Assembly: GCF_037975245.1 (NCBI RefSeq)
Contig: NC_092582.1
Span: 21,414,577-21,478,576 of the forward strand
DNA: 64,000 bases
Direction: 5' to 3'
From: Apostichopus japonicus
Lineage: Eukaryota; Echinodermata; Holothuroidea; Aspidochirotida; Stichopodidae
Every line of letters starts with the position of its first letter. Positions within the stretch are counted from its first letter, which is position 1. The notes under the pieces were generated by a model that saw nothing but the letters and a program-made list of their open reading frames with translations, ran no database searches and had not been told where the DNA came from. This document shows, one piece after another, positions 1 to 64,000 of the stretch. A program made the position numbers and the translations under genes.

Positions 1-1161
1 GTCAGTTCCTGCCTACAGGTATGCCTACTTGTTGTTAAGTTATACTAACTTCTTTGCAGTCAAAGTTGCAAACCAAACACAGGCAAACTTATACCTGACT
101 ATATTACTATTTCAAACCACATGATGGATTCTTCTCATGAGATGAGAAAACTTTACAACAAAAACGAAGTGGGAAAAAGCAAATGAAATTTCCTTGCAGA
201 AATTCTTTGCTTTTTCAAAACTTTTTCAAAGATGATCAATTTAAATTATGCAAGTCAAAGTGATTCTTTCCCATACATGTAAGAAGCCTTCCCATTGAAA
301 TTTATCTTCCATACCAAGTTTCACAACTGGACCTCTGTTGCCCTCAAGTAACATTTCACATTCATAAATCAATTTATTGATATTGCACTTACTATGGACA
401 ACTTTCAGAGCCAATATTGCACTCAAGTTTAACATGCATTACGATATTAAGTTTATGACAAATACCCTTTCTTACTAATGACTGTTGGGTGAAAGCAGTT
501 AGTGGTATGATATAACTAGAACATCAACAATGTTGCAGCTCAAGTGAAATTTTGCAAAGTGACTTGTACCATCTATCTTGTTTTCAAACATTCCATGAAG
601 ACAAACATTCCATGTTGTCTGTGTGTGACAGATAAACCAATTTGAGAAACTGCTGCATATCACAGCACTGTCCTCGTTCAGATTATGGAAGCTTGTCAGT
701 CACTTCAAAGTCTGTTTGGTTTCAGTTTGAAAAGACACGACCGTGGCTTCATTTATCACTTTCGGAAAAATTGTCTAACATCCAATCACACAAAAAATAA
801 CTTTCAATGTTGTGATTGAAAGAATCAATCTACAGCATTGCAATAAACTTCTAATGTAGATCAATTGAGAAACAGAAAGCCCTCAAGCCCATTCTTCAGA
901 AAAAGATTTACATTCCTCAAATGTTAAATTACAGAACAGATTAACAACTTAGGAGAACTATTTTGAAGGGTTTCACCTGATATGACCCAAATGAAATTTG
1001 ACCTATTTTTTGGTTTCAACTATAATGAAGTCCCTGTCATGGGGAACAAAACTGTGATCAGGACCAAGCAACAGCTTTCCATCTGAAATGGACACTTTCC
1101 TATGGCATAGGCCCCATGTTAATGGAAGATCTCCCTTAATTGAGTCTTCTAGCTAGCTTAC
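1..1161. other. PKN intron, nothing recognised
   Basis: Noncoding A+T-rich DNA downstream of exon 5. A 64-codon open frame at 241-435 on the minus strand shows no resemblance to PKN C2 or kinase sequence. I see no exon or repeat. Confidence 0.6.
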
Positions 1162-1299
1162 CTTTGATTTTCCTGTATCTAACTCCTGTTTGATCTCTTT
1201 GTACATTTCAGAGTCTTCTGGAAGCTCTGCGACCCGCTTCTTCAGGGCTTCTTGTAAAATCTCTAATCTATGGCTGGAGTCTGTCAAGCCTCTTGTGGC
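1162..1299 (-). CDS. PKN: PKN exon 5: second half of HR1c
   Basis: Open frame from acceptor (cctag at 1300-1301) to donor (AAG|gtaagc). It encodes 46 residues beginning [20 protein letters not shown], the second helix of the third HR1 domain, then an acidic and basic linker. Phase 0 at both ends. The next exon lies left of the window. Confidence 0.88.
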
Positions 1300-4200
1300 C
1301 TAGGATGAGCAACAAGAAAAGAAAGCTATATTTCTAATACAGAGGAACATCTATGCTCTACATTTGGTTTATTCTTATACCATACATCCTACTTTCGTCT
1401 GATAAGACTTCACAAACTGCTACAACAACACATGGTCACACTGATATCACAAAGTTTTTACAGTCAGACTTGTCGACATTAATACGACTAAGACTTTGAA
1501 AATGATAGAGAATACCAGTACAGCAGTAACCCATTTGCTAAAGATCCAAGGAAGATGTCTAAGAATATTCATCATGAAGTAAACATCACTTTTAGAAATC
1601 ACACATGTTTCCATTAATAAATATACTAAGTATTTACTCAAGGATGCAACAGATACACATAGAAATGCTCAGCAGATCTTTTGTTCACACATGTTTCTTG
1701 ACTAATCAATATCATTGACTGCAGTGTGATATTTGATGTCATGAATGGGGGTGGGGGGGGGGGCAAAAGGCATAGTACTGAGAGATGAAAAATGAAGACA
1801 GGGCAACAACTAAGCTGAACTATGCTGGCATTGCAATGAAACAGTATACTAAAGCTACATAAAGTAGAAAATACTAACAACCGGTTATGTCACTTAAGTT
1901 ATGTCATGTTCTTAATAATAGACTAAACTCATTCCCAGGTTAATTAGTTACTACTCCCCAGTGAATACTATGGTTGTTAATGCCACACCTTCTTTTCATA
2001 CTGTAGGTACTATTTGTTATAGTCAGACTTGTCAGAACAGAAGTTTCACTTTTGATTCTACTCTTTAATTAAGGCCTAGAATGGCATGATCATTATCAAA
2101 TAAAGTAATAGGCAATTTGCTTCAAATTACATGGTCAAGTTCATCTTAACATTGTCCTTTCCTACTGTTCCATTAGCTCGGTAAGATACTCATTGGTAGA
2201 ATACAGTGTCAGAAAATTCTCTTATGATGTCAACAAACTTTTCTAGACCTTCCTTTTCTTTCCAATGTTACAATTTATCATTCTTCGTTAACTTACTAAG
2301 ACAAAGATACCATAGTTATCTTACCTTTTCCGAAGCTTTCTTATCTTGTAGCCCATAGAATTTGACAGCATTTTTAAAGCCATCAACAATTGCAGATTCT
2401 ACTTTCTGATGATGACGCAGTTCCTCTATCCTGAATTCGACAGAACTCATCTTGCGATCTGATCCTCGTCTGCCATACCCTGTCAGAACAAAGAACATAT
2501 GACACCATTTCAGGCTGCAGACCAAACAGACCCAACTTAGATATGTTCATTGAGTATACTGTGGATATTTCAGCAAAATTTCAATCTTGTAATGAAAGCA
2601 AACATATGAAACATTGATTTGCAGTGGGGGCAGGTCAAGAGAGAAAAGGGGTTAACGGAATGTGTTTCATGTAATAGTATAACACTGTGCACAACATTTT
2701 CAAAATAATTTTTGGAATATTGACATTCTTGGCAAGGTTTTTACACGTTGACCTAAATATCAACTTATTATGACATTGGGCAAGATAACACCAATAAGAC
2801 TACGAGGAGGAGTTTATTTACTGTATCTACTTACCATTTGACACATATCTTGTATGACTTTCCTACAAGAAGTGTGAGCAGGGTTTGTCCCGTCATACAA
2901 CAGTGTCAGGTAGTGATTGCTCTATACTTATTTCCATTGCACAGAATAAAGCAAATATGCATTCTTAAGGCAATACAGTAACCGATGTATTGTCTGTACC
3001 GTGGCTGATTATAGTAATAGATTGTGAAATCTCAATGTTCGTTCTTTACTCGTTTATCTATGTGTTATATTTTCTGCATGTAATAGCAAGGCCGTCGTCA
3101 TAAACACACTGCCAGTGCAGCCACATGTTTCCATACCACCACCAGTCCTTAGTAGGGAATATTTAGGCGCCCCCGGAATCTTAGACTGAGTTAACATTAC
3201 GATATGCTCTATCATTTATACAGTAAAGCTGAGGCCAGTGTATCATCCATTTCTGACCACCAGAAATCTATTTATACCACAGAAAAGTTGTAATGCAACT
3301 GGTCTCAATAAAGAATAACACATTCCCACCAAGTTTCAATGTCATAGCTCAAGTAGAAATAGAGATATCACAGCATTCATTCTGGTCAATCCTCAAAAAC
3401 AACAACATTTTTGGTAACCATGACAACAGCAGTACTTGCTGAAGTCATCATAACATCACTGAATGTTCTATGATACCACATTTCACGTGTGTATGTATCT
3501 TTCAGCCATAAATTATCTCATACAAGTTCTAATGTTTCTTAAACAGCTTGGTACATTTACCTTAAAAAGTCAAGTAAAGGGCACCCATATTACTCTACTC
3601 TCCCACCTTGGCGATTAACAAAATACTTCCAAATTCTTCATAGCCATATATGGGCATCGAGCCACCATTACGGTTCTTGGCACAGCCATGTGCACATTTT
3701 GTCACTGCCAACAAACAGAAAACCAAGCCTAATATCAAATAGTACTCCTTTTCACTCAAATCAAGTAGTCCCCATAAAAAAGAGCAAAATCCAACAAATA
3801 AGCACTTTTTTGGTGCATATGGAAGATGGCCTAATAGTACTCTACACAGGTGTAGTAGCCTATATGCAAGTTATTTTCTTAGCCATCTTAGTTTCTGCTA
3901 ATCTTGAACACTTTGGTTACAAAAATAATAACTAAAAGAACTGGGGAAGGGAACGTTACAAAGTTTTCACAGGAATGGATTTTGGTGAACAATCATAGTT
4001 TGTGTTTTATTTCATGATTTACTGTTGGTTAGAGACTGCAGTTAGTTTGTTGACAAAAATGACTGAGAGATGACCAAACATAATGGCTAACGCAGCTTGT
4101 ATTAACTGATTCTTAATGGAAATTTACAACTAAGGAATTTGATATTTCCATTAGAATCTTTCAAGGGTTGAACTACAAATAATATAGTACTTGTTATGGG

Positions 4201-7200
4201 GCTTGTTGAGGGTGTATAGCATAAGGCTGGTACCTGCAACTCCATGAAAGGGGAGTTGTTAGAGTAATTACTAAAGTTAGGCCAAAGATATGACCACCAA
4301 ACTACTGTGGGGATATAACATTACAAGACACAAAAGTTGCACTGTACAAATTTGCATCCATTTTGATAACATCCTATATTCCTGTCTGAAATAATTTCAC
4401 CTGGTAACTGTGAAAGATAAATACACACCAGGCCGGAATTACAATGCCACAGATCTATTGTTGTCCTAATCGCATTTAAATCTGTCAATGGCAAAGGCTT
4501 TGCATATTCAGGTATCATTCCGCAGAGGTGGAGAGGGGCCAGCTAATAATAAGCTATGCATGACTGAACCCAGCTAGTCCTCTGGCATGGACGTCATGCT
4601 AAGGTTTGCAGTGACCCCTGAAAGGCACCTGTTTATCGCCACTCACAGTTCGCATATGGTGCCCATGAAGGTATCTTTGCAACTTGACTTGTACCAAACT
4701 TGGAAACTTGTTTAAGTCATAAATTGACACCGAAAAGTAACAATGAAATGTTTTAATTATTGCTTGTTTCTCTGTCCACACTTGTGATCTCACCTGAATC
4801 CAGAGTGCCATTCTCTGGTACACCCGTCTCTGGTTTACTTCCGTTTCCCTCCTCCATTCGTGCTCGTAGAATCTCCATCCGTATCACCTCTATTTTGGTT
4901 TTACTGTCGGTGAGCATCTGTTGTGCCTCTACAAACATTTTATCTCTGTCTTTATATAGTTGGAGCATATTCTCCGCTCCTTGTTTAACTTTCATCTCGA
5001 TTGCTAGTTGCCTCTCCAGGGCTGTGATTTTACTGTTGGATTGCCCAAAGGGAGTGGCAATGCTCTCTGGTGACATCGGCTCATGTTTACCTGTGCACAG
5101 AAAAAAAGAGTAGTTCAGTACAATTGAGATGACATGATACAATTTTGCTGTTTGGAAGACTTCTAATAATTTTGACACTGAAACAAGCAGAAAGAAGAAT
5201 TAACGTTTCATCATTCCACATCTTCCATATCAAAGAAAGGCAGCCTCATTCACGGCCTATTTTCGTACGTATGAGTAACAATACTTCATATCACTTGAAC
5301 CTGTCTTCCATTAACAATGTACTAACATTCACATTGTACTTAAATTAGCTTACAAAGTTTGGTAATATTTTAGCAAGTGTATGTCACAAACAAGGTAAAA
5401 TTATTAAGTGCAGTTCTCTCTCATGTCCAAAATTACCATTTATATACAGTGGGTCATGATGGTCATCATTACAACACAGCATAGTTTCTACAGTTTTACC
5501 AATTTAACAAAGCTTCAACAAATCATTTTCATACAGTGCTATTTGTGTAGGGCAAGACCCACATACAGGACATTAGTCATGATTCTTCACCAGGATGTTC
5601 AAAGTTCAAACTTCGTATAAGTGTCTTCATTTCTTTTAGATTCACTATAAAGCTCTACTTTAAAGGCCACAAAGTAAGAAATAAGCACAAACATGTACAA
5701 AGTTAACTTGCTATACAGTAGTATCATGGAGTGTTAGCCAAGTACAGCTTACCAACTGGACATACCCAGTGCAGTTTCTGTTGTGTAATTGGAACTTTCC
5801 TTTTGTTGAACATAAAGCAAATAATCACGATAGGTTAATTACACAACCTTTTGTGATCTAAGTGTTTAATATTCTGATATTCAACTGCTGGTCCTGAGGG
5901 TCTGATACTGAAGGAGTTACTGTACTAAACTAAACAGTAGTTCCAGCTGATAGTGCTCAGATTCTGGAAGTCCTCGGACTGTTATTTGGACAATGCTGGC
6001 CATTATGTTGTGCCATAAGGCAGGCGCTTTACAGGCTTAGGAATAATTTATAAAGTTACCCGATCATTCCAGAGCTTAATATTTGGTTGAGATGATAACA
6101 TTTCCCTACATCATCTTCTGATGTTACTTGTATAATATAGATTGAATGTAAAAAATGCCCTGACTGGACAATTTTAACCTGACTTTTTTCCCCTTTTGTG
6201 CATGCCACTGGTCTTTGTTTTCATAGAAAGGTGATTTCCATGTTGCACTAGATTCTGCAATGCTAATCTACTACTTTTTCTTGTCACATGTTTCTGAACT
6301 AGGGAATTCACTTATTTATTTTTTGTATGATATTAACTATGAATCAATGCAACTCATTCAAAACTAATGGGGTAGGAGAAAATGTCAGTGAGAGTGCTCA
6401 AGTAAAATGGTGTCATCTTTTTTTGGCATTGAAGCAACCAAATGTGTCCTCATTCTCTAATAAAATGTTGTGAAGTTAACATTATATCCCCACCCCCACC
6501 CCTCCCCAGCCCATCCAAAGGTATGGCCATCCAACAGATTGCCAGGCCTTTTTAAAGCTATTGCCTTGAGACACGGATGTTAGCAAATATAATGCACTGC
6601 TCAGAGAGTTGAGGAAAGATGAGCTAGTGTTACCAAAATATTAAGCTACATACAGTAGACGTGAGCACAGCCTGTAATTCAGTAGTTCCTTTGTAATTTG
6701 TGTTTCTGGTTTCTAACATCCATGCAGTTTACTTACATTCCTTCCAAGGTCGGTTTTTTTAACACTAGGTCAAAACACTTACATAGGTGGGAGAGAACAG
6801 GTAGAGACAGGGGCACAGGTAATTCTGTAGGTCCTCTCCAAAATTAACTTGGGCAACTGGTTTTACTAACATCCCAAACTGTTTACAAGTTTACATTCAT
6901 TCCTATTTTACTCTAAGACAACAAACAAAACTACATAGGTGGAAGAGAACAAGTACTGAATGACAGGAGCACAGGAAATTGTGTAGTTCCTATCTAACAT
7001 TAGAGACTGGACCCTCACACAGACTGTTAATCTCTGGAACTTAAAAAATAAAACTGGTAATTGGATTAATTGGTAACGAAGAACCTTAGAAGCTGTTTAC
7101 TAACATTCCTTCCTACCAGGACGCAGGTTTTCTAAACACATTAGTTAAGACAAAATGCAACAAAATATTCAGATCCAACTTACAGTTTATAGTTACACTG

Positions 7201-10200
7201 TGCTTGCAAAAATTTCTGACTTACATGTAAGCCTCTTTTGAACTAAAAGAAATTTTGACCTCCAGACAAAGCAATAGGGGTTCTTCAATAAGATGGGTCC
7301 ACAAATCATAGAGGAATAAAGTTTATCCAAGCTTTGCTTTAGAGTTACAGTTTGTTTAGTTTCAGACTTTGAGCTCTACTGAGCTCACCATTGATCTTCA
7401 CACCAACAATAGGGCTCCTAGTACTCAATAAGGCAGATCTACATAAAAGCTACAGTATATGAACTTCAAGCGTTGTACTGAAGTTTCAAGCTTTGTATTT
7501 GAAGTATGTACATCATACTTCAAGGTTTTCAAACTTTCACCTCTGACAGAACTCAAATGACCTTTGACCTCCACAGAAAATAATCCTGTTCTTTAGCAAA
7601 CTAACTCTGCAGAGTTGAATCAACATACAAGGATAAAGTCTAGTCATGCTTTACATTTGAAGTTATACTGTGTCAAGAAATGTTAAGACTTTGATTAGAG
7701 TTGACCTAGACTCCTTGGACTCGATATTAAGGTGGAACCAAATACCAGGTACTGTATCTATCATGAGCTTTTGAATCAATGATGTATTTACAAGCCAAGG
7801 GCATCACTCATACACCATGGCCATTGCATAGATCCATAAAAAACGCTCCCTAAGAGAGCCCCAAGACCCTCCCTATTGAAAAAAGAGGATACTTATCGGA
7901 CTGCAAGAGCTTCTAAGGTCTCTCTAAACCAGTAGATGGAAAAATCTCCAATCCTAGGTACCGTAAACAAACCAATTCCGATGGGAAAAACCCACTCGAA
8001 AAAATAACGATCCAGTCACTTTGGATGGTGTAATGAGAAGGAAGGGCGGTGACCGGTGGAGCCGGTCATAGAAGGCGCACAGTGTTCAAAGATTACCATG
8101 ACATTCTAGGCAGGGTAGAATGAGGGTGGTAACGTTGGGAGACATGTAAGCAAGGACTGTAGTATATAACCTCAGATGGCCTCCAATAGGGCTCATGTTC
8201 TCACCAAGAGCAATTTTCATGCCAGCTTTGAAATTCATCCATGTTCTTGTTGAGTTTAATTTCTTGAGTTGTCAAGACCTCGAGTTATCCTATTTAGCAG
8301 GTATAAAGAGTTTGAACTATGTTGACTGCAAATGGACATTGGTCTCAACCTACTGAAATAGGATTCTTGTACTCACTAAGACTAATCAAACCACCCAATA
8401 TAAAGTTCAGCCAACATACACTTCTGGAGCTATCATGCTTACAAGCAGTGGAAATTTATGCACAGAAGCTCACACATACGTCAGTATGTCATCAAAACCA
8501 CATAGATCCCTTATACTTCCAGCAAGGAATCAAAAGATAATTAAAGACAGCAACTGGGGGTAGATATGAAAGCACCATGAAAAACCTGACCAAACTTTCA
8601 TATGTAAAAAAAACATTGAAAACTCAAAGGATATTAATTTTAGTGCTGGACCGGTGGACCCTGTGTTGGTGTGGATCACGCATGAAACTGATAGGAATAC
8701 ATTCTTGGTGAAAAGTATCAAGTGACATTGTAGGTTAACATCTAAAAAGTGAGGGTGACCCAGAAATGCAGTAATTTTGCACCCCCTAATAGGGGGTGCA
8801 AAATTTTGCAGCTTTGGTCTACATAGAAAGGTACTCATTTTGACTGGAGGCAACAAGAAAGAATCAAATAAATTTGGATAGATCCATAACAACTTCAGTG
8901 AGTCAGGCATAAATGTACAATAAAAGGGTGAAACTTGAGCTCATCACTAGATGTGATGGTAAAGTGGTATTTGCTTAACATTGCCATATGCAGTCCTCAT
9001 AACACTACACTACAGGGAGTGTAGACTGCTTTTAAAGTTACTACTGGTGCAATATGCAGCAGCCATGCATAATCACCCACTGTATATTTTTATACAGGCT
9101 CATTCAACTGATGGGGGATAACAAACAGAAACTACAAACAGAAACTATACAATTGTACTTGCATTTTTGTACTTGTGTACTTGTACTTTGTGTTGTGTTT
9201 TCTGTGATTTTCATTGTACAGTGTACTTGTACTTGTGTTTTATATTGTACAGTATATATGTCAAGCTCCATATTGATTCATACATTTTGTTTTGTTGGCA
9301 GTGATATACAGAAGCAACACTTCATTTACATTGATCTACAAGCATTGTGTTCAGTTGACCTGAAAGAAGTGTGAAAAAGCTCACAAAATATAAATGCAAG
9401 TATGACCAATGGCAGGTTCGATACAGTACTTGTTTCTTTAAAAAAAAACGTAAAGATATTGTAAAACTTCACTTCATACAGTAACACTCACTATTTCAAA
9501 CTCCCTTCTGTAGGTATTAAAGGAATTGTCTGGTGAAAGATTTGGATACATTGTCCTCATAGTTCTTATTTTTCTCCTTCCAACCATGTGAAAATTGTCC
9601 CCATTCGACGTTTTCTTCTTGTAGAAATCTGGTTTTCAAATTCACTAGTTTCTAACCAAAAGCACTGTTTTCCGAATACATCAATTTTGTGAATGACGTA
9701 GTGCGGGCAAATAGGCAAAACGAGCGACTTGAAGTTAGCACTCCCATTTCCGCAGCAAATATACTCTTGCGTGTACATGCACAGGTGATTGCCTATTATA
9801 CTGTATATTACACACATCGTGAACATACATATACAGCCTACCAGGCCCAGTTGGTACAGTATGTACATAGCGTTGCACATAATAAACTCTCACACTCAAA
9901 CCACAGTTCATAAACCTTTCTTAGAAATCGCTGTCAAAATAAAATTCATGTATCAATTTGACAGTAAAAGGAAGCTTGAAAAGTATTTTGAACAACGAAA
10001 GATGAAACTTGGCGGAATCGATGTCAGAGCAGAATGTAGTACCCAGAAGCTTAGGCTTCGCAGAACTGTCCAATTGTAAACGCTAGAGTAGCCTACATGC
10101 AGACATTCTTTGCATTGCAGCTGGACAGCGCAATGTATTAACAACGAAGAGTCTGCTGTTCAAAATTATCTTGTGTTACACAAAAATCACTGATGCACTT

Positions 10201-13200
10201 CTAATATGACGGCTTAACAACGACTTAGCAAATAATAACATGAAGTAAATGGAAGGTAGATTGTTGCCAAAAACTCTTAACAAAACCAAGAATTTTATTT
10301 AGGTGTGATAGAATATTTCATGCATGAGGTGTCCAAAATACAACGGAATTTAAAAGAAAATTGACGATAAAACAGGGAAGATCAGGAATGGGCGGTAGTA
10401 ATCTTCAATTTCATACAACCTAAATATTCATATAATATCATGATTGCTAGACCTTCAATGTACGCTGGCCCAGGTAGAAGCCAGCACAATGAACCAACAT
10501 TTGGTAATAATATTTGTAACCTTGGTAACATAAATGGCATAGTGGGCTTATTGTTTTCACCTGCTAGTTGGAGCAATCTGTGTAATAAGTGTAAAAGTAC
10601 ACAAACATTTTCTGACCCAGTAATGGGTAATTTCTGATTAGTAACCAATTGGTTATTTAACTTTCACAGTTTTTTGTACCATATCCTTTGTTACTTCTTA
10701 TCTCTCAGGATCTACACACCCAAACTATGGCTGTTTTGTGTGTTAATTGTGGTTTTTCAAAACGACCATATAAATCAACTCAACTAACTGACATCTAGTC
10801 GTACAACTTACTAACCAAGAGAATGACTTTTAAATTGGAAAGGAGTTCATTGTATTTAAGGACCAGGGAACACCCTAATGTCAGCCTACCTGTACTTAGT
10901 AAGTTAGTTTTTGTGTCTACTTTCAAAACAAGATAGCTACAGACTATGACAACAGTTAAGCCTGATTATTAGTCAGTTTAAATATATTCTTTTTAGTAAC
11001 TTTGTCATGAATGGTCATAGAGGAAAAAGTATAAGTTTTCGGAGTCCTAAGTTTTAAGTTGGGATCCGTACCTGGTTTGACTGCAGTACACATTATTGTT
11101 AATCTAGATTCACACCTCCAGTTTTTTAAGACTGGCCTCTGCTGACCTCAACTGACCTCCACCATTTTTTTTGATAGGGTTCTTGTTCTCACTGCTATGG
11201 ATTTACATATCAGGTATAATCATCATGGAGTTAACTTGACACTAAGCAAACTTTTTATTTATGCAATATATTGTCACAGCACCATAACAAGAGCATCAAT
11301 GACGCAGTATCTCAATACTGGAAGTTCTAATTTCGATTCCTAATTTCATATCTTTGCTCTGTCTCTACAATTATCATTATCAATCATGATACAACAAATA
11401 TAGAACTTGCATTTACACTACTTTTCCACGAATAGTCTCTGCAGGTTACACTTCATCCTGTGAGTGTTGCGAGTGTCGTTGTAATACAAGGCTCTTAGGT
11501 ATCCTTTCGTTTGTATGCTTTTTAATATTGATAAATGTAAGGTAATGCACATTGGTAGTAGTAAGCAAAAGTTTACATACAATCTTAATGGTGTGGAGTT
11601 ACAGGAGGTCTCTGTTGAAAGAGACCTAGGTAATTATCTACATTGACTCATCTCTGCAACCTTCTAAACATTGTCTTGAAGCTGCTAAAAGAGGTATATA
11701 ATAGGGTTTTAGGTATGATCAAGAGGAACTTCAGTTTTCTAAAAGAGGACATCGTAGATAGGCTTTATAAGCAATTGGTTAGGCCTCATCTGGAGTATGC
11801 TGTGCAGGCTTGGAACCCTTACTTTGCTAAGGATAAGTACAGAGGAGGGCTACTAGGATGATTAGTTCATTAAAGGGGGTTCCTTATTATAGGCGGTTAC
11901 AACTGTTGAATCTCACCACACTGGAGCTTAGAAAGTTACGTGGGGACTTGATCCAGGTTTTCAAGATTGTTTATGGTTTCGACAATTTATCCTTTACCGA
12001 CTTTTTCTCGTTTGCTAACAGTAGTTGTACTAGAGGTCATTGTCTTAAACTCCAAAAGTCGCATAGTAGGATTAATATTCGGCATACCTTTTTTTTTCTA
12101 ATAGGGTTGTGAATGAGTGGAATGGTTTGCCTGAGAAAGTTGTACTTGCAAGTAGTGTGAATGGGTTTAAGAATGCTTTGGACAAGCACTTAGAGCGTTG
12201 TAATCGGGTCTGAGTGTCTGTGTCTTCAGTTTTTTCTCTCTCTCTATAGGGTCCTTGATGGGGACTTAAGTGTCCCTCCTGATCCTTTTTATCTACTAAA
12301 CTAACTAAACTATCAAATCACCTCTGGATTTTTTTTTTTTTTTACAAATTTCCAAAATACGTAAATATGACATCCTACCTTATCAGCACTGTGCTAAGCG
12401 AATGGCCTAACCACCTCGACGTGTATGTCAACTGTTAATGGCTTGAAATGGGCTAAGAATACTTACTCAAAATATCCATCTCAAAAAGCATCTCAGACAA
12501 ACCATCCATCTTCAATCTTTACCAAAGTGTAAATTTTAATTACATATTGCATACATTCCGACATTATTTTGTGCTTATTTTCAGTATTTTACCTTTTTTG
12601 AACAAAAAGAAGTGTTACGAACTTGAAGTTAAACATACCTAATTCGTTACCTATTAAACTCCATGCAAGTTCAATTAGAAATGTATGCTAAGGCCAATCA
12701 AACTGGAAAGCAAATTGTACCATCGTAACTTGTTTAATATTACTCTAGAATGTTACCAGATTGATGTAAAGAAATAATAACAACTAGAAACTACTCCAAT
12801 TAAAATACGACATTCCCTCTTTAAGACATAGCACATACCTTCCAAACAAATGCCGATTTCCAGCAAATTGAAAGTTGTAAACTAAGCTACGATTTTTTTT
12901 TTTTTTTGCAAACCTATCGTTAGGCTACATTTCCCATTGACTTAGTGTGGTGGTTAGGCTAACATGTGGTCGAAGGTTGCAGTATTTCATGGATATTTTA
13001 GTTTGAGTTAACTGCGTCACAATTTCAGCGAATAAGGAGATGCTTAGGCAAGATTTTCCGTTGACTACGTCTGGTGTTCGGGTACCATGCGCGACGATAG
13101 CAGCTAGGAAAGTATGTTAAAAGCTACGCAAAGTATTTCTTTTTTGCACAACAATGGTTGGACTACAAATTAAACGTAGCAGTCAGCAGTACAAAAATGT

Positions 13201-16200
13201 GTATATGTAATACACTACACACGGTACAGCAAAATTGGTCGCGAGGGTAGCCATTTTCGTATATCTAACATGTAGCTGCCATGAGTTTGGCCAATCTGCT
13301 ACAAACCATGCTTGGAGGCGGGGCTTAATCATCAAAAACAGGAAAACGTGGGCAAAAGTTCCCTACAAACAAGTTTTGGAGCGTGTGCAAAAAGGCATGA
13401 AACAAACTGTGTTTCGGCCCGATTTGGCCTGATTTGGACATAAATCGGTGAAAAAGTCATAGAATGAGATATAATTCTGGAATAAAAAATAGTAACTTTT
13501 GTAGGCCTATATGATATATGCTTGCTCTGGAAATTCCAGAGAAAAAGAACTTTGTATGAAGACGCTGAAAAATTTTTAAGAGAAGAGAGAGTCCCACTAA
13601 CTGTTACAATATCTCTATACATGTAATGTATTGAGATAACAATGATGTTCCTTTATTTCTAAAGCACACCTATGGAGGATGGTCAAAGTAACACAGCCAT
13701 AATGAACTAAAAGCAGACTGATGGTGATGTACCAAAAAAATCATTTCAAACTTGATAAAGAAGGAAATACTTTTACGAACCTGCAGTTGTTGGTGTACCA
13801 GGGTCAGTGCTTGGGCTGACAATCTGATGAGCATTGAGTTCATTTAATTCTTGCTGTAAATCATGTAGTTTGGTATTAGTCTTTCTGATTATAGAGTTAA
13901 CATTGCTCAGTGTCCTCTTGTCCGTAGAAACTTTCTTCATTCGCTCAGCTGCATCTTTAATTTTATACTCTTTTCTCATTTCAGCTTTAATCTGGTCCTT
14001 AACTTGATCCAGTTTATGCTGAAAATTTGCATCCGAGAGGTCCAGTTGATCCCGACTGTTCACATAAGCTGCGAGTGTGTCATGTGTCTGATGCCGATCG
14101 TCAAGTTCTCGCAGCTGTTCAATGATACAAAAAAAAAAATGTGAACCAGATAGTGATTCCTTGTTACACTTTGTATGGGAAAATTACAGCACATAAAACT
14201 TTCAAGTAATGGGTAATATTATATGAACACTAAGAATGAAATTCATCCCAGACTTACTTTTGCATATATATGCCATAGTCTTCAATTGTAACCATTGCTA
14301 GAGAGAACGTCACCAAATTTAATTTTCATTATTGTGACCATTTACGTAAAATACATCAATGAAGTGAAAGGTCAGGCTTAAAGTTGCCGGTAATGCAATA
14401 ATTTGATGTTGGTACTTTATAGTATATAATGGAGGATAATTGAGTACATAGTGAACAGTGCTGTACATGCAGGCTGATATTCAGTATGTTGTACTGTACA
14501 GTATCACCTACACTTAAGAAAACAATTTTCTAAAAGTAGCATTCTGCATAATTTGGTGATTACTTTTGCAAAAACTTATGGTAAAATACTCATGTGTATG
14601 CAATTATTGACCAATGAAAGATGCCCACCAACATGTTTTCACCAAGTGAAGGTTAATGAGCCAATTTGTGAATGAATTTGATTAGATTTTCAACATTTGA
14701 TTATCAAAAAACTTTCTCACAATATTAGTAGAAATTACTGTACATTTCTAAGAGAAAACTGGAAAACCTGTTTTATGATATTTTGTAGTATCATCTCATT
14801 GTTTGGAATACAACTAGACTATGGTACAGTAGTTAAGCTAACATTGCAATGAGAATTCAGTGCAAAATTAATCAAAACCAAACCACATAGCTGTTTAAAG
14901 CTCTGGGTCAACTTTACACTCAGTAACCAAAAACAAGTTATATATATCATGTAGCATTCATGATTACTAAACTGGTTTAAATAACACAATTTCAATGGAC
15001 ATGATCAGCGAGAGAGCCACTGTCATGCAGTAGTAAATCCTTGACAATATTTGGCTTCAGTTATGTTCTCTGTCATACCATCAGCCAAATACTACATTAG
15101 ATCAACCCAGAACTCAGTCCCTAAACATGATTTCAAACGAAAGATAGAATATCACCAGAATAAGATCTATACTTCAAGAACGGTAGATTCAGAAGGAAGA
15201 GGTTAAGACCCAGAGGATGGTCAAGGGGGTGAAGTGCTAAATTTTTACCGGTTATTATATAAAGCTAGGTTGATGTGAATGTGCAATAGGAGAGTGGAGA
15301 CAGGTAAGAGACGAACACAGTAAGAATGGCTGTTTCCTAAATAACCGTATGTTTATTGTTCCAAGTTTACATTGTACATTCATAAAACACAATCTCAATA
15401 GATACTGTATGCAGCCCTGGGAAAAACAATTATCACTGGCAAATGGCATGCAAAATTCATCGCACAATAAAAACAATACCGTAACCATTTCATCACTTTG
15501 AATTTGTATTCTTGATGACAAGATAATGAATTCTCTCTTGTTCTATACAGCCCTTGGCAATTTACTGATATTCTTTCAATGCTTCATTCCTTTCTCAGTA
15601 GGCAATTGAATAAACTCTGTGGGAAATCTCTCTTCCCAGTTTTCCTTACAGACTCATAAGGAAGCAAATGCAACTTAATTAATTCAACACAAGGAAACAA
15701 TTACAGTACATACTGTAGAACTATCATCATGTAAACAGATGTTTTGTGACATATATGGAGTGACAGACTTTACACAATTATGCAACATTTTGCATGTAAG
15801 TTGTACAGTTACAGTAGATGGGGAAGTGTAAGTTAATTGGAGGCAGCTAACGAATGAGTACATTATATTATCAGATACTCATCTCAGTTTGTGATGTTGT
15901 GTCAAAAGTTCACACCATGTTATAACATTTTTGTATTATAGAGTCCTTAGATCTGCTGACACACTGGATTGTAACATTATGCAGGTATTCTTTACAGTAG
16001 GCTAGTACAGGTACTAAAGCACTTTGATGCCTGTGCCACATGCCAATATGTTGAGTGTAATGTTAATTTTTAATTTTCCAACAGCCAAATCTGTTCTTTA
16101 ACGATGACTTGTTCTTTTTTTTTACAGAAAAACTTTTTCAATTTAACTCAACAAAGAAAAGCCTTGTTTGCCTGAATTTAAAATATTGTTTGCATTATAC

Positions 16201-17322
16201 CGAAAATTGAAAACAAAACATGTGGATACCAATGAGACCACATGTATATGAGACACTTCTACAATGCTAATGAGACACATGTACAATTCCATTGAGAATG
16301 AATCAAGTCCCAACCTGATACTACAGTATGATCCTTGGACATTATACATCGTTAAAGGACATCATTAAAGGAATAACAAAGGCAGGGATCAAAGACAATT
16401 CATATTATTTGGGTCAAGTTAGTTTTCGGGTCGAGTTAGTATAGTTCGAGTCACTCCAAGATTAATGTATGTCGTCCAGTTACAGAGTTGTTGACAATTG
16501 ACAATTCATAATCATGGACGTTAAATAAGAATCTAAGAGACTGACTTCGGTCGGGTTGCGGCTTTGATAAGCCAATGATGGCTTCTTCGCGAGGTCCTGC
16601 TTGCAGGAGGACCTAAAATACATACATACATTACTCAGTAACCTCAAAACTCTCTAATATTCAATTTTTCAGTTAACTGCTTCCTGTTTGACCGAATATT
16701 GAAAATTGAAAATTGGCTCTTAAAGCCTCATAACAATGCAATAAACCGCCATTGATTACATAATATGCTTGAAATTCCATATTGATGTCAGAGAGGAACA
16801 ATTCAATCGAGCAGTAGCACTTTCTCTGTACAAACGCTGTACTATTAAAGCACAATCAGTAAACAACAATTTCATTAAAATTTCTCATAATTTAAGAATT
16901 ACCAAGTATCACTCCATGTTTTAGAATATTACTCTTTTAGAACTCTTTCATTTACATTTACAGAGCAGCCCTTTGTGTTCAGAACAGCTTCTTAAATATA
17001 GAAAATAGTAACAACATTGAACAATACTTAAGAGGTCATGTTCCAATCCAAACATTACCTACTGCCTTTAAAGTAGACAGGGCGTTGAACCATACCATGC
17101 TATTGTCTGTTTTACCTCAAATTTCTAATAAACCTGTATAGGAGCCGTGCCTTGCATTCTGACCATGCATACCATATTCATGATTGTTAGTGTCTTGGAT
17201 AGTACACTTGTTGAAACACTATCAACAAAATCAACAAAATCAACAAAACAACAATCATAATCGCCTACCTGTTGTTGGATCTCATTTTCTGGTCCACCGC
17301 CACTATCATTTGCCAAATCCAT
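1162..17322 (-). CDS. PKN: Protein kinase N (Rho/Rac effector Ser/Thr kinase), 5' part, spliced, runs off left edge
   Basis: Coding exons on the minus strand are 17322-17269, 14114-13781, 5090-4794, 2479-2325 and 1299-1162; all junctions are GT-AG and phases agree, giving 326 residues. The product is an N-terminal fragment of a PKN-family kinase. By family knowledge PKN binds Rho or Rac GTP through HR1 coiled coils that also restrain the C-terminal AGC kinase domain. Three HR1 repeats are visible: one in exon 2 (around [18 protein letters not shown]), one in exon 3 ([18 protein letters not shown]) and one over exons 4-5 ([18 protein letters not shown]). The start at 17322 has an in-frame TAA ten codons upstream. 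The C2-like and kinase exons are not in the window. The first coding exon is only 18 codons. HR1 similarity makes the family call firm; which vertebrate paralogue is closest cannot be told. Confidence 0.93.
2325..2479 (-). CDS. PKN: PKN exon 4: first half of HR1c
   Basis: Acceptor ctgacag, donor AAG|gtaaga. After a short basic linker it encodes the first helix of HR1c ([18 protein letters not shown]). Phase 1 in, phase 0 out, matching exons 3 and 5. Confidence 0.9.
4794..5090 (-). CDS. PKN: PKN exon 3: HR1b
   Basis: Acceptor tgtgcacag, donor TCA G|gtgaga. The 297 nt encode a Ser/Pro linker ([16 protein letters not shown]), HR1b with [16 protein letters not shown] and [16 protein letters not shown], and an acidic tail. 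Phase 1 at both ends. Confidence 0.93.
6729..7150. repeat. Degenerate tandem repeat, about 160-210 bp units
   Basis: The phrase TTTACTTACATTCCTTCC near 6729 recurs in altered form near 6891 and 7098. The first two units also share ACATAGGTGG, GAGAACA, a GACAGG-GCACAGG block and a following TAGTTCCT or TAGGTCCT segment. Units are clearly diverged. Confidence 0.55.
7540..7840 (-). repeat. AGGTCA-rich dispersed repeat, inverted copy
   Basis: Contains TGACCTTTGACCT at 7558-7570 (DR1 on the minus strand) and, further right, ACAAGCCAAGGGCATCACTC with CCATTGCATAGATCCAT. The latter are the reverse complements of the leader phrases seen with the plus-strand copies. Confidence 0.55.
8774..8804. repeat. 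Perfect 31-bp palindrome (15-bp arms, 1-nt centre)
   Basis: The left arm ATTTTGCACCCCCTA at 8774-8788 is exactly complementary to 8790-8804, with a single A between. It lies in a PKN intron and could mark the core of a fold-back element or a cruciform. Confidence 0.85.
11450..12320 (+). mobile_element. Broken non-LTR retrotransposon (CR1/jockey-like LINE) 3' fragment
   Basis: Three frames in succession encode the C-terminal part of a LINE reverse transcriptase: around 11521-11640 ([12 protein letters not shown], then VSVERDLG), 11700-11855 ([26 protein letters not shown]) and 11858-12210 ([37 protein letters not shown]). These are the region after the catalytic YxDD box; that box and the endonuclease are absent. 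Frameshifts, stops and a small gap near 11850 make it dead. The 3' end has a short noncoding tail with CTAAACTAACTAAACT. It is 5'-truncated, as usual for LINEs, and sense relative to the plus strand, so antisense to PKN. Confidence 0.85.
13781..14114 (-). CDS. PKN: PKN exon 2: HR1a
   Basis: Acceptor ttgaacag, donor GCA G|gttcgt. It encodes HR1a: [16 protein letters not shown], a basic helix [18 protein letters not shown], then [18 protein letters not shown] and [16 protein letters not shown]. This is the Rho-GTP binding region in characterised PKNs. It is separated from exon 3 by an intron of 8.7 kb. Confidence 0.93.
14115..17268. other. PKN intron 1
   Basis: Noncoding A+T-rich DNA between the first and second coding exons. 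Apart from a possible retroelement tail near 16540-16640, I see no exon, RNA gene or clear repeat. Confidence 0.55.
16540..16640 (+). repeat. Possible LINE/SINE 3' tail with hairpin and CATA microsatellite
   Basis: GGTCCTGCTTGCAGGAGGACC-type hairpin (16591-16612) follows a second hairpin (GGCTTTGATAAGCC, then GATGGCTTC). It ends in repeated ACATACATACAT. A 3' hairpin followed by a short tandem tail is typical of some LINE and SINE 3' ends; no coding part is visible. Confidence 0.45.
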
Positions 17323-17396
17323 GTTGTTAAATGAAACTGGTTCTGCCCTTTATGAAACAATGGTCTCTTTGGACACCAGCCTTATGGCTTTAGATT
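17269..17396 (-). CDS. PKN: PKN first coding exon with 5' UTR part
   Basis: ATG at 17322 with 18 codons ([18 protein letters not shown]) to donor CAG|gtaggc. A likely upstream acceptor (aactgcag) puts the exon start at 17396, so about 74 nt are 5' UTR and a further noncoding exon should lie to the right. An in-frame TAA ten codons before the ATG supports the start. A CAACAAAAT run sits just inside the intron. Confidence 0.8.
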
Positions 17397-18718
17397 CTGC
17401 AGTTAAGAAATGAGAATATTTTCCTAATTTAAATTTATTAAACAACTGATGCTACAAACATGCTAACTGAAAATTTCTACTTAAAGGTAGATAAAGCACC
17501 ATGAAATTCATTATCAAGTAATTTGTCAAATCAGTAATTCCTACATCACATATGAAACGTGGGCATAGAAAGTGTATCGAAAGTATGAAATTTCAAAAGA
17601 ATAGCACTAGGTAAAAAATTACCAGGGCCTAGATGTTGCAACTGACACAATTAATTCTTTCATAGTGATATATGGTTACCACTTAGAATTTTCACTTAAA
17701 ATTCTTCATGTTTTAACTCTTTTCCAAACTTTGAAAAGGAAAACAGAAAGAGACCAATGTTAAAGTATGGTTTTTCAAACCTAGGCAACAAATTAGAATT
17801 CTTATTAACCTGCCATAAAATATTTAAGTTTCATATACAACTTTTTATCTTCTTACAGCATTGAAAGCAAAACTGATATCAAATCACTCTTAATACAAGC
17901 CTTGACTGGATGAAGGCATGGCCCACTGACTGTAAAGGACAAGTAAACTTATTGGAACAAACCCAAGAAAACATTACACAATGGTCATCAAGTAGCACTG
18001 ATTCTAATATATACAAAGAATTGAAAACCTCATAAAGTCAGACCTATCAAACAAACCACCAACTACCAAACTCCCTGATGCAAACAATAAATTTAAAAGC
18101 TTTAGTTGTTTGGTTTTTCTTGGCACTAAACCTGTTATGATATTAGTAGCTGAGATAATGTTGAAAATAAACATTGATCATTGCAAGAGGAGAAAATGTT
18201 ATGGTTTTTGACATTATTCAGTTAATATCATTTAACTTGTTTGCATTGCAAATTGACTAAGACATCCAAGTAAATGGCTCACCACTCTGGGTATTGCAAT
18301 AGAAGAAAAACAACAAAGTTTTAAACTGTTTAGTCATGGTTAATGCATTTTTAAGAGAAACTCAATCATTTAAATTATGTGAATAAAAGCATCTAACATG
18401 GGCTTTGCAAAACAACCTTAGTCTGGAGCTCAGAGTTCAAATTTAAAGCACTGGGTGACATGAAGGCCAATTTGTGTGCCTCAATACCAAACTTGAACTA
18501 TAAAATGACTACAAAGCTACCACATTTTGTTTACAGAATGCCTCATAATGGGTTGACAGTAAATGAATGCAATTAAGTTCCCCTAACTTAGACTTTGCCA
18601 TTGGGTCTCTTACTCAACTCAAACTGTTGGTGTTAGCCTAGAGTTCCTAGGCCTAGGAGAGGCCTATACTAACCAAACCTGTTCTGAAGACACCTCATTA
18701 ATTCACCACCTAAGTTGA

Positions 18719-19340
18719 GATCCTCAACATTAAATGCCACAATAGGATATATTATTTCCCTGATATCTGTCTGACAAGGAAATTTTATCAACTTTGATTG
18801 CATTGATCAGCAAAGTTTTAAATTTGATGTGTATAAATACTTGAAACGGGTCTCATCAAAATACATATAGAACTAGACCAATCTAGCAGGTATTGTCCAC
18901 TCTACATGAATGAGCCAGTAGGCTAGGCCTTCCAAGTAACCATTAGTCAATGGAAGCAGTGATCTGCAATTACATGCTGGGGCTTGGAGCTACTGTACTT
19001 AGCATGTACAAATTGTTACCAGTCTTGCCAATGCTGCCCTACCAGAGAGGTCCTACATTGTAGTAAAAAAGAACAGACTGGTGCAGCAGCAGTTGAGAAA
19101 CATTAATTTTCATATTTATGGTCAGATTGCACACTGGCCAAAGACAACAAGGTTTTGTTGTTAATGCGAAACTATTCTTGGTGAGTCTACTGAGCATTTT
19201 TACTGGATTAAAAAGTCCTCAACATTTAATGCCAGAATAGGGTATATTTTATATACATACTGTATCTATCTGACAAGGAAAGTTGATCAACTACAAGATT
19301 TCATTGATCAGCAAAGTTTAAATTTAGTGTGTATGAGGCA
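18719..19340 (+). repeat. Duplicated segment A-B-A in the PKN-HMCES interval
   Basis: Block A (TCCTCAACATTAAATGCCA onward, 18719-18842) recurs at about 19213-19340, with shared ATCTGACAAGGAAA and TTGATCAGCAAAGTTT. Block B between them (about 18843-19212) contains GGTCTCATCAAAATA, AGGTCCTACATTGTAGT and GTCAGATTGCACACTGGCC. All of these recur near 20745-21119. Confidence 0.75.
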
Positions 19341-20741
19341 AACATTATCACCTATATTTATTTGCATCCAAAAATGTGTGAAAAGTTGTTTCAGCTAACT
19401 TTGGCAAATACAGGTTGTAAAGTACTGGCACTTTCCATAAGCTATTTCAAACAGATAAGTTTCATATGTTAATGATACAATTTACCTAAGAATATCCATG
19501 AAACAGCATTTTATAGCTGTAATTAAAGAGTCTTATGAAATATAATTCAGTTTTTACAACCAAAGAGGCCATTGGGTGTGTAGAATTATATTACGGATGG
19601 TTTTGTTCTCAACTAATTGCAAGAAAACATAGGTGTCAGGACTGACTGCCTGTTGAATGGAAATACGACAGTAAACTTACATTCATTCAACTGTTAAACT
19701 GCAGCAACACTATAGTGGCAATGTTACGACTGCTACTATCATAAGTTGTAACTTGAATAGGTGACTCTTTATTATGGCTGTCTTAAAGTACTGTATCTGA
19801 ACTTTTTTATGTTGGCTTTTTCCCTTTTGAAGAATAAATCCAAATATTCCTGTGGCAATATTTATTTACATGAAAATTAACATGTTGAAGTGGCGACTAC
19901 TTTGAAAGTTTGAGGTTACTTGTTAGGCTACTGAATTTGAACAACTAAAACAGGCCAAAGATTTTTGTATCCCTAGCCTACAAGGTGTTATTTAAACATA
20001 ATTGACTTAATTTTTATTAATGTGTTTGTTAATTAAGTAGAGGCAAGGATCACAACTACATCATGACGGTCGTGGTACTGACAATATTCATTCACTGGCT
20101 GAAAGGGTGGGTGCGGCTAGTACTGGAAAGTGTAACCTAGTCTGCGCCAACACTTTAGGATAGGCATAGCCTATACATTACTAGTTTGGTTAGCCTGACC
20201 AAAGACACTAACGTTAGGAGTGTTATACAAAGTTATAACGAAAAACTTCTTCAAAATAGTTACTAATGCAAATGTATTTTTAGATAACTTTATAAACCTT
20301 TAAAACAGATTAATCACTCCATATCCATGAAGACACAGTTTGAATATTCAAAACTTTCCCAGAGTTATTGTTAGCAAGTCGTACCAACATTTCACAAAGC
20401 TAGATCTGTATGACTTATTACTAGTTGTTGTACACAGTGGCGCAGGGCATGAAAAGCAATACAGTCAAATCACGTATAGGACTAGCCTAATTACAGTGTG
20501 TGACAACAGTATTATATATTATATACAGAACCGTCAAACATACATATCACGTGATCATTTCCGCATTCACCGTTTTGCGAAAGGTCATTCTCAATTCCGG
20601 GTTTGTACATGACACCAACATGAACAGTTTATGTTACACAGTGAGATGAACAGCTGTGAATACAAATTAATATGATTAAAACTAACTGATTTCAATCGTC
20701 TTATAAAGATAGTAATTATCAAATATCAAAGACTTAACAAC

Positions 20742-21119
20742 AACAGGTCTCATCAAAATATATATAGATTAAGGCATATAGACCGATTGAGCAGGTACCG
20801 TCCACTCTACTTGAATATGAGTCAGGAGTCACTATAGGCTGGGACTACTGTATGATAGTTAATGAAGTTATGCAGTGATCTGCAGTTTGCATGCTGGAGG
20901 ACTAGCTGCATGCACAAACTTGTTACTGAATGCTGCCCTACCAGAGAGGTCCTACATTGTAGTCAAAAGAACAGACTGGTGGCAACGGCAGCTGAGAAAC
21001 ATTTAATTTTCATATTTTTGGTCAGATTGCACACTGGCCGAAGACAACAAAGTTTTGTTGTTAATGTGATACTATTCTTTGTGTGTCTACTGAGCATTAT
21101 TTACTGGATTGAAAAAGTT
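20742..21119 (+). repeat. Second copy of block B, abutting the first HMCES exon
   Basis: Shares GGTCTCATCAAAATA, ACCAGAGAGGTCCTACATTG, ACAGACTGGTG, GTCAGATTGCACACTGGCC, GACAACAA-GTTTTGTTGTTAATG and TCTACTGAGCAT-TTTACTGGATT with 18843-19212. It ends about 28 bp before the HMCES start codon, so it forms the immediate 5' flank of that gene. Confidence 0.75.
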
Positions 21120-21146
21120 GGGGTAACCAGTAACAGTCACACCATT

Positions 21147-21166
21147 ATGTGCGGTAGGACAGCCTG
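21147..21166 (+). CDS. HMCES: HMCES exon 1 (20 nt, catalytic Cys2)
   Basis: ATG TGC GGT AGG ACA GCC TG then gtaagtg. It encodes MCGRTA plus the first two bases of Cys7, completed by T at 23772. It is recognisable only because every SRAP protein begins this way. Confidence 0.9.
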
Positions 21167-24100
21167 GTAAGTGTATAAACCCTGACAGTTTGCTTGGTCA
21201 ACCGTCTTAGCTATGATACAAGCAATAACGGTAATTTTGCTCAGTTAATTGTATGGTTCCATCATTCAGGCTTCATGCAGCTATGTGAGTCATCGATCGA
21301 TGGTTTGACCATGTTCCGGCAGTACTAGAAACAATTATTCCTGTAGTGTAAACGTCGGGAGGAATACTTGTAAAGATTGGGAGCCAAACTGCTTGAAGCA
21401 AAGAAAGATTTCCCAAACTTTGTGCACAAGTGTTAAAGTTTACTGTATAATTCTGCTAATTGGGTGGAATAATCTGCAAAAAAAGTCTTAACATACAAAC
21501 TTCATGTTTTCTTGTTTCACCGTGGCAATTTTGGCCATTCCCATAAAGGCTTTGTATTAAACTGGCAATTGAAAAAGTGGTTACAGTTTGAGGTATGAGT
21601 TCAGCAACTACACTTGTCAAACATCTCAGCTACATATTTTAAAGGGTGTGAAGACTCGCGCAAAAGAAACGTCTAATGCTGGTAATCTGACCTAGTTTCG
21701 AATGAGGTGTAACAGAAGTGTTAGACACCACCATCGATCCCAGAAAATACGCACACGCAGCTTGCTACCATCGGTAATTAGACACTATAGTGTACAGTCA
21801 GTACATACAGCTTGCAGTCAATACTGCGATGGACATCTCAGGTCCAGCTATAGATAACAAGGTATCACGTTTCATTACTGTACTGTCTGCATTTTTTAGC
21901 GACACAGTCTTCAATGCCTTTAAGGGATACAGTATGCGAAGTAACTGCACGCCATCATACAGAACGTGTGGCTGATATTGGCCAAAATGCCTAAAGAAAA
22001 TTAACCAAATTGGACAGTTTTTCTATCACACTGTGTATAGGCAAAGAGAATACAGAACCTCGACATGTTGATCATGGACATATTGCTTTGCATTTGGGGC
22101 ACACATTTCAAACAACTTTGCAAAGAGAAGTGAAATTTGTTTGTTTCAACATCTGCTTAGTATAACATCATTGACATGAAAAGTTACTCTAGCCTGAAAT
22201 CAGGCGCGTAGCCAAGGGGGGGGGGGGGGAAATGGGGCGACCGCCCCACCGGCCATGAACATATTTTTTTAATTTTTTTTTTATATTGCTAGTAATTTCA
22301 AAATCAAAAAAAGGTTAGATGCAACTTAAAAGGCCTGGGAAGTGCCATTTCCTGCGATCTGGGAGGCATTTTTGGCCAAAATTTTCTTGTACCCTTCGCG
22401 CCAGCCCATGGTGGCGTTACCCTTAGATAGTTTGCCTACAGACTTCGCCCCTTCCTTGGCAAATTCCTCGCTACACGCCTGAGCCTAATGTTACATTGTT
22501 CTCAGCAAACAATGTCATTAATGCATATATAGGCCTAGCTCAAGTAGTCAAGTTCCTACTGTAACTAATTATATACTTCCTGGAGAATTGAGGCCATAAA
22601 ATACAGGGCCACTGCAGAGAAGAATCCTAGAATCCGGATGCATGGATGCCTAGTCAGTACTTTCTGATCCAATAATAGTTTCTCCTTTGCCTGTTGCCTC
22701 TATAGGCCTCTAACACTGAATATCCTGGAGTGGATACTGAGTTGGGAAAACACAGACTTAATAAATTGGAGAACGATCGAATATTGTGCTAGTGGTTTTT
22801 TTTTTACTCTTCGTATGCATAAAATATTCCAAGGCTATAGTGGTTAATATCATAAATATCAAGATCCAGACATATTCTATAGTGGGATAATGAAAACTAA
22901 TAAACTGGAGTTGGTGCATGCTTGGATGTGGAGTATAGAGACAAGATGGGTATATGCACATTCGGATGCTGGGATAGGCCTATACATCTAGGTACAATAC
23001 CTGCAGCACATGCATCTCGTCTATCCCATCCAACTTTCATATATATACACTATTCTGATTGGTCTAAGCAAACATACTCAATTATTCATGAACTCTCTAG
23101 AATGGTCAATACTAAAAATGGAATATTAATTAGACAGGACCTGTAGTCAGACGAAGACTCTGGTTGCTGGAAAAGTAGCCAAAAAGCTAAATTAACTCCA
23201 TCTTCCAAAGCCAGACAATATGTCTCCATCAAAACTAAAGGGAACATAATATTCAATTATATTTTGGTCAAGCTGCTGTGGTCTTCAAGAACATATTACC
23301 AAAAGCATAGGCACACTGTTATTGTGATTTAAAGGTATACACAAGAGATAGACAACATCCTGCCCATTTTTTCTCCCACACATATATTCAGCTTTGTCAG
23401 GGGGCTTATTTACTGTACCTAGTAAACCTGTTGCACCACGGCCTAATGACCCTTCATCAAAACAAAGGAAAGTTAACAAATGGGAATCTTTAATCTAAGC
23501 AGATGGACAGAGTCATTCAAGGGATTGCTACGGGCATCATCCAGTACATTATATAGCACCATGAAGGGAAAGAAAGGGAACTTATATTACAGAGCCTATT
23601 GTAGCCTTGGGGCTACATTTGCAAACATAGCTTTGACGAGTCTTGTTTAAACTAAGATATTGCAACTTTGTGCACAAACTTTAACATCTTTATGCACTAC
23701 TTGATTGTATAATTGGCCAGCTATACATCCATGCATGATCATGTTATTGTTCTGTCTGTTTTACTAATTAGTACCCTTGATCCCAACCAGCTGAGACAAG
23801 CTTGTACGTACACAAACAGACAGGGGCAGAGCAGACAGCCAAGATGGAGAAGACATGGCAATGATGGAGGAGGAGGAGGACATCAATCAACCACAAAACA
23901 AACTGGTAACCATGACAACAAAAGGAAAAGAAAGTATTTCCCATCATACAATACTGCTCCTCAGGCTTTGACGTAAGTTCCAAAGAATTCTTTTTGTGAT
24001 TGAATTCTTTGGGTTTTTTATTCAACTGTGTGCATAATTGTCGTTTGAATTTAGAATAAAACTATGTTGAAGTACTTCACATTCGTCTCAGAGATCACTG

Positions 24101-27100
24101 ATAATTCAACAAAATGTCATGAACTACAGCTGGCAAGGTGTAATTCTAGGACTATATAAAATACCTTTAACAGTAGTTCCTCATTTACCTTTTACTTGGT
24201 CAAGTTATCATTCCTCTGCTCTGTCCTATAATAGCTTTTGACTCAGCCACGGACATGTTGGCAGGAAAATAAGTTAGCGTAGCAGCTTTGAAGTCTCCGT
24301 AGTTTTGTGTCTTATGAAGTAATGTGGTTCCTGTGTAAAAAAAAACTGTTAAACATCTTTTGGCTTGTATAGTAGTTGATAATTTGCACAGCACTTTTGT
24401 GATGAGATATTGGACAAAGGTTTTGCCTGGTTGGTTAAATTTCTGCAGAACGAGTATATACATGTTGGAATAAATGAGATAAGAGGTGCTTGATATGGAA
24501 TGTTCACATATCAGTATGTTACCAAATTTTAGTTATCGATTTTTAAACATTCAATACGAACTGTTTTGCAGTTTGTTGTGTTTTTCATATTGTTATAACT
24601 GAGATGCTAAGCAGGTGAATCCATGAATAAATAAGCTTTGGTACGTTATAGATTTGCAAATGAACATTTCACTTATTCAGCTGTAAGTGTTAAACATAAA
24701 TTTGCCACATTTTCCTTTTGACCACACTGTTCACACAATGTCTGTTCAGCAAGTTACTGTAATGATACTGCCATAAGTTATTAATAGGTCTATTCTGACC
24801 ATCATTGAAATTATAGAGGTTATTCTTTGTTCAGATGACATTTTGACTGAGTGTTTTAATATGTATATTGGTTACAGACCAGTGCTTGTGTCATCTCAGC
24901 ATCTCAAGGATGAAGATGAAGAATCAAATGAAGAACAATCACTGATGCTAATGAAGTGGGGCTTGGTGCCGTCCTGGCATAAAGGAGACCCAAGTGCCAT
25001 TGCTTACAAGATGAATAATTGCCGCAGTGAGGGGATGATGGAAAAAGCTTCGTTTAAAAGGCCTTTTGAAAAAGGACAGAGATGTGTTGTACTTGCTGAT
25101 GGGTATGATTATTATAGATCCTAAATATGAGAGATCATCAATCTTTTGAGCAATTTACTTAATAAAATCAATGCAAATACTGTTCATGGATAAGACAGTA
25201 GTGATCTAGAACCTCCAGTGTTTGTGTTGTGTTGTCTGCATGTATACTGTAGTGGACTAGGTTTTGTGTCCCCTTTGGCATCCCAAGATGTTTAGAGGAT
25301 CAGACTTCTAGTGCTCCTATGTCTTTGCCTCTCCTTTGGGTAAACAGGATATGAGTCACCCAATCTGCATAGGGTGAGGAATACTCATTTGGGCCCAGTG
25401 TTCTGCCCCCATGTTAATGTAGTTCCAAAGTAAATGAAGGTTTTAGGGCTTAATATGGTTTAGTTTAAGAGTATTTTAGTTGTTTTACCATTAAAGTGTA
25501 TTCTTCAAGTTGACCTAACCCAGGGTTGTGCAGGGTTGTATTACTGTTATGTAATAACTAGACGTTAGTACGCCTGGTGAATTTGTGTGTGTGTGACACC
25601 TTGGCTTGTAAACACGATATCTCAAGAACCAAATGTTGCCTGAACTTGGTGAGCAGCTGATCTCTGTTGTTTTTCATGGAGGTCAAAGGTCATTTGAGGT
25701 CAACAGATGTCAAATTCTGAGAAATTTAAAGGCATTGAAGACTCGCCCCAAACTGCGTGCGGCCATCTGAAAAAGTTAACTGTCTGTTGCTTGCAAGTGA
25801 CATTTTGTCCATGTCGCTGCAAAATGCAGACAGTAATGAAATGTGATACCTTGTGATCTTTAGCTGGACCTGAGATATCTATCGCTGTATGGTTTATGCT
25901 GTGGGTATTGACTGCAGCTGTATGTACTGACTGTACACTAGTGTCTAATTACCGACGGTATACCACTAGCAAGCTGTGTGTGTATTTTCTGGGATGGATG
26001 GTGGTGTCTAAAACTTCAGTTACACCTCATTCGAAATTAGGTCAGATTACCGGCATTAGACGTTTCTTTTTGCGTGAGTCTTCACACCCTTTAAGTAGGA
26101 CACATTTACCTCTGTTGCTCTATCAATCAGGTGACTTATAAGGCAAGAAAGCACCAAGCCTTCTGGCTGTATTGGTATTTTCAAGTTACCAACAAATGGG
26201 TGGAATGTGAAGTTGTGTAATCAAATATCAAACTGGTATAAACTTCAAAGCTGTCTGCCCAATAGCTTTGTCTTTCAAATATTTAGACATTTGATTGATG
26301 CTCTACTTTTTTTCCACCTCAATAAGACTCTTGTGTAAAAGTTAGAGGGCCTGACATTTCGATCCTAGCAGGTCTTCTTCAGAGGCTGAATGACAAGTTA
26401 GCTATCGTGTATCACTTCAGGGACTGATGATGGACCAATTCAAATTCTTGGCTTTAGTATATCTTATTATGTATTGGATTTTTTACAATAGCTACTACGA
26501 ATGGCACACAGATTCCAATAAGAAGAAGCAGCCATACTTCATATATTTCTCTCAACAAGAACCTGTAAAAGACCTCAATCTCCCAGAGTCCTACGAGTTT
26601 GATTATGAGGGTGCCAACGGAGAAATTGATGAGAAATGGACTGGACATCGCCTTCTTACTATGGCTGGAATCTTTGATAAGTGGACCCCTCCAGATGTAA
26701 GTACAGAGAGCTCATCTTTGAATGTGTTAATATTATTATTAGTTAAGAAAGAAAACAAAATTCTTATACCATATAAATTGTTTTGTCTCAGTAAAAATTT
26801 AGTTTTCAGGCTTAGTTGTAAATCAAATATGTGTTTCAACATGTTTGTATTTGGTGTTAGCCTTTGTTAAACTGTTGACTCCAGAATTATTTGAAATGCC
26901 TTTATTGTGACTCATAACTTACTTTACCTAGGGGAGTGACCCCCTCTACTCCTACAGCGTCATAACGATCGAAGCAGATCCGAGCGTATCGTGGATTCAT
27001 CATCGAATGCCAGTTATGCTGGATGGTGAAGAGGCAGTTCGCGACTGGTTAGACTTTGGAAATGTCTCTGCATCAAAGGTAACACCCTGTACTAGAAGAA

Positions 27101-30100
27101 GAATGTGCTGTTATTTTTTGTATCTAGCAAGTTCCTGATGGCCATATTATATTTAGTGTTGTATTGAGTGACCAGAGACCTACTGTATAACCAGGGTTTC
27201 ATATCATGTATAGAGATTTCTTGCTACTTGGACTAAATTTCCCTCTAGCAATTCAGAGTTGTTGTCATAGCAGTTAAAAGGTGAAAATATTTTACTCCTA
27301 GCCGAAGGCACATGAATCTATGCGATGGTGATGACGTGTGCGTGTGTGTATGTGACACTTGCTTGTAAACACAGTAACTCCAAGAGTAGATTAACTTTAT
27401 ATTTGGTGTGTGGATCCGTGTTCTTGAGTACAAGAAGCCTTTTGTTCCTGTGGTGTTCAAGTGTCATTTGGGGTCAACAGAGGTCAAAGTCTGAAAACTT
27501 TGTGAAGTCAAAAAGTTCATCTCTTTGAACTTGATACATGGTATCCCAGATTCAGCTTGTTGAGTGCAAGAAGCCCATTTGAAATTGGTGGAGGTCAAAG
27601 GTCATTTGCAGTCAACATTTAAGTGAAAGTCTGGACATCTTGTCAACATGATAATAGAACTACATCGTTAAAGGTCACATGAGGTCAACAGGCACTATAG
27701 CCTGAAAACCCTTTAAATATGATAACTCCAAAATTAAAGCTGCAATTAATTGTGAATTCTCCAAAGCTATAGATTTCTTTTGTTGAACATAGTTTGGTCA
27801 AATTCAGTTCAGTTTAGTGCTGTGAAGAGTCTCTATAGGTCTTTCATGGAACAATACCTGCCATCCAGGTATCAAATTTGCTTCAGAGTTCATACTCTTA
27901 CTTTAAACGTGCATTTAAACTTCCTATCAGTTTTCACCCTCAGAGCTTCAAGGGGTCAAGAGCTTATCTCAAATGGGGAAAAACTCTCTCAAGGAGTCAA
28001 AATGGTGGGGGAAATTGGCCATTTTCTCAAACCTATTTCAGTTCATACACAATTAATAAAGGGATTTGCTAGCTCAAAATTGGTAAAATGTGTCTATATT
28101 TCACATAGGAAGACTGTTCTTTCTGGATATTGAAACATTTTGCTTGAAAATTCTATACTGTAAAATCCTTTAACATGAATGGCATGGTTGATGCCCACAA
28201 GGGATCGCTACAAATATTTTCAGGATCTCACTTAATTCTTGGACAAATTTAACTCAATTGCTCTACATAAGTCGGATAGATATTTCAATTTTGAGCAAAT
28301 TGTATGGCAAGGAATCACAGAGTAACTGGCTTTCTGGTTGTTCATGCGGCTGTGTCATACATCGGCTTCATGTTAACTCTCCAACTCAAAAAGTTGGATC
28401 TACTTCATACTAGTATGTGGGTCAGATATTTTGACAGGCTTATTAAAACACCTTTCTTTCAGGAGTGGATCACAATTTGTGGTCTGTAATGTCATACAGC
28501 CAGATGATGTTTAAATCTTTTAATTTTGCCTTTATTATCTTCTTGTTGATTTATCCTTGAAGTGTGATACCTGTGGAATGTTTGCTTAACTTTCAAATTT
28601 CTGCTACTTAAAACGTCATGAAGGTATCATAAAGAACCAGAGACACATGTGTCAACTTCCTTAGCTTTGTGACAGTTCCTTAAAAATAGATATTTGGATG
28701 ATTGAACAGAACGGAAAACTACATATAAGTTGGTTTTAGTGATAAATCCCAAATTGTTGTAACATTTGGCCACACTCACATATTTGTATGAATCACTTTA
28801 CATCTAAAACAAGTAGTAATGCCTTTACTACTGTTCAAGAGTAGCCTTGCTACTCGATAACATTATAGATTAGTTTCATCATCATGATACCAAGGCTTTG
28901 CCACAGTGTATCAGAAAATATCTGTTATATTCAGAGAGGATACACACCAGAAGGTACTATTAAAGTATTGTATCGCTATCACATTCATTATGGTGACCAA
29001 TTGCTGTGAGCAATAGCTAACTATTGAGTGTATATCTGTGTATATGTGCCACAAATAATGATCAGGAAGCAATACTCACAGTGCAGTTACAATTTGCTTT
29101 AATAATTTTCTTCATTTAAGTTCAGTTTCAAACTGTTAACTGTTATGATATATTCACAGGCTTTGACAATGATGAAGCCCTTGGACTGCCTTTTGTGTCA
29201 CCCTGTGACACCTCAGATGGGAAACATCCGTTACAAAGATCCAGATTGCATCAAGGAGATTTCTCTTCAGTAAGGGTCTTAGTGTTAAATGTAACTAAGA
29301 TATCACTGTAGGTCTAATACATCAGTACTTGCATCACTTGTTTATATATACAGGGTGGTGTGGCACTAGATCAATGTCAAACAGCCTTCTTCCTTAATTG
29401 TCTACATTGTAAGTTGATATTGCTTGGGTTGTTTATAGTTACTTCAGTGTTAAGAATGTGCTGGGCATAATAAATTTCCCTCTAACATCTCTGATTCCTT
29501 GCCGGAGGCATGCTATGGTGATGGTGTATGTCAAACTGCTTGTAAACACGATAACTCAACAAGGTCATGGTGAGCCTTTCAATACCCTCAAGTGGCCCTT
29601 ACCAGTTTTCACCCTCTGAGCAAGGAGTGAACAGGTGATTGCAAATGGTGCAAAAAGTGGCCATTTTTTCTGTGAATTATACTAGATGGCTTTGGTAGTA
29701 AGTTTTGAAAATATTTCACAATGTATTAACAATGTCATGTTACTCTCATTCATTAGTAACAATTACTAAAGGGATGGTTGGTTGCAGAGCTGATTAGCCA
29801 GAAAAAGTTATTTTATTCATTCATCATCTATGTATCTATATTTTGGGGTGAGTCTTCAATGCCTATTCACCACCAAATCTATATATTGAAAAGCACTTCT
29901 TCAGTTGCACTGTTGCAATTTAGTTATTTGGTCAATGTGTTCAACTTTATGTTGCTTTTTCTCAATGTACATAGAGAAAAGAAAAAACCAAACACCTTCA
30001 TGACTTCATGGTTGAAGACAAGTTCCAAATCTGAAGTTGACGTCGCCGGTCAGCCACTCGTAGATGTTAAGGTCAAGTCTGAGAAGAAAACAGGTCTGAC

Positions 30101-30236
30101 TGCTTGGCTCCAAAAGGCAAATAAACCAGAAACAGTAAAGCGGGCAGTGGAATCGGCTTCACCAGAAAAGAAGATCCCAGCCAAAGTGTGTAAATTGGAG
30201 AAAGAGGTGAAAACAGAGAGGTCACAGAACAGTTAG
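21147..30236 (+). CDS. HMCES: HMCES, abasic-site processing protein (SRAP domain), complete
   Basis: Coding exons are 21147-21166, 23772-23972, 24878-25102, 26492-26696, 26932-27078, 29160-29269 and 29975-30236; phases agree and give 389 residues (human about 354). By family knowledge HMCES covalently traps abasic sites in single-stranded DNA at replication forks through Cys2, which becomes the N-terminal residue after Met removal. Visible: MCGRTAC start with Cys2; the WGLVPSW core; Asn121 in NNCRSE; Glu152 in GYYEW; the IHHRMP motif at 239-244. Together these supply the known SRAP active-site set. A Lys/Glu-rich tail replaces the vertebrate PIP-box end and carries two Trp-Leu motifs (311-318, 344-351). 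Exon 2 has an extra Gly-rich, basic insertion. Introns hold two TTAA-flanked elements and AGGTCA repeats. The gene appears intact. Confidence 0.95.
21639..21923 (-). mobile_element. TTAA-flanked short inverted-repeat element, copy A (internally deleted)
   Basis: Begins TTAAAGGGTGTGAAGACTCGC and ends TCTTCAATGCCTTTAA. It shares CTAGTTTCGAATGAGGTGTAA, CACCATCGATCCCAGAAAAT and GGACATCTCAGGTCCAGCTA with three other copies. About 90 bp near its right end, present in copy C, are missing. It lies in HMCES intron 1. Confidence 0.8.
22201..22481. mobile_element. Short TIR element, CAGGCG ends
   Basis: Starts CAGGCGCGTAGCC and ends GCTACACGCCTG, an imperfect inverted repeat of about 12 bp, with a poly-G and poly-T core. 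The internal block GTGCCATTTCCTGCGATCTG with GGTGGCGTTACC is shared with 52690-52800. It lies in HMCES intron 1 and has no ORF. Confidence 0.7.
23772..23972 (+). CDS. HMCES: HMCES exon 2
   Basis: Acceptor aattag, donor AC|gtaagt. It encodes TLDPNQLRQACTYTNRQG, then QPRWRRHGND, a run of five Gly from a GGAGGAGGAGGA tract, and YFPSYNTAPQAL. The Gly-rich, Lys/Arg-rich stretch between the Trp and YFPSYN looks like a lineage-specific loop. Confidence 0.9.
24878..25102 (+). CDS. HMCES: HMCES exon 3, SRAP core with active-site Asn
   Basis: Acceptor ggttacag, donor GG|gtatga. It encodes an acidic linker (DEDEESNEEQ), MKWGLVPSWHKGDPS, NNCRSEGMMEKASFKRP and GQRCVVLADG. Confidence 0.93.
25590..25725 (+). 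repeat. AGGTCA-rich dispersed repeat with DR1 and DR4 spacing
   Basis: GACACCTTGGCTTGTAAACACG leads into GATATCTCAAGAACC. Then AGGTCA sits at 25680-25685, 25687-25692 and 25697-25702, spaced 1 and 4 bp, followed by an ATGTCA. It abuts element copy B on its right. Confidence 0.75.
25726..26094 (+). mobile_element. TTAA-flanked short inverted-repeat element, copy B
   Basis: Begins TTAAAGGCATTGAAGACTCGC and ends GAGTCTTCACACCCTTTAA. It is in opposite orientation to copies A and C, 369 bp including both TTAA, and lies in HMCES intron 3. It has no coding capacity. Confidence 0.85.
26492..26696 (+). CDS. HMCES: HMCES exon 4, active-site Glu
   Basis: Acceptor acaatag, donor GAT|gtaagt. It starts by completing Gly149, then YYEWHTDSNKKKQPYFIYF and RLLTMAGIFDKWTPPD. 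Glu152 is the expected SRAP catalytic glutamate. Confidence 0.93.
26932..27078 (+). CDS. HMCES: HMCES exon 5, HxRMP motif
   Basis: Acceptor ttacctag, donor AAG|gtaaca; 49 codons, phase 0 at both ends. It contains LYSYSVITIEADPS, WIHHRMPVMLDGEEAVRDWL and the histidine of the SRAP active site. Confidence 0.93.
27330..27750 (+). repeat. AGGTCA-rich dispersed repeat, about three tandem units
   Basis: Units recur every 100-130 bp, with GCTTGTAAACACAGTAACTC as leader and GTACAAGAAGCC or GTGCAAGAAGCC in the middle. The later unit has a perfect DR1 at 27592-27604. Located in HMCES intron 5. Confidence 0.7.
29160..29269 (+). CDS. HMCES: HMCES exon 6
   Basis: Acceptor attcacag, donor CA|gtaagg. It encodes ALTMMKPLDCLLCHPVTPQM, then GNIRYKDPDCIKEISL, the end of the SRAP fold. 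Confidence 0.9.
29975..30236 (+). CDS. HMCES: HMCES exon 7, charged C-terminal tail
   Basis: Acceptor gtacatag; ends at TAG 30234-30236. It encodes a Lys/Glu/Ser-rich tail with two similar motifs, FMTSWLKT and LTAWLQKA, and two psi-K-x-E sites (VKSE, VKTE) of the kind used for SUMO attachment. The tail is probably disordered. Confidence 0.88.
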
Positions 30237-32206
30237 AGAACTTACCTTTTACATCAAATTCACTTTTACGATATAAACTGTTTGCCGAAAGATTTTAACA
30301 TGCAGTGGCATGTATTTATACACCAATCGTTACGGCATACAATCTTGGATGAGTCTTCTCTGTGCCTTTATGTTCTATGTTCATTCCTTCCATCCATCCA
30401 GGTTTCATTTGTACTACTCATGCTCCAGCTACATGGGACATATATATCAACATGTTCAGTTATTGTAACTGGCACAGACAATTATTTAATTTTACTTACT
30501 ATCAACTACCTCAATTAATCAAGAAATCCCTGAAATCAAAAGTATATGCAAGGAAAGGTACTTTTTATCGACAGATCTAAATTCTCCTGATCAGTCAGTT
30601 TTCTATAGGCAATACAAGTGATGGGAATGGGAGGACTGACCTGAAATAACTACTACCCGGCCCAAGCTGCTACTACCCAGCTTGTAAAAATCACTAACAT
30701 CATTCTTCATTTTCAGTTACTTCATTACTACAGTTACTTTGTTATTTCATTACTTTATTTTCAGTTACATTTTTGTTTGAAACAATGAAAAGAGAGTAAA
30801 AGATTCTTGTGCATTTCTTTCATCATTTTGTAATATTTTCCTTTTACCTTGATGTGTTTAATTGTAAAATTTTGGTGAAAAATTTGTTACTATATTGTTT
30901 TGATCAACTATGTTAGTTTACTTTTACATGTGGACACTGTACTGTTTAGCCTAAGCTATCTTCCGCATTGCATACTTTGAATGCAGCAAAACTTCACCTT
31001 ATTACTCTTGGGCAGCTCATAAAATGAGCATCCTTCACGAACGTTAGCACTGCAAGGTGTAGGATTGATAGGTTGTTTCTGTTTTCAAAGGCTTGGCAAA
31101 GCAATCTTCATTACTGAAATTCATATTTACTAATGCACCCTCCAAATAGAGTTCCACCCAAAGGAAAGGCAGTTACAAACAGAGATTATGATAACAATAC
31201 GTGATCACATGGTAATGTCATGACAATCATATTTACTGAAACAAAGGAAGATTACAATATTTGCAATTAAGGATTTTTTCATTTAAGAAATCCTGCAAAT
31301 GTTATTATTTTGTAAAACAATCATGCAAATAAACATTAGCATCACGATTTTCACCATCACTATCATCCTCATAAGCCAGAAAAGCATGTGACAGTGTAAA
31401 CAACCAACAGTACATATTACAATAAATATTTATCGTGTTACCAGTCTCCCTGTAGTTTCTGTCATTTCAGGGCAAGTAAAAAAATTATCAGGGCAAGTGA
31501 ATTCTGGAAGCTACTTGCCTGACTGGGCAAGTTGTTTTAAATGTTACTGTAAAGCCCTGTTCAGGTTCTGGAGATTTTCACATGCTGACCCCAAATGACC
31601 CTCGACCTCCACTAAAAACAAATAGTGTTCTTCTACCAATTATGAAGCTGCATGCCACATATGGGAACTGCAGAGGTTTCCTGGCTGGATATACCATGTT
31701 TTAACAAGGATTTAAATTTTTGACCCCTGGTGACCTTAAATGAACTCTGACTTTCACCAAATGTTGTTAAAACTGTACATTACATAAGGCTATCATGCCA
31801 TGATATATGAGCTCCTTTGATGTTTAGGTTCTGGAGATTTTTTTGAGATTTTCACAATCTGCCCTCTGCTGACCCCAAATGACCTCCATCAAAAACAATA
31901 GGGTTCTTGTACTTATTATGGGGATGCCACATATGAGAACTGCAGAGGTTGCCTACTTTGAGATATCATGATTAAAAGCAAGGGAGTCTTATAAAACACA
32001 CAAATCCAGACCAACTTGACTGCATAGGTTACATGCCTGCCTAAGGCAAGTAACCAAAAACTACTATTTTGTCACACCCAGTGTTAGAACACGGAAAACA
32101 GCTAACATAAGATGATAATAATAGAAGTTGAGAACATAAGTCCACAGGAATGAAACTAGACTCGCATCAGTAGAGCAATGGCTGTTCATCTACAGTCGCT
32201 GCATCA
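30237..32206. other. Convergent intergenic region HMCES-DROSHA
   Basis: Holds the 3' UTRs of both genes. Plus-strand AATAAA hexamers occur at 31328 and 31421, rather far for HMCES. A short CAGGGC-ended inverted segment lies at 31470-31559 and inverted AGGTCA-type repeats at about 31560-31990. I recognise no coding sequence. Confidence 0.5.
31560..31990 (-). repeat. AGGTCA-type dispersed repeat, inverted, about three units
   Basis: GGTTCTGGAGATTTT recurs twice, with TGACCCCAAATGACC twice, ACTCTGACTTTCACC once, and ATGAAGCTGCATGCCACATATG or GGGATGCCACATATG twice. These are diverged reverse copies of the family at 27330-27750. Confidence 0.6.
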
Positions 32207-32382
32207 CTAAGTTCCACAGTGGTCATTTGTCCTCCTATTTCTGGTAGAGGAGTCTGCATATTGCTTCGGCAAGACTGGATTCCTTCGTCTATTCTTATGG
32301 TCTGTGAACTTTGGTGGTTTATATTCATCAGGGTAGAGAGACGACATCAGTTTGGTTTGAAACTTGATCTGTTCGTACTCTC
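32207..32382 (-). CDS. DROSHA: DROSHA exon 19: C-terminal tail and stop
   Basis: Acceptor tttctag; frame continues from KG as [20 protein letters not shown], then [16 protein letters not shown], and ends at TAG 32209-32207. The tail is basic and polar and does not match the vertebrate C-terminus I know. The exon choice rests on splice phase and position, so it is less certain than the others. Confidence 0.7.
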
Positions 32383-35300
32383 CTAGAAAGAGGATACATA
32401 ATCAACATTAGAACACACAGTAGTAACCAGGATTAACGTTTCCCCTCGGGAGTGTAAAATGGATTTAAGAGCCCTTGTTTATTATGAGTCATTTCCAAGA
32501 TGTCTGTGATTATGTTATTATCACTCAACTAGGAATAGTCTTTGATTCCCACCAATTCCCTAACCCATGTGAAATCATCCCACATTACCTGTCGTTTTGG
32601 CACAGACTCTCCAGCAGACAGATGGTCTATTTCCACATATTGGATCTCAGTAACACCAATTCATCAAATATCAAAATCGTACTCTGAAACACACTGGTTA
32701 AAAGTCCTACCCACAAAAATGAAAACATAAACTGCACCTCAACCTATGATAAGAATTGACTGATAACACACAATCTGAGTGTTCTCCTTAAGGTGTTAGA
32801 ATATTGGCCCTCTTACGAAATCTATAGACAAAGGTGCACAATGTAATGTTCCATACGTACATTAGTAAAGTCTGCGGACCCAAATGTGGAAAACCAAAAT
32901 GATATGTTGATTACTCTCGACAATGATCTTCAGCATCTCAAGGTTAACTATAGATTACTTGGCAGAAAGTGGAATGCTATGCTGACAGGTTTTGGCATCA
33001 ATTGGTGGAATGCTGATAGCATGTTCTAATGACTTTAAACAAGTCAAAGTTTATGAATGGTAATGGCACATTGAGTAACAACATGTCAACTGAGGTGAGG
33101 GTACTTCATGTTAAATCATGAAGGAACAATTAAATAACCCACTGAACTAAAGAATCTTTTGATAAAACCTGAAATGTTAGCAAAAACAATAATTGATTAT
33201 ACAGCATTGTTAAGAATGCAGGACTCTGCGTCCGGGATGCAATGTTTTAAACAAAGACATAAAATCTTCAAACTGCTTGCATTTAGATGAAGCAAGTTTT
33301 TTTTGGAGAAACAAACCCCAAGTACACACACCCACAACTACACCTATGCAAAACATAACAAAACATTATTGATTGAATGAACCATGTGCGTCCACATTCA
33401 AACTACTTCATACCTCGGCAAAAGCAGCCATTGATGCTTGAGTGTTTTAATCAACAGTATATCATAAGTTATTTACATAATGTAATGGGAAGGGATTATA
33501 ACTGATTTACAGTCCAAACATTTGAAAATATGTTTCCCAGCAATGAGTATTAAATATCCTTTAATAAAATACCTTTGCTTAAGGCATCTTTTGCTGCCAT
33601 TTTCTCTGCAAGGCGAACACTGTAAGAGAGGAGAGAAATTTGCATGTTAATTTAAAAGAAGCAACTTAGTGTTTTCTTTTTAAGTCTTTTTAAGCATCTA
33701 TACTGTTACAATTGGCTTTTGCCGATTTCCAATATTTCAAATCCCAATATTGCTGATACCGATAATATAATATTATTATAAATATAACACGATGGAAGGC
33801 CATATAAGTTTACAATCCCTCTATATTTAAACTTGCCTATCTTGATCTTAAATGATGCCACTGATTGCTCATTAAGTGTTCTTTTCTACTACAAAGATTT
33901 TGTTTTGTTTTCGTTCTTTAGTTTATTTCTAACTAATATCGGTTGCAGTAAGACTGGACTGTATTGCCTTCACAAGGTTGGACTGCATGATGTACATGTT
34001 ATACTATCCGTTACTTTTAATTATATTATGTTTGTATCCTATGGTGATGCATGAGAATGCAAATTTAAATGCTTCTTATCTTCAAACACATCATATGTCT
34101 CATCTTACTTCAAATAACACAATTGTGAAAAGATAATTTACAGTTTGCATTTCATCAACGGAAAGTGTGTTTACTATATAACTTAGCAGAGAAAGCATCC
34201 TAACCTGTACGGGTACTGCTTGCTTACAGACCTCTAAGAAGGCAAAGCAAGGTGGTCCGGCCAAACTATTTAACGGTCCCGCCAAAACTATTTAACACGC
34301 TCATACCTACAAGTGTAACGCTTTTTCAATTCCCTATCAAATTGTCTTCAACAACTGATAATGGTATAGACTTCAACATGTCTATCTTGTACACATTAGT
34401 AGGCAATATTGGTCAGAATTAAAGGTTCAGTATTCAATTGTAGGTCAAGGATAAAGCAGTCATAGTTTATGAATATTTGCTAGCATTTCCTAAAGCAGCA
34501 CATAAAAGATTAACAATGATCGGACGGGTTTCCCAGTGGTGTAATTTAATGCTGTAAACAGATAAATATGGAGAGGCTTACCTCTCTGCTGATCCAACCC
34601 CAATCCTTTTCCCTTTGAAGAAAACTGCCACAGTGTAGACACTTGCATTGGTTGGTCCACTCTTCTTAAGGAGTCTAAATGAGGAAACAATGATTTGATG
34701 ACATATGAAGACATTCTGGGCTTCATGAGACACACTACGAACTGTTTAATCCAATAGAAAATTCAGACCAGTTGTCTAGTCTCCATACAGTAAACATTTG
34801 AAAAGCCTCAGGCTATTCCCTTCAAGCAATTAGGAATATAAAGTGATGACTTGAACACTCTGGAATGGAACAAACTAACATAGTGACTGGATTGAGTCAG
34901 CGCAGCTGAACTGTCTGCCTACATGGGATATTTAGTTAATACATGCTGCCATTAAAGTCACTCTTATACACTGTTGGATGATTTACTATACAGATCATTA
35001 TTTATACTAACTTATTTAAGCAACAGTCAAGTAAGGTAAAGATTGATTTCAGTTCATTCTCAGAACATGTGCAAAGGCTCTAAACATAACTTAGACCACT
35101 GTACAGGTTCAGGCACAATTTGGTAGGGTTTTACTGCTTTAGAAACAGTTCTTTCTTTCTAAACGAGGTATACGCTGTTAACATACTTCCAATATCAGGC
35201 TGTTCAGGTCCTTATGACCAAGGCTAAGTCTGTGAACTTACTTAAATAGTGGAATATCAGGCTGTTCAGGTCCTAATATCGAAGGTAAAACATGTGAACT

Positions 35301-38300
35301 TACTTGTATTGTGGAATATCAGGCTGTTCAGGTCCTTATATCTAAGGTAAAACATGTGAACTTACTTGTATTGTGGAATATCAGGCTGTTCAGCTCCTTC
35401 TTTTCTCAGGGTAAGAACAACCTGCTGCAGTTTAGATTTGTCATCATTCCAGTCTTGCTCAATAATAAACTCCTGCAACGACAGCAACCAGAAAGCAAAC
35501 AGACTTAATAGTGACTCCTTGCCATGTTCTATATGAGAACATTTCATGATTAGTGTACTCCAATATGTCATATATACAAGCTTCACTTTTGTAAGTATCA
35601 TGTTTCCAAGGTTTTCACACCTGACTGCAATTGACCTCAAAAGACATTTCACCTCCAAAGGGAACACTGGATTACTAGAACATAATATTCTTGGTTGTCT
35701 TCCTTGGGAGAAGTGGGACGCTCTTTAATATTACAACTTTCTTCATGTTGTCCACAATACCTTGTACAAGTTTACTATTTAGAAAGGAGAGGCACACATT
35801 ATTTTACCTTTCATGATCTGATCTCGAAATTAATTTAACAATAAATTTCAATATAAAGTCAGTTTAACATGCCAGCCTACTGTAGCAGACATATTGGATA
35901 TTTGGATTGGTATCCTAAAAACTCCTTAATTAGACTTACCCTCAGTCTTGGGAAGAAACAAACATTGCAGAAGGCCTCCACAACATCAAGACCACTGTCA
36001 ACATACATGGCACCAAGGAGGGCTGCAACAACAAAATAAATATATATTATATCATGTATTGTTTCACTGAGAGATTCACAAAAATCTAATGAGAACATAC
36101 AAAGGTGTTTCTTTTGCCACTTTTACATGAACTGATCTTCACAAGGGTTTTTTATATTCAACTGTATTCCCCAGTACTTGACATACATTGTTATTGCAAT
36201 GTCATACTTTTTCTTTAATAGTGGCCCCTATTAATCAATGGTGATCTTATCAGGTAGGTGATATTGTGCTTACAGTACAAGGTTTTCAGACTCTTTTTGA
36301 CCTCAAAATGATGTGTATCCTCCACAGAGAAAAATAGGATTCTTGTACTCACTAATTGGGATCAAAATTGCAAAGCCTTAAGTTCATCCAATGATAAGTA
36401 TGATCAACTTTGATGACTACGACCTGTGACACATTTTATTTCTAATGCTCAAACTAAATGAAGATAGAGGCAGAGGGATACCAGTACTCTGAATGATATA
36501 CACACATATTTACCTGGATACCCTGTACAAACACTAATATACACACATATTTACCCGGATACCTAAATAAAGAAATGCAACTTTGTTTCTCCACTCTTCA
36601 CAACATCAAAACAAGCATGCCAATCGATAAACCTTTTCAACTTATGTCAGCTTAAAACAACTCACTGCGTGGAAGGCTAGGATATTAATTCTGATTAATT
36701 TACAGAGTTGAGCTCTAGTTTATATCTTACTAACCTTCCAATAAATCAGCTTGTAGCTTCATTGGAACACCTTTCCGAGCAAATCTGCAAGCTGTATCAT
36801 CCAGCATGTACTCCTCCAAGCCAAGGTCTTGACAAATAATAGACTGAGTCCTGTTGTTAACGAGACAACTTCTCAAAAGCTTTAGATGCAAAAGAAAGAA
36901 AACATGTGTGACCATCAGCATTGACCAGAATACAAACACATATGAAGATCTTACAGACTTAATACAAGTTTGTTTTAAATATGACATTTAACATAGCCTA
37001 TATAGCCATTGGCAGAAACACATGACCACATCTCTCTACTGGTTGTAAACTACATGCGGTTATTCATCCACTTAAAATGAAGTCAAATTATCTGACTGCC
37101 ATGCCCTTTTGCAAATCTATGGGGACCATTATTGATATTTAACCTTTATAACAAAACAATAAAGCCCTTCTTGCATATGCACCAACGTCATTTAAGAATC
37201 ATAATACTGACATGTTATATCTTCAAACAGTCAATACTTACAGAGAGATGTCCCTCGTGGTGTTCTGGAAAGTGCTTGAAGAGGTAAGCAGAGACTACAA
37301 GTTGAAGTACAGAGTCACCTAGAAACTCCATCCTCTGATTGTGACCTCTGAAGGCAAAACAATAACAGAGGACCCATTAGTAAGTGGCAGGCTGGTTAGG
37401 TCTGTTACTAACATATGTAAAGCAATTTACTTGCTCATGTACAAGCAACTAGATAGTGATTAATTGCATCTGCCTTTACTCTACAGCAGGGGTTCCCTAA
37501 CTGGGGTGCATGAACCCCAAGGGGGTGCGTGAATCCATCCTAGACATTTCTGAAAGTCAAAACTAGAGTACTGTTTGTTGAGCTATTATCTGATATGTCT
37601 TATAATTTAGTGATGTACAAAAGTCGTACCTATCGAGAAACTCTTTTCACGTTCCATACTCATATGTTGCCATAGTATTACCGTACCATGCATGTGATAC
37701 TTGATCTCTTACGAAGCACTGTTATGAGTATTATAGTATAATAATGACTCAGATCGTGTCTCGAAAAGTTGGGGGTTCTTGGACAACTCTGCCATCCACA
37801 GGGGGTTCGTGGGGGATAAAGTTAGGGAAACCATGCTCTACAGCCTAAATATCTTCAAAGAACATACACATTACTCAGCACAATGGCAATCACAAGAAAG
37901 ATGTAAAACTTACAAAGTCAGTTCATTGTAGCCGATGGTTCTTTGGGTAAACGCTCTTGCAAGCAGACGAATGTGTTTAAACTTCATTCCAGTACATTCT
38001 TCAAATTCAGTCATCCTCTGGGAAATCAAGTAGGACATACAGGATCTTCAATACTTCAATCACATCAAGATGGAGAATCACATATTATACCAAAAACCTT
38101 GTTACTTTGCAGCTTGGCAGCTCTTCAATAACATGTTTAACAACTGATATTTTTTTTATAGAAAATAGATCATAAAGTTCATCTTACATTGAAAGCAGCT
38201 AATTGGTCAGTAATTCTACCAAACCAAGGGACTATTCAAAATAAGAGTGCAGTTGATCAAACTAAGATATTCTTCAAAATATGTCACCCAAACAAATGTT

Positions 38301-41300
38301 TAGTAATTAATGATTTTTTTTTCTCCAATAATCAGCAACACCCAAGCACTGTTCATACTAGTACTAATCATTTACCTCATTACTGAAACTCAATAAGTCA
38401 AGCTGATAACCAACATTGTTATGGGATTTTAGGTTTGAATAACATCAAATTCTGCTTTATACTAATAAATGGTTCAAAGGAGTTCCCATGCAGACAGGAG
38501 AGATTTCAGATGTGGAAGACTGTAACAGACCTGTCATCATAGCTTCTATGTATCTATGTTAAGTTTTATTAGCCAATGGATCATATTTAAACAAAGTGCT
38601 GCTTGTACATGTTTTGGGGGTTTTGTAGTTGGGAGAGCATCAAAGCTCCATTTTGAAATCATCTCCAAAGTTTCCTAATCTTTTTCTCAAATTGCAAAAC
38701 TAAGAGGGAATCTTGCTGCATCCATAGTTTGCAATGATTAGCAAGAGAGTAATACTATTTGATATCCAGAACACATCATTGTAGTTTCTAAATACCGATG
38801 GTAAACCTCAGTCTGGGATATCGAGTACAGCTACCACGAACATTCAGATGATAAATCCTACTGATTTCATTTGGTGTGTGATATTTCATTCTCGACAAAC
38901 TTACTTGAAGAACAGGGAAATCTTTTATCATATGTCTGTCACCATCTGGGAGTTGTATCTGGAAAAAAAAAACATGACAAAAGTAGAGAAAAATTTGGAA
39001 ATGGAGATAAAAAGAAGGTTGGTATATTACAAGAGGGACAATTTAGCTGGAATAGATGATATGCTGAATCTGAGCAAACATATTTGTGCTGTGAAGGAAC
39101 ATAAACAAAACTTATGTCAGAGCACTACTACATCTTAAGTGATGGATACCACACAGATCAGTATATATCAAATATTCTAAGAATCAAAGCATTATACAGC
39201 CAGATTCTCTAACATTTTATAATAGTTGAATAGAAAGGGTAAAATAATCCTAGTCTGCAAACCAACGTTAAAAATGATGAATGATTTACTTTGTTGTCTT
39301 GTACCTTACAAGATTTACTAGCTATTGGTAACTTTATAATTGGTGAAAGGAATATACCACTAGTTTAAGATCGTCTCAAATATCATCTAAAACCACAGCC
39401 TTACAGGATCTCTTAAGATGTTGATATGATTTGGTTCTGTAGCTTGGTGACTTTATTAAATTATGTAATTGTAAACAAGAGAGCGAGTTACATCACCATG
39501 GCTGTCAGGGTACTTATAACAGATCCCCAGAATCCAGTAAATGCTTCTCTTGAGACAAAGGTGGCAATCAACGAAGTTTTAGTCATTTATATTTGATATG
39601 AAATGTCGTCAAGATATGGTTTTTTATTTTTCACGGAAATATGAGTGTTTATTCTACTCTGATCACCTGGAATGGGATCAAAAAGTTGATTGAACTTAAA
39701 GTTGGTTGGTTATACTTTATGTTCTGATCAATGTACTTAGCCTTGATCATTCTAATTCTGAATTACTACTGTTCTTTCATATTTACCTTATGAAATCACT
39801 GTTACTGTTTACTGTTTGTAAGAGTGTGGTGGCCAATTGGCTCGTGAATCAAGGATTGCTGGTTTGATTCCTGCCAAGTTTATTACATTGTGTCCTTGGG
39901 CAAGATGCTTTATCTCACTTGCCTCTCTCCACCCAGGGGTTAAATGGGTACCTGTGAGGAAACTTGTCATTGGGGGCAGTATATAACTGCTGCCGACTGG
40001 AGGGATTGTCTCTGGGACAGGTTATCATCGACCAGGGGTAATATATACATCTGTAAAGCGCTTTGAAACCTATCGCTGGTACAAAGCGCTATATAAATCA
40101 AATACTATTATCATTATAATTATTCATTTACCTGTAAAGGATGTTTTGGATAACGAGCCCAAATTTGGCGTAGATCTTCTTCTTCAAACAAAACTGTACA
40201 GAACACTCTCCTTGCTTCCTCGATGCCCTTCTCTAGGTATATTGCTCCCATAACTGCTTCTAGACAATTTGCAACTGCATGCCTTAAATCTTGGTCTCTG
40301 CATAGGTCTGGTCCATGAGAGTAAAGCATGTAATGCTCCAACTGCAGCTTCTGCAGATTAGAGAAAAGTTATCAATTTAAAACCACAAGCTGAAAACAAA
40401 CAAATGATATAAGCTCTAAACTGATTACACCAAAGAGAGAACATTGTTATTTGTGACTATTTACAATACCTTTGCAAGTTTGGCAAGGTGTTGGTTTTCC
40501 ACTAAGGCCTGTCTGTATACAGCCAATCCACCTTCCTCCACATCAGGGAATAAGTGATAGAGAGTTGTGCTGGTAATAAACTCCACTACGGCATCCCCAA
40601 GGAACTCCAATCTCTCATAGTGATGGATGTTAGAACTAACCTCCTCCTCTTCAGCCAGTCTGGACATAATCTTCACCAAGTTCACAATTCCTATGAAGGG
40701 GGATAAAACGGTTTAAACTATTCGTAGGCACACATCACCGAGTTGGGATTATGACACTATATGAAGAAGTATTGATGGCATATTCACAGTTGAGTGCTTT
40801 GTAGTTGAAACACCTTACCATATTTTATAAATATTTTTACTTGGCTATAAAAGATATTCATACACCATCAAGGATGAAATAAATATGGGTTTATGTTTGG
40901 TTGAACTGACCATTTTGCATTTTATTTATTGCAGTTTTGTAAAGACAGTACTCCAAAATGTTCTACCTCAAGGGTTTTGTTCCTTATCAGCAAGATGACC
41001 AGGATATACAAGAAACGGACTTAAAATTTAATTTCACCTCAACCCTATAGCAAATTAAAATAAAAAATGAGTGGTCTACTGATTGCATTAACAGAAGGAA
41101 AGGATATCATCAACAAATTGAAAACCATATTGTTTTCCCCTGGATATGATTTCATTCTTTCTATCAGATTAAGTCAATTAAATAAACCTCCAGTTTGGGA
41201 AAATATCATGAGACAGTGGGCATATTTTTTCACATCAATATAAAGTTTACATTGTCTGTCACTGTAATACAGTATGCCTTTCACTGGATCATAGAGGCAA

Positions 41301-44300
41301 AAAATCATGGAGTTAGCCTGTTTATAAAATATATTTGGATTTTTTTTTGGCACCAAACACAAGAAAGGGCAAGTACCTCATTAGAGCGCATGTACATCCA
41401 ATGTATGAGATTCACCAGAGTTATATGCTGAATTACACACTAACCTTTCTTTCTGTTATCATTGGACTGCCAGTTCTTTTCACCAAATTCAGGTTGACGA
41501 ATCCCACAATTGTACAACGAATTGCGAATATGGTCTGAATTCATGCCAAAGGTTAACCTGTATGAAGGATGGGTCATGGCTCGCTGAAAAGGAAGCATTG
41601 TAGGTATTATTTATTCTTATAAAAATCACTGGAGTTTGAACAAAACACCAAAAGTTATTAGCTTTTGTGGCCGCATGCATGTTTAACTGCCCAACAACAT
41701 ACAGCTTTCAGCCTGTCCCATCAAACTGTATCAAACCTACAGACCCACATTATAAAGTAAATTTGTTGATTATATTTCAGCTGTTTAAAGAGATAGCAAG
41801 GAAGCTGTAGAAGCAGGAAATTAATGGACAAAGATTATTGTCGCACTTCCACCTAATATTCTTGTTTTTACTCTGTTCTTTGAAGCAACAATAAACAGAC
41901 ACACAAACATATGAACATATCTTACACAAATTATTATAGACAAGCTTTTCAAAGAGTTTTGCAAGACAAAAACTTCAGGAATAAATCAATATTCAGCTAA
42001 TTAAAAGAAAGAGCAACAAAGTATTAACCATTTTAGTTCAAAAAGTCAATTAGGCGATTTCTTTATTGCAAAAACAATATAACAAATCGTTTACAAAGAT
42101 ATGGAGATCCATGTGCTCAATCAAACATGTTTTGGGGCATTTTCAGTGCTAAAAAACAATGCAACATTAAGCAAGTCACCTTTCATGAATTATTCTCAAC
42201 AGCACATAACTAACAAGAAGCTATGTGATATTTGAAGTATGAGGAATTCACTTTTACCTTCAGGAGGACTTTGTCTGTGAAAATATTCCCCAACTTCACA
42301 TTAAGTTTGTCCAGACAGAGGTAATAACGCAGATAGTTGACGAGAACTGGCATTATCAGGGCATGCTGACAAGGAAAATGGTATAGAAATTTCCAATTTT
42401 GAATCCATTACATGCACAACCTTCACAATGATTGTATGAATTTCAAGACAGAAGTATTAATCTGCCAAATACAGACTTTAAACTCTCATATAAACATCTG
42501 ATAAGGTCTAGCCTATTTAGCACATTTTAGTATTGAATGCTGATCACCATGTATCAATACATAAAGAGCATGTCAAGAAAGCCCTAAGCTACCAATCTGA
42601 CTATGGAAATGACAGCATTGACATTTAATTCACCATGACCCCCCCAGCCTCCCAACCCCCCCTAATAATGCAAATTTAGTGCCCCCCCCCCTAGCATGTA
42701 GACTCCTCTGCAGCTTTAACCAGATTTTAACAATGGATGTAAAATGAAATGAACCATGAGTGATGCATGCTTGATTTGAAACCATGTCATCTTACCTGGC
42801 AGACATCTGACCTGATGCCAGTAATGAGAACCTCATTGCAGGGAATCTCTGAGTTCACTTCCTTTGGGGAATAACTTTCTTTTCTGATTTTTGCCAGCTC
42901 ATTCTGAATATTTATATAGGATTGTTGCTCATCATGTGAAGCACGACTACGATTCAACAGCAAATGCCTCATTCTGAGAAAGGACTTGAACAGTTTCTTA
43001 TATCTGTAAGAAATTAAAAAGGATTGGTGTAACAGCATGGCTATAAAACTGTGTCCAACACTTTTAGTAGGACAAGTAGGACAAATATGGGTATGGCAAT
43101 AAAAAACAAACAATATCCAATGATCGAGGAACATTGATGATGAGGCATAATCAAATTTGTGATAACATATTAAAAAAAATGAAGTGAAAATAAGGATTGC
43201 TGGACAGCCTATATTTTACATCCTATTTCATAATCAGGATTTGTATCAAGGGTGAAAGGATTCTCAAGTCTCTACAGGAAATACAGTACACAAACATATC
43301 ATACTTTGGGTCAGCAGCATAGGTAAGTTGTGTAGGCATCACTCCTTCATGAATAATGAGAGGATATTGTTTTGACTTCTTGTTGGAAACAGCTTGATCT
43401 CTGTCTACTTGGTCACATCGCACTGATGAAGGTTTCTGGAAGTAAATGAAAAACTAATCAATGGTAGCCATTTCTTGTACAAAACAGCCCCTATTTCATA
43501 CAGATTGGTGTTGAGTTTGTGATTCCTGAGGTATTTCCCCCTCCCCTACTGTCCTCCCCCAGCAGCATACAACCAAGGGAGGCAAGTACTGATGATGAAT
43601 GCATTTCTGACGTTCAGTTGATACTGTTAAGACACTGTGGGTGACAAACTGAACCAGTAGAAACTTGTTTCATGTGGATATTAGAACTTGCAAAGCCATA
43701 AAATCGAAACAAACATACCAAACAGGTTATCTGATTAGCTTTTCATCTATCTACATAATTTGTTCTAGGTCTGACCCTCTTTACATTTAACACTTGGTTC
43801 AGACATAAAGCAGCGCTTCACCATCTAACATGCACAGCACCTTTAACTGTCTGCTAATCTAAATAAATATGTTATAACATGTATATGAACAGCACAAAGT
43901 GTACTTGATTATAACTACTTTCCATTTGTGTGTAGTATAAGTATATTAAAGGGTGACTTTAGTAACTTCTCATTTCTAAATCATTTGAAGATTGAAGTCA
44001 TAGCAAACTAAAATTAACACTGGTTTTGCCTCTAAGAGTATTATTACTTTTAGTATTATTAGTTGTAATTAAAGCAGCTCCCCCTAGAATGCACATGCAG
44101 CTGATCATGAGACATTTCTTTCTTCAGCTATGCCTCTTGTTTGAAGGCTGCTAAGATTTAAATATTCACACAGACCAAATCAGATGGCAGCAGATCCTAC
44201 TGATCAATTATGAATATTCATTAAGGTTGTCAATCAAGGTGCTGTGCCCTGCCACTTTAAAAATGGACCACTGTACCACTAATGACATGAAATGGAAACA

Positions 44301-47300
44301 CATCATATCTTATTACATACCTTGCCGGGGCATGTTACTATCATATCGTGCATGAAGTCTAAGAATCGAGACCACTTGATGGTGTCTAACTTCAGTATGG
44401 AAGCGAGTTTGTCCTCGGTAATGACTGGTTTACGAATCGTTAGCAGGTAGGTCATCACCTGGTGCATTGACAGTATCTCTTTCCCATTGTTTGGCAAAAG
44501 TCTTGCAAATCTGGGCATAAAATGGAACCTCCTGCAGCCTCCTGATTTGTCATCATAATCAAAGTCATATAGTTCTAATATTTCTGTAAATATAAAATCA
44601 CTGAACATATCCAGCTCCTGGATGACAAAATTCTCCGGTGGGTTTTCTTTCACCAGTGTTATCGTGTACTCTATACTAAACCGTATCACATTGCACGGGG
44701 GGATGTTGTCGAGTGGCACGTGGGAGAAGAGTGACATACCCTCAAAGAAAAACTCTTGTTGATCATATTTAATGATTGTCGGATAACGAAAAATAAAGTT
44801 TGTACAGGGAGAAATCTGCACTGTGTAATGGTGAAGTTTCTTCACATTGTTTCCCAACTTGTCACACATTGGATAGGGTTCTTCTCCAGGGAAGATGTTG
44901 TGACGAATTCCAAACTTTTGGGCTTTGAGGCTGCATCGACACACTGGACGATCGTTTAGTTGTCCCTTGTCATTGTACCACAAATTTTTGGCTAATCTCG
45001 CGGGGTGCTTCTCTTTTAACTTGAGGACTTTGATAGCCTCAGTTGTCTCTTCCTTCTCCTCATCGCTCTGCTCTCCATCACTCTCACTGGACGAAGATTC
45101 ATCTGAGATGTCGAGAAAATAACACCTAATTAATAACTACCTTATCAACGAATTGACTCTTTTACTCAACTTATCTCCATGACAAACTTACATTACATTA
45201 CATTACAACTGTCTATCATTGTTGCCAGAGATTTATGCTTTTCACATTTCCCATCAAATGTGACAGGCTTCTGGCAATCAACATTGAAAAACCACAAACA
45301 ACATATGTCCAAGTTTCTCATCTTAACTTGTCCCATTTCCAAAGTTATCAAATATGTTTTGATTGCTGCTGACCTCAAGTAATGTTTGACACCAATAACA
45401 AAATGTGTGTTGTTCCAAAGGATACCATATTTCCATAAGTGACATTTTCAAACAGAGCAAAGCATCTCTTGCAGTCATCACTGAAATCCACAAAGATACA
45501 AGTTCTGTCAAAGCATCACTTCTAAAAATATCATGTCTATATGCTATGGCACACAAATATGTACAGACAAAACATTAATAAGGGTGTTAATGCTATCGCT
45601 GGATGCACTCGGGCTCCGCCCTCGTGCATCGCTTGCATTATCCCCCGATCGTGCATTAATCCTGTGAGTAACGCACGCTAGACCATTGATTAACCCTGTT
45701 CATTCATACACTACCATTTGTGTGGGGGGGAAAATCATAAAACAAAACATTTTTGGTTACATATAACCAAAGATTTATTAAAGTGATGCCCGTAATTTTA
45801 CCGTGCATTACTCACAGGATTAACCACGGTCAGCTGACCTGAATGGACCAATAGGATTTAGGAATCTTTACTAAGTATGAATGAACAGCAGCTTACCAGA
45901 ATGATGATGGTGATGGTGATGATGATGATGATCGGAGAATGGTATATCAAACTTTGGTTGCACTTCTTTGGCTTTGGTGTACTCATCCAGAACGTCCGTC
46001 TGAAATCTGTCCATCAAGACTTCAAGGTTTTTGGTGCCTGCTACTGTAGATCCCTCCTGAAATAAAGTGATGTTCAAATCTGGAAGCTGAGATCACATGA
46101 ATTAACATTACAATGGTGATTTGATCAACAATTGTAGTTCTTTGACATTATGTCCCCTGAGGTAGCATCTATCAGTACAAACTGACAATATATAGCATCA
46201 CAGTTACAAATGGTATTGTAATTAGATTCTAACATTTTTCTTTGCAGACTTGCTATAAAAGAAATGGTTTCATAATTCTTACCAGAAAAACAAAAGGCTT
46301 TATTAGTGTTTCCTTGCCACATTTCATATAAGAATATTTTTAATTTAACACTGCAGACAAGATGCAAAAGATAACTTTAAGCAGAACTTTAGTTGTTGTA
46401 TGTCATAGTACAAAAAAAAAAAACTAAGAGCATGTGATGTTTCTATCGCTGTTGAGATTTTCAAGATAAGCACCTTGAACATGGAATGCTTCTTTAATGC
46501 TCAATTACCCATGACAGGTAGGGAGTTAATATGGCTTCTAGTGACCTCAGACAACCCGTTGACCTCTATGAGAAACAATGGCATCTTTGTATTCACTTAG
46601 ATGAATTGACCCACTCCCAAGTCTATGAATCCATGTTGTGGTTAATAAGTTTTCATGTTTACAAGCCAAGGGAATCACATAGACAAACATGTACACAAAC
46701 ACCCACACAATCACCATTGCATAGATTCATTCGTGTTTGGCGAGGAATAAAAAAATAAGGCACAGATTTGCAGTGATGATATAATTATAAGAGAAATTTG
46801 TTTCTTTCATTAGGAATATCAACTAACACTAGGAATTTGCAATATAGACTAGTCCCCACCCCCTAGAGAACAGACCTGAACAATTGGTTACTATACCTGG
46901 AGAGTTTCAGGACTATTGGTGTAGTAGTTCTCCTTAGATGACGATTGAACCCATCTACTTGAGGGTCGGTTGCTTTCATCTTTAACCTCTGTTGCAGAAG
47001 AGGCAGACATGATTGATTCAAGCAGTTCATCCTCTGCCCTTTCTTTTGCCATGTCTTGTTCAAGATGCTCCCATTGATGGCTGGATTTTGCACTTGAACT
47101 GTTGAACATAAAAGGAGACAAGTCTTCCTATTATTCTTTATATGCAGTTATGCACAATAAGGCTCTTTCTTCATCCGCTTCAATTAAGAAAACAATACAC
47201 AAGACAATATGTTGGATTCACTTATATGTTGGAGTCACTTATAAGTTGGAATATGTTTCGTTTCGTTTCCTATATTTCACTTTTTTTTCATTTTTACAAT

Positions 47301-48347
47301 TACATTTACAATAATGAATAATACCAATGTCAAAGAAAGAAAAAAAGCATGGAAAATCTGAAAAAGCTACGCTTACACACTTATAAAGTGCAGATTCACC
47401 ATGAAAAAATTAAATACAATACGCTAACTGCACCCCCCCCCCCCTCTCCCACAACATATTATCTTGTGTATTGTTTTCACTTACCACATATGATGTTCAT
47501 GCAACCTTTTGGAGTTGGTGATAACAAGCTTCTCAGACATTGATCTCTTTTGACCTAAAGAACCACTGACCTGTCAAAATTTATTTACACGTAACTGCAA
47601 CAGTAATTTCAGAATCAAAAAGGAATCTAAAATTCCTTGTTACTGGAGCTATAATCATAGTTTTGTTGACAAAATTAATAATTATGGAGTGTTTCATTTC
47701 AATCTACTGTTGTCTTGTTTTGTTGTTCAAACGGTTGCCAAATAAGTGATTTAAATGAAGGCATTAACAGCAGCTTCTACTAACCTCTTCTCTGTCGATG
47801 GTGATAGCCTGCCTCTTTTATCTCTTTGGGATGAACTGTACTCAAAGTGCCCTCTTCCACTACGCTCAGATCTTCTTTCATCTTCCCTTTTTCGTTTTGA
47901 TGAGCTCTCTGAAGATTTCTCTGAAGAGATACTACTTCTCTCCCTGTATCGCTCACTTGAACTGTGCCTCTGCCCAGAAGGACTGGCTTCATTTCTGCTA
48001 CGATTATGTGGATATCTTTCTTCTCTGGGGGATTGTTCTTGGCGTCTTGAAGAGGTAAATCTTTGACTGGAGGAGGAAGGGTGATCATCTCTTCTAAATG
48101 TTCTATCTTTTGCGTATCGATCATCAAACCTAGTTCTACCTCTGTCATACCGTCCTCCATCTGAGCTGTTCCTTTGTGAGCTTTCTTGCCTTCTACTGTC
48201 ATACGATCTTCCGGACGATGCTACATTTGCACGTTCCCTGCTCCTGCACTGGGAAGCACTACTGGAAGAAACTGCTTGGTTACCAGAAGAATCGGCTCTC
48301 CTATGTTGATCGTAACTGTGATACGAATGGTGATTTTTCTGAGACAT
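32207..48347 (-). CDS. DROSHA: DROSHA, nuclear RNase III of the Microprocessor, complete
   Basis: Nineteen coding exons on the minus strand: 48347-47785, 47098-46897, 46056-45897, 45102-44321, 43436-43315, 43003-42796, 42365-42258, 41583-41445, 40690-40470, 40350-40132, 38958-38905, 38017-37914, 37347-37242, 36879-36735, 36022-35940, 35472-35366, 34674-34582, 33619-33573, 32382-32207. Phases all agree: 1212 residues (human 1374). By family knowledge DROSHA with DGCR8/Pasha cleaves primary microRNA hairpins in the nucleus. Visible: RS-rich N-terminus; central platform (309-680); RIIIDa with Glu790, Asp794, Glu866; RIIIDb with Glu968, Asp972, Asp1041, Glu1044; one dsRBD (about 1080-1154). All expected catalytic acids are present. 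The vertebrate Pro-rich N-terminus is missing, ten His occur at 298-307, and the last 58 residues do not resemble vertebrate DROSHA. Confidence 0.96.
33573..35472 (-). CDS. DROSHA: DROSHA exons 16-18: dsRNA-binding domain
   Basis: Exons 35472-35366, 34674-34582 and 33619-33573. They encode [20 protein letters not shown], then [40 protein letters not shown] and [13 protein letters not shown]. Together these are a canonical alpha-beta-beta-beta-alpha dsRBD. The donor of exon 16 is duplicated downstream (see the 62-bp repeat). Confidence 0.93.
35191..35392 (-). repeat. 62-bp tandem repeat made from the end of DROSHA exon 16 and its splice donor
   Basis: The core AATATCAGGCTGTTCAG starts at 35191, 35253, 35315 and 35377, an exact 62-bp period. 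The rightmost copy is the real exon end; the others are intronic. On the minus strand each unit holds CCTGAACAGCCTGATATTCC and, in copies 2-4, a GTAAGT donor (GT at 35365-35364, 35303-35302, 35241-35240). The leftmost copy has diverged. Confidence 0.92.
35940..38958 (-). CDS. DROSHA: DROSHA exons 11-15: inter-domain link and RIIIDb
   Basis: Exons 38958-38905, 38017-37914, 37347-37242, 36879-36735 and 36022-35940. They encode [53 protein letters not shown] (Glu968, Asp972), [30 protein letters not shown] (Asp1041, Glu1044) and NVCFFPRL. RIIIDb cuts the 5' strand. Exon 11 is only 18 codons. Confidence 0.94.
37487..37835. mobile_element. hAT-type nonautonomous element with perfect 8-bp target duplication
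   Basis: Flanked by CTCTACAG at 37479-37486 and again at 37836-37843. Ends CAGGGGTTCCCTAACT and, inverted, CATGGTTTCCCTAACT match at 14 of 16 positions. Subterminal GGGGGTGCGTGAATCC and GGGGGTTCGTGGGGG are typical of this class. It is 349 bp, has no ORF, and lies in the DROSHA intron between exons 12 and 13. Confidence 0.92.
38018..40131. other. DROSHA introns around exon 11
   Basis: Two introns flank the 54-nt exon 11. Most is A+T-rich DNA without recognisable structure, except the SINE at 39821-40120. Plus-strand open frames near 38848-39138 overlap exon 11 antisense and are not convincing genes. Confidence 0.55.
39821..40120 (+). mobile_element. tRNA-derived SINE with LINE-like 3' tail
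   Basis: Head has an A-box-like GTGGCCAATTGGCTC and a B-box-like GGTTTGATTCC, at pol III promoter spacing. The body has TGTCCTTGGGCAAGATGCTT and CTCTCTCCACCCAGGGG, phrases common to several animal SINEs. The tail is TAAAGCGCTTTGAAACC, TACAAAGCGCTATATAAATC and an ATTATC-rich end. It lies antisense in the DROSHA intron, its tail reaching within about 12 bp of the exon 10 donor. Confidence 0.88.
40132..40690 (-). CDS. DROSHA: DROSHA exons 9-10: RIIIDa catalytic part
   Basis: Exon 9 (40690-40470) has the RNase III signature [14 protein letters not shown] with Glu790 and Asp794. Exon 10 (40350-40132) has [20 protein letters not shown] and [15 protein letters not shown] with Glu866. RIIIDa cuts the 3' strand of the hairpin in characterised DROSHA. 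A SINE sits within about 12 bp of the exon 10 donor. Confidence 0.95.
41445..43436 (-). CDS. DROSHA: DROSHA exons 5-8: connector and RIIIDa entry
   Basis: Exons 43436-43315, 43003-42796, 42365-42258 and 41583-41445. They encode [72 protein letters not shown], then [18 protein letters not shown] and [12 protein letters not shown]. These align in order with the human connector helix and the start of RIIIDa. All acceptors and donors are GT-AG. Confidence 0.93.
44321..45102 (-). CDS. DROSHA: DROSHA exon 4: acidic Ser stretch and platform/PAZ-like domain
   Basis: Acceptor catctcag, donor AAG|gtatgt; 782 nt. Starts [19 protein letters not shown], then [35 protein letters not shown]-like [17 protein letters not shown], and [20 protein letters not shown]. 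The last are strongly conserved in the central domain that contacts the pri-miRNA basal junction. The CxC and later Cys/His residues fit the zinc sites reported in human DROSHA. Confidence 0.95.
45595..45830. mobile_element. Fold-back element with 21-bp inverted repeats
   Basis: TTAATCCTGTGAGTAACGCAC at 45656-45676 is complementary, with one mismatch, to 45803-45823. To its left a further hairpin pairs GATGCACTCGGGC with GCCCTCGTGCATC (45602-45630). It lies in the DROSHA intron between exons 3 and 4 and has no ORF. Confidence 0.75.
45897..47098 (-). CDS. DROSHA: DROSHA exons 2-3: linker, with ten-histidine run
   Basis: Exon 2 (47098-46897) ends [14 protein letters not shown], matching the SENYY segment before the human central domain. 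Exon 3 (46056-45897) has [16 protein letters not shown], as in human STVVGTSRLRDLYDKF, then PFSD and ten consecutive His codons (CAT/CAC mix), donor TCT G|gtaagc. The repeat is imperfect at DNA level, so it is not just one slipped triplet. Confidence 0.88.
47785..48347 (-). CDS. DROSHA: DROSHA exon 1: RS-rich N-terminus
   Basis: ATG at 48347, in-frame TGA 14 codons upstream, donor AAG AG|gttagt. The 187 residues are rich in Ser, Arg, His and Asp-Arg pairs ([33 protein letters not shown]). In human DROSHA the RS region follows a long Pro-rich stretch; here translation seems to start directly in the RS region. The antisense frame open over the same interval is a by-product of codon bias. Confidence 0.88.
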
Positions 48348-49807
48348 GATGTGGTCTTTGTTCCTGTGGTTTATCCCTTGATTGGTTCAATAGCTTGCCA
48401 CCATGATCATTACCACTAGAACTCTGCAGTAATTTAATACTAGGAGCCTCAATCAAGAAGAAAAGTTGCAAGTTTAATTTAGCTTGGGATCCTATGACTT
48501 GGACAGATGATGATGCCGGAATGTGATCATACCTCCGATGTAAAGGCTCATGGTCACTTTTTTAGCAATAAAACATGAGCCCTGCATGACAAAGTCTCCT
48601 ACAAAGCTCCAACTGCACAGGCCTGCAAACTATGAAACTTTACTTTATCCACTACTTTGTTGTTTAAAGTGCACTTTTCCATCTGTGGTCCATCATTGTG
48701 GTCCTAAAATTACTGTAAGGGGAAAAAGAGAGATGGTTTTTATGGATACTTTAATAATGTAAAAAAAAGACACCAGGATTCAAGGTGCCAATTTCAATTC
48801 AAGAATTACGGCCGTTTTGACAATCAATGTCAAGTTGGCTCATTATTGACCTCTTGTTAATGTCATGTACTGAAATAAAATCATATATAGTTCTGCCTGT
48901 GTCATGTGCTTATCAGAACAAAACCCTTTTATTAGTAATTTTATGCCTCCTGAGTTCTTTGCTATCAAGGAACCTTCAAGGAGTGCACAATTTTACTACT
49001 TGAAGAAGAAATCTTGAAGCACCTAGAGTAACCAAATTTCATGTTTTGATATTCTCAAAGTATACGGTGCAAATGCACTTTTAAGCTGAATTTCTACATG
49101 CAACTTAAGGCATTGATTCTGATAAACTGGACTTTTTGTCTTGAGATTTGGTAACCCAATAACATTTTGAGTGCTTCATGTTTGAAATATTCGTAAACCA
49201 AAATTTGGCGGACTTGATTTTCAAAAAAACTGTCTTTTTATCAGTCATTGAGGCTTATAGAAATTAATATTTTTTCCATTTTATTTTAAAGATACACTAT
49301 TTTTTGGAGTGATTTAGTAGGGATTTTCCACGTGTTATTACTTTAATGCTCATCAGAGCCCCAGAGGCACTGTGCATGTTAGTACTAATAGGCTACATAG
49401 CTGTCATTAAACATTTTTCAATCACCTGAGTTACTTCTTACATTGTGCTTGACCGCAGTGTACTGTTTGTAGGTCATATGATGCTATGTTTACTACTTCA
49501 ATTTTACAAAAAGTTTCTTGGATTCTTGTAAAGAATTTTTGTAAGAGCATGACAGGTGTCAGCAGGGTATGGTCATGTTTTACAATACAGCAATTAGTGA
49601 AATTTACTTTACCGAGTGGAGAAGAAAGTTGGCAAGTTTGGCAAGTAATTAGGAGCCCCGGGCACCCAGCTCATACTAGGAATGCCCTGATATGGATACT
49701 AAAATTCCATAAGTTTTTTACAGTAGTTAACTGTAGTTGTTAAATTCTGTGCTAAATGTTGACATTCCACCAGATGGGAGATGTAATTTGTTACCACTTA
49801 ACTGAAG

Positions 49808-50190
49808 TTAAAGGGTGTGAAGACACCCGCAAAAAGAAACATCTAATGCCGGTAATTTGACCTAGTTTCGAATGAGGTGTAACAGATCAGTGATAAACAC
49901 CACCATCGATCCCAGAAAATACACCCACAGCTTGCTACAGTCGTTAAATAGACACTAGTGTACAGTCGATCACTACATACAGCTGCGGTCAATACCCACA
50001 GCACAGTATACAACAATACAGCGATGGACATCTCAGGTCCAGCTAAAGTTAACAATTAAGGTATCACGTTTCATTACCGTCTGCATTTTGTAGCGACACA
50101 AACAAAACAACACTTGCAAGCAACAGAAAGTTAACTTTTTCATATGCCCGCACACGGTTTGGGGCGAGTCTTCAATTGCAATGCCTTTAA
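49808..50190 (-). mobile_element. TTAA-flanked short inverted-repeat element, copy C
   Basis: Begins TTAAAGGGTGTGAAGACACCC and ends GAGTCTTCAATTGCAATGCC followed by TTTAA. It is full length (383 bp) and lies in the DROSHA 5' flank. Confidence 0.85.
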
Positions 50191-52429
50191 GTTTAAGTTA
50201 TCACTCCCAGCCCCAAATAAAATTGTTGTTATTGTTCTGCCATAGAAAGATAGTGCTGCCAATGTCATGTAGGTAATGGTCGTTTTATTCAGAAAGCTTT
50301 TTTTCTATGGAGAAAACTACGGTTTTTGTTGGGTGTGGATTCTAATTTTATTGCTAGAATAACCATACAAACTGCAAAGGTCGATGTTTGATCCAAAACC
50401 AGGAAACCTTTGGTAAAATTGAACATGCTCAATTTGTAAAATAATGCAAATTTATACCCAATATTTGTAGCACACACTCTAACTCCAGTTAGGCTTAGGC
50501 TATATTTGACTAGACTAGGCCTAATCTAAATAAATTTGAAAAAAAAAAAATATTCAAAAGTCATAGCTAAATCATAGTGCTAGGCTGTGTTCAGAAGAAA
50601 AATACCGATATAAGTATGCTAGACAGTGCAAATTGTAATAAACGGCGACCACAACTTCAATACGCTATTGTAGAGGATTGTAGTGTAGCCTAACTTTTAT
50701 TGAAGCATAGGTTAGCCTAGACTGTGTACAGTAGGCCTAGGCCTAGGCCCCTAGGCTAGGCTAACACCAGGCTTCAGAGTCAGATATCATGCTATCACCA
50801 TGGCATGGGTCAAGATTTAAATGGTGTTACCATTGGCATTAATGAACGTTAGACCTACATTACAGTAGCCTAAATAAGACCATTTCTTATATCTAGCTCT
50901 TCGTTGGATAATAGGATGTCGGTAGTAAGGAGGCATTCGTATAAAAGAAATGTCTTACTTTTCTGATGTACAACGGTGAGGTGGGTAAACATGGGTCGCC
51001 GGAATTACAACAAATTTAAAAGCAGCAGGCTATTTCCCAGTCCAATAAGCCTCAGGTTAGGCCTATAGCAGACTACAGTTTCTTCAGCTGGCTCATGCCA
51101 CAGGAACAAAAGTCTGGTGCTAGGCATGGGCATTAGAAAAAGTGTTTCATTTCTGATGTGCGAAGGATCGGAGCTAGGTCCGTGCTTTATTCCCTCACTT
51201 TGCCTCCAGCCTGACAAGCGCCGTGGAAGACATAGACTACTGTATTACGACTAGCCCAAAGTTAAGGTTAAAATTTAATCAGAAAAGTGGATAGTTGGGC
51301 TAAGTTTGACCTTAAGTTGGAGTAATTAGAAGCGAGCCTAACACAGTAATCCTAGGTTGTGCTAAGACTATACCCTAGCACTGGCTTAATAAATCATGAG
51401 AGCAATTACAATACTGTAGATGAAAATATGCGAAAGTTGCAGGCTACATGTTATTGTTAGTGACCATTGGATGCTCAAAAACCAATTGTTGATATAGGCT
51501 AGGCATAGGCTTGGATATTTCATTATATTGCATTGAGAAGATGTGGTGCAACAAAGTCCTAGCCTAAACAGACTCATTCACTCAGTTTCTTGGATACATT
51601 ATTGTGGGTCATTCTGTATCAAATCCTGGATGGCTGCTGCTGGACCGTCTCCAAAACTTACCATCATCCTCACTTCATGATTATAGAGCACTGAATAAAC
51701 ATATTCTGAAAATTTCGGTTGCTTTGCTTCAAAATTGGCCAATTTATCATGCCACAGTGGCATTTTTTTCTTGACTTTTGAGGTCTGATTTCTCAGCAAC
51801 TAAGCATCCTAATACCTTCCTATTACAGATTCTATATCCTGTAGAAATGAAAGATTAAAAAAAGTATGGTCACCTTTTAAGTGCCAAAATATTCAAGTTT
51901 GGTATTATTTCTAAAAAAATGAGCTATTTAAAGTGATAAATTGCTCCTAAACTAGAACTTGGGATATATTCTTTCAGAGGTCATTATATCCAGTTCAAAT
52001 AATACATAATAATGATAACATGGCTTTCCTGTCATATATTTGTAATTTTTTTTGGGTGGGGGGGGGCCGGGTTTTACTTTAAATATAAGTGTAAATTAGT
52101 TCTTAGAATTAACTGAACAAATTTCAGGGTCAAGCTTTTCTCAATATTAATTAATGAGGTTGTAAAGTTGCACTAATGTTCAAAAGAAGTAGTCTTTGAC
52201 AGCTATGCAATATAACTCAAAACATGTCACATTGAAAAAGTCTCAATATTTTTTCTAGAAAAGATACAATACCACCCTGTCTGTACAAAAATTTCAGGTT
52301 GGTATATTTTTAAACAAAAATAAATCCTCAAAGTCTGGGAAATTTACAAAAAACATTTTTGCCTGATTTGCTATTCCACACTTTTTTTAGCCTGGATATT
52401 GTACTCAAAGGCATATTCGGTATGTAACT

Positions 52430-52660
52430 GTAGTACAAGAAGCCTATTATTGTGGGTATAGAGGTCATAGGTCGTTTGAGTTCACCAAAGGTCAAATTGC
52501 CAAAAAACCATGTTTTACACAATATTTCAACAAGGACAGATGTCATATTTAGTATGTTGATGTATCCATCACATTTAGTACAAGAAGCCTGTTGTTGAGG
52601 TCAATGGTCATTTCAGGACAGCTGCCTGCATGTATCATTGTGAATATTTTCTCGCACACT
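52430..52660 (+). repeat. AGGTCA-type dispersed repeat, two units
   Basis: Two units each have GTACAAGAAGCCT followed by an AGGTCA pair: AGGTCATAGGTCG near 52466 and AGGTCAATGGTCA near 52598. They share the GTACAAGAAGCC phrase with 27330-27750. Confidence 0.6.
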
Positions 52661-52689
52661 GCTTTTCACTGTATTACTAAGATCAGGAA

Positions 52690-52930
52690 TGCTGCACCGG
52701 CTTGTGAAGTGTCATTTCCTGCAATCTGGGGGTCTTTTGGGCGATTTTTTTTCTTGCACGCAACGCGCCAACCTACGGTGGCGCTCCGCTTGTATGTACT
52801 TCATTTCCCATACAGACCCCTTGCGGGGCCACTGAAATTTGCCGCTCTGGCACGAAACCCTGGATATGCCACAGGAGCTTGTAGGCTCATGCGGCCCCTC
52901 CTTTATCATAATCATTCGAGGCGGCCCTCC
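52690..52930. repeat. Fragment related to the CAGGCG-ended element
   Basis: GTGTCATTTCCTGCAATCTGG, GCAACGCGCCAACC and GGTGGCGCTCCGC parallel the internal part of the element at 22201-22481. Right of this it contains GACCCCTTGCGGGGCC, a hairpin. The ends were not found, so this is a fragment or a relative. Confidence 0.6.
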
Positions 52931-55900
52931 TCATCAAAAGGTTGGACAACCCTGTGTTACATCATCGAAACCACAATGCATTTTTAGCTCATACCAGCAT
53001 GCTGGTGTGAGCTATTGTTACAGTGCGGCGTCTATCACTCTATCCGTCAACAATTGGTAAAACCGCTCCCACTCACACAGTGTTTGATGGAATTTCATGA
53101 AACTTGGACCATTGGACAACAAGGACCATTGGGTATAGGGCCATCAGAGATGGTCCGAAATTTGGGGTCAATGGTCGCAAGTGGGCGGTTATGGGCCATT
53201 TTGTGGAAATACGCAAAATGCTTCTTCTCCTACAGATTCCATGGTACATTGTTGAGGGTTTGTCACGATAGTACTATTGAAGTTTTACCTTCAGGGTGTT
53301 CATGAATTTGAGATCAAAGATCAACTAGGGGTCTTTTGTGGCCTGGGCCGCTGCCCTATATTTTCAAATTGCTCCTGTTCGTACAGTTTTTGGCCAGTTA
53401 TAATGAAACTTGGTCACAACGTTCCTCGGGATGAGGGTTATGAGGGGTGTTCGGAAAATTGAGGTCAAATGTCATTTAGGGGGTCATCAGGGGTCATTCT
53501 TTGTAATATTTTCAAATATCTCAATCTCCTCAAGATTTTTATGGATCATATTCAAAGTTGAACTGATGATTGTTGGATTGTGTATGAATAAGATGATGCT
53601 TAATAATTTTTGGTCAAAAGTTAATTAATTACAATTAATCCCCATTGTTTAAAAAAATCTGAGCCTTCACCTTTTGCCAAAGCTCCTTTCATTTGTCTCC
53701 CAGTTTCTGCAGTGTTTGTTTACATTTGTGGTTAAGCTCTGCAGCGGCTACTAGTGGAGTTAAAGCAGGATTGGGAGTTGTATTAACTGTTAAACTGTAA
53801 GCATGAGAGCCCTATAGCCAATCAGCACTTGCCGATTCTTAGAAGTCTTTGAGCCTGAGGTATGTAGGCAGCCAGCCAAAATTTTGGCAAGGAGTGCTGC
53901 AGGTCTGCTCAGGTAGAGGGGAGAAAGTTTAATAGGGTAGGTCAGTGGTATTGTTTGAGAGAGTGGGTAAAACAGCATTTAAAGGGGGAAAATAGGAATT
54001 ATAGCAAGTGGTGTGGCCAGTATTCTGCTAACGGAGGGTGGGGGGTATCCCTCATGGGCCTGCAAAATTGGTGGAATCTGAAAAATGGCCTGAAATTTGG
54101 TGGGCCATAAAGTTTTGTGGGCCCTACATTTTTAAGCTCGAAAAGGTATAAGCTTCTGCACCATTGGTGCTCTAGTTGCAATCTGGTTATACTATGCCAC
54201 TAAATAGACTTTTTCAACATGATAACTGATTCCTGGTACCTTCCTTTATGTGTTGTCGTATTAGTCAATAGATAATTTTCTTCATTTTGGTGTGCAGAAG
54301 TTCATGAATACTAAAATGTATGTCTTACGTACTACAATATGAATATCTTTAGGCATCGGAACCACTAAGCTTTTTTGGTTTTCTGGTTGAAGTCTCGTTT
54401 GCCTATTTATCACAGAGCATGGTGGTCATGACAAACTCCTCTGCTCCAACCCTACTAATTTGGTCTTACACTCCCCACATATCTCTCTGCACTTCATTAA
54501 AATTATTTGATGCCTGTATCTCCTGATAACTAATTTCCTCTACTAACAGATACAACTGATGCCAAAGGGTGAGGGGAATGTATGTGGCCAGTTTAATCGT
54601 TTCTTTTGTTAGTCAGCTTGAAGGATTTTTGCAGCTTTATTATGTGTCAATGTCAGTCTCAGGTCATACTGTATCTCTGGACCTTGTTCTTTGATGCTAT
54701 GTAGATCTCTCTGACAGCTTTAAGGATCCACAGTTTTCATGCATGAGGTTTTGTGATCTGTTTGCTGAAACATTCTCCTACTGTAGAAAGTGTTCCTCTT
54801 ATTGTCACTGTAGCATAAGGTGACCATATGCAATTTTTATAGGAAATCCTGGGACATGATATCGATATTCATGTCTCAGTAATTAACATAGGGGGAACAT
54901 TTCCGGGGACTCTGTTAAACAGGAGATTATCTCAAGGAATGAGGATGTCTGACCACTGTGTAGTTGAATTAGCCTGAGCGTGGTCAAGTTTCTGTATTTA
55001 TAAATGAGATGGGATTGATATACAGGAGTATGTGTTAAAATTATTTAGGGTTATTATTTTGGCAGACTTTGTGTTATAATGATCTCTCTTCCATGATCTA
55101 TAGGCCTGGTATACCAATCAGAGATGCCTTTATTATGCAATTGTTATAATGTTTGTACACAGGTATATACATGTATATATCCATGGCCATGTCACACCCC
55201 ACTGCAAACAGATTACAATTGTTATTGTACCATAATTTTGTACATGGTTTGACTGATACCCTAACATTGAGCTCAACTCTATTTGTATTTGCAATCTCTA
55301 CCAATTCCACACCGCAGTGTTTGACTGCAGCTAGTAACCGTTCAGTATTTCCTTGTGTGGCTAGATCATCTTGTACAATACAAATTAAGTGTACTAATAG
55401 TGCACACAGTGGCCTAACACTATTCAATGCCAATCACACTGCAATTGATGTTCACCATTGTTCATTATCAGCCACAGTGATCCTTTGCTATATATATTGT
55501 CAGAGTACAGAACTGTCAATAACAAAGCATTTTCTTGGGTAATTCAAAATCACTATTTTATTTTGTGCATTCCAGATTCATTCATGTAGAAAGGTTTATT
55601 TACTTCCCAACAAAAAGAAGAATGGTTGGATATAATATTGAAATAGTGGAAGAGGCTGTAATATTACCCAGCATTCCTTGCTGTTCCCATGACCCTTCAG
55701 TTTAGTTGTGTTGCATTCACATCTAGAAGGATATAATACATGAGTTAACTAGGAGATGAGGTTTGAGTATACAGGGTAGGCATTCTCAATTGTTCATTCT
55801 TTCAATTTGCCCACTTTCTTAGAGGTTAATTATGCAGTAGTTCTTTCTAAGTTTAAATTATCATACATTATAGCTGCACATGCATGGCCATGTAATATAT

Positions 55901-56334
55901 TAACATAGTGCAATGTTATTCTTAGTTCATTTTATATTTAGTGTACTATAACCATTAGTCAATGGTTTGGTTAATTAGTTGAGCAGTATTTTGGATATAT
56001 AGTTAACAAAGCTGTCCTGTTGCTTAATATATACGGTAGAAGTAAAGCATAATATGTGGATCAAACTAGCCTACCCATCACATTTTCATGCATACATGTA
56101 GTTCCATGTATGCGTGCTCCCATACTACGCAATAGTCAAATACCTCTTGTGGAATCTACTACAGTTGATCCATAGGCTCTTTCATTCAACTGGTCATAAT
56201 TATTGCATACAAATTTAAGGATGTTGAAAGTACTCAAAAGTGCATCTCTGGTCCTGCATATTTAGGCCCTATATTCCTAGCCATTGAAAATTTGTTATTT
56301 CAATTTCCGAAATGTCTGATACAAGTGAGTGGCC

Positions 56335-56713
56335 TTAAAGGCTTTGAAGACTCGCCCCAAACCGTGTGCCGCCATCTGAAAAAGTTAACTTTCCGTTGCT
56401 TGCAAATTATGTTTTCTTCTTATCGCTACAAAATGCAGACAGTAATGGAACGTGATACCTTGTTATCTTTTATCTAGACCTGAGATGTCCACGCTGCTAC
56501 AGTATGTACACTGTACGCGTTGTGGGTATTGACCGTAGTTGTCTACATGTACAGTATTGACTGTACGCTAGTGTCTACATACCGACAGTAGCAAGCTATG
56601 TGTATTTTCTGGGATCGATGGTGGAGTCTACCACTTCTGTTACACCTCTTACGAAACTAGGTCAGATTACCAGCATTAGACGTTTCTTTTGCGCGAGTCT
56701 TCACACCCTTTAA
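56335..56713 (+). mobile_element. TTAA-flanked short inverted-repeat element, copy D
   Basis: Begins TTAAAGGCTTTGAAGACTCGC and ends GAGTCTTCACACCCTTTAA. Same internal phrases as the other copies (GTGGGTATTGAC, TTTTCTGGGATCGATGGTG). It lies about 370 bp before the zinc-finger gene's first identified exon. Confidence 0.85.
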
Positions 56714-57101
56714 ACAAAATGAAGGATATTTTCTGAATCTTTAGGCCAAAACCACTTGGTAATAGCTTTCTCAAACTTCTGATAGTGGAATTTGTACATG
56801 TTACATCTTGCAACAGCAGAGTTAGTATAATTTCATGTTGGCAGTGGAAATGAAAGACTATTTGTTTTCATAATATACTTCATGTATCCACAGGGGGAGA
56901 ATGATATGGTATTCCTACATAAAGTGATAAATAATATAGGAAATTTTTTAAATTTTGAAGGATTGTTAGAATTGTTTAGATGTTTTTGAAAATTGTATTG
57001 TTATAGAGGGAGAAAGTGGTCACATAGCCCAACAGTCCCTAGAATTTGCAAGATCATTTTAATTATTTCCTCTCTTGCAGGTTGCAACCTTGACACCCAC
57101 G

Positions 57102-57201
57102 ATGTCTGAAGACGGAGAGTTTGACGATCTGTTAGCGGCATTTAACATTCCTCTTGCTGATGGACAGAGCAATAAGTCTAAGCAGACTTCAGCTGCGACA
57201 G
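57102..57201 (+). CDS. Zinc-finger gene first identified coding exon
   Basis: Follows acceptor ctcttgcag at 57072-57080. It carries MSEDGEFDDLLAAFNIPLAD, the family N-terminal signature. The codons between 57081 and the ATG are also open (VATLTPT), leaving the start uncertain. Confidence 0.85.
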
Positions 57202-60200
57202 GTAATTGACAAACTTACATTTAATGTGACAATTAATCAACCAAAAACAGTGTTACTGAATTATGCATAGCAGCAAAGTAAAGCCGATTGAATTATGAAT
57301 TTATGATGGTCATGGACATGCTGAAGATCTTGAAAGCTAGTAGATTAGACTCATCTTACGAGTAGCTAATGTCCGTAACTTTCTTGTAAATGTTCAACCT
57401 GGTGTGAGCTTTAAGTCACACATTACAGTTAATGATGTGTAGACCTGTAAAGTGTGATGTTCCTGGCTGATTTGTTAAGTTGCTTCTTTTTTTGGTGATT
57501 TTTTTCTCCAACTTTACTTTAAACTCTTGTAGAATGTATAGTTTCGGGGAAGTGATAAATTTATGACAATCAGAGTTTCATTACATCATATACCAATCAT
57601 ACTTAACCATATGATATTGACAAACCATTTTTAAGTGGTAAAACTTTGGATTGAGAAATGTTTTCTGTGAGTGTTCAGTTTTCCTTCACATAGATGCTCT
57701 AGTTTTTAATTTGATTTTGGGACCATACCACATTCATGTCATTAAACGATAGCAATGCAACAAAGCCCTTTCAATTGGAAAGTCATAAGTTAATGCTATT
57801 AGGGACTTGCAAGGATGCAAATGTCACAGTAAAGAACATACAATTCTGGTTTGGGAAAAGAGTATCAAGATTATTTCTGAACGTTCAAGTTGCTAATGAC
57901 CATGCATGCCAATTTTATGTAAGCAGGGGATGTGAACCTCTAATATTTGCAGGAAGGGTTACAATAATTTAGTAGTCTCAACTGTGCACTTGTACTCAAA
58001 CATAAAAACTTAACAGTAGAAGAAAACCGGGGAAAAAAAACAAAATAAGAGAAACTGAAAGGAAATGATCAATGAATAAAAAACAAATATAGGAAAATGA
58101 AAGGAAATGATAAAAATACACAACAAAACATTAACCAGGTTAAGCTCTGGTTACACTAACAATTTCCCTTTGAACAATTAAAAGACACCCAACCCCCCCC
58201 CCCCCAGCCTCCTCTTTGCCTTTCACTAGATTCACTGTTCTTGAATCATTCTTTTTGCAACCAAACGAGTGTTGCTTTTGAAAGCAAAACTTCAACGCTT
58301 ATCTCTGAAAATATTAAAGTGGCCCTGTTGGAGAGTTCTGTAGGTAGTGTAACGTTGACCAGTGCCTCCCGAAGTCCAGCTGCTTGAACTAATAAAAATC
58401 TTTAACACATATCAAGACAAAAATCGGAGAAGAGGTTGATGACTGGTTGATCTCTTATTTTTTGATTTATTAAGTCGATCTTTGATTCACTGGCATATGA
58501 ATTTACCACAGATTATGGCATTGACAGACTTTACAGAGACTTTGATAAGCAGTTAATAGAAATGATACAGGAACTTTCTGTACACTTAAGCAGTAACACA
58601 GTTAAGCACTTAGGAAGTTACGCAGTTAGGTAGTTACACAGTTACGCAGTTACGCACTTACGCAGTTACATTAACTCGTGGAGGCATACAAGATATTTTG
58701 TTGGGACTCACTTAACAACAGGCTTAAAGACTTAACCAGTTTAGATTCCTAACTAAAACATCTCTTTTCGAGATCACAACCGAACCAGTACGTGGGTAAA
58801 TGTATTTACAGTTGAAGGATAATACTAGCGTTTGTTGAGCCTCCTAGTGAAGTCGAAATTACAATTATCGAACCCCTATAGAAAGTGACAACGAATATGA
58901 TGTCTTAAAAATACACCCTAGTTTCTTGTTACTTAAATGTGCACTTAGCGCAACGATAGTTTTCCTAGAATTCCCTAGTGGTACGAACAATATCCCGCGC
59001 CACCCCAAAGATACCCGATTTTATCTTTCTTAAGACAAACAATTAAACCTAGAAGTCATGCCCAGCACATAATCGTGTGATAGAACAAATATACCAGTGA
59101 AGTGGTAGTAACTTACAGAAAATAGGCGTTCTCTCAGTTCTCTCTCTGTCAGAGGCCAATCTCGGAATACCTCGTGAGCGTGGTGAGCTAAAACTAATAA
59201 AACAATCTGCGCTACCACTAACAAGGGGAACATCTCAAAATTCGGGTGCTGATTCAGCAAGGTTTATAAACAAACAGGGGTACGATTTTCATTGGCTGTC
59301 CCCACCTGCAACTCGCAAAAGCTCTACACATGTTTTTGGAGAGGGGCCATCGACGGGTAGAACTGAGGGAACGCTCATTCTACACATATTTTGGGAGAGG
59401 GGCCATCGACGGGTAGAACTGAGGGAACACTCAATCCTAAACGAAAATATTACAATACAATTTACTTAAAGGGATACATTTCCATTACAGTAGTATAAAA
59501 TGTTGCCAGCTATAGTACCAGTAGTATAAGCATATCTATGAATACATTTAATTTATCTTTTTTTTTGGGTAGATTTGATGTCGCCTAAGAAGTTGGCACT
59601 GAACGGTAACGCCTCTACTTGTGAAAAGACCGATATCGAGACTGAGGATGATGAAGGCTGGATTATTGATGAGGGCGATGCATCTCAACCAGCAAACACA
59701 TCAGAAGATCAAGATCACCACACAAAAAATGGTGAAAACAGTAACGATAACTTGATAAAAGGACGAAGGAAGCAAAATTATCCCAAGTTGAGTACGACGA
59801 TTATTAAGCCAGTGATACCTGCTAGTTTAACACCAATGCAGGGCTGGAGAGCTACTGGTAACCCAGTTCAGACTCACTCCGACAGGCAAAATGACAATCT
59901 CTGTAGTCCTTCATTGCACGCCAATGCATCAGTAAATGTTGCGCGTACACACATGAACACTTCACCTCAAAGTACAGTCAGTACTCACAACAATTTGACA
60001 TCCAATGTATCTATTCCTAAAAGCAACTTGATGCCTAGCAACACTCGCGTTTCTACTCAGTCGGATCAAATAGTGATGCCTGTCATTGATCCCTCGTCTG
60101 TTGTTAGCACAGCAGTTTCTCAGTCCAGAATACTGAAACCAGCATCCAATAATAATAATAATAGCCCACTGGTATATGCAAAGCTAAAACCAAAGGTTGA

Positions 60201-62178
60201 CACAGATACTATTGGATCACAGTCGGTTTGTAAACTGATTAATCTTCAAACTGCTTCTATCTATAAGCCAGCTGTGCATTTGTCTGCATACAAGGAATAC
60301 GATGCTCCGGTCGAGGGCTATAACTGTAAAGCTTGTGGTTACCGTTTCCTTTCCGAGAGGAGTCTCTTGGCTCATTTACAGCGCCCTAGTTTGCTCATCA
60401 AGTACCTTTGTGACATTTGCTGTTCTCAGCGCTCATTCTACAACAAGTGTTCCCTTTGGACACACATATTATCTCATACTAAGAATGCATACAAGAATCT
60501 GGACAAGTTTGCCCGAACCATTACTGTGAAGCCCATATCGAGAAAGCAATTTTTGAGTTACAACTTTGGGGCAAGTTGTCCACTGACACTTCAGGACTAT
60601 GAAGCCACACGTGATGAAAAAGTCAATTGCCCTGCATGTTCCGAGAAATTGCAGGGGTCCGTCTCTGACCATTTAGGACGATTTGACAACGCTAACATGT
60701 CGGAATGCCGCACATGTAAACGTCTGTTAAAGAACCCTTGTGAGAGACAGTTACACAAAGATGTGCATGATAAAGGCAGATATTGCCCAGGCTGTGGAGT
60801 TGAGCACATGAACTTAAAGGAGTATTATCAGCATGGTAAGTCTGGTAGCTGTCTCTACTGGCTTTCCTCGCCAATACTAGTCTGTTGGATATGTTGCTCA
60901 TCCTTTTACCATCTGGACCTCTTCATGAGACACATCTGCAACCACCATTCTCTCTCTTACTACAAGTGCACTCACTGTCAGTTAGCGTTTCGAAACTTCA
61001 ACGCCCTCAATCTTCATCTGACCAAGGATCATTCAACAATGAAGGAGTCTCCAGGTAAACCATTTCAGCGAAGGATTCTAAAGTGCCCTCTCTGCAAGAA
61101 TGTATTTTCGAACCCGGAGGCAATTTTCACACACTTCAGAAATTCTCACAGGAGTTACGTGTTTGAGAGGATTAAGAGGGTGGCGTATCGATGTTCCCTC
61201 TGTCCTAATCCACGGAACTTTGTAGACAGGTACGGGCTGCTATCACATTTGAAGACAGCTCACACAGGATGTGGAAATCCTGTGATATGTGATTTGTGTG
61301 GGAAAGATGCTTTTTCTTCTGTGTTAGCACTGAGGGGACATCGTCTGGCATGCTTACAAGCAACCTGGCAAGTGGAGCAGCATGTTATCAACAGTGAGGA
61401 CAGACAGAAGACGTCGATAGCATCTTTACCAACCAAAACCAAGCGAGTCCTTCAATGTTCACTGTGTCCTTCATCTAATAAGGTATTTTACTCCTCGGTG
61501 GCAGGATATAAGAGTCATTTTACAAGTGCTCATAGTGGAGTCACTCCACTACCAGTAGAGGTTGATCTTGTCACAACCAGCTCTAACCCTTCCAAGCCAG
61601 GCTCAAATATGCAAGTGAACCCTTCAGTGGTTCCCACTCCGAAGGCTGTTTCAACAGGATCCTCCAAGCGTTCAATTATCGATGTGAATGCACCAAGTAA
61701 AGATCAACAGGAATCAAAGAAGATCAAACTGACCCCCAAAGTGCACCGGTCCTGCATCAAGTGCGGATTTAACTCTGTTGACTGGGACAAGTTTGTTGCG
61801 CACATCAAAACCCACAAGGAGAACTCGGCCCACGTACAATGCCAAGAATGCGGTCTCTGTTTTCGTTCCCAGATAGCTGTCGCTCGGCACATGGCCATGA
61901 AGCACCTGATCCAAACACCGATAGAACCGATCGCGATGCCAAAGTTTTCCCCTGTTGTTAGATCACCGGTCAAACATAAATCACCAAAGGAAGAGATTCC
62001 TCCACCAAAGGTAACACTGACACCAAAGGTTAAATCTGAAGCTGCAACGATGGAGTGCACTGTGTGTTACAGATTGTTCACAACAGATGTTCTACTGAGG
62101 AATCACATGAGAACTCACGGTATGGCTTTCATTCGTAGTTCCAAGAGATCGAGCGCCCCGAAAGTTGAAGCAGTGTGA
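57102..62178 (+). CDS. ZNF532/592/687-type multi-C2H2 zinc-finger protein
   Basis: Coding exons 57102-57201 and 59573-62178 (donor ACA G|gtaatt, acceptor gggtag) join in phase to give 901 residues. The N-terminus EFDDLLAAFNIP is close to the FDDLLAAFDIPD signature of vertebrate ZNF532, ZNF592 and ZNF687, which associate with ZMYND8 in a chromatin complex (family knowledge). A long Ser/Thr/Asn/Pro-rich low-complexity region follows (35-280). Then come unevenly spaced C2H2 and CxxC fingers from about 283 to 885: CKACGYRF, CDICCSQRS, CPACSEKL, CRTCKRLL, CWICCSSF, CTHCQLAF, CPLCKNVF, CSLCPNPR, CDLCGKDA, CSLCPSSN, CIKCGFNS, CQECGLCF, CTVCYRLF. The frame is open upstream of 57102 to an acceptor at 57080, so the true start may be in an earlier exon. 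Nuclear location is inferred. Confidence 0.9.
58314..59233 (-). CDS. Candidate small secreted peptide gene, two exons, nested antisense
   Basis: Exon 1 (59233-59117) starts MFPLLVVAQIVLLVLAHHA, a signal-peptide-like stretch, continues EVFRDWPLTERELRERLFS, and meets donor TCT|gtaagt. Exon 2 (58388-58314) follows acceptor tttttattag and reads FKQLDFGRHWSTLHYLQN to a TAA. Phase 0 at both sides gives 63 residues. A TTTATAAA box lies at 59263-59270, about 30 bp before the ATG; the implied 5' UTR would be very short, which counts against it. No family is recognised, there is no dibasic processing site, and the pairing of the exons is my inference. Confidence 0.3.
58587..58674. repeat. Minisatellite, CAGTTACG-type 9-10 bp units
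   Basis: AGTTACGCAGTTAGGTAGTT, ACACAGTTACGCAGTTACGC and neighbours form about nine imperfect copies of a CAGTTACGC-like unit. Confidence 0.8.
59323..59434. repeat. 56-bp tandem duplication
   Basis: TCTACACAT starts at 59323 and again at 59379. GAGAGGGGCCATCGACGGGT and AGAACTGAGGGAAC are identical in the two units, indicating a recent duplication. It lies about 140 bp left of the zinc-finger gene's large exon. Confidence 0.88.
59573..62178 (+). CDS. Zinc-finger gene large exon, all fingers and stop
   Basis: One 2.6-kb exon from acceptor ttttttttgggtag to TGA 62176-62178. The first 740 nt are low-complexity coding (Asn run from AATAATAATAATAAT at about residue 226); the rest is zinc-finger coding with linkers rich in Pro and Lys (PSVVPTPKAVS, SPKEEIPPPKV). 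Confidence 0.93.
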
Positions 62179-62495
62179 AATTAACTTTAATCCAGTGACT
62201 CATGCATTATAAATAGTTCCAGGTTAAAGTTGATCATTTTGTCAGCTATCAAATACACTTCAATTATGTAGCACGTACACAAAGGTGAGAGTTATTAGTT
62301 GGTAACAGTTTGTGGTAGCTGAAGGAGATGTTTATTACCTTTGGTGAGTATATTCTTACTATGTGGCAGTGCAAAGAAAGAAGAAAGAGTACCATATCTT
62401 AGGAAGCAAGTCAAGATCAGTGTATAGCCTATATAGTCTTTCCATTCATCAATTATGTTTGATGTATGTTAGATATACTTTATGCTTTACACATA

Positions 62496-62800
62496 CTACA
62501 GATTCCTGTAGCAACTAGTTGTGTGATATATGTGTGAGTTACATTGTGTTATTTCCACAGACTCCAGATACCTAGCACCTGGCTCTGTGTGATTTATGTT
62601 AATTGTGTAATTTACATAGACTACAGATGTCCAGAAACTGGTTGTGTGATGGATGTTTTTTACATTATGTAATTTATGCAGAATACAGATACCTATCAAC
62701 TGGTTCTATGTTAAGGTTGTTACATGATGTAAACTAACAGACTACAGATTCCTAGCAGCTGCTTCTTTGTCATGTACTATTTGATGTAATCTTTCATGAT
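62496..62800 (+). repeat. About 60-bp minisatellite in the zinc-finger gene 3' flank, five units
   Basis: The CTACAGATTCCTAGC-like phrase starts at 62496, 62562, 62621, 62683 and 62742. Each unit continues CTGGTTCTGTGTGAT and TTACATNNTGTAATTTA-like. Units are about 70-85% similar by eye. Confidence 0.8.
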
Positions 62801-63404
62801 TTGAAACTATTTACTTCTCTTTGGTTTTTTATTTCATATTTACAAGGTAGAATGTAGACAGAAAATCAATGAATGAATCAATGCCTTCATCATCATCAGG
62901 CCATGTTAAGAGCTTCAGTATTTTACAATCATTATTTGCAAAACCCTTATCCATTGCATATGTGGCTCGAAGATGTCACATTTAGATTTGCTCAGTCTTC
63001 GACCTTGTGTGCAAAGAACAAAAATCAGTGAAACTTACCTTGGCTGTTTGAGGGAAGTCGTTCACCACAGTTATCCATACCACATAGGTCATTGGTGAAT
63101 TTACTAATATTTTGGTAGAATTGCAGAGTTGGGGGAGGGGGGGGGGCATGGGTGGAAGAAGATGGTCACCAGTTGATATAGTACAAGGTACAGTAGTAGT
63201 GTTGCTATAGCCTGCAGTACCTTTGTAAAAATATCAATTAATGTTGTGATACTTTTCCTTTTTTTACTTTTACTTGAGTTTTGAAATACAAGTTCAAATC
63301 AATTTTGTTTTTTTGTACTTGTATTCTATTGCATTTGCTTCTGTTCCTCGGTACAGTTTAATTTAGCATATAACCAGTTCTTTTGTGTCGAGGGTAGTAT
63401 GGGG

Positions 63405-64000
63405 TCAGCCTTTGTGGGTGTGACACCTTGGCTTGTATAAACACTAACTCAAAAAGCAAGGGTTGGATGAAGTTCATATTTTCATATGGATCCACTGAAA
63501 ACCTCTTCTTTCTTGTGGAGGTCAAAGGTCACTTGAGGTTAACAGAGTCTGAGAACCTTGTGAACATGAAAACTCAAGAAGTACATCTCGGTTGAAGTTC
63601 ATGCTTCGTATGCATGTCAACCATGGTGCGTGCAAGAACCCTGTCTGCAATTAATATCAAAGGTCATGTGATATCAACATAGGTCATTCTAAAATAAACT
63701 TATAAATGGGATAAATTACAAAGTGCATCTTGGTTCAACTTCATATTTTGCATTGCTTGGTGAGTACTCTGCATGTAGACCCACTTTAGTGGGTACAGGA
63801 ACTCTTGTTGGTGTCTGTGGAAGTTGAAAGCCAAAGGTCAAAGCCTGAAATTGTAAACATGATAACTGAAAGTTTACCTTAGTAAAACTTAATCCTTCGT
63901 ATGTAGATGCTCAGCACAGCATTGCTATTGAAATCGGTAGTGGTCGAAGGTCAACAGATTTCAAATACTGAAAATGGTATCAGTGTGATAAGCACACAAT
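63405..64000 (+). repeat. AGGTCA-type repeat array, at least four units, continues past the edge
   Basis: GTGTGACACCTTGGCTTGTA at 63418 matches the leader at 25592. A perfect DR1 lies at 63519-63531. AACATGATAACTGAAAG and AACATGAAAACTCAAGAAG mark unit starts, and AAAGGTCA recurs near 63660 and 63835. Confidence 0.75.

Follow-up and report, generated by a model that had tools for sequence, protein, structure and literature searches.

A 62-bp tandem array across a DROSHA exon end in Apostichopus japonicus, compared with the 'mirages' of amphioxus

Minisatellite-like tandem duplications of exon-intron boundaries have been described in amphioxus under the name of 'mirages', in Adh3, in the globin genes BflGb6 and BflGb9 and in TnC, with similar repeats in PGBD5 (PMC3087553, PMC3902484, and Canestro et al. 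2002 as cited there). The duplicated boundaries include donors as well as acceptors, with units of 10–72 bp in Adh3, 60 and 108 bp in PGBD5 and 150–160 bp in the globins, and mirages are said not to disturb regular splicing (PMC3087553, PMC3902484). The acceptor-side array of BflGb6 has 6 copies in one haplotype versus 3 in the other, and RT-PCR suggests that it is spliced regularly (PMC3087553); in PGBD5, the 60-bp units abut the 5' splice site and number 2 versus 7 copies between sequence versions (PMC3902484). Mirages have also been proposed as a source of introns (PMC3087553), and an intron of the potato RdRp gene was gained through tandem duplication across an intron-exon boundary (PMC4974935). 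Among the open-licence papers listed for mirages, none dealt with an echinoderm case.

Here we describe a boundary array in the sea cucumber Apostichopus japonicus, within a window of 64,000 nucleotides (the whole stretch of DNA analysed, to which all positions refer). The mitochondrial code agrees with an echinoderm: the best COX1 match of the genome, on contig C35, reaches 923.2 bits against its top PDB hit when translated with table 9, used by echinoderms and flatworms (AAA=N, AGA=S, ATA=I), versus 882.4 bits with table 5. By searching the array-bearing exon and the next three exons against the PDB (with one extra residue in the query at a later exon join), we found 7 sequences at E<=0.001 (best 7.1e-26), all of which are named Ribonuclease 3 or Drosha and among which human DROSHA is aligned; this bears out the gene identity given in an earlier note on this DNA. 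Open stretches from the minus strand, strung together, likewise match human DROSHA over several segments of its length (best E 3.7e-234). The earlier name of the exon, exon 16, agrees with a by-eye count from the RS-rich exon at ~48.4 kb, and the number is relative to that exon. The array is framed by the following parts of the gene.

35366–35472, minus strand: DROSHA exon of 107 nt, starting in phase 0 and ending in phase 2 (...CCA CAA TAC AA), from open frame and homology
34675–35365, minus strand: host intron, 691 nt, phase 2
34582–34674, minus strand: next exon, first part of the dsRBD
33573–33619, minus strand: further dsRBD exon

The array is real in the sequence. TRF places it at 35191–35399 with a period of 62, 3.4 copies and a score of 325; read on the minus strand, it begins ~33–34 nt upstream of the DROSHA exon end and continues into the intron, spanning the exon-intron boundary and carrying exon-derived sequence in its intronic copies. 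The earlier count of four 62-bp copies stands for the period and for the array as such, but the fourth copy is incomplete.

35337–35398, minus strand: copy 1 of the 62-bp unit, exonic (33 nt of exon and 29 nt of intron)
35275–35336, minus strand: copy 2, intronic, with 3 differences from copy 1
35213–35274, minus strand: copy 3, intronic, with 12 differences from copy 2
35150–35212, minus strand: copy 4, decayed, with an approximate low end

Copies 1 and 2 are nearly identical (3/62 positions differ, namely unit positions 5, 56 and 62), whereas copies 3 and 4 at the array edge have diverged. Every one of the 12/62 differences between copies 2 and 3 falls at unit position 27 or beyond, a clustering past position 26 with P 0.0006 uncorrected and 0.011 by circular-run permutation. 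Copy 4 shares its initial 22 nt with copies 2 and 3 and then shows a gap of ~7 nt and divergence, such that in copies 2–4 the same 22 exon-derived nt are unchanged while the remainder has diverged. This unchanged block could reflect selection, although conversion from the exon copy would also account for it.

Each of the three GTAAGT donors reported before (at 35365, 35303 and 35241 on the minus strand) was found where it had been placed, but that count had missed a GTATGT at 35186 in copy 4.

35360–35365, minus strand: donor 1, exon-proximal, CAA/GTAAGT, keeps the frame
35298–35303, minus strand: donor 2, CAA/GTAAGT, score 9.59
35236–35241, minus strand: donor 3, TAA/GTAAGT, score 7.69
35181–35186, minus strand: donor-like GAA/GTATGT in copy 4, score 7.36
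35362–35364, minus strand: in-frame TAA reached if donor 1 is skipped (AAG TAA)

Scores come from a matrix built on the gene's own donors, 17 of which were scored, one of these being uncertain and an 18th at ~42.3 kb being omitted. Donors 1 and 2 both score 9.59, with 2 native donors above and 1 level among the 17. Since copies 1 and 2 differ only at unit positions 5, 56 and 62, these two donors are identical in sequence from -28 to +22, and thus no feature within those 50 nt tells them apart. They do differ in what they join: donor 1 linked to 34674 restores the conserved PQYK-LLKKSGP (human counterpart PLYK-TLQTVGP), and it alone carries the reading frame on into the dsRBD exon, in agreement with the earlier claim that a full dsRBD comes via the exon-proximal donor only. 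With donor 2, the TAA at 35364–35362 falls 58 nt ahead of the donor-2 junction, with 2 more junctions downstream; the premature stop thus lies over 50 nt ahead of a junction, as expected of an NMD target. The stop that had been pointed out just past donor 1 is indeed there, but it is generic and no property of the array, because any phase-2 intron starting with GTAA reads NNG TAA.

To look for similar arrays elsewhere, the genome (671.6 Mb) was searched for pairs of donor 9- or 10-mer motifs at array spacing, using four motifs and donors only. Hand merging of the matches (same contig, <=5 kb) gave 31, 8, 25 and 21 loci per motif, 85 in all, some of which are not arrays. We inspected 23 of the 85 with their flanks (DROSHA and 22 others, selected mostly by eye for exon-like letters), and found that 8 of the 23, DROSHA included, are exon ends arrayed together with their donors; as the loci were selected by eye, 8 is a lower bound and gives no rate. 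The other 15 showed no convincing exon by eye, and a Pfam search with the protein of one of them returned no match. The seven further arrayed exon ends have periods of 52–67 bp and from 2 to at least 24 copies.

DROSHA: 62 bp, ~4 copies, exon share 34 nt, PDB match
ATAD2: 59 bp, 2 copies, exon share 32 nt, PDB E 8.4e-40 (Pfam AAA match below cut-off)
DDX42: 52 bp, at least 24 donors, exon share 27 nt, PDB E 2e-13
Dynein intermediate chain: 58 bp, 2 copies, exon share 23 nt, PDB E 6e-13
RPC5-like gene: 60 bp, 4 copies, exon share 34 nt, sub-threshold Pfam match (E 8.1e-5, 22.5 bits versus a cut-off of 23.1), no PDB match at E<=0.1
TPR-like gene: 65 bp, 11 copies, exon share 29 nt, weak PDB matches, mainly TPR proteins (best 5.6e-6), no TPR match in the Pfam search
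Gln-rich gene, less certain: 67 bp, ~10 copies with 9 donors, exon share 33 nt, no meaningful family
Gly-rich gene, less certain: 56 bp, 9 copies, exon share 39 nt, no family in Pfam

Four of the eight genes are thus identified through the PDB and one through the sub-threshold Pfam match, while three are without a firm family: the TPR-like gene, which we take to be perhaps TTC17, and the Gln-rich and Gly-rich genes, called from open frame and splice signals. Extension to the second donor meets an in-frame stop in 6 of the 8 arrays; ATAD2 and the TPR-like gene have no stop there, but their frame is shifted. The arraying of exon ends with their donors is therefore not specific to DROSHA. Across the eight arrays, exon sequence makes up 23–39 nt of the unit, which against a uniform breakpoint gives P 0.0006–0.014 for the spread and P 0.002–0.04 for the range, depending on the assumed lower bound; as exon-like letters guided the selection by eye, this uniformity is a lead only. 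Random duplication would not predict so near-uniform a share.

Tandem arrays are numerous in this genome. In 20 arbitrary 10-kb samples (200 kb), arrays with a period of 40–100 and a score >=150 occurred at 9 places, and the window itself holds 3. When counted by matches, donors are not favoured: the four motifs gave at least 93, 52, 89 and 90 donor-pair matches versus at least 88, 55, 119 and 80 for the reversed motifs (pooled, at least 324 versus at least 342). By merged loci, three of the four motifs exceed the 14 loci of a scrambled motif, which is a single control whose loci were counted without inspection and which itself gave at least 67 matches versus at least 99 for its own reversal; there may be a modest donor-motif excess by merged loci against this one control.

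We consider it likely that the DROSHA array is a tolerated boundary minisatellite of the mirage kind, in which the exon-proximal donor is used and any leakage is degraded. Slippage or unequal exchange would have produced tandem copies of a ~62-bp segment across the exon end and its donor; the near-match between AAGGAGCTG in the exon and AAAGAACTG in the downstream flank may mark the original break. The extra copies would lie in the intron with their donors as decoys, and the exon-proximal donor would be chosen as the first in order and the one that ends the known exon, not for a better local sequence. Use of an intronic donor would bring a stop one codon past the exon, and the RNA would probably be removed by NMD, the fate expected when the stop precedes the donor-2 junction by 58 nt and two further junctions follow; the output lost to leaky donor use would be tolerated. 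Subsequent exchange or conversion, proceeding from the exon, may then keep the exon-like blocks identical while the intronic parts decay. The sequence itself shows the array, its consequences for the frame, the identity of donors 1 and 2 and the like-designed arrays elsewhere; donor use, NMD, neutrality and slippage are what we infer. Copy-number polymorphism of the DROSHA array is plausible by analogy with amphioxus.

The earlier note had seen in the array a possible polymorphic control point for microRNA processing. In one such scheme, a regulated share of intronic-donor use would send RNA to degradation and copy number would set the DROSHA level. Unproductive splicing with NMD is known for RNA-processing genes, and the DROSHA array is like such cases in that an alternative donor leads to a premature stop, here as a prediction from the sequence. 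Donor 2 is as good as donor 1 (level with one further donor in third place of the 17 scored), its use would place the stop 58 nt before a junction with two more junctions further on, and the 22 exon-derived nt are retained in every intronic copy, all of which would suit a control point. However, the same design is shared by unrelated genes (ATAD2, DDX42 with its at least 24 donor copies, the dynein intermediate chain and others), arbitrary samples totalling 200 kb hold arrays with units of 40–100 bp at 9 places, decay is under way in copies 3 and 4, and the amphioxus mirages are said to leave regular splicing intact (PMC3087553, PMC3902484). Given the similar arrays at other genes and the likeness to mirages, a tolerated repeat is likelier than a DROSHA switch, a DROSHA-specific control point is not supported, and we regard regulated unproductive splicing here as unlikely. 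The suggestion of a dsRBD-less protein fares worse. An intronic donor or intron retention could yield a stable DROSHA whose frame ends ...PQYK and a stop, downstream of the RNase III domains, but the stop position predicts NMD of the spliced forms, which makes degraded RNA likelier than such a protein, and a retained phase-2 GTAA intron would give the identical stop without any array, so the array contributes nothing specific to truncation; we hold this reading to be highly improbable.

A new in-frame intron or exon arising within the array is hardly more credible, and we rate it very unlikely: a boundary-crossing duplication made the potato intron (PMC4974935), mirages have been proposed as an intron source (PMC3087553) and AG dinucleotides occur within the array, but the one mini-exon followed by eye, via the AG of copy 2, runs into a TGA in the conserved reading frame, and the copies decay. 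Short tandem arrays are prone to mis-assembly, yet the copies here differ from one another by 3 to 12 bases and like-designed arrays lie at other loci, which leaves an assembly artefact as the least probable of these explanations, with almost no chance of being right.

Several other readings were set aside. Folding of the array does not stand out from shuffles (z -0.04, with 91/200 shuffles equally or more stable) and in 32000–49000 no match attains the gathering score of any Rfam family, so nothing points to a hairpin or to pri-miRNA-like self-cleavage. A mobile or dispersed repeat was rejected as the 18 weaker genome matches of a 901-bp query all lie at query 133–316, which is the preceding intron, upstream of and outside the array. 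In the assembly we found one full match and no second copy or haplotig, by a search that skips common words and would miss a diverged paralogue. The immediate stop rules out a protein-coding repeat. Among the matches listed, titles and abstract starts on DROSHA dsRBD isoforms or NMD and on Drosha with sea cucumber did not report the array, nor did those on boundary duplications, donor minisatellites or competing donors.

Should splicing always go to the first donor, the choice would depend on position only. The array thus offers a natural experiment, and a clean one, on how identical splice sites are told apart in the cell, against which models of 5' splice-site choice can be tested. When donors are duplicated in mammalian assays, the intron-proximal site is often favoured. 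The choice between two equal donors is not settled in the accessible part of PMC8724738. Elsewhere in the genome, a single exon can be followed by as many as some two dozen copies of its donor. On a broader and more speculative view, which we think improbable, these arrays would form a recurrent donor-centred class in this species and perhaps in echinoderms, whose units take in ~31 nt of exon and ~28 nt of intron on the two sides of the 5' splice site and arise through a process linked to that site, and copy number at DROSHA and DDX42 would tune output through NMD and vary between individuals.

Taken as a tolerated boundary minisatellite, the DROSHA array can be set beside the known systems. 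It resembles the potato RdRp case in being a short tandem duplication that includes a native splice boundary; unlike that acceptor-side duplication, which produced a new spliced intron, it multiplies donors only, and no new intron was found, with one mini-exon followed by eye. The likeness to amphioxus mirages is closer. In both, a tandem array spans the boundary and many of its copies keep splice signals, and several unrelated genes of one genome carry such arrays; the diverged copies 3 and 4 recall the cluster-edge copies of mirages that escape homogenisation. Unlike the amphioxus arrays, in which both boundary types are duplicated, the eight cases here are all donor cases with periods of 52–67 bp, from a search that was itself donor-only. 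Length polymorphism and regular splicing have been reported for the amphioxus arrays and would be predicted for that of DROSHA. The array would carry mirages from amphioxus over to an echinoderm, and cryptic splice sites, copy-number variation at exon boundaries and intron change may in that case stem more widely from such arrays; on every sequence feature compared, the DROSHA array fits the mirages.

Besides DROSHA, whose exon end and donor lie in a 62-bp tandem array, seven other exon ends in the same genome assembly (G000) are carried together with their donors in tandem arrays, with units of 52-67 bp:

L047, DDX42, contig C18
L050, dynein intermediate chain, contig C4
L032, ATAD2, contig C9
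L042, RPC5-like gene, contig C19
L043, TPR-like gene, contig C7
L031, Gln-rich gene (less certain), contig C19
L035, Gly-rich gene (less certain), contig C17

The DDX42 array holds at least 24 donor copies, and its variant copies seem, as judged by eye, to recur as ordered runs, which suggests that its expansion is recent.

Within the window, an ATG triplet array (45901-45932, 10.7 units) gives a ten-histidine run when read on the minus strand, and the minus-strand exon that carries it probably belongs to DROSHA. Two further minisatellites lie upstream of the DROSHA exons found:

59323-59433, 56-bp unit
62486-62761, 59-bp unit

In the intron preceding the DROSHA array (35485-35668, minus strand), two stretches are dispersed repeats, with 75-84% matches at 18 further genomic sites. 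Elsewhere in the assembly, five pieces of COX1 lie on C29:14745-31219, in addition to one on C35; the C29 pieces are possibly a mitochondrial fragment, a NUMT or an assembly duplicate. A short dispersed sequence, with ends CAGGTAAGT and ACAGGTAAGT, occurs at seven places in G000:

C4:8233640
C16:41678390
C17:15200875
C17:34827666
C19:2825078
C19:15946477
C20:1750541

The sequence looks like a small repeat with splice-like ends. One of the seven places (locus L040) was retrieved.
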